DNA of 64,000 nucleotides from Liolophura sinensis (lineage: Eukaryota; Mollusca; Polyplacophora; Chitonida; Chitonidae), in assembly GCF_032854445.1 (NCBI RefSeq), contig NC_088305.1, positions 20,137,717 through 20,201,716 of the forward strand, read 5' to 3'. The notes under the pieces were generated by a model, which saw nothing but the letters and a program-made list of their open reading frames with translations, was not told the origin of the DNA and made no database searches. Shown here piece after piece: positions 1-64,000 of this stretch. Position 1 is the stretch's first letter. Each line of letters starts with the position of its first letter. The translations under genes were made by a program, and so were the position numbers.

Positions 1-77
1 ATTTAAGGACTCCTTCCTTGTCATATGACTGAAAAATTGTTAAGAACGACGTTAAACCCTAAGCACTCACTCAGTGA
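1..77 (+). repeat. SINE-B tail, cut by the window edge
   Basis: Contains the conserved 3' part GACTGAAAAATTGTTAAG ... ACGTTAAACCCTAAGCACTC followed by ACTC repeats, as in the complete SINE-B copies in this window. Confidence 0.7.
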
Positions 78-312
78 TAGAATACAGAAATATATTGTGT
101 TATATAGGACAAGGCAACCCCACATTCTACTCCCAATATGTATCTTATCACTGAGTAATCATGTCAATGAATTTATTCTGTAAAAGACCCATCAATTCAG
201 TGCAACAGACCAATGTATATGTGGATTGCTTCAGTGATGAGATCAACCAAACCAAGGGAGGTAATCTAGTCAGCAGAAAACGTCTTAGGCTGCTGAATAC
301 AGGAATATTCAA

Positions 313-332
313 CCCCCCCCCCCCCCCCCCCC
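313..332. repeat. Homopolymer run of 20 C
   Basis: Simple poly-C tract in a USP40 intron. Its length is likely unreliable in any assembly. Confidence 0.95.
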
Positions 333-602
333 AAGCACCCCCCACCTCCCACATGACTCTTGCTGTCCAATGAAAACGAAGTGTTTTTTCTGATGCGGGA
401 TGAATGTGTATTAATGATTTCTTAACCTGAGAGATGGTTTCACACTGATGCCACTTTCTATTGTGACATCCAGTTACCTCATATTCCGCTCCTAAGGACT
501 GTGTGATTTGTGAGATGGTTTTACACAGAAGTAAACTTATACCGTAATGACAAGTAATCTTGTATTCTGCTCCTATTAGCGATATATCTGTGTTTTCTTC
601 AC

Positions 603-693
603 CTGTAGGAATTTCTTCAAACAAATGACCTCCAGCTGGCAGAGTCTGCATTCGGTGAACCACAAACTGTTCAGGGATTTTCTCTCCTCCTAC
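603..693 (-). CDS. USP40: USP40 coding exon 16 (residues 609-638 plus 1 nt), last exon in the window
   Basis: Encodes EQFVVHRMQTLPAGGHLFEE, matching the human segment that ends PAGLHIYQ. Acceptor TTTCACAG|, donor ACAG|GTGAAG, phase 1. The frame stays open past the donor, but that extension contains an internally repeated GAEYxxTxCH pattern and looks intronic. The exon end is therefore inferred. Confidence 0.8.
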
Positions 694-3600
694 CTGTGAA
701 ACAGAGAGAAACAGTAAAACATCAGTAATAATCTAGATTCTGACGTATCAACAAGTCTCCCATGAGGTCCTCCGACTAGATAATGCTTTGTTTTACAGAA
801 ATAAACAAATGATGAGCTATGCAGAATTCTGTGTTTTTTAGGGTGTAATGTCTTTTTTTGCTGCCAACCTACTGTTTTTGGTGCATGCTTGGTATCAAAA
901 TGCTGGAAATTGTCTAAGCTTTTGGAAGGTATGAGTTTTACTGATGAAAGTTTGAAATTCTCGGTGAGAGGACACAAGGAGATAGGTGGTGATGAGGCTG
1001 CGAGTGACGTCCCCTTGGCGTTGCTAGGCACTCCTCCCAGCTGCCGACATAGAAAAGTCCAGATTTTGACGGTCAACCTATGTCAAGATTTTAATGACCT
1101 CTGTCTCACAGGCTGGGGCAGGTATGCACCAATGCTTAGTGGCCACAGAATGTTTATGGCTGAGCTACAGCGCTAAACGTTAACATTGTCGCTTATGGAA
1201 AATTAATGGGGGTCTGTGGACATAGGGGAGTTTGAACTCTTTTGTCATTAAAGTTAAAAATAGTCCTCCTGTATCATGTGACTTGTCAGAAATGTTAGGC
1301 AAGGTTTCATGACTTTGTTTTACTGATCACCTATGTCATTGTGTTCAAGAGGTACAGAAACTTCTTAAGTTCACAAACCTCTTCAATTTTCACTGTAGTT
1401 TGTCCAGTCTAAAGAATGTTTGTCACACTTTTTTAAGACACTTGTGTCATAGTAAATGTCATCAGAAATAGTTGCCTGACATTTTTGTTAAATCACATGG
1501 TACCGTAGGACTGTTCTTACATTTAGCGATGAAAGAGTTCGAACTTGCAACTCCGATAAAGTTTTTTAATCAGTGATGTGATTTGTGTTCACATTTACTG
1601 CACAAATTTACATCAGGTATAGATGAGGTAATGACTGCTGAGGATACCTAAATCACCATATATTTTATCCATGACTAACTTGCCCATTTTTCCTGATTCT
1701 GAGAGGTCTTTTGATTTTAGAAAGAAAGGACTTTTGAGGTTTCCTTGGGATGATATTTTCCTGGAAAACTGTCAACTTCAGCATCAAAAGAAATATTTTG
1801 TGACATTTATTTCCCACTTTTGTGGCCAAAATTCTACGTCATTTAGAGTAAATATTTGTGGTTTCAGCTAATTCCATCCAATGTTTGAGTTTTTATCCCT
1901 TTCATGCACTGGCTGTGAAACATATATACCCTAATTTTTCAACCTGTGCAACCAATATTATCAAACATTCTGAGAGAATTATGGGGAAAAAGAGAAATAA
2001 TTGCATCTTTAATGAGACAAAGTAATAATTTTTAGCATCATTTTCACAATAATGTATGCATATATTCAACTGAAAAAGTGATTCAGTGGTTGAAATGGTG
2101 ACACTTACAGTACATCAGACGTGTCAGAATTACAAACGACATATTAGCCTGATCACGGCCATTAACATCATTCATCTGGGTTTTATACAGCACATTTCAG
2201 TCATATGTCAATGGCGTCTCATTCAGTGTGTGTGTGTAAATACTGTGTCTTCTTGTGGCAAGGCAAGTCCACACTGCCAAAGAGCTGCTGCGACTAAGTA
2301 TCATGCAGAAGACACCAGACATGACACCCTACCCACACTCATATTATCCTGACTCCTGGCCAACCGGTCCTGTTTCTATGCTCTAACCACTCAGTGTACA
2401 ATATGTACCATTTTTGAAGTTATTGTGATGTCTTGGTACATGGCTGTTGTCAATCACAGATGTAAATGTACACTTGAGTATGCCTTCTTCAACTCTACCC
2501 TATACCACAATAGAGACATATTTTTATATGTATCATATTTCATCCATTCATTAACCGGCCCGGATAGCACAGTTGGTAGAGCGTCCGCTTCGGGACCGGT
2601 AGATCCAGGATCAATCCTTGATCAAGTCACACCTAAGACTTAAAAAGAGGAAATTGTAACTTCCTCGCTTGGCGTTCAGCATGAAGGGGATAGTGCAACG
2701 ACTGGTTGACCCGTATCAGTATAATGGCTCGGGCTTACTTCCCTTCGTTAAGTCGTCTCAGTGAAGCAGGTGGAAATCCGTCCTGCTACAAGGAGGCACA
2801 TTACACGTACATGCACCCTAAGGATTCCTTCGTCATCATACGACTGAAAAATTGTTGAGTACGACGTTAAACCCCAAGCACTCACTCACTCATCCATTCA
2901 TTAATTCCACTGAGTTTTTACTCATTATTAAAGAGTATGTAACTCAAGTCACAGAACCTTTCCCAACTTTATGCAAGCAAAAACAAGCTAATTTTGAGAA
3001 TTTATATCTCAAAGTTAGACAGGGCCAAATTAATATTCTTCACATTTCATGGAGCATTGGTTAAATTGCCTTACCTTTATAATTTGTTGAGCTAGATCAG
3101 CCAAGGTTTTCCTTCTGTCCAGTGTTAGTTCAGTAAAAGAGGACTGATCTTGAGGTTGAAGTGCTCCCATCCTGTACTCGTAGTCAACCCCAAAGTGAAC
3201 CTGAACTGTTATGCTATTGATGATGATGTCATAGTCAACCCTGTCCAAAACAGCACCATCATACAAATGACTGTACACAGAATGAATAAATGGGGTTTAA
3301 TGTCACACTGACAGTTGTTCAGCCATATTGTGGCAAACCCCCTTTTATAAGACTAGCAGTATGTGACAGTTGAAAGTTACAGACCAAGGAAGGGCACATA
3401 CATGAAGGGTGGGTATGAGCTCATCTCAGCCTGAGGCGAGTACATCTACAGAATTCCTCTCCCATTATTATCATCACAGGGCCTGTTCTTGTTTCTTTTT
3501 TTGATATGTCACTGTAGCCTTAAATTGACTCTCACAGAGTCAAAAAAGACTGTATGAGTGATTGGTCATCATAAGACAAATGATAATGTAAGGCTGACAG

Positions 3601-6600
3601 CGACTGGTCACCATAATACTAGTGATAACTTAAGACTGCCAGCGATTGGTCACCATTATACTAGTGTTAATGTGAGACTGACAGTGATTGGTCGCCATAA
3701 GACAAATGACAATGTATGGTTGACAGCGATTGGACAAAACAGTCATAGTGATAATGCAACACTGCCAGCGATTGGTCACCACAATACTAGTGATAATGTA
3801 AGACTGACAGTGATTGGTTACCATAACACTAGTGATAATGTAAGACTGACACTGATTGGTTACCATAATACTTAGTGATAATTGAACACTGACAGCGATT
3901 GGTCACCAAATGACTAGTGATAATGACTACTGATTAAGGCCAGTGATAATGTACAACTGACAGTGATTGACCATCAAAACAATGGCTATATAGAGGATAT
4001 GGCACACTATAAGATGAATACCACAAATATTACTTGAGTGAGAGGTGGAAATGTTAGCCCATGAGATGCACAGCGTCATGCGGGTCATCATTTCTACCTT
4101 TCATGGGAGCAATATTTATGACACGCAAGCTTCACTGTGCTATGTATTCTTTTTATTATTTATATTTTAATAATATGAAGATTTTGTGAATTTGAACATT
4201 TTTATATTGAATGCTTTAGCTGCTGGCCTTCACAGACATGTAAACTGTATACAGCATGATGTCGTGCATGATGTCTCGTGTGATGACGTGTCTTCATCTG
4301 TGTCAACGTAGAAATTTGACTGAGCTAATATTAAGACGACTTTCGACTGAGCTCAGGCTGAAGTGTCAAAAAACAAAATGCTTCTTTCTTGACGCCATGG
4401 CATTTGGGTGTGAAATACCAAAATGTAATAACAAAAGCGGTATCTTACGGAGTGAAATATCACTTTCATCTGTGAAGGAAATCCTGATATTTCACTTTTA
4501 TACAAATAATAAAATGTATAGTTTAAAGAGAGCAGTCAATGTAGGAATTTGTAATTTTTTTTTCTTTACCTCCTTTGGTGTAGCTCTTCATTTTCAGACA
4601 TCACCATGGTGACCAATCTATCTGGAACATCCTTTGGTTTTTCATCTGAAAAGACATTTCCATGACACATAACTGTCCACTGGTGAATGTCAAAGGTCAA
4701 TTTTTAAGACAGTGGTACACAAATGAACAAAAAAGATGAAAGCTTTCTTCCATTTTTGGGGCATATCTGCTATCTTGTAATTATATGTATACTGCCTGTT
4801 TATGAATACTTTCCAGCAGCCCACATGAGTCTTCAAAAGTGAATTCAGACATGAGTGAGTGAGTCAGCGCTTGGGGTTTAACCTCCACTTAGCAATTTAT
4901 ATGTCATATGATGACGAAGAAATTCTCAGAGTGTATGTAATGTGCCTCTTTGTTGCAGGACGGATTTCCACCACTCTTTTATCTAGTGCTGCTTCACTGA
5001 GACGCCTTACCGAAGGCAAGTAAGTCGCCCCGCCCAAGCCATTATACTGATACGGGTCAACAAGTTGTTGTACTATCCCCTTGATGCTGAACGCCAAGCG
5101 AGGATGTTACAACTTCCTCTTTTTAAGTCTTAGGCGTGACTCGACCCAGGATTGACCCTGGATCAACCGCTCCTGACATGGATGCTCTACCAACTGTGTT
5201 ATTGGGGCCGGTGAATTCAGATATGAATCAGGCTGGCTATAGTAGTAGGCTGATATGCACCATACCGCTAACATGCAGACAAAGATTTACAGCATGCTAA
5301 TAGTCATTCTTAAGTATGGTGCGTGACATAAATAAATGTTCCAGACTCATGACTTACTGATGCCAGTAGACGGCACTCTCCTGTAGAACAGCATGTACGC
5401 ACTCTCCTTCCCCGAGAACTGCTTCTCAAGCTCCTTCTCACTGATTGGATGAACACGGGAGTCGTCAAAGTTGAACCAGCAATAGCCTGGGAGTGGGGCG
5501 GGCGTCTGTGGCCTGTCAACATACAGTAAAGTCTACACTACATGTACAGTAACAGCCAGATTTATAGAAGGAACTATCATGCACGCACACACACAAAAAA
5601 ACAAAAAAACAAAACAAAACAAACGGGCAAAACATCCATCAATGGGTGGGCTTAAGAATGGTTTAGAAATACACCCATTAGGCGACATCAATTTTTTTTT
5701 TTTTTTTAACGAGAGAGTCAACACTAAAAAATGCAAAAGTTAAATCGAGATAAAACTGAAAATCCACCTTTTTCTGACTGGCAAATCTGTGCTACCATGA
5801 GCTGGGCAGCACAGCGGTAAAACAACAATGCATAGACAATCCAATAATTGTCAGGTAAGGAGCATGTTTACTGGTCATACATGCAGCCTCATTAATTCTT
5901 AAATTATTTATTATACTGTATAGAGTGATTCTCCGTTTCCACTGGTTGTGAACACATGATATCCTGCAATTCATGATGTACAATGATCACGCCCTGAAGG
6001 AATGAAAAGTCACTTTCACAAAGTATCATCCCACGTTCCCGAGGCAATAGCCACCAATCTGGTGTTTATTCCACAACAGCTGTCTCCCTTTAAGCACTCT
6101 CTGATGTCTGCTTGTTTGAACTGTAAATACCCGGACTATGATTATAGCCCAGCTATGGATGTACAAATTTTGCAATTTCAAGTACTATTCGAAAAAAGTA
6201 CATTTTTTTTTTTCGGTATATCGGCAATAAAACATATGGTGCATGCTGATATCATGGGATGTTGATATGCTGATATCATGGGATGCTGATATTATGAGAT
6301 GGGATATCAGGAACTGTCAGGTCTCGACAAGTGATATTCACCTGTGGCTTCACCTTTGTTGGTTATGAGTTCTATCGAGCTGACAATAACTGATATCCCA
6401 ATCCACAGCATACACTATCTGTATAATGTATCAGATAACAGGTTGACCGGTAAACTACTTTCTTCAAAGGTGCATACAAAAGTATGTGACTATCACGCAT
6501 AATAAACTTTTTCTGATATTATCCCCAAGAAGGTGTATTTAATGTGACAGTAGGTAAAAAAAGCAGACATTTTTAGCAGTAAACATTAAGTGATTAATCT

Positions 6601-9600
6601 AATTTAGATCTATTTCCTTCTACACTGGAGAATCTGAACAGGGTCTTAACTTCAGTGAAATATAAAATAATTACAAAATGTATGTATCCGTAACAATTTG
6701 ATTATTGTTTAAAATTATCATACCTTGCTTGCTTTTCGGTCGTGCATTTATTTATGTTTTTGTCACAGGTTGCTTTAGAGTCCATATTGTTGCTTGCACC
6801 ATCTGAAGTCCTCTCCCCTTTCTTCTCAGCATCGTTCTTGGACGTCCCTCTCTTTGCTGGAGAAACGTCAGCAGCAGATTTATCTCGGCTCTTCAAGCTC
6901 ACCCAATTAGCAGCTTGGTTGAAATCAAAGAGCTCGTCATGTTTTTTAAGAAACTGAAAATACAATAACATTAAGGAAATTATAAATATAATACACATAA
7001 GACATGTACAGTGTTTTCAGGTATAAAAGTAGCCATTACAGAGTCGTGCAGAAGGGAGCAAATCTAGGCCGAGTGGTTACAAGCACTTGTATTTTAATCA
7101 CAAGGACACACGAGGCACAGGTTCAATCCCGGCCTTGGTCAGGGAATTTGTACGTTATCCTGTTCTCTCTGTTTACGTCTCCTTGGTGACGATAAGTGCT
7201 TCACAACGTTCATATGACCGTCTGTGCAGTGTAACATTCACTGAATATCACTTATCTTGCACAACATAGGACAATAAGTGTGTCAATAGCTTGCCAAAGG
7301 TTGGTGGTTTATATCAGTTAGTCTGGTTTTCTCAACCCATAAAACTGACCCTCATTGTGTAGGTAAAAAGATTCTTTATATAACACTCAAATAAATAAGT
7401 ACATTTATTTATTTGTTTTTATTTGATTGGTGTTTTACACCATACTCAAGAATATTTGACTTAAACGACGGCAGCCAGCAATATGGTAGGAGGAAACAAG
7501 GCAGAGCCCGGGGGAAACCCACGACCATCTGCAGGTTGCTGTCAGACCTTCCCACGTACAGCCAGTGAGGAAGCCAGCATAAGCTGGACTTGAACTCACA
7601 ACGACCGCACTGGTGAGAGGCTCCTGGGTCATTACGCTGTGCTATAAATAAGTACAGCACAGAGGGACGCCTATGCTGAAAATGTCTGAAACATATATAA
7701 TGAGAAAGGCATCGTTACGTGAGTATTTAGGCTATGTTTCTTCCCTCAAATACCCGATAGGTTAAATTGCGATGCAGCTCACATCAGCGATGTGAAAAGG
7801 ATCACATACTGAATCAACTGATTCTCAATGCCCACTTGATGACCACCTCTTCTGACCAACTGTGACGGTTTTTAAGAAATGGTTGTCAGCATTTGAACAA
7901 TGGCCTGCTTCGTTACAAAAGTGGCAGAGATCTATTTTTCTTGTCTGTTTGCACTAAGCTATCAATGCAAGCTGTCTGAATGTACAGTCTTACATAGGCT
8001 TCTGGCAAATTATTCCTTTTTCTTCCATTAGTATACGCCAAAAAGAAAAACATTTTAATAATTAAAAACTAGATTCGAAGGTCATCAGGTAATCTCTGTC
8101 CAAACTGCAATCACCTTGTTAATTGGCCCATACTGTTTCTTGAATCTTTTATTCCAAGACACTCCAGTCTGTTTGGTCATTTCCTGTTAACAAGCACAAG
8201 AAACACGGTGAGAATAAATAAAACATCATTACACAAATGCATTTGATTTATGTTCAAAATTTTAGCATTTTCTATCTCGAAACAAGCATTGAGAGAATCT
8301 TTCCAAATCTGATTGGCACATTAAAAACTGTTTAGTCATTGAACTGTGTATACACATGAAAATGTTCCAGCATTGTTACTAGTATTTATCACAATTCAAA
8401 AAACTTTTACAAATCTCATGTGCCCCAATTCTTCAAGCTTTTCGCATGTTGAATTGATTTTGTTTTAAGGATACATGTATATCCTGGGCATTTCCTGGGC
8501 CTATGTGTAGAATTAAAAAAATTGAGAAAAACTGCATTCAAAGTTTCTCTTTAGCATGCATTCAAAGTTCTCTTAAACATGCATTCAAAGTTCTCTTAAA
8601 CATGCATTCAAAGTTTCTCTTAAACATGCATTCAAAGTTCTCTTAAACATGCATTCAAAGTTCTCTTAAACATGCATTCAAAGTTTCTCTTAAACATGCA
8701 TTCAAAGTTCTCTTAAACATGCATTCAAAGTTCTCTTAAACATGCATTCAAAGTTTCTCTTAAACATGCATTCAAAGTTTCTCATAGGAGCAGAACTTAC
8801 TGAACAGAGTTTGTCCATCGACAGTCCCTGATGCCCCGCCCTTAGCAACAGTGCGGTAACCAAGTCCTGTGGGCAGTCCACCTCCAGGTAATCCACACTT
8901 CCTGTGCTAGGGTCTATGGGTAATCGGATTTCTTCCTCTTCCTGTACAGGGAGAAGGTGATTATTTATTTATTTGACTGGTGTTTTACGTCGTACTCAAG
9001 AACCTATCACTCATACAGCAGCGGGGGCCAGCATTACGGTGGGAGCCATGCTGGCGTGATAACTCCCTTGGCCACCGAAGCCCTGAGAAGAAGCTTACAT
9101 TCCTTGCTTACTTCTTTGCTTATTGACATTTCTTTGACGTTTTATGAAGGTGGTAGAAATCGGGCTGAATTGAAGTTACCTGCATGTCTGTGTACACAAA
9201 AATTCAGCTGCGTAAAAATCTTAACGGTTGTCATGTAATCATGAATTTCGCAACACATAACAACTTTTTTTATAGTTGTATAAAGCTTGCACTTGTTGCA
9301 TAAAGCAAAAAAATATTAATATCATCACACATTTTGTTAACCTTGGAAACAAAAAAAGTACATATGTTATTAAACAGATAATACTGTGTTTCCCTCAAAC
9401 TTTAGTAATTTTCAAGTCACACATTTTGTATGATTCTTATTGTTGATTTCATCCACCTTTATATTGGGTCACTTAACACTTTTGTGTGAAATCTGATTAA
9501 GCATGATTAAATCTGATTCAGCACAACTAAGTCTGATTCAGCATGATTAAGTTGGATTCAGCATGATTAAGTCGGATTCAGCATGATTAAGTCTGATTAA

Positions 9601-12600
9601 GCATGATTAAGTCTGATTCAGCATGATTCAGCATGATTAAGCATGATTAAGCATCAAAGGTATCATTTCAATACTTCTGAAAGTGCACTTTGTTTTGTAC
9701 CAAGCTTCAGGTGAAATACAGCACCAGTACATCAAAATTATCACACAGGCTATCACATAGTCAGCTACATGTCCACTGCCTGTTCGTTATTTATACTCCC
9801 AATAAAGTTTGAATGGGATTTGAAAATGAGATGTGTGGGATCTAGATCTACATGTGCTTCTACTCCATTTCTATAATAACAATAGTTACCGGGCTTGTCC
9901 AGTTGCCAAGGGCGTGTATATCTCTGATGTAGGCATGGTAATGACCTCCATGAGCTCCGCCTCTGTGAATCACCACTGAGAATAATTCAAACAGCTCCGA
10001 GTCCACTGATTCTGTCTGATCAAAAAAAAAAAAAAAAACTGGCAACGATCAAACCAACAGTGATTCATAGTCTGCCATCAATATACATCCTTAAGGACAC
10101 GTAAGGATGCCATGCAGTGCACTCAAAACCCCTCAGTCTTCAGGACATGTAACAATGCCATGCAGTGCACTCAAAACCCCTCAGTCTTAAGGACACGTAA
10201 GGATGCCATGCAGTACACTCAAAACCCCTCAGTCTTAAGGACACGTAAGGATGCCATGCAGTACACTCAAAACCCCTCAGTCTTAAGGACATGTAACAAT
10301 GCCATGCAGTGCACTCAAAACCCCTCAGTCTTAAGGACATGTAACAATGCCATGCAGTTCACTCAAAACCCCTCAGCCTTAAGGACAGCAAATACTGTAA
10401 TTCTTCAACCTTTTCACATGTTTGCAAGGTGTTTATTCGGGCAAATTATGACGGCACTTTCTTCTCTGACTAATAAAATTATACTTTTTGTGAAGCCCTG
10501 ACACTGGCTAATTCAACTAATGTAGTTTTGTCTGGAATTAAATTACTGCGAAAAGACCACAGCATAACTAATGTATTGAAAAGAATTGGTTTCACAATTA
10601 ACTGACATGTTAACATACAGGTATCATGTGCACACCTGAGTAAGATTTGCTGCATTTTTTATTTATCTATTTAATTTATTTGATTGCTGTTTTACCCTGT
10701 ACTCAAGAATATTTCACTTATACGACGTTGGCCAGCATTATGATGGGAGGAAACAGGGCAGAGCCCGGGGGAAACCCACAACCATCCGCAGGTTTCTGGA
10801 AGACCTTCCTACCTACGGCCGGAGAGGAAGCCAGCATAAGTTGGACTTGAACTTACAGGGACCACATTGGTGAGAGGCTGCTGTGTATGTAGGATTATAA
10901 ATGTTGTTACTATCACTGTTAACAAAATTAAATGTATAATATATAAGCAAAAGCCAGTCAGCCCAGTGCTTATTTATCTCTACTGGTCCCACAACAGTTC
11001 CAATGCGGTGTTTTTACCCTGCCCTCTAAATGCCTTAATTCCTCAAACTGTTTGCATATGAGATAACAATTTTCACTTTTCGCATAATTTTCATTGTGAT
11101 TTATGCATTTTTTTTTAATTTTGGAGACAAGACAGCACTGGTTAGGTTAGTCAGTTTCTGAACTTCACAAAACGTACAATTTTATCAGTGTGCAAAGAAT
11201 AATGCTCTTGGAATATGCACATTTTATAAATACTTTGCAAATATGCGTAAAGTCTGAAGAATTACAGTCATCAGACATTATTACATAGAAATCCTCACTC
11301 ACCTGTTCCATGAAAGGGCTCATGTCTAATGTTAATGGAAATGTCATCTTTCCAGTTTCCTGCCACACAAGAAAAATATCATGTCAAAATATGCACATCA
11401 AAGGGACACAGAATTGATTTTGATTGGCTAGGTGCAGGACAGGCGAGAATGATGTGTTTTTTTCACACGTAGGAACAGGCCTGAATAGGTAGGTGGTACA
11501 TGTTGAGCAATCACACCCATAACAATAATAATGGGGCCACTATCACAAAACTTGTTATATTCAATCCTATTTCTCTTCATTTCTTTTGTAAAAGATGCTG
11601 CCTTTTACAGCTAATTCTCACCTTATATCTCTCCATTTTGTGAAAATCAAAGCTGAACCGGAGGAGGGAGATGGTCAACACTGATGGCAGACTGCGGAGT
11701 TTGGCCCCCTGACAACAACAACAACAACAACAACAGACTTACTTAATTCACATCATTAATGATAGCTTGATAGTCACTATGCTGACCTTGCAAGATTTTT
11801 TAAATGTTTTACACCATACAGAAGCATTTTTGAAATAACTAATGGTGGTTAGTGTTATGCGTGGAGCAGGAAACTAGACTGACTGATGTAAACCACCGTC
11901 ATTTAGCAAGTTACTGATAAACTTTCTTACATGTGCAGCCCAAATCATCCAGAAACCTCTCACTAATACAGTTGCTCATCCTGCCAGGAAGGTCTGCCAG
12001 CATCTATGGACGGTCGTGGGCTTACCCCAGACTTTGCTCAGTTTCCTCCCACCATAAAATGAAATATTCTTACGTAAAACACCAATCAAATCAAAATATA
12101 GATATAAAATAAATGGTAAAATCCCATGTCTGATGTAGAATTGAGATAAAAGCATCTCACTTCAAGTTTGATTTTTTGCGCCAAGAACAGTAATAAATGG
12201 GAAGCCCAGAAATTCCTTGTCCAAGGCTATACAAGCTCACCTTCTTGGCATCCACCAGTTTGTTACACTTCTCGCAGCGGTACTGGTTCCGGCCCTCCAT
12301 TTTCTCGCTGACACAGTAGTAGTCTGACAGAGCATGCTCCACACTGATGTGACCTGTCACAGTCAAGGTCAAGTCAAGAAAGTCCTCCTGGTGGAACAAG
12401 GGAAACAACCCAAAGTGATACAAAAGAGAGTCTACAATTGGGAGAATTCATAACTGCTTAAGTTCTTTAATAACCACAACATATGTACATCTAAAGATCA
12501 GATCGACATATACATGTATATGTAACTTAGCTCAAGTACAAACTATGAACACTGATGTCAAACCCTGTTAGCATTTCCGTTTCTCAGGAGGGACGAATGT

Positions 12601-15600
12601 AATTCTGTGTATTTTAGGGTATAAAGTCTTTTTTCCCTGTCAGCTTGCCATTTTTTGGTGTACAAGTGCATGCTTGTTATCAAAATGATGGAAATTGTCT
12701 AAGCTTTGAGTTTTAATGATAAAAGTTTGAAATTCTGGATGAGAGGACACAAGGAGATAGGTGATGATGAGGCTGTGAGTGACGTCCCCTTGGCGTTGCT
12801 AGACACCCCCCCCCCCCCAGCTGCCGGCAAAGAAAGGTCCAGATTTTGACGGTCAATCTATTTCAAGATTTTTATGGCTTTTTTCTCACAGGCTGGGCCA
12901 GGTATGCACCAAAGTTTATTGGCCACGGAATGTCTGGGACTGAGCTACAGCGTTAACATTGCCACATATGGACAATTAATGGGGGTCTGAGGCCAGATAT
13001 ACTCAAGAAATGTTATTTAATTCATTGCTGAATAATACCTTTATAAGGAACTTTCCACTTGACTTTTCACATGTTCCTGGCTACTAATTTCTTTGAGCCT
13101 TGGCAGAATTTGTCATCAGAGCATGTGGGAGGGTAACTACACCTGAATCTAAATAATCCGAAAACTATGACCATTTAACCTGATCACATTGACTATTTTT
13201 TAACAGTTTTAACCCTTGTCAGTAATTCATGTAAAATGAATACCTCTCTCTCACTGATTCTGTGGCACTCCTGGCAAATAATCTGAAAATCAAATTGTGG
13301 AAAATACACAGTAATGCAAACAGTACATCATCAGTTCTTCAAGCATACGGAAATGTCTGCAAAGATGAGTTAGTACTTCAGTACATGACTAAAAAGGACT
13401 AAACTAAACAGTGACTTGACTAAATTCATTCAAAATTTTCAATTTAAGGACAAAGCTTTCAGAATGTGAAATTCAAAATGCATATCACAATCAAACAAGA
13501 TGTGTCACTTGAAAAATGTAAAACTTTAGGTGACATACAGTGGCCTTGTTTTCCCACCCATTACCCCACCTACCTGGTTGACAGTCCTTCCGTGGTAGAG
13601 TCGAGAGATAAAGCCCTGTCCCATGGTTCCCACCAGCGAGTCCTCTATGGCGCTAAACAAAATCCTGTTGAGCTCCTGTACATCCTGCTGCTGCAACTCC
13701 TGTCAATGTCATTTAATTGGTTGCCTAGTTTTGTCTCAACACTGTAACTAAGTATTTCACACTAGTATCCCAGTTAACAGGAAAAAGCCCTGAGAAAACC
13801 ACCGACCATTGGCAAAATACTGACAAGCTTTCTCAGCTGTGATGTATGGATTGAGACATGCCGACATTATTTGTGAAGGTCAACTTGTCCTCAACCAACA
13901 TTAGACTACGAATACGGCCATACAATGCTTCATCCACCTGGCCTCGTGATCTAACCACGGAACAGCAAACCCCTTAACCAACAGGCCATTCTTCCATATG
14001 GGGGAGGAAAGAGTAAGAGTCTTCACTAGATAACCCCTTACACCATATTCTTAAATGTTCAGCCATTTTTTTTAAAATTTCCTAGTGGCTGATTCCACAA
14101 AACTATTTCTGACTTAAGTCATAATTAGAAATGAGATCTTAAAGCTTATTTATGGACTTTTTGCCACCTCCACTGCCGTTATCAATGTCTTCTTAAGACT
14201 AATTTGTCCAAATTTCAAATTCCAGTGCCTAAAACTAAGTATCATAGAGAATTTTAAAAAATTTAATTTTGAGGAAAGTCAGAAAGGCCTCTGAGAAGTC
14301 CGCCCGTGATCTAATACATTTCTGTGATGCTGAACATGAAAATGCTACATGTACCAACCGTCACGTATCTCTTCGAGAAATGTAAATGTTCAATGTGGAA
14401 ATACCTCATGGTTTGTCCATCCGAAACTGTCAGTTAACTCTGATGTAGAAATGCTCTGTTGGTCACTTAGCAACAGCCTAGCAAACAGTCTCTGCAGCTG
14501 GATGGGTATTACTCTGACCTGAGGAAAAAGGGGAGAAAACTGGTGAAGATTGTGGTTCCTCTAGATACTAGCTAAATGTCAGGAAAATATTAATAAACAT
14601 AGCTACATTGTCACATGTACCTACAGGAAACTATTAATATTTCAGAATCATAGTCCCAATACCTTTTCAAGACTTTTTCAAGACCTTTCTCCAGGTAAGT
14701 TTAGAGCGCCCGCTTCGGAAGCGGTAGATCCAGGGTCAATCCTGGGTCGAGTCACACCTACGACTTTAAAAGAGGAAGTTGCAGCTTCCTCGCTCGGCGT
14801 TCAGCATGAAGGGGATAGCGCAACTACTGGTTGACCCGTATCAGTATAATGGCCCGGGTGGGGCAGCTTACTTGCCTTTGGTAAGGCATCTCAGTGAAGC
14901 AGCACTAGATAATTACCATACATTCTAAGGATTCCTTCGTCGTCGTATGACTGAAAAATTGTCAAGTACGACGTTTAACCCCAGGAACTCACTCACTCAC
15001 TCCAGGTTAGTTTGACATATTTCAAGGCCTACAAATCAGACTATTTCCACTTCAACTTGAGAGTCGGTTTGTTTTTAATCTGAGGATGGGGTCGCAGGGC
15101 GGCCTAACCCATCTTGGTGGTTTCAAAGTCTTTCTTACACATGCCGCCCGTTGCTTTACCCTTTTCTACGTTTGCTCAACCAGTCTTTATACTTTGGATT
15201 TTTGAGTCTGTTGTTATTGAACACACATACCTTTATTCAATTCTATGTCTAAGCGGGCCAGGCATGGTCCAGTTAGCCGATACAAGTGACACACGACTTC
15301 AACAACCGCCAAAAAAGCATAATCGGGACATCTCTCGAACTTCCGCAGGCAAAGGCATACAATGTGATGACTCTCTTGCATCAGCCGTTATTAGGCTTAC
15401 ATGTCACACTGTCGCTCGAAAGATGGGGCTACACCTTTCAATAATTATTCATGATCATCTTTTAATTCTCGCTACATGTTTGAAAGAGACAATGAAGCTG
15501 GAACCTAAGATCAGAGATCACTCACATGTTGTGCCGGACGCATTGATTGGTACCTTCCAGGCCACAGCAGCGTGAAACAATTCGTGGTCTTGTCTGTCAT

Positions 15601-18600
15601 TATGTATTATTTTTTGTATGACTACATGTACTTCAACAAAAAACATATTTCTGTTTCAAAATAGACTTAAAAGCAAAAAATTCACACAGCACAAATGTTA
15701 ATTATCAAAACCTTTTCAAGATAGTGTTTGTGTTTTCAAGGCTATTCAAAGCCTTGATTTTTTAAATTTGTTTTCAGGACCTTTCAAGGTTTTCAAGGTA
15801 GGATGCATACCCTGAATATTATCTTGCTGCAGACGATCCACAGCTGACTATCCAAATCCAAAATCTAAACGGGAGAACTAGCAGTGAGAACCCCCAAAAG
15901 CCAGGATCCTGGGAATAGAGTCCTTGTTAGGGTTCCATTGGGGCATATTCACATACACTGTTTCATAAACATTACAAGGAGTATGATAAAGGATTGCTAA
16001 AGTATCAGGCACTGTTAAGGTTCCAGGACACTTTCCCAAAGTCATTTCTTAAGTTCCTTCACACTCTCTCAAAGCAAATAGCTAAAACTTCTGTCCACTT
16101 TCACAAAGGGCATCACTAAAGTTCCTGCACACTTTCTCAAGTGGATCTTTGTTAGAGTTTCAACACATTTTTGCAAACAACACTGCTAAAAGTTCCTGCA
16201 CACTTTCACAAAGAACATTGCTAAAGTTTCTGCACACTTTCTCACAGGGTGTCGATAAAGTTCCTGCACACTTTCCAAAGGGGCAATGCTTAAGTTTCCG
16301 TACATGTCCATGATACTGCTGAAGACCAGTAGAGAAATGTTGCTGAATTTACTTACCTAAACCTCTCCAAAAGTCTACAGGTCCTGGGGTCGATTCCACA
16401 AAGCCATTTTTGACTTACGTCAAAACTTGAAATACCACTGTAGAGCTTACTTTTGAAATTCAAATTTTAACCTCCTAATGAATTGGATCTGAAGAAGTCA
16501 AATGTATGAACATTTCAACTCCCAGTTCCACAAACTATGCAGTGTGGCAAGGTTTCATGTTTTCACTTAGGTCAGAAATGGCTTTGTGGAAATGGCACCT
16601 CATATGTACCTTACACCCCGGTTTTCCAATCTCCTCCAGTCTCCCAAGCTCTTCCTCTGTCAAACTGAACAGGCAATCTACAAAACAACCAACCATTTAA
16701 CAATATAAAAAATATGCATTTATAATAGGGCTGCACAAATTACCTCCCTTGTAGTCACTCTCCTACTTAAATTGTGCGTTTTTAGGAGGAAGCTGTGGTT
16801 AGGTCAGACAACTGAAAATGGTTAATGGCGAGTTTTGATGTCAAAGTGGCCTTCGCTATCTGAAGACCTATCTTCAAGACAGATTTTAACTTTGTAATTG
16901 ATGTGGAAAGAATAAATATTTATGTTTATAGCTATTCAGAGGAAATTTCAAACTCCTCAATGAAATACATGTACACGTAGACTAAAAATAGACTACATGT
17001 AGACTACAGTGTACAATGAACTCACATACCGGTATGTGCATTCTACCTAAGCTGAAAAAGATCAACTTCATTGAACATTTCTTGCCATTTTTGCGACTCA
17101 CGGCGGCTGATGACAGGTTTTCCTGCTTTCTGTTGGCTAGAAAACAGTACCGTCGTAACATAACCTTCATCAAGCATACTTCAGTAGTTTATGTCCTACT
17201 TGTTGTGGTTTCATGCCTCAAAAACTAATCTCGCGATATGTCATAGCTGTTCTCGTATAGCAAATGAAGTACGGTATCTCAGAAGAGACCTATTCACACT
17301 ATACTTTTTTTTTATTTCATTTGATAAAAACTGGCTTTGATTCTCACTAACCTAACTCACCAGGATTTAGAAGAGAAAAAAATATTCAATGTAGCAAAAA
17401 ATATCAGGCAACGGTAAATTTGGGTGTTTTGTTCTTTAGGCACATTCTCTACCACCACAGAATGAGAAGTAAAGCTCTGGCTGTCTGGCACCAACTATGT
17501 GTTTTAAGTTGAAAGCTTGTAGTTACAGAATTTCGTGAAGTTCAGATGAAAGAGTGTAAAAAGTTAGTTGTAAATGTGGTCTTCAATATTTTCGTTTTTT
17601 TAAATAATTTTCTTTCAAGAGAAAAAGACACTTTAAAATAATTTTTGTATGGTGTGGGACCACCTCTTGGTATATATTGTCTTCAACATTTATAATAATG
17701 TTATAAATGAGGATGTAGCATATGTTTGTTTCATATATTTGCACTAAAACCTGGTATTTTCAGGTAACAAATGTGTTTAACCTGGATATTGATCATATTT
17801 ATATTTTTAATATAATCATAAATATTATCATAATTCAAATTAAAGGTAAGTGTTTTGATATAAACTGCAAATTTACATTCAAATAAATTTATCAGACATG
17901 CATCACATCCTTACTTAGAACATTATTACGCAAAGATTATATATACCAAATTGTGGTCCCAAATACACACCATACAAAAATATTTTCAAATGCCCCTTTT
18001 CACCTAAAAGGAAAGAGAAAACAATATTCTAGACCATATTTGCAAATAAGATTTCAGGCTCTTTCATCTGACATTGTCATCATTTATTTGTTTTTTCCTC
18101 CTTTAAAGGAAAGACAACAATATAACTTTCAGTAGCTATTTTGAAAGATGGGTGGAAACAAATCTAAACAGACAATATCATTTTTCTCTGACATTTTTTG
18201 AAAACTCTATAAATCATCTTTCAATCAGATATTCTTTTGAAGTCATGGGAGAAACCTGGAACAGCTAGGAAGATGTGTTACAAAGACTAAACTGGGTTTG
18301 CAAAACATAATCGGAAACACCTGCGTTTTTGGGCTACAAAAATAACTTGCACCACTAGCTTAATCTAACAACATGGAAGTGCTATCTATTTAGGTATGCT
18401 TTACTATTTATCATATTGCATTAGTACACCTATCAACTGCCATAAAAAAACCCATGAGCTATCCCTAGGAAGTCACTACATCCAGACCAGTCACCACCAG
18501 ACCTCTGTGTGCATCTAGTAGATTTAAATAGTAGTTAGGCAGACACATGTCAGACTTGAAGTTGTGTTGATTATTTAACTGTGACTCATTAACTACCTGG

Positions 18601-18894
18601 TATACGTGACATAATGTAAACATGTGCGTAAACAATAGGCCTATATCGTGATGGTGTAATATGACAAATGTATGCTAACGCTGATTTTAGAGTCCAATTA
18701 CCTCTGAAATCTGGGGTATAGAGCAACGTTTGGAGCAGAGAGTTAAGATAGCAGGTAGCCCCCTGATTGTTAATTCCAGCTAGGCCACAGCTGAGCCTGG
18801 GGGGTGGTGGGATGTCAACCCCTCCCCCGGGCGGTGCCAACCCGCTATCTCCCAACCCTACACCGTCCGACTCGTCGAACAACCCTTCGAACAT
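603..18894 (-). CDS. USP40: USP40-type ubiquitin carboxyl-terminal hydrolase, 5' half of gene (16 coding exons)
   Basis: Deubiquitinase of the USP (peptidase C19) family, a cysteine protease that cleaves ubiquitin from substrates. Seen: sixteen exons with canonical splice sites join without a frame break into 638 codons plus 1 nt. The Cys box GINNQGATCYLNSLLQTL places the catalytic Cys at residue 48. A QQQDVQEL box lies near residue 128. CxxC pairs at 170/173 and 218/221 form the zinc-binding fingers. The His box HGGHYHAYIRD puts the catalytic His at residue 302. After the catalytic domain come SWNKRFKKQYGP (about 375), FSGKESAYMLFYRR (about 500) and the start of ubiquitin-like sequence (about 560-638), in the order I know from human USP40 (about 1,235 aa). 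About half the protein therefore lies left of base 1. The ATG at 18,894 is the first in frame; an in-frame TGA lies 36 nt upstream. Introns are rich in repeats. No damage is seen in the coding sequence. Confidence 0.95.
830..1215. repeat. Dispersed ~390-bp repeat, copy 1 (USP40 intron)
   Basis: Clearly related along its length to 12,595-12,993. Shared blocks include GAGAGGACACAAGGAGATAG, GAGTGACGTCCCCTTGGCGT and CCAGATTTTGACGGTCAA. No coding capacity or clear terminal repeats; family unknown. Confidence 0.75.
2265..2370. repeat. Fragment related to the SINE at 36,074
   Basis: Contains GACACCAGACATGACACCC and a nearby CTTGTGGCAAGGCAAGTCC, which resemble, in reverse, parts of the element at 36,074-36,402. 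Truncated and without a tRNA-like head. Confidence 0.35.
2555..2890 (+). mobile_element. SINE-B, full length, with 14-bp target-site duplication
   Basis: tRNA-like head (AGCACAGTTGGTAGAGCG as A box, GGATCAATCC as B-box region), a body with TAAGACTT and AGTATAATGGCTCGGG, and an ACTC-repeat tail. Flanked by the duplication CATCCATTCATTAA at 2541-2554 and 2891-2904. Lies in a USP40 intron. Confidence 0.88.
3075..3270 (-). CDS. USP40: USP40 coding exon 15 (residues 543-608)
   Basis: Encodes INSITVQVHFGVDYEYRMGA and TELTLDRRKTLADLAQQI, the beginning of a ubiquitin-like module corresponding to the DLTFDKRKTLGDL region of the human protein. Acceptor GTGTACAG|, donor AAG|GTAAGG, phase 0. Confidence 0.9.
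3558..3965. repeat. 42-bp minisatellite, about 9 copies (USP40 intron)
   Basis: Unit contains GTAAGACTGACAGCGATTGG followed by TCACCATAATACTAGTGATAAT. Because 42 is a multiple of three, long frames stay open on both strands; these are not genes. Confidence 0.9.
4570..4645 (-). CDS. USP40: USP40 coding exon 14 (residues 518-542 plus 2 nt)
   Basis: Encodes VPDRLVTMVMSENEELHQR, matching the short helix that follows the SAYMLFYR block. Acceptor CTTTTCAG|, donor GAG|GTAAAG, phase 2. Confidence 0.85.
4850..5210 (-). mobile_element. SINE-B, reverse orientation, with target-site duplication
   Basis: Reverse complement of the SINE-B consensus: it starts with the ACTC-type tail and AGCGCTTGGGGTTTAACC, and ends with the tRNA-like head next to GGGGCCG. 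Flanked by GTGAATTCAGA at 4839-4849 and 5211-5221. Lies in a USP40 intron. Confidence 0.85.
5358..5512 (-). CDS. USP40: USP40 coding exon 13 (residues 466-517 plus 1 nt)
   Basis: Encodes CWFNFDDSRVHPISEKELEK and FSGKESAYMLFYRR, a conserved block known from USP40 and USP47-like proteins. Acceptor TTGACAG|, donor TCA|GTAAGT, phase 1. Confidence 0.92.
6724..6953 (-). CDS. USP40: USP40 coding exon 12 (residues 390-465 plus 2 nt)
   Basis: Starts FLKKHDELFDF, continuing the exon 11 motif, then a Lys/Ser/Asp-rich low-conservation linker. Acceptor TTTTCAG|, donor CAAG|GTATGA, phase 2. Confidence 0.88.
7045..7270 (+). mobile_element. tRNA-like SINE of a third type
   Basis: Contains GCCGAGTGGTTACAAGCAC (A-box like) and GGTTCAATCCCGGCC (B-box like) in tRNA-like spacing, then an unrelated body. 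Ends not defined. Lies in a USP40 intron. Confidence 0.5.
7404..7644 (-). mobile_element. SINE-A, reverse, 5'-truncated, with 12-bp target-site duplication
   Basis: Typical 3' end ATTTGATTGGTGTTTTACAC and body GCCCGGGGGAAACCCACGACC, with B box TGAACTCACAACG near the other end. Flanked by TAAATAAGTACA at 7392-7403 and 7645-7656. Confidence 0.85.
8115..8183 (-). CDS. USP40: USP40 coding exon 11 (residues 367-389)
   Basis: Encodes QTGVSWNKRFKKQYGPINK, matching the conserved SWNKxxxKQxGP motif of USP40. Acceptor GTTAACAG|, donor AAG|GTGATT. Confidence 0.92.
8535..8785. repeat. 23-24 bp minisatellite next to the USP40 exon 10 donor
   Basis: About 11 units of CATGCATTCAAAGTTCTCTT plus AAA or similar. 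The array begins about 15 bp inside the intron following exon 10. Confidence 0.92.
8801..8941 (-). CDS. USP40: USP40 coding exon 10 (residues 320-366)
   Basis: Starts with an acidic EEEEIRLPID stretch and encodes DYLEVDCPQDLVTALLL, leading out of the catalytic domain. Acceptor TGTACAG|, donor TCA|GTAAGT. A 23-24 bp minisatellite starts about 15 bp into the following intron. Confidence 0.9.
8961..9056 (-). mobile_element. SINE-A fragment
   Basis: Carries the 3' part (TTTGACTGGTGTTTTACGTC ... CCAGCATTACGGTGGGAG) and is then broken; lies just beyond the USP40 exon 10 acceptor. Confidence 0.7.
9490..9655. repeat. ~20-bp minisatellite (USP40 intron)
   Basis: Repeats of GATTAAGTCTGATTCAGCAT and shortened variants. 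Confidence 0.88.
9890..10015 (-). CDS. USP40: USP40 coding exon 9 (residues 278-319), catalytic His box
   Basis: Encodes YSV-type strand ELFSVVIHRGG and the His box HGGHYHAYIRD (catalytic His302), then LGNW, where the third active-site residue region is expected. The acceptor TTGATCAG| follows a long T run on this strand; donor CCG|GTAACT. Confidence 0.95.
10085..10385. repeat. 48-bp minisatellite, about 6 copies (USP40 intron)
   Basis: Unit contains GTAACAATGCCATGCAGTGC and ACTCAAAACCCCTCAGTCTT. The unit length is divisible by three, which explains the open frames on both strands. Confidence 0.93.
10655..10881 (-). mobile_element. SINE-A, reverse orientation (USP40 intron)
   Basis: TTTA-type tail, GTACTCAAGAATATTTCACT, GCCCGGGGGAAACCCACAAC, and a truncated tRNA-like head near GGTGAGAGGCTGCT. 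Confidence 0.82.
11303..11359 (-). CDS. USP40: USP40 coding exon 8 (residues 259-277)
   Basis: Encodes ETGKMTFPLTLDMSPFMEQ, the conserved FP-x-x-L-x-L-x-PF strand. Acceptor TGGCAG|, donor CAG|GTGAGT. Confidence 0.92.
11622..11708 (-). CDS. USP40: USP40 coding exon 7 (residues 230-258)
   Basis: Encodes LRSLPSVLTISLLRFSFD then FHKMERYK, the palm strand of the USP fold. Acceptor GTTGTCAG| just after a short CAA-type repeat, donor AAG|GTGAGA. Confidence 0.93.
11986..12112 (+). mobile_element. SINE-A, forward, 5'-truncated
   Basis: Retains GGTCGTGGGCTTACCCC and the 3' end TAAAACACCAATCAAATCAA. Lies between USP40 exons 7 and 6. Confidence 0.65.
12241..12387 (-). CDS. USP40: USP40 coding exon 6 (residues 181-229)
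   Basis: Begins EDFLDLTLTV, the conserved strand after the first CxxC, and ends RCEKCNKLVDAKK with the second CxxC pair (Cys218, Cys221). Acceptor CCACCAG|, donor AAG|GTGAGC. Confidence 0.94.
12595..12993. repeat. Dispersed ~390-bp repeat, copy 2 (USP40 intron)
   Basis: Second copy of the element at 830-1215, in the same orientation, with substitutions and small indels. Includes a run of 13 C (12,806-12,818) where copy 1 has a shorter C-rich stretch. Confidence 0.75.
13244..13282 (-). CDS. USP40: USP40 coding exon 5 (residues 168-180)
   Basis: A 39-nt micro-exon encoding IICQECHRISERE. It supplies the first CxxC pair of the USP zinc finger (Cys170, Cys173). Acceptor TTTCAG|, donor GAG|GTATTC. 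Confidence 0.92.
13574..13699 (-). CDS. USP40: USP40 coding exon 4 (residues 126-167)
   Basis: Carries the QQQDVQELNRILF box typical of USP catalytic domains and LYHGRTVNQ, which leads into the fingers region. Acceptor TGACAG|, donor CAG|GTAGGT; phase 0 at both ends. Confidence 0.94.
13745..13995. repeat. Old SINE-like sequence
   Basis: Shares AAACCACCGACC and the following TTGGCAA pattern with 28,780-29,160. Too decayed for firm classification. Lies between USP40 exons 4 and 3. Confidence 0.35.
14083..14300. mobile_element. MITE-like sequence, CCACAAA family
   Basis: Left end GGCTGATTCCACAAAACTAT resembles the ends of the elements at 16,386 and 56,099. The right end is not clear. Confidence 0.4.
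14405..14518 (-). CDS. USP40: USP40 coding exon 3 (residues 88-125)
   Basis: Encodes VRVIPIQLQRLFARLLL and DSFGWTNHE, both strongly conserved in USP40. Acceptor CCTCAG|, donor GAG|GTATTT; phase 0 at both ends. Confidence 0.93.
14699..14999 (+). mobile_element. SINE-B, slightly 5'-truncated
   Basis: Head from AGAGCGCCCGCTTCGGAAGC through to CCCCAGGAACTCACTCACTC. Flanks CTCCAGGTAAGTTT and CTCCAGGTTAGTTT look like a diverged target-site duplication. Lies in USP40 intron 2. Confidence 0.8.
15960..16290. repeat. Degenerate ~30-bp tandem repeat
   Basis: Loose repeats of AAAGTTCCTGCACACTTTCTC with variable spacing, in USP40 intron 2. Confidence 0.6.
16386..16598. mobile_element. MITE, CCACAAA family, abutting USP40 exon 2 donor
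   Basis: Inverted ends: GGGGTCGATTCCACAAAGCC then ATTTTTGAC on the left; on the right, reversed, CATTTCCACAAAGCCATTTC then TGAC. About 210 bp, non-coding. Confidence 0.7.
16610..16677 (-). CDS. USP40: USP40 coding exon 2 (residues 65-87)
   Basis: Encodes CLFSLTEEELGRLEEIGKPG followed by CK. The acceptor is TTTGTAG| and the donor AAG|GTACAT. It joins exon 1 in phase 1 and leaves phase 0, matching the conserved KP-x-x-KVR junction of USP40. A MITE ends about 10 bp beyond the donor. Confidence 0.9.
17508..18102. mobile_element. TTAA-type MITE, older copy (USP40 intron 1)
   Basis: About 600 bp, related throughout to 39,113-39,698. The right end is TTCCTCCT followed by TTAA; internal inverted pairs include TCAGATGAAAGAG / CTCTTTCATCTGA. 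The left end has diverged. Confidence 0.65.
18702..18894 (-). CDS. USP40: USP40 coding exon 1 (residues 1-64 plus 1 nt)
   Basis: Holds the start codon, a Gly/Pro-rich N-terminal leader, and the Cys box with catalytic Cys48 near its 3' end. The donor is AG|GTAATT, so the intron is in phase 1. The leader differs from the vertebrate one, but the Cys box is unmistakable. Confidence 0.95.
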
Positions 18895-19599
18895 TGCTGG
18901 CTGGAAATTGTCCCAAATTAGCCCTCATAAGACAGTATAGCGAAGTAGCCTTCAGTCGTGATCCTCTAAAATCCTAATGGAAAAGTGCTTCAAATGGCTG
19001 TCAAGTTAGAGTTGTCACTAATGCAAGTGTTGTTGCACGACAAATCGAAACGAAAACGTGCTGGTTTCTAGTTCCGGTTGAGTACGACAGGGCAAACCAT
19101 GTGGCAAAAATGCGCCACCAGTAAACTTTAGTCACTAGAGGGCGCTGTAACCCTATTTTCACTGACGCACCATGCACAGGGAGCAGTAAATCTCAAGAAA
19201 GGTCATTTATATATGCAAAGCTTCTTTCATCAAGTGACGAAACCGGATATTGAACATATTAACTCATTCGATTTACATTTGAGCTTTGTTGTAAAATAAA
19301 TATTTTCACAAACAGTCTTAACTTTGCTTCTTCATCTTGATAAGTAGGCCTACGTGTACGTAGTACACTGACGTACTTTCACTTTCTCTTTTTCACTTTT
19401 ATAGATGGGTTTCAATACCAAATAGAAAAAAAACATTTAGTATCTCTTGGTATTGAACATAAATCGTATAATTTACGGCTAAATGTAATCGGCTTCATTT
19501 CTTTATTTATCTTTGTCTCACGAAATATGCAAGTGTTGTGTAGTGCAGATACGCCCTACAGGCTATTTGAATAATATATACATAATTATTGTACATGTC
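18895..19599. promoter_or_regulatory. USP40 5' UTR and promoter region; no gene seen
   Basis: The sequence upstream of the USP40 ATG has no open frame of note. It holds a TTCCGG ETS-like site (about 19,073) and the CTCF-like motif at 19,132. No TATA box at a useful distance was seen. The transcription start is not determinable by eye. Confidence 0.45.
19132..19146 (+). promoter_or_regulatory. CTCF-like binding motif
   Basis: TCACTAGAGGGCGCT matches 14 of the 15 core positions of the CTCF consensus CCASYAGRKGGCRSY. It lies about 240 bp upstream of the USP40 start codon. CTCF is conserved in bilaterians, but binding here is inference. Confidence 0.4.
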
Positions 19600-19611
19600 T
19601 TCACCATCGAT

Positions 19612-19741
19612 GTCAGCTTCGGGACCGGTAGATCCAGGATCAATCCTTGGTCGAGTCACACCTAAGACTTTAAAAGAGGAAGTTGTAACTTCCTCGCTTG
19701 GCGTTCAGCATGAAGGGGATAGTGCAACGACTGGTTGACCC
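19612..19741 (+). mobile_element. SINE-B, left half, split by the DNA transposon
   Basis: 5'-truncated SINE-B from TTCGGGACCGGTAGATCC to GACTGGTTGACCC. It continues at 24,591 with GTATCAGTATAATGG, exactly as in intact copies. The target-site duplication TTCACCATCGAT lies at 19,600-19,611 and 24,662-24,673. Confidence 0.88.
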
Positions 19742-19772
19742 GGGGGTCATTCTACCACAACAGTATATTTTA
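19742..19772 (+). repeat. Left terminal inverted repeat of the DNA transposon
   Basis: GGGGGTCATTCTACC then a variable 7 bp and TATATTTTA; pairs with 24,560-24,590. Confidence 0.88.
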
Positions 19773-20132
19773 TGTCCTAAGGCTCAGACAGCGCTAAACA
19801 AGACTATTTTCTTCAATATGAGAATGAAGATTTGCAGGAGTATGAAATACAAGACAATAACTGCTAAAATGTACTAGTTTGGCTTTAAAAAAGAGGCAAA
19901 TAACATGCTTTATGAATTGATTTGGTTTTGTGGTATTGGTAAAATGGCATGTCCCACAGTGAGTTTTGTATTAAAACATTACTTAAAATGCTCTTTTTTT
20001 GTGGAATTTCTATCTCCAGCCAAAATCAGTTGTTGCCGTTAACATTGAATAATATATGTAATAAGAAAATTACGTTGAAAATGTACAAATGCATTAAATA
20101 CAGCCTGTGAAAATGATGTCCCTTAGTGCTGT

Positions 20133-20550
20133 GTCAACTACGTTACCATGACACTTTCTGGTGAACTTAACAAGAGTTACATGCCCTTGATGACAACCAG
20201 ATCCCCCAGGGCAAAGGCGGGAAATTGCTGATCTTCAAAGTCAGGTTTGGTAAGTTTCTATGCATTTTTCGCCAAAAACTGTTGATTAATGGCTCAACCT
20301 AAATGGTCTGTCACTTAAATATGTCAACTATGTTACCATGATATTTTGCCAATCAAAGGTTTTACCTGAAAAAGTAATTAACAGTCTAATATATCTGATG
20401 TAATCAAATGCCTTTCACCTTAAGTAACTTCCATTGTCTGTGTACAGCACGGAGTTGTTGTTGTTTTTGTGCAGTTCTGTCAACAACGTTACTGTCAACT
20501 ACGTTACCTTGTACCTGGTAACGTGGGTGACATATGGTAACGTTGTTGAC
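20133..20550. repeat. Left subterminal repeat cluster (GTCAACWAYGTTACC)
   Basis: Forward copies at 20,133, 20,323, 20,479 (last base differs) and 20,494; reverse copies at 20,517 (one core variant) and 20,536. Likely transposase-binding sites, by analogy with other DNA transposons. Confidence 0.8.
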
Positions 20551-20634
20551 ATTTTAGATTAAAAGCTAAAGCGTAACCTAATACTATTTATTCTTATCAG
20601 AGCAGTGCGTCATAAAAGTCTGTTTTTGTTGCAG

Positions 20635-23098
20635 AAGAACTTTTCAAGAAGCATATACGGCAGGAATATGCCTCTATCTGCTGCAGAAAAAACAGCGTCG
20701 ATATAGACAACGTCGAGAAGCCCTGACGATAATGGAAACGGCAGGTATGTGTAGCTGATTAAGTTGTATTGTCTTCCTGTGAGATAGGCCCAACGTGTGT
20801 ATTACAAAAGCTGACAAATGGCAGATATGGCAATCCAAAATGAATTCTTGATTTTGTTACTGCTAGAGTTTTAGTATATATGTGCGCACAAAAGCTAAAG
20901 TATTATTTCTCATGGTTGTGTTTCAGAAGAGAAAGTGGACTTAGAAGGCGAAGGGCTCGGGCTAAACGCTCTGACATGAAAGACTTGACAGAAGCATTAC
21001 AGCAGGAGAAGAGGCGTGCAGAGCGCTACAGAAAGCGATACAACCGTCTTCTCAATCGCACATCAGACAGCCCTAGAAGTAAAAACTCATCAGTTACTAA
21101 GGAACTTTCATGTTGGGAAATCTGTCAGACAAACATTAAATTTCCACTTTGCCCTAGTCAGCGACCTGAAAGCCAAATACAAGGCGTCGCATCATGAGAG
21201 GAGGAAACAAATGGTGGCACGACTTTTGACTGGGAAAATAGTCAAACAGTATCGATTCCAGAAATTTGCGGAAGAAACTTTTGGCTTTTCCCAAAGAAGA
21301 TGGAAACATCTAGTCACTGGCTCCACGTGTAATGCAGACCCTTTTGATTTTAAGAAACGGAAGATGGCAGCGTGGGCCTCAAAGTTGGCATCACGTGTTC
21401 GATCCTTTTACATCCGGGATGATGTATCACGTATAACTGCTGGGAAAAAGGAGACAAAAATCCGAAATAAGCAGAAAATGCAGAAACCCTTTCTATGCGA
21501 CAGCTTGAAGGTGCTTCACATGAAATTTCTTTGAGAGAGCCCAAACATGAAGATATCATATTCTCTCTTCTGTCGGTTACGACCGTTTTGGGTAATTATA
21601 CCGTCCTCAAAGGACAGAGAAACCTGTCTGTGTAAAACACATGAAAACTTGAACCTACTTGTCCAAAAATTGCGTGACTTAAAACTTTTACAAACATCCG
21701 ACTTATGTCAAATGGCAGACAACATGGCTTGAGACAGAAATCAAAGGGCGTGCATGTACGGCGAGTGTGCATCATGCGTCTCGGTTCAAGTTCCAGTGGA
21801 AGAAAACTATGATGAGTTACAACAGGTAGAATACTGGCAATGGGTTTCCAAAAAGACAGAGAGAGTGCTGAAGTCCTCGGAAGTGAAGGAACAGAGGGTG
21901 ACGTCAAAGGATAAAATTTCAGAAAGACTGGTGGATGTGGTTAATTTGTTCCAGAAACAGATGAAGCAATTTCAGCGCCATTTATTTAACATACGTCACC
22001 AGTTTGCCTCTCTACGACAGTTGAAGGAAAACCTTAAGGATAATGAATGCATAATCCAGCTTGATTTCGCTGAAAATTATCTTTGTCAATATGCCACAGA
22101 AATACAGTCAGCACACTTTGGAGCCTCACACCAGCAAGTTACCTTACATGACGTGGTGCTTCAGGTAGGAAACATTCCAGAGGCAATAGCTATGTGCACT
22201 ATGTCCCCATCGCTGCAGCATGACCCACCTGCAATCTGGACATACCTAGAGCCTGTTTTTCAGTACATTAAAACCAAGTTCCCAAAGGTAGACACGTTGC
22301 ACTTCTACAGCGATGGCCCGTCCACCCAGTACAGACAAAAGAAAAACTTTTTCCTTTTCTGTACCAAAATATACCAGCAGGGTTTCTCATCAGCAACGTG
22401 GAATTTCTTTGAAGCTGGGCACGGTAAGGGCGCCCCTGATGGAGTAGGTGGGTCCATCAAAAGAGCAGCAGATCGCCTTGTTAATGCGGGCATAGATATC
22501 CCTGATGCTAAAAAAATGTTTGGGTGAACTAACGAAGTCAGAAACCAAAGTGAAAATGTTTTTCACTGACAGTTCTTCTGTTACCAATGCTACAAAGATG
22601 CTTCCCGAGAACATAGTAACCGTTCCTGGTACAATGGGCATTCATCAGATATGTACAACAAAGATGGGGTCAATGTATTACAGACAGATAAGTTGCTTCT
22701 GTAGCCATCCAGACACCTTACGGTGTTCTTGTTATGATGCCAAAGAGTTTGTGTTTCCGACATCTGAAATGACTACCCCTCAACAACCGACTCATGAGCC
22801 TTCACACACCGGCCTGACTCCTCTCGACATCACCGACCCTGACGTTATCGGAAAATGGTGTGTGGTAAAGTATATGTATGATGGGAAATATTACCCGGGT
22901 ATTGTGACAGGTGTGGATGAGAAGGATGTGGAAGTGAAGAGCATGTCGGCAGTTGGGGAAAACAGATTTTTCTGGTCAAGGTTTGACGATGTCGTCTGGT
23001 ATCGCCACGAGGACGTAATCTGCACCATTCCCGAACCGTGTAAAATTGGCACACGTCACCTGCAGATTGATAAAGAAATCTGGTCAAAGATAAATTGA
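20635..23098 (+). pseudogene. HGKG-family DDE-like transposase gene, disrupted
   Basis: Exon A (20,635-20,744) has the start MPLSAAEK then a basic QRRYRQRREA stretch. Exon B runs from 20,927 to the stop at 23,096-23,098. Recognisable in order: a basic coiled segment (about 20,960-21,050), FHFALVSDLKAKY, GFSQRRWKHL, FCRLRPFWV, YWQWV, then DFAENY (22,063), YSDGPSTQY (22,309), HGKGAPDGVGGSIKR (22,420), a Cys cluster CFCSHP..CSC (about 22,700) and an SH3/Tudor-like tail with VIGKWCVVKY and YYPGIVTG. The Asp residues of DFAENY and SDG plus an acidic residue near HGKG are plausible catalytic residues (inference). Breaks: extra A in A-runs near 20,690 and 21,080, an extra base near 22,520, in-frame TGA at about 21,532 and 21,730, and a phase mismatch between exons A and B. 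Confidence 0.8.
22840..23098 (+). other. C-terminal SH3/Tudor-like domain of the transposase-like protein
   Basis: Pattern GKWCVVKYMYDGKYYPGIVT, then a second strand block with VEVKSM and a W/R-rich turn (FFWSRFDDVVWYRHEDVI). The spacing fits a five-strand SH3-like barrel. Assignment by pattern only. Confidence 0.5.
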
Positions 23099-23175
23099 TC
23101 AATGATTTATTAATAAGTTTATCTGAATTCTTTCTGAATGTGTTAGTAAAGTTGCACAAGTCGTCTTTGGCCAGA

Positions 23176-23181
23176 AATAAA
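23176..23181 (+). terminator. Polyadenylation signal AATAAA of the transposon gene
   Basis: AATAAA lies 78 nt after the stop codon and before the inserted SINE at 23,256. Confidence 0.6.
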
Positions 23182-23255
23182 GTATGTGTAACCTACAGAT
23201 TAAATGAAGACTCTCTTTTATTCTCTTCAATTGAGTGAAACCTCAATGCAGAATT

Positions 23256-23613
23256 ACCAACCCCGATAGCTCAGTTGGTAAGGGCGCTCGCTTCAGGTCC
23301 GGGAGATCCAGGATCAAACCTCTGTCAGGTCACACCTAAGACTTTAAAAGAGGTAGTTGCAGCTTCCTTGCCAAACGCCCGGCATTTAGGGGATAGTGAA
23401 ACGACTGGTTGGCCTTACCAGTATAATGGTTCGGAGAGGGTTTGTTGGGTGCCTTTGGCAAGTCATCTCTGTGACACAGCACCTTATAAAAGAGCGGTGG
23501 AAATCCGCCCTGCAACAAGGAGGTACATAACATGTGCACACACCCTAATGACTCCTCGTCGTCATGTGACTGAAATATTGTTGGTACGACGTTAACCCTA
23601 AGCATTCATTCAT
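23256..23613 (+). mobile_element. SINE-B inserted inside the DNA transposon
   Basis: tRNA-like head GATAGCTCAGTTGGTAAGGG with GGATCAAACC, full body, and tail AAGCATTCATTCAT. Flanked by the duplication TCAATGCAGAATT at 23,243-23,255 and 23,614-23,626, so it landed after the transposon. Confidence 0.88.
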
Positions 23614-24009
23614 TCAATGCAGAATTCTATTTTTATATCGTTTCGATGTTAACCGGTGTTATAATGTTTGGAAGACTCCCACCATGAACAAGATCGCAGT
23701 TTCAGTGTCCAAAGTTCCTCTGCTTGAAATATTTTTTTGGGCCTGAATCGCAATATACATGTATGTGTTGGCGCTGCTCTGCATGTGGCTGTATGTGGAG
23801 TTGTACTTTAACAAGGTCCATTGCACGTCACGTGTGGTTCATAACTCCACTTCCCAGATACACTGGTCGCTATCATGTGAGACTCCGTGAAAAATTCTTG
23901 TTGTGGTGTAAAACAACAACCAATCAGATCAATAACCTGTTGTATGTTGAAATCTGTTGGGTAAGAAAAACAGATTTTGGTCTCCACACACAGGTACTGT
24001 GTTACTTTT

Positions 24010-24400
24010 GTCAACAACGTTACCGGTGTCAACTATGTTACCAGAGCTGTCCACTACGTTACCACACATAAAACGCTTATTCAATACTAATGCATAAGCG
24101 CACATTGAACGCTCTGGTGTCATTTACAGCGGCTCCGTACACTTCTTTGTTTGTATAAACGTCTTTGTCAGAATTGACATTGTATGCCTTCTGAGTGCAT
24201 TGACTGGGTGCATATATTGTGTTTGGGGTCCTGAATTGGGTATAAATAGTCAAAATATCAAAACCATCCAAAATCCCGGTTACATTATCATATGTTATCG
24301 TGCTAAGGACACTTAATTATTAACATCATAGGGTATGTAAATATGCACTATCGACGTTTGGCATTCACTCACGTAGAAGTTTGTCGGTAACGTTGTTGAC
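24010..24400. repeat. Right subterminal repeat cluster (GTCAACWAYGTTACC)
   Basis: Copies at 24,010, 24,028 and 24,049 (GTCCACTACGTTACC), plus a reverse copy at 24,386. Same motif as in the left cluster. Confidence 0.8.
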
Positions 24401-24559
24401 CGAGTTTTGATCTCAAGCGGAAGGAAAGTTTGTAAAAAATCACTAGATATGGAGTTTGATGTTGCACATTGTGGCATATGAATGAGTAAATATATACAAA
24501 TCAGGGAAATGAAGTTCAATCAGTTCCTTCAGCTAAAAATTATGAACTATTGGCCAGAC

Positions 24560-24590
24560 TAAAATATACCCTTACGGTAGAATGACCCCC
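24560..24590 (-). repeat. Right terminal inverted repeat of the DNA transposon
   Basis: TAAAATATACCC...GGTAGAATGACCCCC, the inverted partner of the left end with four mismatches, all in the 7-bp middle. Confidence 0.88.
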
Positions 24591-24661
24591 GTATCAGTAT
24601 AATGGCTCGGGCGGGGCGGCTTACTTGCCTTCGGTAAACCCCAAGCACTTAGGCCTACTCA
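24591..24661 (+). mobile_element. SINE-B, right half, split by the DNA transposon
   Basis: Starts GTATCAGTATAATGGCTCGG; an internal deletion joins CCTTCGGTAA to ACCCCAAGCACTT. Followed by the second copy of TTCACCATCGAT. Confidence 0.85.
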
Positions 24662-24796
24662 TTCACCATCGATAGGAATGTACGTGTATTGTGATACTCC
24701 ATTTGAGACAGATTACTTGTGTTTTCTGACATCACTTCCTGCCTCATCACCGTACACATGGAGGGCATATGTATATGCATGTATGTGCGCGCGCAC

Positions 24797-24797
<1 letters not shown>

Positions 24798-24874
<77 letters not shown>
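24798..24874. repeat. (TA)n microsatellite
   Basis: About 38 TA units, preceded by GCGCGCACG and followed by ACACATCATGG. Confidence 0.97.
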
Positions 24875-24880
<6 letters not shown>

Positions 24881-25134
24881 CATGGAGAGGTACTTCATCA
24901 TAGCTTCCACACTATGCAAAACTGCACAACAATTCAAGGGTTATGCGGGAATTGAAACAAGACAGCCCAGTTCGCTACATCATGAACTTGATACTTGAAA
25001 GTATCATGTTTATTGTAAATGCTGCAAATATTGTGATATTACCAGACAAGGTAACCCTTTTCTCAAAAGTGATATGTTCAAGCTTCTCACATTTGCTGTT
25101 GTACCTGGAAATGTGTACAGTAACACTGTAGACT

Positions 25135-26819
25135 GTGACAAATTGGGGTGCGAAGCTTTGGAGAAGTTTTAAGATCGTACATGGATCAGTGTACTTTTGG
25201 GATGCCCAAAAGAAGAATAACTCATCTTACCTCAAGGACGCTGGAGTTACAACACAGATTGAATTAAATAATCCGTTGGTATCAGTTAAACAGGAGAGAA
25301 GACTTCTTTCTCACTTACTTGTTGTAGCTTAGAGCAGAATAAACTCTGATGTCACAGACGCTATTGGAGATTTTGAATTTAGTGTAGCTCCACCTTCCAA
25401 CTTTCACCCAGATGGATCAATAATAATGCTATCTGACAAATCGAAGGTAGTATCTTCCATTCTGAATGTACCTCTACCAAGAAACAGGACATTATCTGAA
25501 CCAGCAAGTGATGTTCCCTCAGTTGTAATCATTGATGCTATGTGTATAGTGAACATGGTGCCCAAAAAAACCCTGAAATGTCAAATGCAATGTATTTTAC
25601 CTTGAAGTATGTAGACATTGTAGCTGGAATGAGTGACACTTATGATAAGTCAGGATTGTTTTTGATCAATATATCTCTGGCTCTCTCAAGGAAACAACTC
25701 GAGATGAGCGAATAGTTAAAATAACACCAGTCTATTACCAAGTGAATGATGATACTGAAATCACGAACATGAAGGTCTTTCTTTCTCAGACCTGACGAAG
25801 TACCAGCACCTGTTTGATAAGCTCATCAGTCACTTCCTGGGCAAAGCCAAAAGGGCGCTGGTTATGAATCACACAATAAACGAAGTCAACTGTCCCCTGA
25901 TGGACATTAATTGTTAGTATGCCGGAGAGGGCAGCCGGTCACCACAACCAGGAAGAGGTGCCCAGCTTGTACTTCTGGATGCATTTGATGTGACTGATAA
26001 GAACCCGCAGTCTATCCCTGATATATTCTCAGTAGACACAGATGTGTTCGTTCTTCTCTTAGGACACTTCCCTATGCTTCCAAATTCAACTACACGTCTA
26101 AGACAGAAGGGTGATATAATATCCATTAAAGAAAGCTACAGGAGAATTGGATACAAGAGAGCAGAAGCACTGATTGGAAGCACTATGCTTTCAAGGATGC
26201 TTTCAACATATAACACTGGATCATTTGCTGGCAAAGGTGTATTGAGCCATTTCAAGGCATTAATGCCAAGTGATGATGACATTCTTGATGTATTTGCAAA
26301 ATTTGGACAAACAAAGGAGTTGTTACATATTAGATGAAAGGGAGAGGTATCTGTGTGTACTGTAGAAAACTGGGCACCTGGATGAAACTGTTAAAGGTGG
26401 GTATTGTTTGTGCAGAGAGGAAAAGAAGGACAACAGCTTCCTAAAACCCGGGGAACATTAGTTCGCATAGTTCAAGGGCTTACTATATGGCTCTAGTCTG
26501 GAAGTTGTTAAAAACACCTTGTCCACAACTTGCATCACCTGCAAACTACTCCTGGGAGTCCATAGATGGCCGACTCAAACCAGTCTTCTGTCTCAAAGCT
26601 CCAGCTCCGGAAGCCTGGCTAAAGCTGAAAAAATGCAGTTGCAAAACTAGTTGTATGAGAAAATCACATGGAAGCAAGAAGAATGAGCTGATATGCGCAG
26701 ACTTGTGTGAGTGTGGAGATACATGCCAGAACATTGTGCACGATAAACCTGTCAAAACAGACGACGCAGACTTATCTAATTATGTGACCCTATTCTGTAT
26801 TCTAGCTTTAAGGAACTGA
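25135..26819 (+). pseudogene. Decayed repeat-associated protein with DTDVFVLLL motif and Cys-rich tail
   Basis: Several frames of one former protein remain. 25,990-26,337 encodes SVDTDVFVLLL, a block ending YNTGSFAGKGVLSHF, and an acidic PSDDDIL. Earlier fragments read IIDAMCIVNMVPK (about 25,530) and KYVDIVAGMSDTYD (about 25,600). 26,487-26,819 encodes ALVWKLL, KPVFCLKAPAPEAW and a Cys cluster (CSCKTSC, CADLCECGDTC). This architecture recalls a large invertebrate family of uncharacterised repeat proteins; the DTDV block resembles a PIN/NYN nuclease motif (inference). Stops and frameshifts throughout show it is dead. A possible AATAAA lies near 27,065. Confidence 0.6.
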
Positions 26820-27587
26820 CATATTATTGTTATTTGATGCTATGAAATAGTTTTACCAAATAAGTAACTTTGGATGATAACATGTTACACTGTGAATCAA
26901 TTCGGTAAGAAGTCTTTAGAGTTTTTCGATTAGAAATTTGCATCTTCTGATTCAACATCATTTGGCGATGTCATATTTCAGTAGCTATGGTTTGTTAAAT
27001 TGTTTCAGAATGTATGTTTTGTGTTTGTGCCTGCATGTTTCACTTCCAGAGAAAGAAATGAAAAAATAAAGTTGATTTAAATTCATTTAGTTTGAGTTAT
27101 TTTCAATATTTATCATGTCATATTTGTGACTTTTTATTATCAGAATTTTCAAAAAGTTGACAAAGTATGAAAAATACCTTAGAAAAGTTGACAACAAGTC
27201 TTATTTTGTTCAACGGGATGTGAAAAATGGGAAAAAAGTGAGAAACCAGAGTTGGCGAGATGAATGCAATAGATTACAAGCTGCCTGACAATCACGTGTT
27301 TCTTTCTGCAGAATTTTAGGTAAAGATGTGACATCATAGACCCTTCACGTGACCAGTCGTTGATTAGTCAAAATATCTTCGCGGAGATTGGGATAATTTT
27401 GAAGTTCGTTCTGCAGAAATGATTGGTCAGAATTCCTGCACTCGGATTTACGCTACTCTCATTGCGGAAGTAGGCGACATGCTTTTCGGTTTCTAATATC
27501 TATATATTTACAAGCTCTATTTTAAGGGTATTCATAACTAACATTAGATCTGTGCAGTTCTGCGCATTACTCTAATTTTGCCCCTAT
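26820..27587. other. No gene seen
   Basis: AT-rich sequence following the decayed repeat protein. Contains AATAAA near 27,065 and no supported coding exon. Confidence 0.5.
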
Positions 27588-27737
27588 TTTTATTTATTTA
27601 TTTATTTGATTGGTGTTTTACGCCGTACTCAAGAATATTTCACTTATACGACGGCGGCCAGCATCATGGTGGGAGGAAACCGGGCAGAACCCGAGGGAAA
27701 CCCACGATCATCCGCAGGTTGCTGTCAGACCTTTTAG
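27588..27737 (-). mobile_element. SINE-A, 5'-truncated
   Basis: TTTA-repeat tail, TTTGATTGGTGTTTTACGCC, up to GGTTGCTGTCAGACC, then unrelated sequence. Confidence 0.8.
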
Positions 27738-27994
27738 GGTGCCCCTATTTTTCACAGCACATACCGATAACTAGCCTAATCTATTAGGCTACAACCAACC
27801 CATCAAAATAACCCTCAAAATACTTAGATTATAAAGAACATGTTAACTGCTACCCTAAGACACAGAACAATGGCTCTAGGGCACACTATCCACGTTCATA
27901 GCGATGTCAAATCAGTTTTCAAAATTGATCGTTTATGCCAGTTATATACTTGTCGTGGCTTTTCAGAAATGTAATCTGTGGAACACTTCGTGGG

Positions 27995-28247
27995 CGAATG
28001 CTTAGCGAGTTAGCGCAGCACAATGAGTCAGGAGCCTCTGACCAATGTGAATTCAAGTCTGGCTTCGTCTGCGGTCGTATACGTGGGCAGATCTGACAGT
28101 AACCTGCGAACGGTCGTGGGCTTCCCCCGGGCTTTTCCTTGTTCTTTCCCATCATAATCATTTCCGCCGCCATATAAATGAAATATTGTAAATTGAGTAA
28201 GTCGTAAAACAACGATCAAATAAATAAATAGATAATAAATAAATAAA
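27995..28247 (+). mobile_element. SINE-A, forward, diverged
   Basis: Head AGCGAGTTAGCGCAGCACAA, B box GAATTCAAGTCTGGC, body GGTCGTGGGCTTCCCCCGGG, tail of AAATA repeats. Confidence 0.78.
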
Positions 28248-28402
28248 AATACTGCCCTAGGTGGACACATAAGGATTGGTGTATATGACAATTTGATACT
28301 TTGTTTATGAGAATAGAAGAAAAGGTTTACCAGTTTTAGACCATGCCATTTTCTTAAGAAATAGTCTGTCCAGTCTTTACATACATATACATATATAATC
28401 AT

Positions 28403-28616
28403 ATTTATTTATTTAATCAGTGTTTCACGCTGCACGCAAGAATATTTCTCTTATACGACGGCAGCCAACATTATGGTGAGCGGAAAACCGGGCAGAGTCC
28501 CCGGGAAACCCACGGCCATCCATAGGTTGCTAGAGGACCTTTCCACGTATGGGTTGGACTTTGAACTCACAGCGACTGCATTGGTGAGAGGCTCCCGAGT
28601 TATTGCGCCGCGCTGG
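28403..28616 (-). mobile_element. SINE-A, reverse, diverged
   Basis: Tail ATTTATTTATTTAATCAGTG, GGAAACCCACGGCCATCC, ending GGCTCCCGAGTTATTGCGCC. Confidence 0.75.
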
Positions 28617-28779
28617 AGGACGTTCATTTTATAACTGTTGCTTATATATATAATTATTTTATATGGATTGTTGTCTCACATTGTTGTACTATGTTTAGTA
28701 TAAACAAAGATATCTGATATGAGGAGGCCCTTAATGTGAAACATCTTCACATGTCCTAATGACCTTCACAGTTGATTGG

Positions 28780-29160
28780 GTAACTGATTGTTGCTTATCA
28801 CCTTATACTCAGCATACACAAGAATTTTTCACATTAGACGTTGGTGGTAAGCTTAATGGACGGAGGAAACCGAATAGTCCAGTGCTATTAAACCACCGAC
28901 CTTTGGCAAGTTAATGACAAACTTTTCCACGAGAGACGTAGGCATATAGGCTTGCACGTCATAATGGTGGAATAATTTTGCATGCAGCGGAAGACAGACC
29001 GCTAGCGAAAATGACTCTAAAAACATCGTCTACAGCTCACTGTCACCAAGGCACAGCCCAAGAGAGAGAACAGAAGAGTCTACAAATTCCCTGTCCAAGG
29101 CCGGGTTTGAACCAGCACATCGAGAGACTGGGGGGGCTATGGAGTCGCGATATACATCCA
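28780..29160. repeat. SINE-like element of another type
   Basis: TATACTCAGCATACACAAG, AAACCACCGACCTTTGGCAA, and a B-box-like GGCCGGGTTTGAACCAGC near 29,100. Boundaries uncertain. Confidence 0.4.
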
Positions 29161-29565
29161 GTTGTCAGCTGGGAACATCTAGTCAGTTACTGATCTTAAC
29201 GGAAATTATATCAGTCTTGTAAGGATTTCCCACACCTGTGTTAATCATTTCGATAAGTGGATTATGCACTGTATGCTAGGTAACTTTTGATATTTGTAAG
29301 GACCATGTATAGGTATACAAGTTTTGGTATTAGGTTCAATATCGCTTATCATATCAAGATTGAAATAACCCTCTTTGTGAGGGGAGTTGATTGAGTTATT
29401 CTTGGTATGTAGGGCGACCCCTGTAAGGCGAATCATCTAGACCCTCTGTAACATGTATTTCGTTCGCCGCCTGGGCAAATTACTCCACAAATTATCAATA
29501 TATCGTCTTATAAATGAGAAATATACGGCTGTGAAGATACATATCGCTATTTAGAAATGCCCTTA

Positions 29566-29955
29566 CACAAGACTTCTCGGAACAGGAATATAGGTTCATT
29601 GCAACAGGAATATAAGTCTGTTGCAACAAGAATATGGCGCTGTCGCAACAAGTATATAGGCCTATCGCAACAGGAACATTGATGTATCGAAAAAGGAATT
29701 GGTCTATTATAACAGGAATATTGGTCTATCCCAACAGGAATATAGGGCTGTCGCAACAGGAATATAGGTCTCTTGCAACAGGAATATAGGTCTCTTGCAA
29801 CAGGAATATAGGTATATCGCAGCAAGAATACAGGGCTGACGCAACAAGAATATAGGTCTATTGAAAAAGGAATATAGGTCTACCGCAACAGGAATATAGA
29901 TCTATCGCAACAGAAAAAGAGGACTATCGTAACAGGAATATAGATTTATAGCAAG
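29566..29955. repeat. 20-22 bp minisatellite
   Basis: About 18 units based on GCAACAGGAATATAGGTCTA with variants. Open frames across it are repeat artefacts. Confidence 0.92.
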
Positions 29956-31538
29956 CAGCTATGGAGGTGTGTGGCAGTGAGACACAGTTTTACTGCCTCT
30001 GCTTGCATATCTGTGCACTGTTGATAGACTGTGTCGTCAAATTTTATGTTGATATTACTGACGACTAATTTAACTAAGTCGTTAATATATGGAACGTTCC
30101 GTGAATGGTTATATTCAATTTGTTATTTACTTGAAATAACGAAAGTCCATGTGACAATATTTTTAATGCTTTCGCTCATCTTCGTTCACGGCTAGTATAG
30201 GACTGTCTGTTTCGACGGTTAGATTCAGAATAAATTACTGTTACAGTTCAAATCTAAGTTCAGAAATAAGACTAATCTGATATTAAGATGGCTTTATGAT
30301 GCTAGATCCGAGAAACCTTCTTCAGTAGGACCGTATTTTACAAAGTTTTCTTGAAAAGAGGCTTAACTCAAACGGCACAAACAACCAGATTTTTAACCTG
30401 GAATGCTCAAAAGGTAATCATTGAACACTGTGATGCCGTGAAACGTGACCCTGCAATGCAAATCATGACGAAGGTCACACTGCATCGATATTAATTTTGT
30501 CTTTTAACACAGCATCTGCTTTATTGACACAGAGCTCGACAAAATTTCAAGTGTTGAGAAGGCTAGAAGACATTTTTCTGTTTACCATTACTTAGCAGCT
30601 TAGTAGCTTCAGCTTTTAGTCATAGTCAATGACCTGGTTCGAATAAACATCACTACATCTAGCTGTAGTTCCTGTTGACAGCTGCTAAAATTACGGTATG
30701 GATCCGACTTGGAGGTTGTTTACTACTGCGGGCATTAACTTTCCAACTGACTGACACACTTAACAATGCGGCGATTATTTGATAAGTTACCAAAAGTCGT
30801 TTTAATAAACTCAACAAGATAAGGCGTAGACTTAAAGGGCAGCTGATTTACCGCAGCTAGATACATGTAATACAAACTTATAACGACGAGAAATAACCAA
30901 AATGTCATGTCAAAATGAACTTAACATATAAACTTTAAAATACGCTATATCAGTTAATGCCACCTAATATACAAATGCACGACCCCAATGAAATCTGACG
31001 CCCTTTAGACAGATCTCTACCTTTGGCCAGTGATATACATGTACGCCATGTGACCTCATTCATCAAAGATGCCATGTGTTCAACAGTCATCAACCTTATC
31101 CTCGATTATGTTATTAGTTACGTAATCGTTATTGTCGTCATCATTTTCCATTGGTTAGTATCTCATTTTGAGACGAGAAGTACAAATGTACTTAAGCCAA
31201 ATATAAACAAGTTGAACTTTAAATTTGATATTTGCAAAGCGCTTATTTTTGAGACGAAAAGTACAAATGTACTCAAACCAAATGTAAACATCTTGAACTT
31301 TAATTTGATATTTGCAAAATGCTCCAGAATGTCAGTAGTCCACTACATTCAAACAACCAGACAACACTGGTTGTAAATTCACTAGCATGGTGCGGCTTAT
31401 GGGAGTGCCACCATGGTGGATGGAAGATGACCCTAACACTTGTTGTCTATGCCGAGCGTTTGTTAACAAACAACCGGATATTTGATATTGCGAAATAGTG
31501 AAATAGTGATAGCTGGGGCGCGTGTCACCAAGGATACG
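29956..31538. other. No gene seen; upstream region of the peptide gene
   Basis: AT-rich sequence with no supported exon. Contains an 87-bp direct duplication at 31,163-31,325. Confidence 0.5.
31163..31325. repeat. Direct duplication, two ~85-bp copies
   Basis: Both copies carry TTTTGAGACGA, GTACAAATGTACT and TTTGATATTTGCAAA. Confidence 0.85.
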
Positions 31539-31546
31539 TATATAAA
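31539..31546 (+). promoter_or_regulatory. TATA box of the cysteine-rich peptide gene
   Basis: TATATAAA lies about 30 bp before the presumed start of a non-coding exon ending CAACG|GTAAGC at 31,618. Confidence 0.7.
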
Positions 31547-34500
31547 CGCGGAGCAGGACTTCATTAACTCCAAACAGGACCTTGGTTAATACCGAAAGAA
31601 GCTAACCTACTTACAACGGTAAGCTGATTGTTCGCTCTGAGAAATATTTATGTACTTCCGGGTAAGTATATTACTCTATATTGCGACGTATTGGACTTCA
31701 TTTAGCAACTTCATTTGTATCTTGATTGGTCTCAGCATTTTGTTTCCAAGACGTACAGTTAAAATGTTTTCTGACAAGTGGAACAATTCCACCATCTTGT
31801 ATATATTCAATGTTTTATTCTTCCCTGCACATCACCGACAATCGATCGTGTGAAGGACATGTAACTGGAATATGAAATAGAACTAGCGATGGAACCCCTG
31901 TTTCGGGGCCAAATATTTCCTTGAAACTCGATCTGCGCATAGGGCTGCTATTAATGTCCACCTGCTATGTCCGGCACTTCACAGAACAAGGGTGGGACAA
32001 CATTCCCTGGTAGCTTTTCGGAAGCCGTTTACGGAAAACTGCGGAGACGTAAAAGGGACATGGCGGTTTTCTTTCTTCTTTTGCAACTGTGCGTTTTTCA
32101 TTTTCTTTCACTTTTGTAGTCGGAATTTTTCTTTTTTTTTTAAGCAGCCCCCCCCCACTCGCCACCCTCCAGAAAAAAGAGCAACTCCCAGAAAAAGAGG
32201 TCAGCTTGGAGTTTTTCTTTTTAAGCAGGCCAAAAAAAAAAAAAAAGAAAAAAAGAAAAACGCCCAGAAGAAGATCTCGAGCCCCGAGATAATAAGCCAT
32301 TCGGAAGACGTTTTGTTTTGCACTTTTGTTGAAACACTCATATATGTGACACTATCATTGGCTGATTATCTCGGGCCCCGACATAACATTGCGAGCCCCG
32401 AGATAGCCAGCTAATCATTTGGCCACACATATCGCGATTTACACGAAAATACGAACCAAGCTGAAATCCAATTGACTGGTTATCACAAGAGGTCTTTTCC
32501 GGTAGGTATGGGTTTCGTTTGCTTGAAAGAAAGAAAAACTCTGACTGCAAAAATGGAAAAGATATAAAACGCACAGTTAAAAAAACCCAAGAAAACCGTC
32601 ATACATAATTTCGTATGACGGGTTAGTCCAAGTCACTCATGTTAGCACTGTATCTTTGTTTACTGAAAATCTTAGTCCTGGCGTTAATAGATCTTTTACT
32701 CTGTAGCCAAGAGATATTATCCCATATCGATCTAACTTGGGATTAGCGCGTACGACAGACCCAGACCTCATCTTATGTAAGACACAATATGTGACATACG
32801 GCGTGTAACTTTGCGACCTAGTCGTAACGGCAAGCTTGGATATAATTTTAAAGTTGGTGCAAAGCATGATGACAAATGTTCCAGCTATTCACGTTAATAT
32901 GAAAATAAAAGCCACAATGTTATTTGCATGACAGTTTTATCCTGAACCAAATTGATCGCCCTTAATTTGTCAAAATACCGTTTTGTCCTCGACATTGTCT
33001 GTTTATTTCCAGGCTTGGTTTCATTGCAGGAAGTTATCACTTTACGGCAAAGTGAGACGAATTCGTCCAGTTTACCATAGACTTATACTTGTAAATCTTG
33101 GTGTCAAAACAGACATTCGTATACCAACCGTAAACCAAATTGTCGTTCCGGGTCAATCATCGCGAGGCCAATTCCCAAAACAATATTCAACACAAACCAC
33201 TAAAAAAACTAAGAAAGTATATAAAGAATGAAATTTAGACGGATTCATGCAACCAGAAGCAGTCAGCAGTTTTTAGTGATGATGCAAAGACATAAGAATG
33301 CTGTAGGCGAATGAATGAAATCAGTATTCAAATTGTGTACCATACATGCTAGATTGTAAGTTGTCCTTCATCATCGTATTACGTTGCGAGGAAAATTCCC
33401 TCCATCTTGCATGTTAATGCGGAAAGCCTGGTTTCCAAACAACAGGGGAACTCTTTTGAAGCTAAAGGTAAAAAGAATGTCCTACTGTATCCTGACTTGT
33501 CCGAAATATGAGGCAACTTTTGTCAATATTAATTTACAGATGTCTCACTGTGTTCCGGAGGCAAAAATGACACTCATTACCTTCAGAAACATCTTACTTG
33601 CACAATAGCTCAGCTTCTCAATTTTAGTGCATGTAATCAAAAATAGTAGCCTCACATTTCAGACAGGTACAGTAGGATTGTTTCACTTGTAGTTGATAGA
33701 AGAGTTCGGCCTCGAAACTCCCAGTTCCTCTGCACGCTATTTTTGAGGAATAAAAACAGGTGAAGAGAGGGAGAATATGTTCCGAACAAACAAACAGTGT
33801 GAGCAGAGTAAAAATACTTTTGAAGGGAAAACTTTCTGAGCAGAAAAAGTCGCTTAGTGAACTTACGCACTGCCCCGTGTTTATTAAACATGTTCATTTC
33901 AAATTAACTGTGATTCATTTCAGTTCTCTATATAGCATCTTAGACCCTCTATAGCTAAGGGGTTAATAAAATGCAACTGGAACTCAAAGTTTAAAATTTG
34001 AAATAACAATTAATGAATACTTTTCAACATGTATACGTTATGTACAGTTTGTATCTAGTTTCCTGCTTCGTTACTTATCTAATTTGCATATCACCACTTT
34101 TGGTTAAGCATGACGTTATTGGTTTTTCTGTAAACCACTTAGCATAATTCGACGCATAGCGTAGCCTGAGTTTAATGGGTTGAAATCTGCCAGCTACGAC
34201 AACATGTAAACTGTCTCATTTCTTGGGAAATTTGTTTCATCGCACTAATAAGGGCCTCCGTGGCTCAGTTGGTTAGCGCGCTAGCGCAGCGTAATGACCC
34301 AGGAGTCTCTCACCAATGTGGTCGCTGTGAGTTCAAGTCCAGCTCATGGTGGCTTCCTCTCCGGTCTTACCTGGGAAGGTCTGCCTGCAACCTGCGGATG
34401 GTCTCTGCCCGGCTTCCACCCACCATAATGCTGGCCGCCATCATATAAGTGAAATATTCTTGAGTATGGCGTAAAACACCAATCAAATCAAATCAAATAA

Positions 34501-37500
34501 ATCATTGCACTAAGATAACATAAGATATTTTGCTTCTGTTTCAGATCATACCACATCGAATCAAAATGAATACTCGAGTCTTCGTTTTCTTGGCTCTCGT
34601 TTGTCTGCTGCGTAAGTGTTTTTTTTTTTAATTTCAACTACATTTTGTAGTCACTGTGATTTTCTGATAAACCGTTTGCAGAATGTGTGTAAATAAAGAG
34701 ACCAGATCGGAGAGTACTGGTCACGGACAAGGAAATAGTTACGTGAAATTCCGTCACTCGTGTACTCATATGTATAAAATCATAACGGTTTAGACATTGC
34801 TTTATACCAAAAGTGTACTTGTCGGCTTGTTTTCGCATATGCAAACATATTAACTTACACTTACTAAAGGAGCTCCACCGTTCATGCGAAGAGAGAAACA
34901 AAGTTGTGGCGTCGTCAAGAAATTGGAAGGTGCCGAAAAGCTTATATTGGCTCTATATCTCGGGAATATATGTGCAACTTTATTTTTTAATAAAGGTTAT
35001 ACAATTTGGGTTTTATGCATGAAAAAATAAATTTGAATTAATTAGCCCTAACTAAGTTTTTCCTCACAACCTGCTATATAGTCTCTATGAAGAAGACGAT
35101 AATTGCTACAGTCTGTACACCCATGTTATTGCATGCCATAGCTGTACAATGATAATATTTTCCTCTGTGATTTGGTAATAATATTATTATATAATTATTA
35201 AAATTATAATTATTATTTTAAAAGTTTTTTTAAAGTCTTTAGTCTGAGTGGTGCTGGAATGTATTCTGATTGATTGATTTATTTGACTGGTGTTTTACGC
35301 CATACTCAAGAATGTTTCACTTATACAACGGCGGCCAGCATTAAGGCGGGAATAAGCCCACGACCATCCGCAAGTTAGTATGTATTTTGTTATTATAATG
35401 TATTCTGTTATTATAATGTATTCTGTTATTATAATGTATTCTGTTATTATAATTTATTCTGTTATTATAATGTATTCTGTTATTATAACATAATAATATG
35501 TCATATTCAGCATCATCTTAATCTAATAGAATCTCTATGTTGAATTAATAGAATATGTGGGTTATATTCAATAGAATAATCTGCAATAGCAGAATACTTT
35601 CTAGCATCACCTCAACAAACTTTCTTTTAAAATTAACACATTATTTTTTAGTGTATATGACGTTGTAATATGCTACGTAATATTACACAGTACTCTTTTA
35701 ATACTTCAGACTCTGCAGTGAGCTGCTTATATTACACAAGTATTATTTATATGCGAACGTTACGCTATGACTCTGCAACATGCTAATAAATATTATATAT
35801 AACATTGATTTACGCCCAGGAGTCTCTATGACTCCGCAATATATGTTATTTTATATTTGCAATACTCATTTTACATGTACGTATAGAATTGACTCTATGA
35901 CTCAACAATACGCTAATTAATATTCTACAATATACGTATCAAGGTACACGTTCCTCGCACCATAATGCTGCCCTGCGACGCGTGAGTGAAATTACTGCAT
36001 ATTTTGTAACTGCATATTTTGTAACTTTGTGTCTGTATCAAGCAATAAGCATTTTCATATACACATAAAAACGGGTAGATCGGTGGCCTAATGGTTATAC
36101 GTCCTCCTCGAAGTTGGGAGACTCGCGATCAAAACCCTGGTTGGGTCATACCAAAGACTTGTTGTCTCGCTTGGCGCTCAGCACTGAGAGGTTAGAGCAA
36201 GAAAACAGAGCTGGTTGGCTCGGTGTGAGTGTAATATGACTGGGTGGGGGTGTCATGTCTGGTGTCTTCGGCATGATATTTCTTTGGCGGCATGGGCTCG
36301 CAAATCCACAAGAGGACAAAGTATATATACACACACACCCTAATAACTCCTTGTCGTCACATACCTGAAAAATTGCTAAGTGCGACGAAACACCTGAAGC
36401 ACTCGTAAATGCAGGTTGTTTATTTTTTGTTTATTTCTTGTTACAGCCTGCCTTGTGGCCACCACGGAAGCAGGTGCGTATGTATTAAAAACACATCAAC
36501 AATGATTTCCCATTCGATCAAGTGGTCATATGTAACATGGAAACATGACCGAGTGTGTGTGTATCCATGATGATTGATAATAAATGTTTTGAAGTGCTAT
36601 AAACTTCCGGTAGGCCTTATTTGCATTCTAAATGGTTAGCCTATAGGCCTACTGTCATCACGCATTTTGAATTAATGACAAAGATAACATCTCCGTTTCC
36701 GTAATGTTTTTTAATTATTGCTAGATATTCAAATACGGTCAGATATTCTAGAATCGGGTGGTTGTTCACACTCGAAACCACGCGCGGTTTCATCTACCCA
36801 TAAATCATAAGCCCGTGACATGTGAAAGGTTTTTTTGTAAAACGGCGTTTAACACCAATCAAAACAAGTACAAATTACCAACAGCAGCGACATCCTCTGT
36901 ACAGCGAATTTCTGAGCTGGTTAATCGCAGTTAAAAATGAATAAACAGAATTGATAAAATACAGACATTTGCAATTTATATGTTTTTATCCCTTACATAA
37001 TATTTTAGTTCTTTCCATACAAATGTCTTGACGATGACAATATAGGAAGATTTTTCAATCACACGAGCCAGTCCTGCATGGACGGTGCAATTTTTACCAC
37101 GGCGCAAATCAAGGGAAGTAACCCATACAAGACGATCTCCAACTCTGCACACTAAGCAGGGGCTTCATCTCGTTAACGTTTGGAAGCAGAGCCTATATAT
37201 TATACGAACACATTGATTTTCCTTACTATTTATGTAGTAAATTTGTCAACCTCATAAATATATATCCGATAACTTTCGCGCTGTACCATGCCATACCACC
37301 ACATGCAGCTTGCACTTTTCTCAAAAATTCGACCTATAGCATAACCACCATTTTCTTAGCTGTGGTTGCTGGAAATAAAATCATAGCATTTTGTTACCTT
37401 GGTAGCCTCCAAAGTATACTTGATAAAAAGTTTTCAGTCCTATTACAAAACCACAAAAAAAAGATGATATATTTTAACTACCTCCAAAATAACAGTGCAG

Positions 37501-39776
37501 GAATTTAAAGTGTATTACCCAATCAGTGCTGATGTCCAGATGTGACTAAAATTATAGTGAAGTTTTAACATACACTCTTTATAGCTTTTTCTACTAGCCT
37601 TCCGGGGGCCTCCATGGCCGAGGGGTTTAACACCTCACCGCGGCGCGATGACCCAGGAGCCGGTCGCTGTGAGTTCAAGCTCAGCTCATGCTGGCTTCCT
37701 CTCCGCCCTTACATGGGAATGTGTTCCAACAAGCTGCGGATGATCGTGGGTTTCCCCGGGCTCTGGCCAGTTTCCTCCCAACATAATGCTGAACGCCGTC
37801 GTATAGGTGAAATATTCTTGAGTACGGCGTAAAACACCAATCAAATAAATAAATAAATGAATAAATAAATACTAGTCCTTTAATCCAAACTGTGTTTTAT
37901 GACCTTGCGATATTCTTATACTGATAAAATTACAAACTGTATGCTGTTTTAAGTAAATCCCGTTTATTAAATAACTAAAATGCAACTAGTTCTATCCTTT
38001 ATAGGTTGTGCAGAGGGCTATGCCTACTGTTATGTGGACCCCTGTACCCTTCACTCTTGTCCCGAGGGCGAGAAGTGCATGTAAGTCAAACTTACTCTCC
38101 AAAAAAAATCTGTTAAATTCAACAGAAGTTCTATTGTCTGAGTGATGCCAGAATGTATTCTATTATTTTACTAAATTATTCTGTTAAATGAAATAATAAA
38201 TAATAATAAAAGAATAAACAGAATACATTCAGGCATCACTCAGACAAATAATTTTTTTTTCAGTGTAATTAGAACTTTATTTCCCAGATATATTCATTTT
38301 ACACGCGCATGGTCATTTCGGTGTTCTGAAGAAAAAAGCGAAATGCAATTTTTGTTGTAAGAGGACATGTTCCTCAGTTGTTGTATTTCACTTCGAGATG
38401 TAAAGATGACAGAAGATGTTTCCAGAGGAAAGATTCCACGGCAGATAATTTTTGGTAAGATTGGTTTGACGTCTTGTCGCCGTTCATAAAGCGTACTGTC
38501 GCTGTGGGTTTAAGTCCAGCTCATGCTGGCTTCCTCTCTGGTAGTACGCGGGAAGTTCCAGTAACCTGCAGATGACCGTGGGTTTCAAAACAATCAGACA
38601 AATAAATAAACAAATAAATAAACTAACAGCCAAACAATAAAACAAACAATCAATGAAAAAACAAACAGACAATCAATCAATCATTCAATCAATCAATAAA
38701 CAAAGAAGAACAATGGATAAATCAATCAAGCAAACAATCACATAATTAACTTATAATCAATCAAGCAAACAGTCAAACAAGGCAACGTTCAATACAAAAC
38801 TGAGAAAGTGTACACGACAAGAAATTAGGCGAGTCATGTCAAGAAAAACTGCCAAGAGTTTTCAAGGACGCCACCAAACTAGGTAGACCTATCTAAATCG
38901 TGTACCGTGCTAGTTTATAGTTGCCGTTTATTAAAACTATGCTCATAGAAGTTGCGCTTTTCATGCAATCGTTATATAGGCCTATCCGATGAGGTGACTA
39001 TTCATCACTATGCATGTAGAGCCCATGTAGGCTGACTTGTTCAATTACATGATTATGGGTGTCACATTTTATTCCTTCTCCTTGATCCCACCCATACAGC
39101 AGTTTATATTAAAGGTGGAGAAAACATAAAAATGGCATAAAGTTTCAGATGAAAGAGTGCGAGAAGCTATTCCTAAATGTGGTCTTCAATGTTTTTTCCG
39201 ATTTTTCTTAAGGAGAAAAAGACACTTGAAAATAATTTTTGTATGGTGGGCATTTGGGACACCTTTTGTTATTTATAGTCTTTGTTTTAATAATGTCATA
39301 AATGAGGATGTTAAAACAAGGTTTAATAAATATTTTTGAACTAGAATTCGTTCTTTTCAGCTAACAAATGTATTAATCCTCAATATTGATCATCTTTATA
39401 TTTTTAATATGTTCATAAATATTATCATAATATAGGTTAAATGCACATGTTTCGATATAAACAACAAATTTACGTTCAAATAAATTTGTGAGACAAGCAT
39501 CATATACTTATTTAAAAAATTATTATGCATCAACAATAAATACCAAAAGTTGGTCCCAAATACCCACCATACAAAAATATTTTCAAATACCCAAATCTCC
39601 TGAAAAAAAATCGTAAAAAATATTAAAGATCTTATTTGAAAATAAGTTTTGAAGGTCTTTCATCTGATTTTGGCATCATTTTTATGTTTTCTTCTCCTTT
39701 AAACTCACAATGTTTTTCGTGTTCTTCCAGTGCTAACTACTGTGGAGGATGCTTTGCTGAGTGCCATCCCGAGTGA
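31539..39776 (+). CDS. Secreted 64-residue cysteine-rich peptide gene (five exons)
   Basis: Exons: non-coding about 31,570-31,618, then 34,545-34,611 (ATG 34,566), 36,447-36,473, 38,005-38,080 and 39,731 onward (stop 39,774-39,776). Coding lengths 46+27+76+46 = 195 nt, 65 codons including stop, and all junctions are in frame. The first 25 residues form a signal peptide (MNTRVFVFLALVCLLP, then CLVATTEAG). The mature part, about 39 residues, has eight Cys (26, 33, 38, 43, 49, 54, 57, 61), consistent with four disulfides. It includes CYVDPC, CPEGEKC and NYCGGC. The DPC...CP...C..NYCGGC spacing recalls a small domain in secreted invertebrate proteins. Function unknown; a defence, shell-matrix or signalling peptide are all possible. 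TATATAAA precedes exon 1. Confidence 0.85.
31570..31618 (+). other. Non-coding first exon of the peptide gene
   Basis: Start inferred from the TATA distance. It ends at the strong donor ACAACG|GTAAGC. No ATG in a useful frame. Confidence 0.6.
32279..32405. repeat. Foldback sequence with GAGCCCCGAGATA arms
   Basis: GAGCCCCGAGATAAT at 32,279 faces ATTATCTCGGGCCCC at 32,365, and a third arm GAGCCCCGAGATA follows at 32,393. A small MITE or its solo ends, in intron 1 of the peptide gene. Confidence 0.5.
34252..34499 (+). mobile_element. SINE-A, full length, the best copy here
   Basis: tRNA-like head GGCTCAGTTGGTTAGCGCG (A box) and GTGAGTTCAAGTCCAGC (B box), then CACCATAATGCTGGCCGCC and tail TAAAACACCAATCAAATCAA. 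Flanked by diverged copies of TCATYGCACTAA. Lies 46 bp before exon 2 of the peptide gene. Confidence 0.9.
34545..34611 (+). CDS. Peptide gene exon 2: start codon and signal peptide
   Basis: Acceptor TGTTTCAG|, ATG at 34,566 in context TCAAAATG, hydrophobic core FVFLALVCLL, donor CTGC|GTAAGT, phase 1. Confidence 0.88.
35268..35375 (-). mobile_element. SINE-A fragment
   Basis: ATTTGACTGGTGTTTTACGC and GCCCACGACCATCCGCAAG with an internal deletion. Confidence 0.75.
35392..35490. repeat. 18-bp tandem repeat
   Basis: About six units of TGTATTCTGTTATTATAA. Confidence 0.92.
36074..36402 (+). mobile_element. tRNA-like SINE related to SINE-B
   Basis: Head GATCGGTGGCCTAATGGTTA, a B-box-like GATCAAAACCCTGG, and a 3' end similar to SINE-B (CCTTGTCGTCACATACCTGA, AAGTGCGACG). 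Lies 44 bp before exon 3 of the peptide gene. Confidence 0.7.
36447..36473 (+). CDS. Peptide gene exon 3 (27 nt)
   Basis: Micro-exon finishing the signal peptide (PCLVATTEA). Acceptor TTGTTACAG|, donor GCAG|GTGCGT. Phase 1 on both sides, so skipping it keeps the frame. Confidence 0.82.
37604..37870 (+). mobile_element. SINE-A, forward
   Basis: GGCCTCCATGGCCGAGGGG head, GTGAGTTCAAGCTCAGC B box, AAATA-repeat tail. Flanks ACTAGCCTT and ACTAGTCCTT may be a diverged duplication. Confidence 0.82.
38005..38080 (+). CDS. Peptide gene exon 4: first part of the mature peptide
   Basis: Encodes CAEGYAYCYVDPC and CPEGEKC. Acceptor CCTTTATAG|, donor GCAT|GTAAGT, phase 2. Confidence 0.88.
38100..38275. 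mobile_element. MITE of the CTGAGTGATGC family, short
   Basis: Good inverted ends: TTGTCTGAGTGATGCCAGAA and GGCATCACTCAGACAAATAA. AT-rich centre. Starts about 20 bp after exon 4 of the peptide gene. Confidence 0.75.
38498..38700 (+). repeat. Decayed SINE-A with expanded CAAT/AAATAA tail
   Basis: GTGGGTTTAAGTCCAGCTC and ATGCTGGCTTCCTCTC followed by a long A/C-rich tail. Confidence 0.6.
39113..39698. mobile_element. TTAA-flanked MITE, 586 bp, next to peptide gene exon 5
   Basis: Flanked by TTAA at 39,109-39,112 and 39,699-39,702. Long inverted ends: AGGTGGAGAAAACATAAAAA on the left; reversed right end AGGAGAAGAAAACATAAAAA. The TTAA target suggests a piggyBac- or Kolobok-type parent (inference). 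Confidence 0.8.
39731..39776 (+). CDS. Peptide gene exon 5: end of the mature peptide and stop
   Basis: Encodes ANYCGGCFAECHPE and TGA. The acceptor is GTTCTTCCAG|, only 32 bp after the end of a MITE. Confidence 0.88.
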
Positions 39777-39994
39777 GGACCGGGACGCCGTAAGATGAAG
39801 GATACATGCAGAAGGCCGGTCCAATCCTCCAACCGAGCAACTGACCTGCGGCGTATCCTCTTATACATGCTCAGAAAAACTGGATGTCAAAAATGTTACA
39901 AGGTTTTTCCGATGTAAAATGTCTATTTATCAGTGACATATAATATCTGTCTCTTCGTGACCATATACATGGACAGCACTGCTTTTCATGGAAA

Positions 39995-40000
39995 ATTAAA
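39995..40000 (+). terminator. Possible polyadenylation signal ATTAAA
   Basis: ATTAAA lies about 220 nt after the stop codon of the peptide gene; no AATAAA is closer. Confidence 0.45.
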
Positions 40001-40019
40001 ATAGCACTAAGAAGATGCA

Positions 40020-41566
40020 GCGAGTGGCATTCCTCTCTTCTCATTTATTACATAAAATGACTCACTATTAAAGACTGTGAGTCAGCCACAGCTCCTACAA
40101 AGTACCATCTCTAAACCATCTCTGAATGTTCTTATACAAATTGCCATCCCTACCCAAAATTGTTTGACTTCATCCCCTTCTTACTAAACCTCACCCCATT
40201 AAAATCGCACTTGGGTTCAATACCGGCGTTGGGCAGAGGATTTGTAACCCCATTCGCTCCAAATGGGGCTTTGTTAACAATAAGCGGTAACAATGATTCC
40301 TTACAGCGCATGCGTCGCTCTCTACGTTCGCTTTAAATCACTGCCACCAACAGCAAATTTTGTACAGAAATCTTGAACAGTGCCAAGGTCAACGGAAGTG
40401 ATGTCAGAAAACACAAACAATCCGTCTCAACCTTTGTTTCTAATAATAGTTTATACACATACATTCTCTTTATCTAAAACATGTATAACATAATTCCAAC
40501 CAAAATATGAGACAATTTTATTGATGAATGCTGATTAAATAGTTCCGCGAGAGGACACAAGTGGTGAGGCTAAGCCTGAACAAGCGTCTCACAAGCTCCA
40601 AAGGTTAAGCATGTCTGTAGGTGCCAATGATGACAAAGCGAGCGGAGAGTGAGAGCCGCACGTGTTCTGTAAGGAGTATGACGTCACCGACGTGAGCTAT
40701 GAGCCGTGATTACACTAGCGTAGATTTACGTGACTGGAAAAGCTCGACTTTAAAGCTGGCTCCATTCAGTTCACCTGCCTGTACACATCAATCAGTAGAT
40801 CTAACTTCTTTATTTCGGCTTCTTGGGTACTTGAACCCCACATGGGTTCAAGTACACCTGAACCAGCAATTGCCGTTTTTACGCAAAAAGTTGGACAGTT
40901 GGACTAAACGGGGCGGTTCTGCATTAGGCCACCAAAACTGGTGGATCAGAAACAAGCGGCTTAGGTTAGGTCACCTTTTCTGAGTTAGTGTCAAGCGTCT
41001 AAACCGGCCTCGGTACATATTTTTCCCTCTGGTTTAACCGCGACTCCAGGATAGAGCTCTGCACCACGCGTCCGGGTATCTTGGTGTTGGATAACCCTCA
41101 TCATGCAGGTAATAACCAGACTGTGTTCCGCTGATATGTTTTTTTTTAACGTCCGTGCGGTATCGAGTATGACTATTAGGAGTAATTTGAGTTATGAGTT
41201 ATGTGTATCAAAATGGCGGAAGAACGTGTATCACGTGCGGAAGAAGTAAAAATATCTAAGTCTAATGACATCCGCCACTTATCTTAGAGATACGTTCGCG
41301 CCAAAGCGATAAGATTAATATCAATTATGTTACGAATCTGTGACTAACTTCAGGGTTGACAGGACTTGACACACGTGACACACCGCCCGCCTCTAACCTG
41401 AATACACCACAATCTGCGCAGGTCTTACACAAAAACGTACAAAGCTTCGTGAAAATTTTTTAAAAGATAGACAATTAGCCTGACGAATACTGAGAGAGTG
41501 GTGACCAATTTATGGTTGATATTTCGCTAGGTATATATTTTACTAGGTGGGCATCTTTCCAAGTGG
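40020..41566. other. No gene seen
   Basis: Contains a tRNA-like remnant near 40,210 (GGGTTCAATACCGGCG). The frame at 40,699-40,983 has no recognisable domain. ATGCAG|GTAATA near 41,105 resembles an exon end but has no partner. Confidence 0.5.
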
Positions 41567-41806
41567 AGAATTTTCAAGATGAACATTTTTCCAGGTGAAC
41601 ACTTTTCTCGGTGAACACTTTCCCAGGTGAACGTTTTTCCAGGCGAACACCTTTCCAGGTGAACGTTTTTCCAGATGAACATTTTCCCAGGTGAACGTTT
41701 TTCCACGTGAACACTTTTCCAGGTGAACATTTTTCCAGGTGAACACTTTCCCAGGTGAATGTTTTTCCAGATGAACACTTTCCCAGGTGAACGTTTTTTC
41801 AGACGT
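41567..41806. repeat. 16-bp minisatellite, about 15 units
   Basis: Units such as AGGTGAACACTTTTCC and AGGTGAACGTTTTTCC. Open frames on the minus strand are repeat artefacts. Confidence 0.93.
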
Positions 41807-41907
41807 CACTGCTCTAGACTTACTGGTCTACACTTACTGGAAATACTGCATGTGTTTTTGCCATCGCATTTAATACATAACCCCAATAAAGTAAAGAGAA
41901 AGGACCA

Positions 41908-42124
41908 GGCTCCGTATTTATCAATCAGCTTAAGACTTATAAATCATAAATTTAAAATGCCAAACTCAGAACAGGGATGATCTCAAATTGTGGCTAGTAC
42001 ATTTTCACGTTTCACGGAAAAGTGTCAGTGTACAAATTTCAAGCTTTCTAGAACCAAACATTTTATTTGTTCCTGTGTTTGAACTTTTCACTTAAATCTA
42101 AAGACGTTTGATAAATACGGGCCC
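41908..42124. mobile_element. MITE with CCGTATTTATCAA ends
   Basis: Left arm GGCTCCGTATTTATCAA (41,908-41,924) pairs with right arm TTGATAAATACGGGCCC (42,108-42,124). The right arm runs directly into the 58-bp satellite. Confidence 0.7.
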
Positions 42125-43973
42125 AGGGCTCGTGGATGCTTAGCCCACCAATCCTGGTTTATGCAGGAATTCATATGGGCCCAGGGCTCGTGGATGTTTA
42201 GTCCACCAATCCTGGTTTATGCAGGAATTCATATGGGCCCAGAGCTCGTGGATACTTAGTCCACCAATCCTGGTTTATGCAGGAATTCATACGGGCCCAG
42301 AGCTCGTGGATGCTTAGTCCAACAATCCTGGTTTATGCAGGAATTCTTACGGGCCCAGGGCTCGTGGATGCTTAGTCCACCAATCCTGGTTTATGCAGGA
42401 ATTCTTACGGGCCCAGGGCTCGTGGATGTCTAGTCCACCAATCCTGGTTTATGCAGGAATTCATACGGGCCCAGGGCTCGTGGATGCTTAGTTCACCAAT
42501 CCTGGTTTATGCAGGAATTCATACGGGCCCAGGGCTCGTGGATGTCTAGTCCACCAATCCTGGTTTATGCAGGAATTCATACGGGCCCAGGGCTCGTGGA
42601 TGTCTAGTTCACCAATCCTGGTTTATGCAGGAATTCATACGGGCCCAGGGCTCGTGGATGCTTAGTCCACCAATCCTGGTTTATGCAGGAATTCATACGG
42701 GCCCAGGGCTCGTGGATGCTTAGTTCACCAATCCTGGTTTATGCAGGAATTCATACGGGCCCAGGGCTCGTGGATGCTTAGTCCACCAATCCTGGTTTAT
42801 GCAGGAATTCATACGGGCCCAGGGCTCGTGGATGTCTAGTCCACCAATCCTGGTTTATGCAGGAATTCATACGGGCCCAGGGCTCGTGGATGCTTAGTTC
42901 ACCAATCCTGGTTTATGCAGGAATTCATACGGGCCCAGGGCTCGTGGATGCTTAGTTCACCAATCCTGGTTTATGCAGGAATTCATACGGGCCCAGGGCT
43001 CGTGGATGCTTAGTTCACCAATCCTGGTTTATGCAGGAATTCATACGGGCCCAGGGCTCGTGGATGCTTAGTTCACCAATCCTGGTTTATGCAGGAATTC
43101 ATATGGGCCCAAAGTTCGTGGATGCTTAGTTCACCAATCCTGGTTTATGCAGGAATTCATATGGGCCCAAAGTTCGTGGATGCTTAGTTCACCAATCCTG
43201 GTTTATGCAGGAATTCATATGGGCCCAAAGTTCGTGGATGCTTAGTTCACCAATCCTGGTTTATGCAGGAATTCATACGGGCCCAAAGTTCGTGGATGCT
43301 TAGTTCACCAATCCTGGTTTATGCAGGAATTCATACGGGCCCAGGGCTCGTGGATGTTTAGTTCACCAATCCTGGTTTATGCAGGAATTCATATGGGCCC
43401 AAAGTTCGTGGATGCTTAGTTCACCAATCCTGGTTTATGCAGGAATTCATATGGGCCCAAAGTTCGTGGATGCTTAGTTCACCAATCCTGGTTTATGCAG
43501 GAATTCATACGGGCCCAGGGCTCGTGGATGCTTAGTTCACCAATCCTGGTTTATGCAGGAATTCATACGGGCCCAGGGCTCGTGGATGCTTAGTTCACCA
43601 ATCCTGGTTTATGCAGGAATTCATATGGGCCCAAAGTTCGTGGATGCTTAGTTCACCAATCCTGGTTTATGCAGGAATTCATATGGGCCCAGGGCTCGTG
43701 GATGTCTAGTTCACCAATCCTGGTTTATGCAGGAATTCATACGGGCCCAGGGCTCGTGGATGCTTAGTTCACCAATCCTGGTTTATGCAGGAATTCATAT
43801 GGGCCCAAAGTTCGTGGATGCTTAGTTCACCAATCCTGGTTTATGCAGGAATTCATATGGGCCCAAAGTTCGTGGATGCTTAGTTCACCAATCCTGGTTT
43901 ATGCAGGAATTCATACGGGCCCAAAGTTCGTGGATGCTTAGTTCACCAATCCTGGTTTATGCAGGAATTCATC
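42119..43973. repeat. 58-bp satellite, 32 tandem units
   Basis: Unit starts GGGCCCAGGGCTCGTGGATG and ends TTTATGCAGGAATTCATAY. 1,855 bp divided by 58 gives 32 copies. Two main variants, CCAGGGCTCG and CCAAAGTTCG, occur in blocks; the first is mostly on the left. Confidence 0.97.
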
Positions 43974-45205
43974 CTAAAAGACAACGGCATAGAGCGTAAA
44001 ACCAAAGAGGACTTCTACTAGAAACTAAACTCGGTTTTAAATCTTTTTTTTTTGACCCTTTAATGTAAAGATTTACTATTTAATATTCATAATTCCATAT
44101 CCTTACGGCTGTAAAATTGTTTAAATTATTGTTAAATTAACATTATAAAATTTTAAAAGGTCACGTAAATCTGATAAATACGACTCTCAGAATCGACAGT
44201 CAGTGAAGTGGATTTTATGCATGTTATTTTCCATGACCATTCGACGATCTCCACCAAATTACGCCTAAAACGTAGGCCCTTTACGAGCTGTCAGAGCTCG
44301 AAATTTACATCTCTTATCAAAGAGACAACAAACATCCCAAATGTCTGCAAGGAATGGATTAGGGGACCGTATACGACTGAGACTGTGTCTTCCAGTTTCC
44401 GGATGATTTGAGACTCAGGAAGTTGAAGAGAGTGAATTTTTGCCATTTTACTTCTATAAGCTAGGATAAGAATTCAGCTTTCTGGACAATTTCCGCAGCT
44501 GCGCCTGTGCGCAATAATTGAACCGGAAATGGGTCATATGGATGCGAAAACAAACTTCTGCTCTGATACATGTTTGTTGTTTCGTATTTGATTATTTATT
44601 TATTTGATTGGGTTTTTTACGCCGTACTTAAGGGTATTTAACATTTACAATTCACTGGACTTTGCGGTTAGTTAAAGCGTTAAACTCGTTTATTTTGGAC
44701 CACACATTTTTGAGCAAGGAATTGAGAACGGCTGCCCATTTCACAATGCGTACATGTTGGGCAGGAGACTGCAGTAACTTGTCGTGGTGAGCTAGTAAGA
44801 AAACTCTTCTGCCTCTCTCGTCGGAACAAACTAGCAGACAGCTAACCTAGCACCACTGAATATTGAATCACTCAAACCTAACACTCGTCAATTTAGATTG
44901 TGAACCCTTTATTCTGGGTGGGGGGCGGTAAAGGCTGAAAGCAACGAAAACAAACAATGAGGACAAAACAATGTGTATCACTTCACAATGTCATACACAC
45001 GTAAGGGACAATACTTTGCACAGAATAAATCGTAGTTATCAAGAGTTAGCTTCCTTGTATTGATTTATCGGGCGTGACCTCTGGACTATACACGTACCGG
45101 TACCGTTCAAATTATTATAAGCCGGAGTCTGAATATCTCAATTACAACTACAAAAACATCAGTAATTTTACGTTAGAAACAGAACTTTCTTGTCACGGCA
45201 TGTGA
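43974..45205. other. No gene seen
   Basis: AT-rich sequence. A SINE-A tail fragment lies at about 44,588-44,650 (TTATTTATTTGATTGGGTTT). GATAAATACGACTCTC at 44,173 resembles the MITE end next to the satellite. Confidence 0.5.
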
Positions 45206-45484
45206 TATTTATTTATTTATTTATTTGATTGGTGTTTTACGTCGTACTCAAGAATATTTCACTTATACGTTGGCAGCCGGCATTATGGCGAGAGAGAACC
45301 GGGCAGAGCCCGGCGGAAACCCATTACCGTCTACAGGTTGCTGACGGACATTCCCACGTGCGACCGGAGAGGAAGGCGGCATGAGCAGGACTTGAACTCA
45401 AATTGCATTGGTGAGAAGCTCCTGCCATTGGGTCATTATCCTACTCTAGCATGCTTACCACTATAGGCCACGGAGGCGCCCCTG
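45206..45484 (-). mobile_element. SINE-A, full length, reverse
   Basis: TTTA tail, TTTGATTGGTGTTTTACGTC, and a complete tRNA-like head ending GGCCACGGAGGCGCC. Confidence 0.85.
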
Positions 45485-45549
45485 CAGAGTAGAAAAAATA
45501 ATATGCAGGTATATACCGATATTATTAATTGCATCGTTATTCATTATAA

Positions 45550-45712
45550 TGTTCCGTACGTGGGAAGGTCTTCTAGCAACCTGCGGATGGTCGTGGGTTT
45601 CGTCCGGGCTCTGTTCGGTTTCCTCCCACCATAATGTTGGCCGCCGTCGCATAAGTGAAATATTCTTGAGTACGGCGTAAAACACCGATCAAATAAATGA
45701 ATAAACAATTAG
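45550..45712 (+). mobile_element. SINE-A, 5'-truncated
   Basis: CGTGGGAAGGTCTTCTAGCA through TAAAACACCGATCAAATAAA. Confidence 0.8.
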
Positions 45713-46381
45713 AATGTCATATAAAAAGGTTGAATTCGTTTCTGATCAATTTGAAATTTATTTTATAACAGTTTCGTTCTTCGCCTTCATTTCAAATTCA
45801 CCAAATGTTGCCAGTATGAGAAAAGGCAGATTGATGTCATCAGTTCTCTTTGGCACAATATGAGCAGCAAAACAGAGTTTGTACTAAGGTGAATTGGTAG
45901 GTCTAGTTAGTTTGTGGCATTCTGATTACGAACATTTTGGATATCTCGAGGGCTGGTTATGTCAGTGTGACAGAAATTGTATAATCTTTCTCAGATTATA
46001 TGTAAGCTTCAATCAATTCAGATTTATTTTCCCGAATGATTAATCATAGACAGAGTTACTGTCCATAGCCTCACGCAACCAGCGTTGCCTCGTGTAATAA
46101 CCTATACAGAGTACAACCGACTTGCCTCCCTTTAGCTAAAAGCTCTAACGCTATACTTCATGTAACTCCGTCACGAAAGATCAACCTACGTATCAGGCCA
46201 TCCTGCGCACAAAACTATGCAAATAATGCGGTTCAGCCGATACGAAAGAGCATTCATTGACATGAAGTAAGATGTAAGGTTTTTTTTTATTATTTGTTTG
46301 AAATGACAACGCGCGATTTTTGAAACGGAATCGTTAGTTTTTTCATTACTACAAACACGTTTTAGTAGGAGAAACAACTCG

Positions 46382-46439
46382 GAACAGTTGATTCTTGAAA
46401 AAGAATCGACAAGGCACCGTTTTCAAGAATCATCTGTTC
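46382..46439 (-). other. Strong hairpin in the 3' UTR of the six-cysteine protein gene
   Basis: Arms GAACAGTTGATTCTTGAAAA (46,382-46,401) and TTTTCAAGAATCATCTGTTC (46,420-46,439) pair at 19 of 20 positions around an 18-nt loop, 32 nt after the stop codon. Confidence 0.75.
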
Positions 46440-46471
46440 ACTCATCACTCTAAATGATGCTGCTATTTCCA

Positions 46472-46503
46472 TTACTCCTCATCACTCTCACCAGCACCAG
46501 GGT
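46472..46503 (-). CDS. Six-cysteine protein exon 3: acidic end and stop
   Basis: Acceptor TCTTTTTTCAG|, then DPGAGESDEE and TAA, in frame with exon 2. Confidence 0.75.
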
Positions 46504-49500
46504 CTGAAAAAAGACAAAAATGAAATGACGTCTTAAGTTTACCATTGGTAAAGGGAAATACTGTGTGCAGAAACTTGCGGATTGTCATGAGTTTCCCCGG
46601 GCCCTGCCTCCCACCATAATGGTGGCCGCCATCGTATAACTGGAATGTTCTTGAATAAGATAAAATAATATAAAATAAATCCTTTGTCCAAATTCTTCAT
46701 TTATATTTAAAAGTTGGCAGATTACTTTGACCTCTTTGAGAAGTCAATTTAGACACACCAAATAACGCCTCATCGCCATTTATTGATTTATTTATTTATT
46801 TATTTGATTGGTGTTTTACGCCGTACTCAAGAATATTTCACTTATACGACGCCGGTCAGCATTATAGTGGGTAGAAACCGGACACAACCCGGGGGAAACC
46901 CACGACCATCCGTAGGTTGCTGTCAGACCTTCCCACTTACGGCCGGAGAGGAAGCCAGCATGAGCTGGACTTGAACTCACAGCGACCGCATTGGTGAGAG
47001 GTTCCTGGTTCATTACGCTGTGCTAGCCCGCTAACCAAGTGAGCCACGGAGGCCCCCCATCGCCATATGACGTTATGTATGAAGTTAAGTAATTTAAAAT
47101 AGAAAGCACTAAAAGAGCACAAATCCCCGCTCCAGATCACACCCGAGAAAGGGAAAATAGTCTGCAGTTCTGTCATGAGCATAAATAGCCAAAGAGCCTT
47201 TAAACCAGTTATGAAAAATTTTAATGCATTGATCTTTAGCACAGTGCCATCCTGCGCACTAAATTGCATCCAATCCGTACAACACTTGTCGCGTAAACTT
47301 ACCGACAAACATACAGACATAGACAAATAGACATGGTAAAGGTTCACCATGTTTAGACAAAAGCTAAGTCAGACACCTGTAAAGTGGACGGTAAAAATGA
47401 GGTACGAAATAAGTTTTACCTGCCGTACAGCTGGTCACTTCTACAATGCATGTCGTGTCGGGACGAGCAAACGCAGTGACTTCGTTAGGGGGTGACACCG
47501 TGTAGGTACATGGAGGATCCCGTGGGCCGGGGGTGAAACTGAAGACAACTTTCACATTTTGAATAGTGGCGGGAAGAGCGGAGCCGTATTCTTGAAGGCA
47601 AGGCCCGGAATAGCTAGCATCAATTTCACATATGCCGATCGTCGTCACTGTTTTTTCATCCACCAGACATTCACCTTTAAGCCAAATAAAATGCCGGGAT
47701 GGCCTCTACATTAGTTGAACATTGTTCAACGTCAAACTCACGAATTTTTCGCTCAGTATTGCATATTTTCGTAATACGTAGGTTACGTTCTTCTCCCATG
47801 ATTTACCTCCCTTGACGGCAGCCATCACTCCTATATTTCAGCATTATAACAGAAGGGATAATAGAGAATATTGCTGTTAACTTTGTCAGTTTCTCAATGC
47901 ACAGAAGCAAATTGCAATGATTCAAAAGCAATTCATCTTACAGCATAGGCAAAAGTGTGAAAGACATGGCACTGGGATTAAACCCAAACGTCTTGAGTCC
48001 TTGAGACTGAAAGCCATATGCTACAAACACTCTCCATTCAGTAATGTGTAGCCTTCATATAGCGAACCAAGGGCCCGCAACTCTTAGAGACTGAAAGCCA
48101 TATGCTACAAACACTCTCCATTCAGTAATGTGTAGCCTTCATATAGCAAACCAAGGGCCCGCAACTCTTAGAGACTGAAAGCCATATGCTACAAACACTC
48201 TCCATTCAGTAATGTGTAGCCTTCATATAGCGAACCAAGGGCCCGCAACTCTTAGAGACTGAAAGCCATGTGCTACAAACACTCTCCATTCAGTAATGTG
48301 TAGCCTTCATATAGCGAACCAAGGGCCCGCAACTCTTAGAGACTGAAAGCCATATGCTACAAACACTCTCCATTCAGTAATGTGTAGCCTTCATATAGCG
48401 AACCAAGGGCCCGCAACTCTTAGAGACTGAAAGCCATATGCTACAAACACTCTCCATTCAGTAATGTGTAGCCTTCATATAGCGAACCAAGGGCCCGCAA
48501 CTCTTAGAGACTGAAAGCCATGTGCTACAAACACTCTCCATTCAGTAATGTGTAGCCTTCATATAGCGAACCAAGGGCCCGCAACTCTTAGAGACTGAAA
48601 GCCATGTGCTACAAACACTCTCCATTCAGTAATGTGTAGCCTTCATATAGCGAACCAAGGGCCCGCAACTCTTAGAGACTGAAAGCCATGTGCTACAAAC
48701 ACTCTCCATTCAGTAATGTGTAGCCTTCATATAGCGAACCAAGGGCCCGCAACTCTTAGAGACTGAAAGCCATGTGCTACAAACACTCTCCATTCAGTAA
48801 TGTGTAGCCTTCATATAGCGAACCAAGGGCCCGCAACTCTTAGAGACTGAAAGCCATATGCTACAAACACTCTCCATTCAGTAATGTGTAGCCTTCATAT
48901 AGCGAACCAAGGCCCCGCAACTCTTAGAGACTGAAAGCCATGTGCTACAAACACTCTCCATTCAGTAATGTGTAGCCTTCATATAGCGAACCAAGGGCCC
49001 GCAACTCTTAGAGACTGAAAGCCATATGCTACAAACACTCTCCATTCAGTAATGTGTAGCCTTCATATAGCGAACCAAGGCCCCGCAACTCTTAGAGACT
49101 GAAAGCCATGTGCTACAAACACTCTCCATTCAGTAATGTGTAGCCTTCATATAGCGAACCAAGGGCCCGCAACTCTTAGAGACTGAAAGCCATGTGCTAC
49201 AAACACTCTCCATTCAGTAATGTGTAGCCTTCATATAGCGAACCAAGGCCCCGCAACTCTTAGAGACTGAAAGCCATGTGCTACAAACACTCTCCATTCA
49301 GTAATGTGTAGCCTTCATATAGCGAACCAAGGGCCCGCAACTCTTAGAGACTGAAAGCCATGTGCTACAAACACTCTCCATTCAGTAATGTGTAGCCTTC
49401 ATATAGCGAACCAAGGCCCTGCAACTCTTAGAGACTGAAAGCCATGTGCTACAAACACTCTCCATTCAGTAATGTGTAGCCTTCATATAGCGAACCAAGG

Positions 49501-52108
49501 CCCTGCAACTCTTAGAGACTGAAAGCCATGTGCTACAAACACTCTCCATTCAGTAATGTGTAGCCTTCATATAGCGAACCAAGGCCCTGCAACTCTTAGA
49601 GACTGAAAGCCATGTGCTACAAACACTCTCCATTCAGTAATGTGTAGCCTTCATATAGCGAACCAAGGCCCCGCAACTCTTAGAGACTGAAAGCCATGTG
49701 CTACAAACACTCTCCATTCAGTAATGTGTAGCCTTCATATAGCGAACCAAGGCCCCGCAACTCTTAGAGACTGAAAGCCATGTGCTACAAACACTCTCCA
49801 TTCAGTAATGTGTAGCCTTCATATAGCGAACCAAGGCCCCGCAACTCTTAGAGACTGAAAGCCATATGTTACAACTACACTACATACAGTACTGTATAGC
49901 CTTCATATACTGAACCAATGCCCCGCAAGTCCTAGAGACTGAAAGCCATATGCTACAGATACACTACATACAGTACTGTACAGCCTTTATATACTGAACC
50001 AATGCCCCGCAAGTCCTCGAGACTGTAAGCCATATCCTACAAATACACTACATACAGTACTGTACAGCCTTTATATACTGAACCAACGTTCCGCAAGTCC
50101 TAGAGACTGAAAGCCATATGCTACAACTATACTACATACAGTACTGTATAGCCTTCATATAGCGAACCAAGGCCCTGCAACTCTTAGAGACTGAAAGCCA
50201 TATGCTACAACTATACTACATACAGTACTGTATAGCCTTCATATACTGAACCAATGCCCCGCAAGTCCTAGAGACTGAAAGCCATGTGCTACAAACACTC
50301 TCCATTCAGTAATGTGTAGCCTTCATATAGCGAACCAAGGCCCCGCAACTCTTAGAGACTGAAAGCCATATGCTACAACTATACTACATACAGTACTGTA
50401 TAGCCTTCACATACTGAACCAATGCCCCGCAAGTCCTAAAGACTGAAAGCCATGTGCTACAAACACTCTCCATTCAGTAATGTGTAGCCTTCATATAGCG
50501 AACCAAGGGCCCGCAACTCTTAGAGACTGAAAGCCATATGCCACAACTATACTACATACAGTACTGTATAGCCTTCATATACTGAACCAATGCCCCGCAA
50601 GTCCTAGAGACTGAAAGCCATGTGCTACAAACACTCTCCATTCAGTAATGTGTAGCCTTCATATACTGAACCAATGCCCCGCAAGTCCTAGAGACTGAAA
50701 GCCATGTGCTACAAACACTCTCCATTCAGTAATGTGTAGCCTTCATATAGCGAACCAAGGCCCCGCAACTCTTAGAGACTGAAAGCCATATGCTACAACT
50801 ATACTACATACAGTACTGTATAGCCTTCATATACTGAACCAATGCCCCGCAAGTCCTAGAGACTGAAAGCCATGTGCTACAAACACTCTCCATTCAGTAA
50901 TGTGTAGCCTTCATATAGCGAACCAAGGCCCCGCAACTCTTAGAGACTGAAAGCCATATGCTACAACTATACTACATACAGTACTGTATAGCCTTCATAT
51001 ACTGAACCAATGCCCCGCAAGTCCTAGAGACTGAAAGCCATGTGCTACAAACACTCTCCATTCAGTAATGTGTAGCCTTCATATAGCGAACCAAGGCCCC
51101 GCAACTCTTAGAGACTGAAAGCCATATGCTACAACTATACTACATACAGTACTGTATAGCCTTCATATACTGAACCAATGCCCCGCAAGTCCTAGAGACT
51201 GAAAGCCATATACTACAGATACACTATGTACAGTACTGTATAGCCTTCATATACAGACTGAAAGCCATATGCTACAAATACGCCACATACAGTGTTGTAT
51301 AGCCTTCATATACTGATATGCAGATGAAAGGAAAGCAACAAAGGGAAGCTAACGAAATTGTGCGTGTCCGCCAGTTCAGCAGCGAAAATCCAAAACGAGT
51401 CAAAATTTACGATTTCAGTTGAAGAGAGGTTGCAGTACCCTGAGAGATTAGCAGCAGATTTAAACCGTGTCAATGGATAACTACATGCGGAAAGGCGAGA
51501 CCAGTCATGGCTTTATTGACATGGCTTTATTGAAAACGTGATTTTCTACTGAATGGTGTAGGCAGTTATTTTTGTTTTCGCTGGAAAGTTCACCCAATTT
51601 TGTAAGCTTCTGCTCTATAGCTCTGTCTGTCATGCAGCTTATCAATGGGGGAGCTACAATACTGTTTCTGCAAAAGCTTAAGTAACTTCAGTTGACCGTA
51701 CTATTGTGTCAATGTAAAAATCAACAGCTGTGCCTCAAAGTCACGTTCCAATTATTTTTTAAAATTATAAAGACAAAATCACTTTCAAAACTCAAAAGAA
51801 TAATATTTTAATTTTAACAGAAAGTAAGTTGTCTGAGTGATGCTAGACTGATGCTATTAGTCTAATAGGATATTTATGTTGCATTAAAAGAATACGTGTT
51901 CTATATTTAACAGAACAATCTGCTGCAATAGCACAATAGATTCTAGTATCACTCAGACAACAGGCCCAGCTCTAAATTTAACACGTTATTTATTTTTTTT
52001 GAGCGAATGCACACCAATATGGCGGATGTAATGCTTACCTTGGCCACCAGGGAGCGCTGTCAACAGACACACAGCTGCCACAAGATGGGGTATGGATAGG
52101 GATAACAT
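46472..52108 (-). CDS. Secreted 118-residue six-cysteine protein (three exons)
   Basis: Exons 52,039-52,108, 47,420-47,674 and 46,472-46,503: 70+255+32 = 357 nt, 119 codons including stop, and both introns are phase 1. Exon 1 encodes a signal peptide (MLSLSIPHLVAAVCLLTALP, then GGQ). The mature protein starts about residue 24, GECLVDEK. Six cysteines (26, 39, 49, 79, 99, 106) suggest three disulfides. The centre is Pro/Thr rich (FTPGPRDPPCTYTVSPP), and the C-terminus is short and acidic (GAGESDEE). I do not recognise the family. Exon 1 has a near-identical second copy at 58,230-58,299. Intron 1 (4.4 kb) is mostly an 84-bp satellite. Confidence 0.8.
46560..46680 (+). mobile_element. SINE-A, 5'-truncated
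   Basis: TTGTCATGAGTTTCCCCGGG and CACCATAATGGTGGCCGCC, decayed tail. Lies in intron 2 of the six-cysteine gene. Confidence 0.7.
46780..47057 (-). mobile_element. SINE-A, full length, with 9-bp target-site duplication
   Basis: TTTA tail to head GAGCCACGGAGGCCCC; CATCGCCAT at 46,771-46,779 and 47,058-47,066. Lies in intron 2 of the six-cysteine gene. Confidence 0.88.
47420..47674 (-). CDS. Six-cysteine protein exon 2: main mature part
   Basis: Acceptor GGCTTAAAG|, donor ACGGCAG|GTAAAA. The whole 255 nt is open in the phase required by exon 1 and contains all six cysteines. Confidence 0.82.
48003..51315. repeat. 84-bp satellite, about 39 units, with two unit types
   Basis: Type A contains CTACAAACACTCTCCATTCA and GCGAACCAAGGSCCCGCAAC. 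Type B contains CATACAGTACTGTATAGCC and CTGAACCAATGCCCCGCAAG. The left two thirds are pure A; from about 50,180 to 51,180 B and A alternate, making a 168-bp higher-order unit. The array fills intron 1 of the six-cysteine gene. Confidence 0.97.
51316..51802. other. No gene seen (intron 1 of the six-cysteine gene)
   Basis: AT-rich, unique-looking sequence between the satellite and a MITE. Confidence 0.5.
51803..51992. mobile_element. MITE of the CTGAGTGATGC family at the duplication boundary
   Basis: Ends AGTTGTCTGAGTGATGCTAG and CTAGTATCACTCAGACAACA, with outer AAATTTAACA-type sequence. The 58,166 duplicate begins inside its right end. Confidence 0.75.
52039..52108 (-). CDS. Six-cysteine protein exon 1: signal peptide
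   Basis: ATG at 52,108 with hydrophobic core HLVAAVCLLTAL; donor CCAAG|GTAAGC, phase 1. Confidence 0.8.
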
Positions 52109-52649
52109 TTCCAGCCTGAAAATGCGAGATAAGAATAAGAATTTATTTTTGTTGCAGGGTGGGTGTCCCGATTTAGGTAGAGGACATGTTTAAACATGAT
52201 ATTGCCCGAGGGGCTTGTGGGAAATGCACTGAGGAATTTAAATCTATTAAAAACTATATATGTAGGCCTATTGCTCTCTATAAACTGCTGTGTACTGGTG
52301 GTACACGGTGTTGTGGCAAAATTGCGCTCCCGCATAATTCTGTGTGCCTTGTGTAATTCACATAGCACATCCACAGTGACTTGTGGATATGCACAATCGT
52401 TTATAGATCTACAACAGACCGGTAGGCGTTGAGACTACCAGTGAGAATGGTGATGTGACATATGTTGACTTATATGGTTAGAAGGACTGATAACCTGTGT
52501 ATTTCTAAAAAAATTGTGTCATTAAAGAGGAGGTCTAAATTACAAATGTTACAGTCCAATAATTTAGTTATGGAATCTGCTCCAGTCATTAAAGAATATA
52601 TTGTTATAAGAAAGGCAAGCAGAAGACCAAATTGAATGTACATGTGTAA

Positions 52650-52745
52650 ATAGGTTTCCTTCCACCATAATGCTGACCGCCGTCGTATAAGTGAAATATT
52701 CTTGACTACGGCGTAAAACACTAATGAAATAAAAAAATAAATCAT
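52650..52745 (+). mobile_element. SINE-A 3' fragment (also at 58,860-58,950)
   Basis: CACCATAATGCTGACCGCCG and TAAAACACTAATGAAATAAA; present in both duplication copies, so older than the duplication. Confidence 0.75.
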
Positions 52746-52844
52746 ATGTAAATGGACAATACGCATTTATCGCAAGGAAAGATGTATTTGACGGGCCATG
52801 ATACCCGCAAATACAACAGTAAAGAGGGAGTCTATCGTTATACC

Positions 52845-52975
52845 AGTGGCCTGCGGATGATCGTGACAAGGTGTCCCCCGGGCTCTCCCATCATATTGCC
52901 GTCCACCGTCGTGTAAGTGAAATATATTCTTAAGCATGGCATTGAACATTAATCAAATATATAAATCAAATAACT
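52845..52975 (+). mobile_element. SINE-A fragment, decayed (also at 59,045-59,155)
   Basis: GCCTGCGGATGATCGTGAC and a 3' end with AACATTAATCAAATATATAA. Confidence 0.6.
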
Positions 52976-53114
52976 CTGTAGTTACACAGAAGTGTAACTC
53001 GCGACTCCCCCCTAGCCTTTCCACAAAAGCTTTGACGTTCTCCGCCCCTAACAGGTGTTAACCATTCGCCTTTAATTTATAAAGAAGACGTGTGATCTTT
53101 GATATCACTACATG

Positions 53115-53340
53115 TACACCAAAAAAAGTAATCTGCTAATTTTAACAGAAAATCTGTTAAGTGGTGCTAGATTGTTTTCCGTGATTTTACAGCAGTGTCT
53201 CATATTCAACATGGGCCTAATATCCTGTGAGTCTAATACATTGTTTAGGTCGGTTTGACAAAAAAATATGAGATACACATGTGAATATTTAACAGAATAT
53301 TTACAGAATACATTCTAGCATCAATAGGTTATTTTTGTGG
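53115..53340. mobile_element. MITE of the CTGAGTGATGC family, diverged (also at 59,765-59,985)
   Basis: AATTTTAACAGAAAATCTGT and AGTGGTGCTAGATTG on the left; ACAGAATACATTCTAGCATC on the right. Confidence 0.6.
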
Positions 53341-53584
53341 AGAGTATATCATACCTTACCACCAATAGGAAATACACCCCAGAAAAACCGGAAGTACACC
53401 TACATGTATGTATTGTGATGCGCCACTGCAGGAGAATAGAGGCAATGGATGTAAAAGAATTGACGCAGGAACTACTCTGATAAATTCACGCAAGTTTGCG
53501 TGCGGATCGGATGAAAAAATGTAAAAAATCGTTTATAGCGATAAAGTGAAAGAAAGCCAAACTATGAAGTAAGGTTCATCATAT

Positions 53585-54000
53585 GGACAGCTGAAAACTA
53601 TGCGTAAAAATGCCTTCATTTATATTTTCAAACTTTTTTTAAACAGTGTTGAAAGGCATTCAAATATGTGAATACTATGGTGGGCTTTATGAGCCGTAGT
53701 GACAGTATCTAGGAACTCTGACGTCACATCACCTTTTTCCTGATGTTCACCAGAAGAAGGAATTTTTGCGAACATTATGTCAGTAATTTATACTAATGGG
53801 TAAAAAGAGTTATTGTAACATTCAGTGTCGTGATTAGAGTCGGAAAAACTTCCTGTGACGTCAGAGTTCCCAAACTTTGATAGTATGGTCCATCAAGCCC
53901 ACCTTAGAATTCAAATGTTTGAACGCCTTTAATTCTTTTCACAAAAGTGTAAAAAAATAAATGAAAGTATATTTGTGCACAGTTTTAAGTGGTCTCCTTA
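53585..54000. mobile_element. Long foldback element (also at 60,236-60,640)
   Basis: Arms of about 130-150 bp are imperfect inverted copies: GGCATTCAAATATGTGAATA, GGTGGGCTT and GGAACTCTGACGTCA on the left recur reversed as TGACGTCAGAGTTCC, AAGCCCACC and TTCAAATGTTTGAACGCC on the right. Non-coding. Confidence 0.75.
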
Positions 54001-54870
54001 GTGATGCCTACTTCGATTTTTAGATATCTTTTACTTTAAGGAAAAAAATCATTTGGTCTAAGCGCCATGAAGGTAGCTGTTATACATGTAGTTGTGATAG
54101 TTTAATTTATGGTGTTAGGATGTCTTTTTTCTAAACTTTAGAAAATAAATGCTCCAATAAAACATATTCTTAACAAAAAAGAAACCTCACATGTGTTACT
54201 TTATGTTCCAAATATATTACCATATATACAGAACAAAGTGTTGTTGCTAGTGGATAAATTTGGTTTATGGGCGTAAAAAACCGGAACAGGTATTAAGGTG
54301 CGCTTAGTGCACCATCTAATCTCAACAGTAGCATGACGGTCACTTTTTGATTTCACAGGGACAAGCCATCTGTATTGGAGCGCGTATGCCCTCTCTAGCA
54401 TTCACGACAACAAGGCAACGTTGTCTCAGTGACTGAACGCAGCATTAGAAAAACAAAACGCGGATGAGATCAATAAATACATGACACAAAAAGGTAACAT
54501 ATTTTCCAATAATTTTTATTCTTCCATATACTAAAACAAGACAACATCCATAGATAATTCGTTTTTTCTTATAAAAGTCATCTTTCATGGCTGGTTAACC
54601 TTATTGGTCGCGTGATCTATGTGCATCGCAAAAATTTCAGTGAAAGCGACATAGGTGGTGTAATGCTCAGAGTAGTTGACAAAACGAAATCAGACACCCC
54701 GGTTGTCCTCTTGAATTGTCTCCACGTTGAACTCGTTCATGAAAATGATGACCCGCACAGGTTATTCACAGGGTTGCTGTCTTCTGCGGTGTATAGTGTC
54801 GCAGAAATATTTCACCTGTGCGCCCGTCTTTTCTCCCCCGAGATGGGATGCCCGTCTTCAGCTGGATTGT

Positions 54871-55696
54871 TTACTTGGCAACGTTTCCCAAAAACCTCTC
54901 CATCCAGGCTTCCAGGCACTGCTTCTCCTGCTGACGTTTAGGGTTCTCCATGGGTGTGCCGGGGATAGACAGCTCTGCTTTGTACACGTCTGTGAGGTCA
55001 GGTGCTTGACGGGGACCTTTTGCTGCCTTTGGGCGTTGTCGACTGGTTGGATCGAACTCATGATTGCTTGCCTTTGGCGCCTCAAGATGTTCTGGGAATG
55101 CCGCTTGAAGCTTTTCCTGAGAGACAGTAGGGATGTTTCGTGAGGGTCTTGAGGGTCGTGATGCCTTTTTGGCCACGGATCCTTCACTCCAGGCATTGTG
55201 AAGAACAGTGGGCTTAGGTTTTCGTGTGTACTCATTGGGCAACACTGACCGGGTTCGGGAAACTTCCGGTCTCGGGGGAGAGGCAGAGGACCAATAATAT
55301 GTCAGACTTACGTCATCTTCCAGATCATCTTTAGATAAGTCATCTTCAGTGCTAGTATTCCCTCCCAAGCTTGACGTTTTTTGTGTTCTCTTCAAGAGGA
55401 TTTGGTGTGTTCACAGGGGTACAGTTGTCCAGTCGTCCATCAGACATGTCAGGAAGGTATTCCGAAGACGAAATGCTCTGTACTTCCAGCAGGCTATCTT
55501 CGGTCCTGAAGTACAGTGGTGTTTCTTCACCTCCCAGGGCGCTTAGGGTCCTTATGAACAGAACTGGTTCTTTCTTTTCGTTGATGGTTTGTTTCTTGAC
55601 TTTTTTCTTCCACCAGGTTGTGACAAACTTAATTTCCCGTCTTCTGGTGACAATTTCCTCAGCAGTTGTGGCTACTTTTGACGTTTTACATCCCAT
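54871..55696 (-). pseudogene. MGCKTSK protein gene, copy 1, one frameshift
   Basis: The start MGCKTSK gives Gly2 and Ser6 for N-myristoylation and Cys3 for palmitoylation, so a membrane-anchored protein is likely (inference). The first part runs through REIKFVTTWWKKKVKKQ and LFIRTLSALGGEE to PNPLEENTK. The frame then shifts at a six-T run (55,377-55,382, plus strand) and continues through DDLSKDDLEDDVSLTYYW, KPTVLHNAWSEGSVAKKASR and ends CLEAWMERFLGNVAK. Removing one base of that run makes 825 nt, a 274-residue protein, so the break may be an assembly error rather than decay. I do not know the family. An upstream in-frame ATG at 55,732 exists, but the acylation motif favours 55,696. Confidence 0.6.
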
Positions 55697-56098
55697 GTCG
55701 CATGTGATCAGTCGCCTCAGTGTGTGCAGCACGTCAGTTCACGCTAGAGAGAACTGCAGAAGTAATGACGCTGTGTTTGTGACGTCACAGTCACACCCCG
55801 TCATGTCGTGTATCATTGCTCGGCACAAAACACATTCCCACTCCAGAGCTGAAGTATTATTTGGTATCTCCGTCAGAAGTTCCTCTTACGTGCACGTTTA
55901 CTTGAAATGATAACAAATATACGGGAAAATTTTCTCCGTATATACTTTTTGGATGCTAAACTGTACATTGTGCTGAATGTGTCCGCGTAACGTTTGTTTC
56001 CAGGGCTGTAATGTGACCTGGCGCGCTAAGCAACGTCACGATGGTGACGTTCGGTAAACGTCGGTAATCATCGGCTCCACGTATATGAGGGAGATCAA

Positions 56099-56310
56099 TG
56101 GCTGATTCCACAAGACATTTCTGACCTGGGTCAAAACTTCAAACGTTATCACAATGGTTAGTATTCGGGAATGGAAGATGAAATTTTGACACCTTTTGTC
56201 TCAGGATAACATTCATGACGTGGTCAAAATTTTAATTTACAGGACCACAACATAAGCTCTAGAATCATATTTCAGTACTGTCAAAACTGACTTTTTATGG
56301 AACTGGCCCC
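56099..56310. mobile_element. MITE, CCACAAA family (also at 62,752-62,965)
   Basis: Left GGCTGATTCCACAAGACATT then TCTGAC; right, reversed, GGGCCAGTTCCATAAAAAGT then CAG. About 210 bp. Confidence 0.65.
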
Positions 56311-56669
56311 TGGCTGGTTCCCTCGCCTTGTTGGCGCTAGTCACATTCAAGGAACGCAGAACACGTCAGTGAACAAACTAGAGGTAGATGACTTTGAAAC
56401 ATTAAAGCACTCTTTTAACTAAACAACATGTTCAGATTAGGTCATGTGAGTTTAAATGAAGACTGTCTCGTGTAATTAGGTTCCATTAGGCTGTAAATTG
56501 CCCACCCACACGGCAAATGATGGTTGGCAGGAAAATTCCATGCCGACATTCGGCAAACGTCGGTTTTATGAGGATCTGTCACCAAACGCACAGGACGACG
56601 ACGTCATTTCATTGACGTCAAATGCTCCTTTTCCAGCTCATCATGATGACGTCACATTAAACAAAGCAC

Positions 56670-56775
56670 GAGTGAGTGTGATTGAGTGTTTGATGTTTAA
56701 CGTCGTACTTAACAATTCTTCACTCATATGCCGACGAAAGAGTCCTTAGAGTGCATGTAATGTGTCCCACAGTAC
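56670..56775 (-). mobile_element. SINE-B 3' fragment (also at 63,540-63,645)
   Basis: Reverse of the SINE-B tail: GTTTAACGTCGTACTTAACA and TCCTTAGAGTGCATGTAATG. Confidence 0.65.
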
Positions 56776-57131
56776 GACGCTATATTAGAAACTGATACAA
56801 AGAGATTATCATAACAGTGCGTGATCCTTGGTTGTATATCAGCATCGAGTTATCTGAGGTTAGGGCTCGGTTGATATAACAGTCCGACCTCAGACAACGA
56901 GATGTGGATATAACTTCACGGATCAAGCATTGTATGATTTTCTGTTTATCAAATACCTCTTTATTCAAAATGTTTTTTACTGAAATGAATTCAACACCTT
57001 TTATCAGATATATTGTTCATCAGTAACATTCGGATATGACTGTGTGCGGAAACAGACTCGTACGTTTATATGCAAATTCCAATGGCATGTACCAACCAGA
57101 TTGCGTGCATGTGTTGCCACCACGTGATCGG

Positions 57132-58165
57132 GCAAATACAGATCCTGGAGGATGAAGAGACAAGTTTTAGTTTCACTGGTTTAATGATCGCCAACTGAAA
57201 TGTCATTGAAAATACCTCCATTTTGGTATGAATGTGAAACAGTACAATACAACACAATTTTAGACTCATGGCACTTGCGCAATGGATATATCAAATTAAT
57301 ATAATACTTGAATATTCTCTCTCTCTCTCTAACACGGACTTGCTAGTACAGGTAGGCCTACTCTGCATATACATTATGATGATACTAGTCTTTATATTGA
57401 CCTTTATAACTGTACTGTGTCGTGACTTTACCACTAACACATTACTGCTGTTAATACTCAGTACTGATTATCCCACAGGTATAAAAATGTGGAATTATTC
57501 GTTCCCTCTTCATAACGCAATACACTACTATGTCAAATATACGGTAGTGTACTTGTATGACAACTTAACTGCGTTCTTACTATTTTGCTTCATAACAAAA
57601 CAGCATTAATATTACCAGGAAAATGATAGTAATACAAGATTCTGTGTGTGAATTACAAACACCATATCACCAAACCCTATTCTGTATTAACTTGTGACAT
57701 TTCTGTGTATAGAAGTTGTTGCTTGCTAAAATAGAGTTTAGGTATAAAGGGAGACTACTCTTCACTTAGTGCACGTGGTCACGCCAAAGTTATGTCCATT
57801 GATTACAACTCCACACAAATCAGTGTACCCTAGCTCTATAATATAGTAATGACTGCCAGGTGTATGTTACTATCCAGTAAGGAACTATCGCTAAGGGCTA
57901 AGTGTCTTTACTATTACCGTAATTAAATTGTTACAATCGCTTATATACAGCTTACACTGACACTATCGTGTTTAACGTCTTGGTCACCCGGTATGTTCAA
58001 GATCAACATTTCTAGACGCAGAGAAATGTGGCGATATGGGCTAGTTTAGGTCTACTACTAGCCCAAAGCTAAGCTGGACGATCCTACCGTAACGTCCAGC
58101 TTCGGTCATATACACGTCCACGTTTCGGACAATCCCTTAAAAAGAACAAAAATCCGGCTTTAACA
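57132..58165. other. Unique spacer between the two duplication copies; no gene seen
   Basis: AT-rich, with (TC)n at about 57,318-57,332. The 113-codon open frame at 57,268 is hydrophobic by composition only. Confidence 0.5.
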
Positions 58166-58229
58166 CTAAATTTAACACGTTATTTTTTTTTGAGCGAATG
58201 CACACCAATATGGCGGATGTAATGCTTAC

Positions 58230-58299
58230 CTTGGCCACCAGCGAGCGCTGTCAACAGACACACAGCTGCCACAAGATGGGGTATGGATAGGGATAACAT
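58230..58299 (-). CDS. Second copy of the signal-peptide exon (possible alternative first exon)
   Basis: Same length and donor (CCAAG|GTAAGC) as 52,039-52,108. Codes for the same 23 residues except Ala for Pro at position 20. No copy of exons 2-3 lies downstream of it before 52,108, so it could only splice to 47,674 or be non-functional. Confidence 0.55.
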
Positions 58300-59158
58300 T
58301 TCCAGCCGGAAAATGCGAGATAAAGATAAGAATTTATTTTTGTTGCAGGGTAGGTGTCCCGATTTAGGTAGAGGACATGTTTAAACATGATATTGCCCGA
58401 GGGGCTTGTGAGAAATGCACTGAGGAATTTAAATCTATTAAAAACTATATATGTTAGGCCTATTGCTCTCTATAAACTGCTGTGTACTAGTGGTACACGG
58501 TGTTGTGGCAAAATTGCGCTTCCGCATAATTTTATGTGCCTTGTGTAATTCACATAGCACGTCCACATTGACTTGTGGATATGTACAATCGTTTATAGAG
58601 AGTGCCCTGGTCGATCTACAACAGACCGGTAGGCGTTCAGACCACCGGTGAGAATGGTGATGTGACATATGTTGACCTATATAGTTAGAAGGACTGATAA
58701 CCTGTGTATTTCTACAAAAATTATGTCATTAGGAGGAGGTCTAAATTACAAATGTTACAGTCCAATAACTTAGTTATGGAATCTGCTCAGTCATTAAAGA
58801 ATATATTGTTACAAGAAAGGCAAGCATAAGACCAAATTGAATGTACATATGTAAATAGGTTTCCTTCCACCATAATGCTGACCGCCGTCGTATAAGTGAA
58901 ATATTCTTGACTACGGCGTAAAACACTAATGAAATAAATAAATAAATCATATGTAAATGGACAATACGCATTTATCGCAAGGAAAGATGTATTTGACGGG
59001 CCATGATATCCGCAAATACATCAGTAAAGAGGGAGTAAAGAGGGAGTGACCTGCGGATAATCCTGACAAGGTGTCCCCTGGGCTCCCCGACGTTTCCGCC
59101 CATCATATTGCCGTCCACCCGTCGTGTAAGTGAAATATATTCTTAAGCATGGACAGGG

Positions 59159-59398
59159 TTTCCATGTTTATATATTCCTATATACGATAACTGTAATTAT
59201 CAACAGCTGTACATACGTCGTACATCTAGACATAAGAGTTTCCATGTTTATATATTCCTATATACGATAACTGTAATTATCAACAGCTGTACAAACGTCG
59301 TACATCTAGACATAAGAGTTTCCATGTTTATATATTCCTATATACGATAACTGTAATTATCAACAGCTCTACATACGTCGGACATCTAGACATAAGAG
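59159..59398. repeat. 80-bp tandem triplicate, only in duplication copy 2
   Basis: Three nearly identical units beginning TTTCCATGTTTATATATTCC and ending CATCTAGACATAAGAG. Confidence 0.95.
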
Positions 59399-61512
59399 GG
59401 TCTTTAACTCTGCTGCTAAATTAATCAAACTGAAGTAAAACAAATGGTTTGATACACAATAATACAGTACAATGTACGGCTAATGACATTAAATTGATGC
59501 AGATATACGAATATCTATGTAAGATAAAAGTCAATTGGCTTTTTACTTGGTGATCTGAAAGGTTATCTGAAAGGCCACAGCCCGCGTGGCCTATAGACGA
59601 CGCCAGGACCCTCGCTTATTGAGCTGAAATGTTAGCTCCGCTGACTAGCGACTCCCCTCTAGCCTTTCCACAAAAGCTTTGACGTTCTCCGCCCCTAAAC
59701 AGATGTTAACCATTCGCCTTTAATTTATAAAGAAGACGTGTGATCTTTGATATCACTACATGTACACCAAAAAAAGTAATCTGCTAATTTTAACAGAAAA
59801 TCTGTTAAGTGGTGCTAGATTGTTTTCTGTGATTTTACAACAACAGTGTCTCATATTCAACATAATATCATGTGAGTCTAATACATCGTTTAGGTCGGTT
59901 TGACAAAAAAATATGAGATACACATGTGAATATTTAACAGAATATTTACAGAATACATTCTAGCATCAACAGGTTATTTTTGTGGAGAGTATATCATACC
60001 TTACCACCAATAGGAAATACGCCCCAGAACAACCTGAAGTACACCTTCATGTATGTATTGTGAAGCGCCACTGCAGGAGAGTAGAGGCAATGGATGTAAA
60101 AGATTTGACGCAGGAACTACTCTGATAAATTCACGCAAGTTTGCGTGCGGATCGGATGAAAAAATGTAAAAATCGTTTATAGCGATAAAGTGAAAGAAAG
60201 CCAAAATATGAAGTAAGGTTCATCATACGGACAACTGAAAACTATGCGTAAAAATGCCTTCATTTATATTTTCACACTTTTTTTGTGTGTTGAAAGGCAT
60301 TCAAATATGTGAATATTATGGTGGGCTTACTGAGCCGTACTAATGGTATCTAGGGACTCTGACGTCACATCACCTTTTTTCCTGATGTTCACCAGAAGAA
60401 GGAATTTTTGCGAACATTATGTCAGTAATTTTATACTAATGGGTAAAAAGAGTTATTGTAACATTCAGTGTCGTGATTAGAGGTCGGAAAAACTTCCTGT
60501 GACGTCAGAGTTCCCCAACTTTGATAGTATGGTCCATCAAGCCCACCTTAGAATTCAAATGTTTGAACGCCTTTAACTCTTTTCACAAAAGTGTAAAAAA
60601 TAAATGAAAGTATATTTGTGCACAGTTTTAAGTGGTCTCCTTAGCGATGCCTACTTCGATTTTAGATATCTTTTACTTTAAGGAAAAAAATCTTTTGGTC
60701 TAAGCGCCATGAAGGTAGCTGTTATACATGTAGTTGTGATAGTTTAATTTATGGTGTTAGGATGTCTTTTTTCTAAACTTAGAAAATAAATGCTCCAATA
60801 AAACATATTCTTAACAAAAGAGAAACCTCACATGTGTTACTTTATGTTCCAAATATATTACCATATATACAGAACAAAGTGTTGTTGCTAGTGGATAAAT
60901 TTGGTTTATGGGCGTAAAAAACGGAACAGGTATTAAGGTGCGCTTAGCGCACCATCTAATCTCAACAGTAGCATGACGGTCACTTTTTGATTTCACAGGG
61001 ACAAGCCATCTGTATTGGAGCGCGTATGCCCTCTCTAGCATTCACGACAACAAGGCAACGTTGTCTCAGTGACTGAACGCAGCATTAGAAAAACAAAACG
61101 CGGGATGAGATCAATAAATACATGACACAAAAAGGTAACATATTTTCCAAAAATTTTTATTCTTCCATACACTAAAACAAGACAACATCCATAGATAATT
61201 CGTTTTTCTATAAAAGTCATCTTTTCCTGGCTGGTTAACCTTACTGGCCGCGTGATCTATGTGCATCGCAACAATTTCAGTGAAAGCGACATAGGCGGTG
61301 TACTTCTCAGAATAGTTGACAAAACGAAATCAGACACCCCGGTTGTTCTCTTGAATTGTCTCCACGTTAAACTCGTTCATGAAAATGATGACCCCACACA
61401 CGTTATTCACAGGGTTGCTGTCTTCTGCGGTGTATAGTGTTGCAGAAATATTTCACCTGTGGCGCCCGTCTTTTCTCCCCCGAGATGGGATGCCCGTCTT
61501 CAGCTGGATTGT

Positions 61513-62344
61513 TTACTTGGCAACGTTTCCCAAAAACCTCTCCATCCAGGCTTCCAGGCACTGCTTCTCCTGCTGACGTTTAGGGTTCTCCATGGGTGTG
61601 CCGGGGATAGACAGCTCTGCTTTGTACACGTCTGTGAGGTCAGGTGCTTGACGGGGACCTTTTGCTGCCTTTGGGCGTTGTCGACTGGTTGGATCGAACT
61701 CCATGATTGCTTGCCTTTGGCGCCTCAAGATATTCTGGGAATGCCGCTTGAAGCTTTTCCTGAGAGACAGTAGGATGTTTCGTGAGGGTCTTGAGGGTCG
61801 TGATGCCTTTTTGGCCACGGATCCTTCACTCCAGGCATTGTGAAGAACAGTTGGGCTTAGGTTTTCGTGTGTACTCATTGGGCAACACTGACCGTGTTCG
61901 GGAAACTTCCGGTCTCGGGGGAGAGGCAGAGGGACCAATAATATGTCAGACTTACGTCATCTTCCAGATCATCTTTAGATAAGTCCATCTTCAGTGCTAG
62001 TATTCCCTTCCAAGCTTGACGTTTTTTAGTGTTCTCTTCAAGAGGATTTGGTGTGTTCACAGGGGTACAGTTGTCCAGACGCCCATCAGACATGTCAGGA
62101 AGGTATTCCGAAGACGGAAATGCTCTGTACTTCCAGCAGGCTATCTTCGGTCCTGAAGTACAGTGGTGTTTTCTTCACCTCCCAGGGCGCTTAGGGTCCT
62201 TGTGAACAGAACTGGTTCTTTCTTTCGTTGATGGTTTGTTTCTTGACTTTTTTTCTTCCACCAGGTTGTGACAAACTTAATTTCCCGTCTTCTGGTGACA
62301 ATTTCCTCAGCAGTTGTGGCTACTTTTGACGTTTTACATCCCAT
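61513..62344 (-). pseudogene. MGCKTSK protein gene, copy 2, several frameshifts
   Basis: Start MGCKTSKVATTAEE and end CLEAWMERFLGNVAK are identical to copy 1. In between, at least five 1-bp indels change the frame, for example an extra T in the run near 62,250 and in TGGTGTTTTC near 62,168. Either a dying duplicate or a poorly resolved haplotype. Confidence 0.6.
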
Positions 62345-64000
62345 GTCGCATGTGATCAGTCGCCTCAGTGTGTGCAGTACGTCAGTTCACGCTATAGAGA
62401 ACTGCAGAAGTAATGACGCGGTTTTTGTGACGTCACAGTCACGCCGCCGTCATGTCTTGTATCATTGCTCGGCACAAAACACATTCCCACTCCAGAGCTG
62501 AAGTATTATTTGGTATCTCCGCCAGAAGTTCCTCTTAGGTGCACGTTTACTTGAAATGATAACAAAATATACGGCAAAATTTTCTCCTTATATGCTTTTT
62601 GGATGCTAAACTGTACATTGTGCTGAATGTGTCCGCGTAACGTCTGTTTCCAGGGCTGTAATGTGACCTGGCGCGTCTAAGCAACGTCACGATGGTGACG
62701 TTCGGTAAACGTCGGTAATCATCGGCTCCGCGTATATGAGGGAGATCAATTGGCTGATTCCACAAGACATTTCTGACCAGGGTCAAAACTTCAAACGTTA
62801 TCACAATGTTTAGTATTCGGTAATGGAAGATGAAATTTTGACACTTTTGTCTCAGGATAACATTCATGGACGTGGTCAAATTTTAATTTACAGGACTACA
62901 AAATAAGCTCTAGAATCATATTTTAGTATTGTCAAAACTGACTTTTTATGGAACTGGCCCCTGGCTGGTTTCCCTCCCCTTGTTGGCACTAGTCACATTT
63001 CAAGGAACGCAGAACACGTCAGTGAACCAAACTAGAGGTAGATGACTTGAAACATTAAAGCACTCTTTTAACTAAACAACATGTTCAGATTAGGTCATGT
63101 TGAGCTTAAATGAAGTCTGTTTCGTATGTAAACGAAAATGGAACAAATTCTATTTCATATACGGTTTGCAATTTTTCACAAAATCGAGCTTACCTTACGA
63201 TTTGGGTCTATTTTTGTTCAGCTCTGGTAGTGTGTTTACCACAAATCGCATCGCGTTGAACGGGATTTAAAGATTCAATTTTTTCAGATGAAAAATCAAG
63301 TATATAAATCACATATGTATAACGTTGGTTCTATGCACGTAACTTTTGTTCCATTAGGCTGTAAATTGCCCACCCACACGGCAAATGATGGTTGGCAGGA
63401 AAATTCGATGGCGACATTCGGCAAACGTCGGTTTTATGAGGATCTGTCACAAACGCACAGGACGATGACGTCATTTCATTAACGTCAAATGCTCCTTTTC
63501 CAGCTCATCATGATGACGTCACATTAAACAAAGAACGATTGAGTGTGATTGAGTGTTTGATGTTTAACGTCGTACTTAACAATTCTTCACTCATATGCCG
63601 ACGAAAGAGTCCTTAGAGTGCATGTAATGTGTCCCACAGTACGACGCTATATTAGAAACTGATACAAAGAGATTATCATAACAGTGCGTGATCCTTGATT
63701 GTATATCAGCATCGAGTTATCTGAGGTTAGGGCTCGGTTGATATAAAAGTCTGACCTCAGACAACGAGATGTGGATATAACTTCACGGATCAAGCATTGG
63801 TATGATTTTCTGTTTATCACATACCTCTTTATTCAAAATGTTTTTTTACTGAAATGAATTCAACACCTTTTATCAGATATATTGTTTATCAGTAACATTG
63901 GGATATGAAAGTGTGCGGAAACAGACTCGTACGTTTATATGCAAATCCCAATGGCATGTATCAACCAGATTGCGTGCATGTGTTGCCACCACGTGATCGG

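Follow-up and report, generated by a model that had tools for sequence, protein, structure and literature searches.

A DNA transposon family of Liolophura sinensis with a candidate DDD transposase, 4-bp target duplications and subterminal motifs near multiples of 190 bp

Transposons of the hAT superfamily duplicate 8 bp of their target and Sola3 elements duplicate TTAA, while Academ elements duplicate 3–4 bp and carry an XPG nuclease or a helicase in some lineages. Sola elements are described as having a DDD transposase, 4-bp duplications, a size of mostly 2–9 kb and variable ends with terminal inverted repeats (TIRs) of 11–1124 bp; the same source gives TA as the Tc1/mariner duplication, and TG...CA ends with TIRs of 40–270 bp for Ginger (PMC10741241). 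AWWT duplications are given for Sola2-type elements of Dictyostelium (PMC3627910), the piggyBac target is TTAA (PMC7351741), and the counts in a curated mollusc library are 14 for Sola2, 8 for Sola1 and 100 for Academ (PMC10294476). Here we compare with these systems an element from the mollusc Liolophura sinensis, located in a window of 64,000 nucleotides (the whole stretch of contig NC_088305.1 that was analysed, in which all positions below are counted; Table 1).

The window element is a real transposon, of which five copies have the same ends. Its bounds, enclosing 4845 bp, were set where matching to the C6, C3 and C11 siblings ceases; the C1 copy shares these ends. A genome search with a 29-bp end pattern returned 11 places, 10 of them in five facing pairs, as against none for the reversed control pattern, confirming that further copies with these ends exist; a 14-mer end pattern gave a single partnerless match (C13), no more than its own reversed control. 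The inverted ends of the original prediction were borne out by arms (19736–19772 and 24560–24596) that are 84% complementary, although their exact positions had been placed 2 bp off on each side. The prediction was also right that a SINE is interrupted, as the left SINE part is 82% identical to a second SINE copy (23290–23414), and the junction region occurs without interruption at five places in the genome, with one mismatch.

Table 1. Features of the transposon copy and its flanks (window positions; a point marks features given without a strand)
Feature	Position	Strand	Remarks
SINE split by the element, left part	19616..19740	+	
Left target 4-mer CCGG	19740..19743	.	imperfect duplication
Whole transposon copy	19744..24588	+	bounds common to the C6, C3, C11 and C1 siblings
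Left terminal inverted repeat, GGGTCATTCTACC...	19744..19772	+	
Subterminal site GTCAACTACGTTACC	20133..20147	+	about 2 x 190 from 5' end
Subterminal site	20323..20337	+	about 3 x 190 from 5' end
Cluster of four sites	20479..20550	.	two + and two -; about 4 x 190 from 5' end
First coding exon remnant, begins MPLSAAEK	20668..20744	+	start codon and splice sites predicted from sequence
Probable intron, GT...AG	20745..20926	+	predicted by reading of the sequence
Second exon, transposase pseudogene	20927..23098	+	two in-frame stops and frame changes
Open catalytic core	21733..22527	+	D codons 22063-22065, 22312-22314, 22438-22440
SINE part carried within the element	23290..23414	+	carried also by the C6, C3 and C11 siblings
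Cluster of three sites	24010..24063	+	about 3 x 190 from 3' end
Subterminal site	24386..24400	-	about 1 x 190 from 3' end
Right terminal inverted repeat, ...GGTAGAATGACCC	24560..24588	-	
Right target 4-mer CCGT	24589..24592	.	imperfect duplication

What survives in the window is a broken relic of the family. In-frame stops end at 21534 and 21732, the reading frame shifts near 21.08 kb and again near 22.51 kb, and about 200 bp (191–204) are absent after 20718 when compared with the four other two-ended copies. The single gene carrying DFAENY, SDGPSTQY and HGKGAPDGVGGSIKR was found as predicted, with all three in the one frame of the open core; the broken state of this copy had gone unmentioned. 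The C6 sibling retains a 751-codon frame. Since the siblings are 92.0–98.6% identical over the aligned pieces, and the copies of the related family B 98.6–99.6% (one with an 855-codon stop-to-stop frame), the sequences suggest that the family moved recently. The C1 copy is a deletion derivative of 3539 bp, with ends and without the catalytic part of the gene, and the C4 copy is a solo end; both are recognisable pieces of the same family, so the ends were not seen without the gene in unrelated contexts.

Perfect 4-bp duplications flank 14 of the 15 resolved two-ended copies from five related families, a count that omits the one-ended or unresolved copies L021, L026, L027, L052 and L054, and for which the chance match of two flanking 4-mers is 0.5%. 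The one imperfect case is the window copy, whose 4-mers agree at three of four positions in a run of C and G that leaves the exact register ambiguous; the duplications of its siblings are GTAT, CACA, TTAT and AGCT. An exact flank match of 4 bp was the longest in 14 of the 15 copies, and a match of 5 to 10 bp was seen in none. With 4 bp in nearly all resolved copies, the 0- or 2-bp (CG) duplication first proposed is rejected.

Core identity to the window protein is 56% for L028, 52–53% for family A, 43–44% for B, 39–40% for D, 32–33% for C and 31% for L052. The two-ended elements measure 2771–5151 bp, their terminal 11–13 bp are inverted (with one mismatch in family A), and the family termini read GGG..CCC, GAG..CTC or CATG..CATG. 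L052 has inverted ends and no 4-bp duplication, and the ends of family D are defined by alignment bounds only, without a duplication. In viral contigs, three pattern scans confirmed 0 of 23, 0 of 13 and 0 of 3 stretches as relatives, and in prokaryote contigs 1 of 73 pattern stretches was confirmed, namely L052. Its contig, though labelled a bacterial MAG, is taken to be eukaryotic, and for this reason the search, at its sensitivity, gives no hint of prokaryotic relatives.

Three Asp residues align, those of DFAENY (D1), SDG (D2) and HGKGxxDG (D3), with 82 and 41 residues between them. All three (D408, D491 and D533 of P0001) are invariant in a 7-row alignment, and in a 12-member alignment D2 and D3 are invariant and D1 nearly so; in the C11 copy V replaces D1. 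As judged by these alignments, it is plausible that the three residues form a DDD catalytic triad, in which the Asp of DFAENY and SDG, already singled out in the originally proposed check, fit as D1 and D2. The predicted order of elements (beta-beta-beta-alpha-beta-alpha-beta-alpha) and the Asp positions, with D1 on strand 1, D2 after strand 4 and D3 before the last helix, hint weakly at the RNase-H-like fold that had been named as a test for the core. Against it stand a poor structure model (mean pLDDT 50.9, pTM 0.52) and a Foldseek search of PDB and viral structures with nothing at E <= 0.001, a result that does not thereby exclude unlisted transposase families. The structural neighbours in the PDB, none at E <= 0.001, were mainly RNase H, Argonaute PIWI, RuvC, terminase nuclease and integrase, with other folds (ARF1, a GTP-binding protein, a designed protein) in the same lists; the best VIA Z was 8.3, as against 7–8 typical of models without a clear match, and single-sequence structure prediction was unusable (pLDDT 38).

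Pfam gave nothing above cut-off for the window core, three more window frames, seven relatives and four C-terminal pieces. The top match, from the C-terminal piece of family C, was PHD-like and scored 17 bits (E 0.0075) where the cut-off is 23.9. The matches of the relatives (E up to 1) contained no integrase-core, nuclease or helicase model, and those of the window frames no integrase-core model. A PDB sequence search with the full profile yielded seven weak matches at E 0.81 or worse, none of them a transposase. Of 21 PDB matches to the C-terminal domain 18 were BRD2, and neither of the top two, a DUF724-domain protein (E 0.32) and an Agenet-domain protein (E 0.35), was significant. Literature searches with six protein motif strings gave no match, and the GQNKN string did not occur in the six papers listed for it.

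Copies sharing ends, duplications and aligned Asp residues together support the original reading of a DNA transposon with a transposase-like gene. Its superfamily had been called uncertain, which partly stands: by anatomy (DDD and a 4-bp duplication) the family is Sola-like, as compared with the published description. We rate it slightly better than an even bet that the family belongs to Sola (Sola1, Sola2 or Sola3) or to another named Repbase superfamily. The near-invariant Asp residues, the 4-bp duplications, and the sizes and inverted termini given above all agree with Sola, and the ATAT duplications of a DUF7869 element (see below) fit AWWT; on the other side, AWWT fits just 1 of the 14 perfect duplications and none of these is TTAA, which counts against Sola3 and does not fit piggyBac. 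The Sola descriptions cited above do not mention a 190-bp ruler of sites such as the present elements have. The 4-bp duplications do not fit Tc1/mariner, the lack of exact flank matches beyond 4 bp does not fit hAT, and the termini and the lack of an integrase-core Pfam model do not fit Ginger. For Academ, compared by description only, the 4 bp fits and a nuclease or helicase Pfam match is lacking at E up to 1.

As judged by profile alignment, the transposase is distantly homologous to DUF7869 (PF25273), with an hhalign score of 72.9 compared with at most 20.6 for six scrambled controls. With hmmscan, PF25273 (cut-off 26 bits) did not appear among the matches of the window core and three further frames at E up to 10, nor among those of six relatives at E up to 1. 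In lying below Pfam detection the window family differs from the DUF7869 elements of the same genome. In those elements the D-D-D aligns, within motifs of the DFxxN, SDxxxxQ and GHxxxxxD type as in the window family, and the one resolved family duplicates 4 bp, like the window family, in three copies (ATAT, ATAT and ACAT). Its element is unlike the window family in its ends (GAAGAGC...CTCTTC) and its length of 2.9 kb, and a repeated 10-mer array was looked for and not seen. The ends of a second DUF7869 group (L040–L042) did not resolve, and a literature search for DUF7869/PF25273 found no paper.

In seven families, represented by one element each, a family-specific motif of 13–15 bp is clustered near 190-bp multiples from the ends. 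The seven families gave 35 clusters with a period of 182 (R 0.876) and the five duplication-verified families 23 clusters with a period of 189 (R 0.955), values reached by 0 of 5000 random sets in either case, but it should be underlined that the families have common ancestry, so that site positions are not independent, and that the period test was run without those sites of families C and L052 that lie 20 bp from the 3' end. Tested singly, six families had their observed value reached by 22 to 386 of 5000 random sets, and family D by 0 of 5000; the shuffle test of motif counts covered families other than D and L052. Similarity is limited to the motif, with a modal fraction of 0.93–0.97 inside and 0.43–0.51 outside, and because it is so confined and the site flanks are unlike, an origin of the array as relic tandem duplications was ruled out. 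Since the motif letters differ among families as well, the geometry seems to be kept while motif specificity drifts. Among four held-out loci the array was found in one (L055, spacings 171, 186 and 364), and the other three, whose ends were not readable, showed no convincing ends or array. One of these (L056) yielded a poorly matching TIR-like pair, and its repeats belong to an unrelated tandem array; in L057 no ends or array were found; in L058 a 10-mer has three occurrences, of which two are separated by 196 bp, too weak a signal to count.

The ~190-bp spacing may correspond to nucleosome spacing. A rigid protein–DNA assembly (a fixed-geometry transposase multimer) or a promoter constraint, rather than nucleosomes, is a possible origin of the spacing, at somewhat below even odds. 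The 5' sites of the window element and family B are in register within 5 bp (6/6), which is tighter than nucleosomes would lead one to expect. The 5' sites precede the coding part, in the presumed place of a promoter, and AT content around 33 clusters did not show a linker-like pattern. However, the 3' side has similar spacing, and the inner 3' clusters vary by about one unit among families (553–574 versus 388–397), as would a repeating unit of near-nucleosome size. Tentatively, and with some doubt, the ends may instead act as a chromatin ruler, in which each nucleosome repeat, measured from the terminal base (1x, 2x, 3x and 4x, and up to 8x in family D), holds one cluster for the transposase to bind; the ends would be recognised and paired on the nucleosome fibre and not on bare DNA, and the ruler would be selected while the letters change with the DNA-binding domain. 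Chromatin-reader-like C-terminal domains (Agenet-like and PHD-like, a resemblance that is weak and not significant) would fit such a ruler.

It is unlikely that the common site positions are merely inherited, as an ancestral spacing not yet lost among relatives. The families are indeed related, as the core identities show, but blastn barely aligns the window element's terminal non-coding DNA with the corresponding DNA of L028, A, B and C, the best match (E 7e-4) being out of register. Motif letters, site number and unit count vary among families, and loss of register would be the expectation for DNA free of constraint. That the HGKG protein, of a kind said to be widely annotated as uncharacterised, is a host or domesticated gene is very improbable: large open frames would suit it and single-copy domesticated relatives elsewhere are conceivable, but at many sites the ends are identical and flanked by 4-bp duplications, which refutes it for these copies, and the 63 protein matches point to a multicopy protein with duplications flanking its copies, which would not suit a host-gene family with conserved synteny.

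The best explanation, to which we assign a probability of roughly 0.8, is a cut-and-paste DNA transposon family of the DDD/4-bp-duplication (Sola-like) type, whose transposase presumably binds subterminal motifs at ~190-bp multiples. One gene, probably spliced, would encode a transposase of about 800 residues, in which a basic and presumably DNA-binding N-terminal part is followed by the predicted RNase-H-like D-D-D core, then by a segment containing Cys and, last, by a small C-terminal domain. This protein would bind the 13–15 bp motifs, and their clusters may let both ends gather, perhaps across positioned nucleosomes, which would place the short TIRs (11–29 bp) in the active sites; strand transfer with a 4-bp stagger would then give the 4-bp duplication. 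The defined ends and the 4-bp duplication now attach an unnamed protein family, for which Pfam has no model, to a transposon, so that it can be classified and annotated rather than mistaken for host genes. The 190-bp ruler provides a testable handle on the way in which transposases of eukaryotes locate and pair their ends within chromatin, and the near-identical family B copies, one with its long open frame, suggest that laboratory tests are feasible.

Many short subterminal transposase-binding motifs, as putatively present here, are also a feature of CACTA/En-Spm and hAT elements, whose duplication sizes differ, and we know of no 190-bp ruler in these. The IR/DR structure of Sleeping Beauty resembles the putative arrangement of the present elements in having spaced transposase sites, two per end, and a review offers tight chromatin as bringing such distant sites together (PMC7827188). 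Sleeping Beauty differs in its Tc1/mariner chemistry (TA) and in having its two sites within a TIR of ~220 bp, whereas the present elements have up to six sites on one side, which lie outside the short TIR and reach ~800 bp inside.

The window does contain the inverted ends, the interrupted SINE and the internal gene of the original prediction, whose element bounds proved roughly correct, the true bounds lying 2 bp further in on each side. Since blast matching of the window stretch to the copies on three other contigs of the genome (C6, C3 and C11) broke off at window bases 19744 and 24588, the element measures 4845 bp. Other copies with the same ends were also found: the 29-bp end pattern (≤3 mismatches) occurred at 11 places, ten of them forming five facing pairs, compared with 0 places for the reversed pattern used as control. 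The 169-residue protein core gave 63 matching places at E ≤ 0.001 in the window's own genome (609 Mb, 632 contigs), four of which were 96–100% identical. A SINE inside the element (window 23290–23414), common to the window, C6, C3 and C11 copies, belongs to the same SINE family as the interrupted one (19616–19740), and a long (TA)n run lies just beyond the element (24797–24876).

Sibling copies showed 92.0–98.6% identity over aligned pieces. The reading frame of the window gene is broken by in-frame stops, which end at 21534 and 21732, and shifts near 21.08 and 22.51 kb; the window copy also lacks about 200 bp at element position 975, a stretch present in the four other two-ended copies. A stop-to-stop frame of 751 codons is open in the C6 copy, with an exon-like frame containing MPLSAAEKQRRYRQRRDADPE... 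upstream of it. In the C11 copy V replaces the Asp of DFAENY, the copy on contig C1 is a 3539-bp derivative with both ends and without the catalytic region, and that on C4 has a single end only. Copies of the related family B shared 98.6–99.6% identity over aligned pieces, and one of them has a stop-to-stop frame of 855 codons.

Instead of the 0- or 2-bp target duplication originally proposed, we found a 4-bp duplication, exact in 14 of the 15 resolved two-ended copies, and exact duplications of 5 to 10 bp in none of the 15. The related families, which were identified by way of the protein, differ in their ends and agree in the duplication length. A or T made up 45 of the 56 duplicated bases, compared with 60% in the flanks. 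The window copy is flanked by CCGG/CCGT, and its register is ambiguous within a C/G run because most near matches (4 of 5) to the SINE junction without an insertion have GGTTGACCCCGTATCAG; the copy was probably slightly altered after insertion. The left flanks of L023 and L026, loci of two different families, are nearly alike directly before the first aligned base (...ttcacgc.gccttt), and by their sequences the two look as if inserted at one spot of another repeat.

Among 12 aligned members of the transposase-like HGKG protein, the Asp of SDG and of HGKGxxDG are invariant and that of DFAENY nearly so, with 82 and 41 intervening residues. A Pfam scan gave no model at or above cut-off, and a PDB sequence search no meaningful match. 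Among the translated loci, phmmer linked the core to L039, a protein with DUF7869, a Pfam domain of unknown function (E 2e-5). In hhalign, the core alignment matched a DUF7869 alignment at 95.1% (E 3e-8), and the three Asp of the two coincided; the score was 72.9, compared with 14.4 for a reversed alignment and at most 20.6 for five column shuffles, and with L039 left out it was 46.7 (60.7%, E 8e-5). The AlphaFold model, from a two-row input (window and L052, a related element), was weak (pLDDT 50.9, pTM 0.52) and had the RNase-H element order, with the first Asp in strand 1, the second after strand 4 and the third before the last helix. Its PDB neighbours, all at E > 0.001 and with VIA Z up to 8.3, were mostly RNase-H-like nucleases, alongside some other folds; so modelled, the core may have an RNase-H fold, which is support and not proof. 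Family C (L024) carries a PHD-finger-like Cys/His tail at its C-terminus (PF22908, below cut-off at E 0.0075); other families have a different small domain in this position.

DUF7869 is itself tied to defined ends in Liolophura sinensis, since an element family of this genome (L044, L047, L048 and L049–L051) has ends GAAGAGC...CTCTTC and, in three copies, duplications ATAT, ATAT and ACAT. These copies, 99.5–99.8% identical over aligned pieces with a 451-codon stop-to-stop frame, represent a second, probably recent transposon family. L052 (JAAEPJ010000558.1), whose contig bears the label of a bacterial MAG, is a full-length relative with a 705-codon frame and inverted ends GGGCAATTCCAT...ATGGAATTGCCC, at which no 4-bp duplication was found; it is probably eukaryotic contamination of the MAG.

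De novo 10-mer counting in one element from each of seven families revealed that one short motif dominates the subterminal regions at both ends. The shuffle comparison covered the elements of the five duplication-verified families (window, L028, A, B and C), in which the motif occurred 8 to 12 times, compared with means of 0.15 to 2.0 after shuffling (≤3 mismatches). Likeness among sites stops at the motif edge, and hardly any alignment is possible between the non-coding ends of the window element and those of the L028, A, B and C elements. No such array was found in the DUF7869 element.

Subterminal motifs, site centres (bp from the respective end, ≤2 mismatches) and duplicated 4-mers
Family	Motif	5' sites	3' sites	4-mers
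Window	GTCAAC(T/A)A(C/T)GTTACC	397, 587, 743-800	196, 533-572	C6 GTAT; C3 CACA; C11 TTAT; C1 AGCT
L028	TGTCAGTGGTGTTAC	380, 572, 740-785	197, 538-576	AGAA
A	TGTCATTTCCGTAA	396, 742-788	194, 574	GTAT, AGCA, TAAT (L016-L018)
B	TCCACTCCGTTACC	394, 584, 742-796	188, 368-408	TTAT, ATAT, TTAT (L019, L020, L022)
C	GTGATTCCGTCACG	404, 558-602	20, 198, 386-408	CTTT, TATA, ATAG (L023-L025)
D	GAAATGTTCGTTAC	188, 384, 568, 724-738, 1072-1090, 1452	364, 730	
L052	GTACGTCCAACAC	371, 526-562	20, 189, 377-398	

The clusters are regularly spaced. For all seven families (35 clusters more than 60 bp from an end) the period was 182 (R 0.876), a fit that no uniform and no random-phase set reached (5000 of each); the five duplication-verified families (23 clusters) gave 189 (R 0.955; 0/5000 random sets). 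Taken singly, families had periods of 179–193, values reached by 22 to 386 of 5000 random sets in six families and by none in D. Of the 35 clusters, 33 fall within 30 bp of a 190-bp multiple, compared with 24 for 182. The six 5' sites of the window and B elements agree within 5 bp in spite of the poor alignment of their non-coding ends, and the inner 3' cluster lies about three units from the end in the window family, L028 and A and two units in B, C and L052. One of four extra loci, L055, had an array on its 5' side (spacings 171, 186 and 364); L056–L058 had no convincing array.

Given the ends, the duplication and the homology, a DDD transposase would carry out strand transfer staggered by 4 bp. 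It would also bind the subterminal motifs, as their conservation and presence at both ends in both orientations suggest. More tentatively, the spacing of about 190 bp may reflect nucleosomes; a Sleeping Beauty review (PMC7827188) suggests that sites lying far apart may be drawn together with the help of tight chromatin. On the other hand, no linker signature was seen in the AT content near the sites, and the exact register of sites from family to family could equally point to a rigid complex.

According to PMC3627910, Sola2-type elements of Dictyostelium have AWWT duplications; one of the 14 HGKG duplications fits this, and the DUF7869 element has the three 4-mers named earlier. In the account of Sola in PMC10741241, the elements have a DDD transposase, 4-bp duplications, a size of mostly 2–9 kb and very variable ends. 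The HGKG elements, possible members of Sola, share these described features, which supports the view that they work like Sola.
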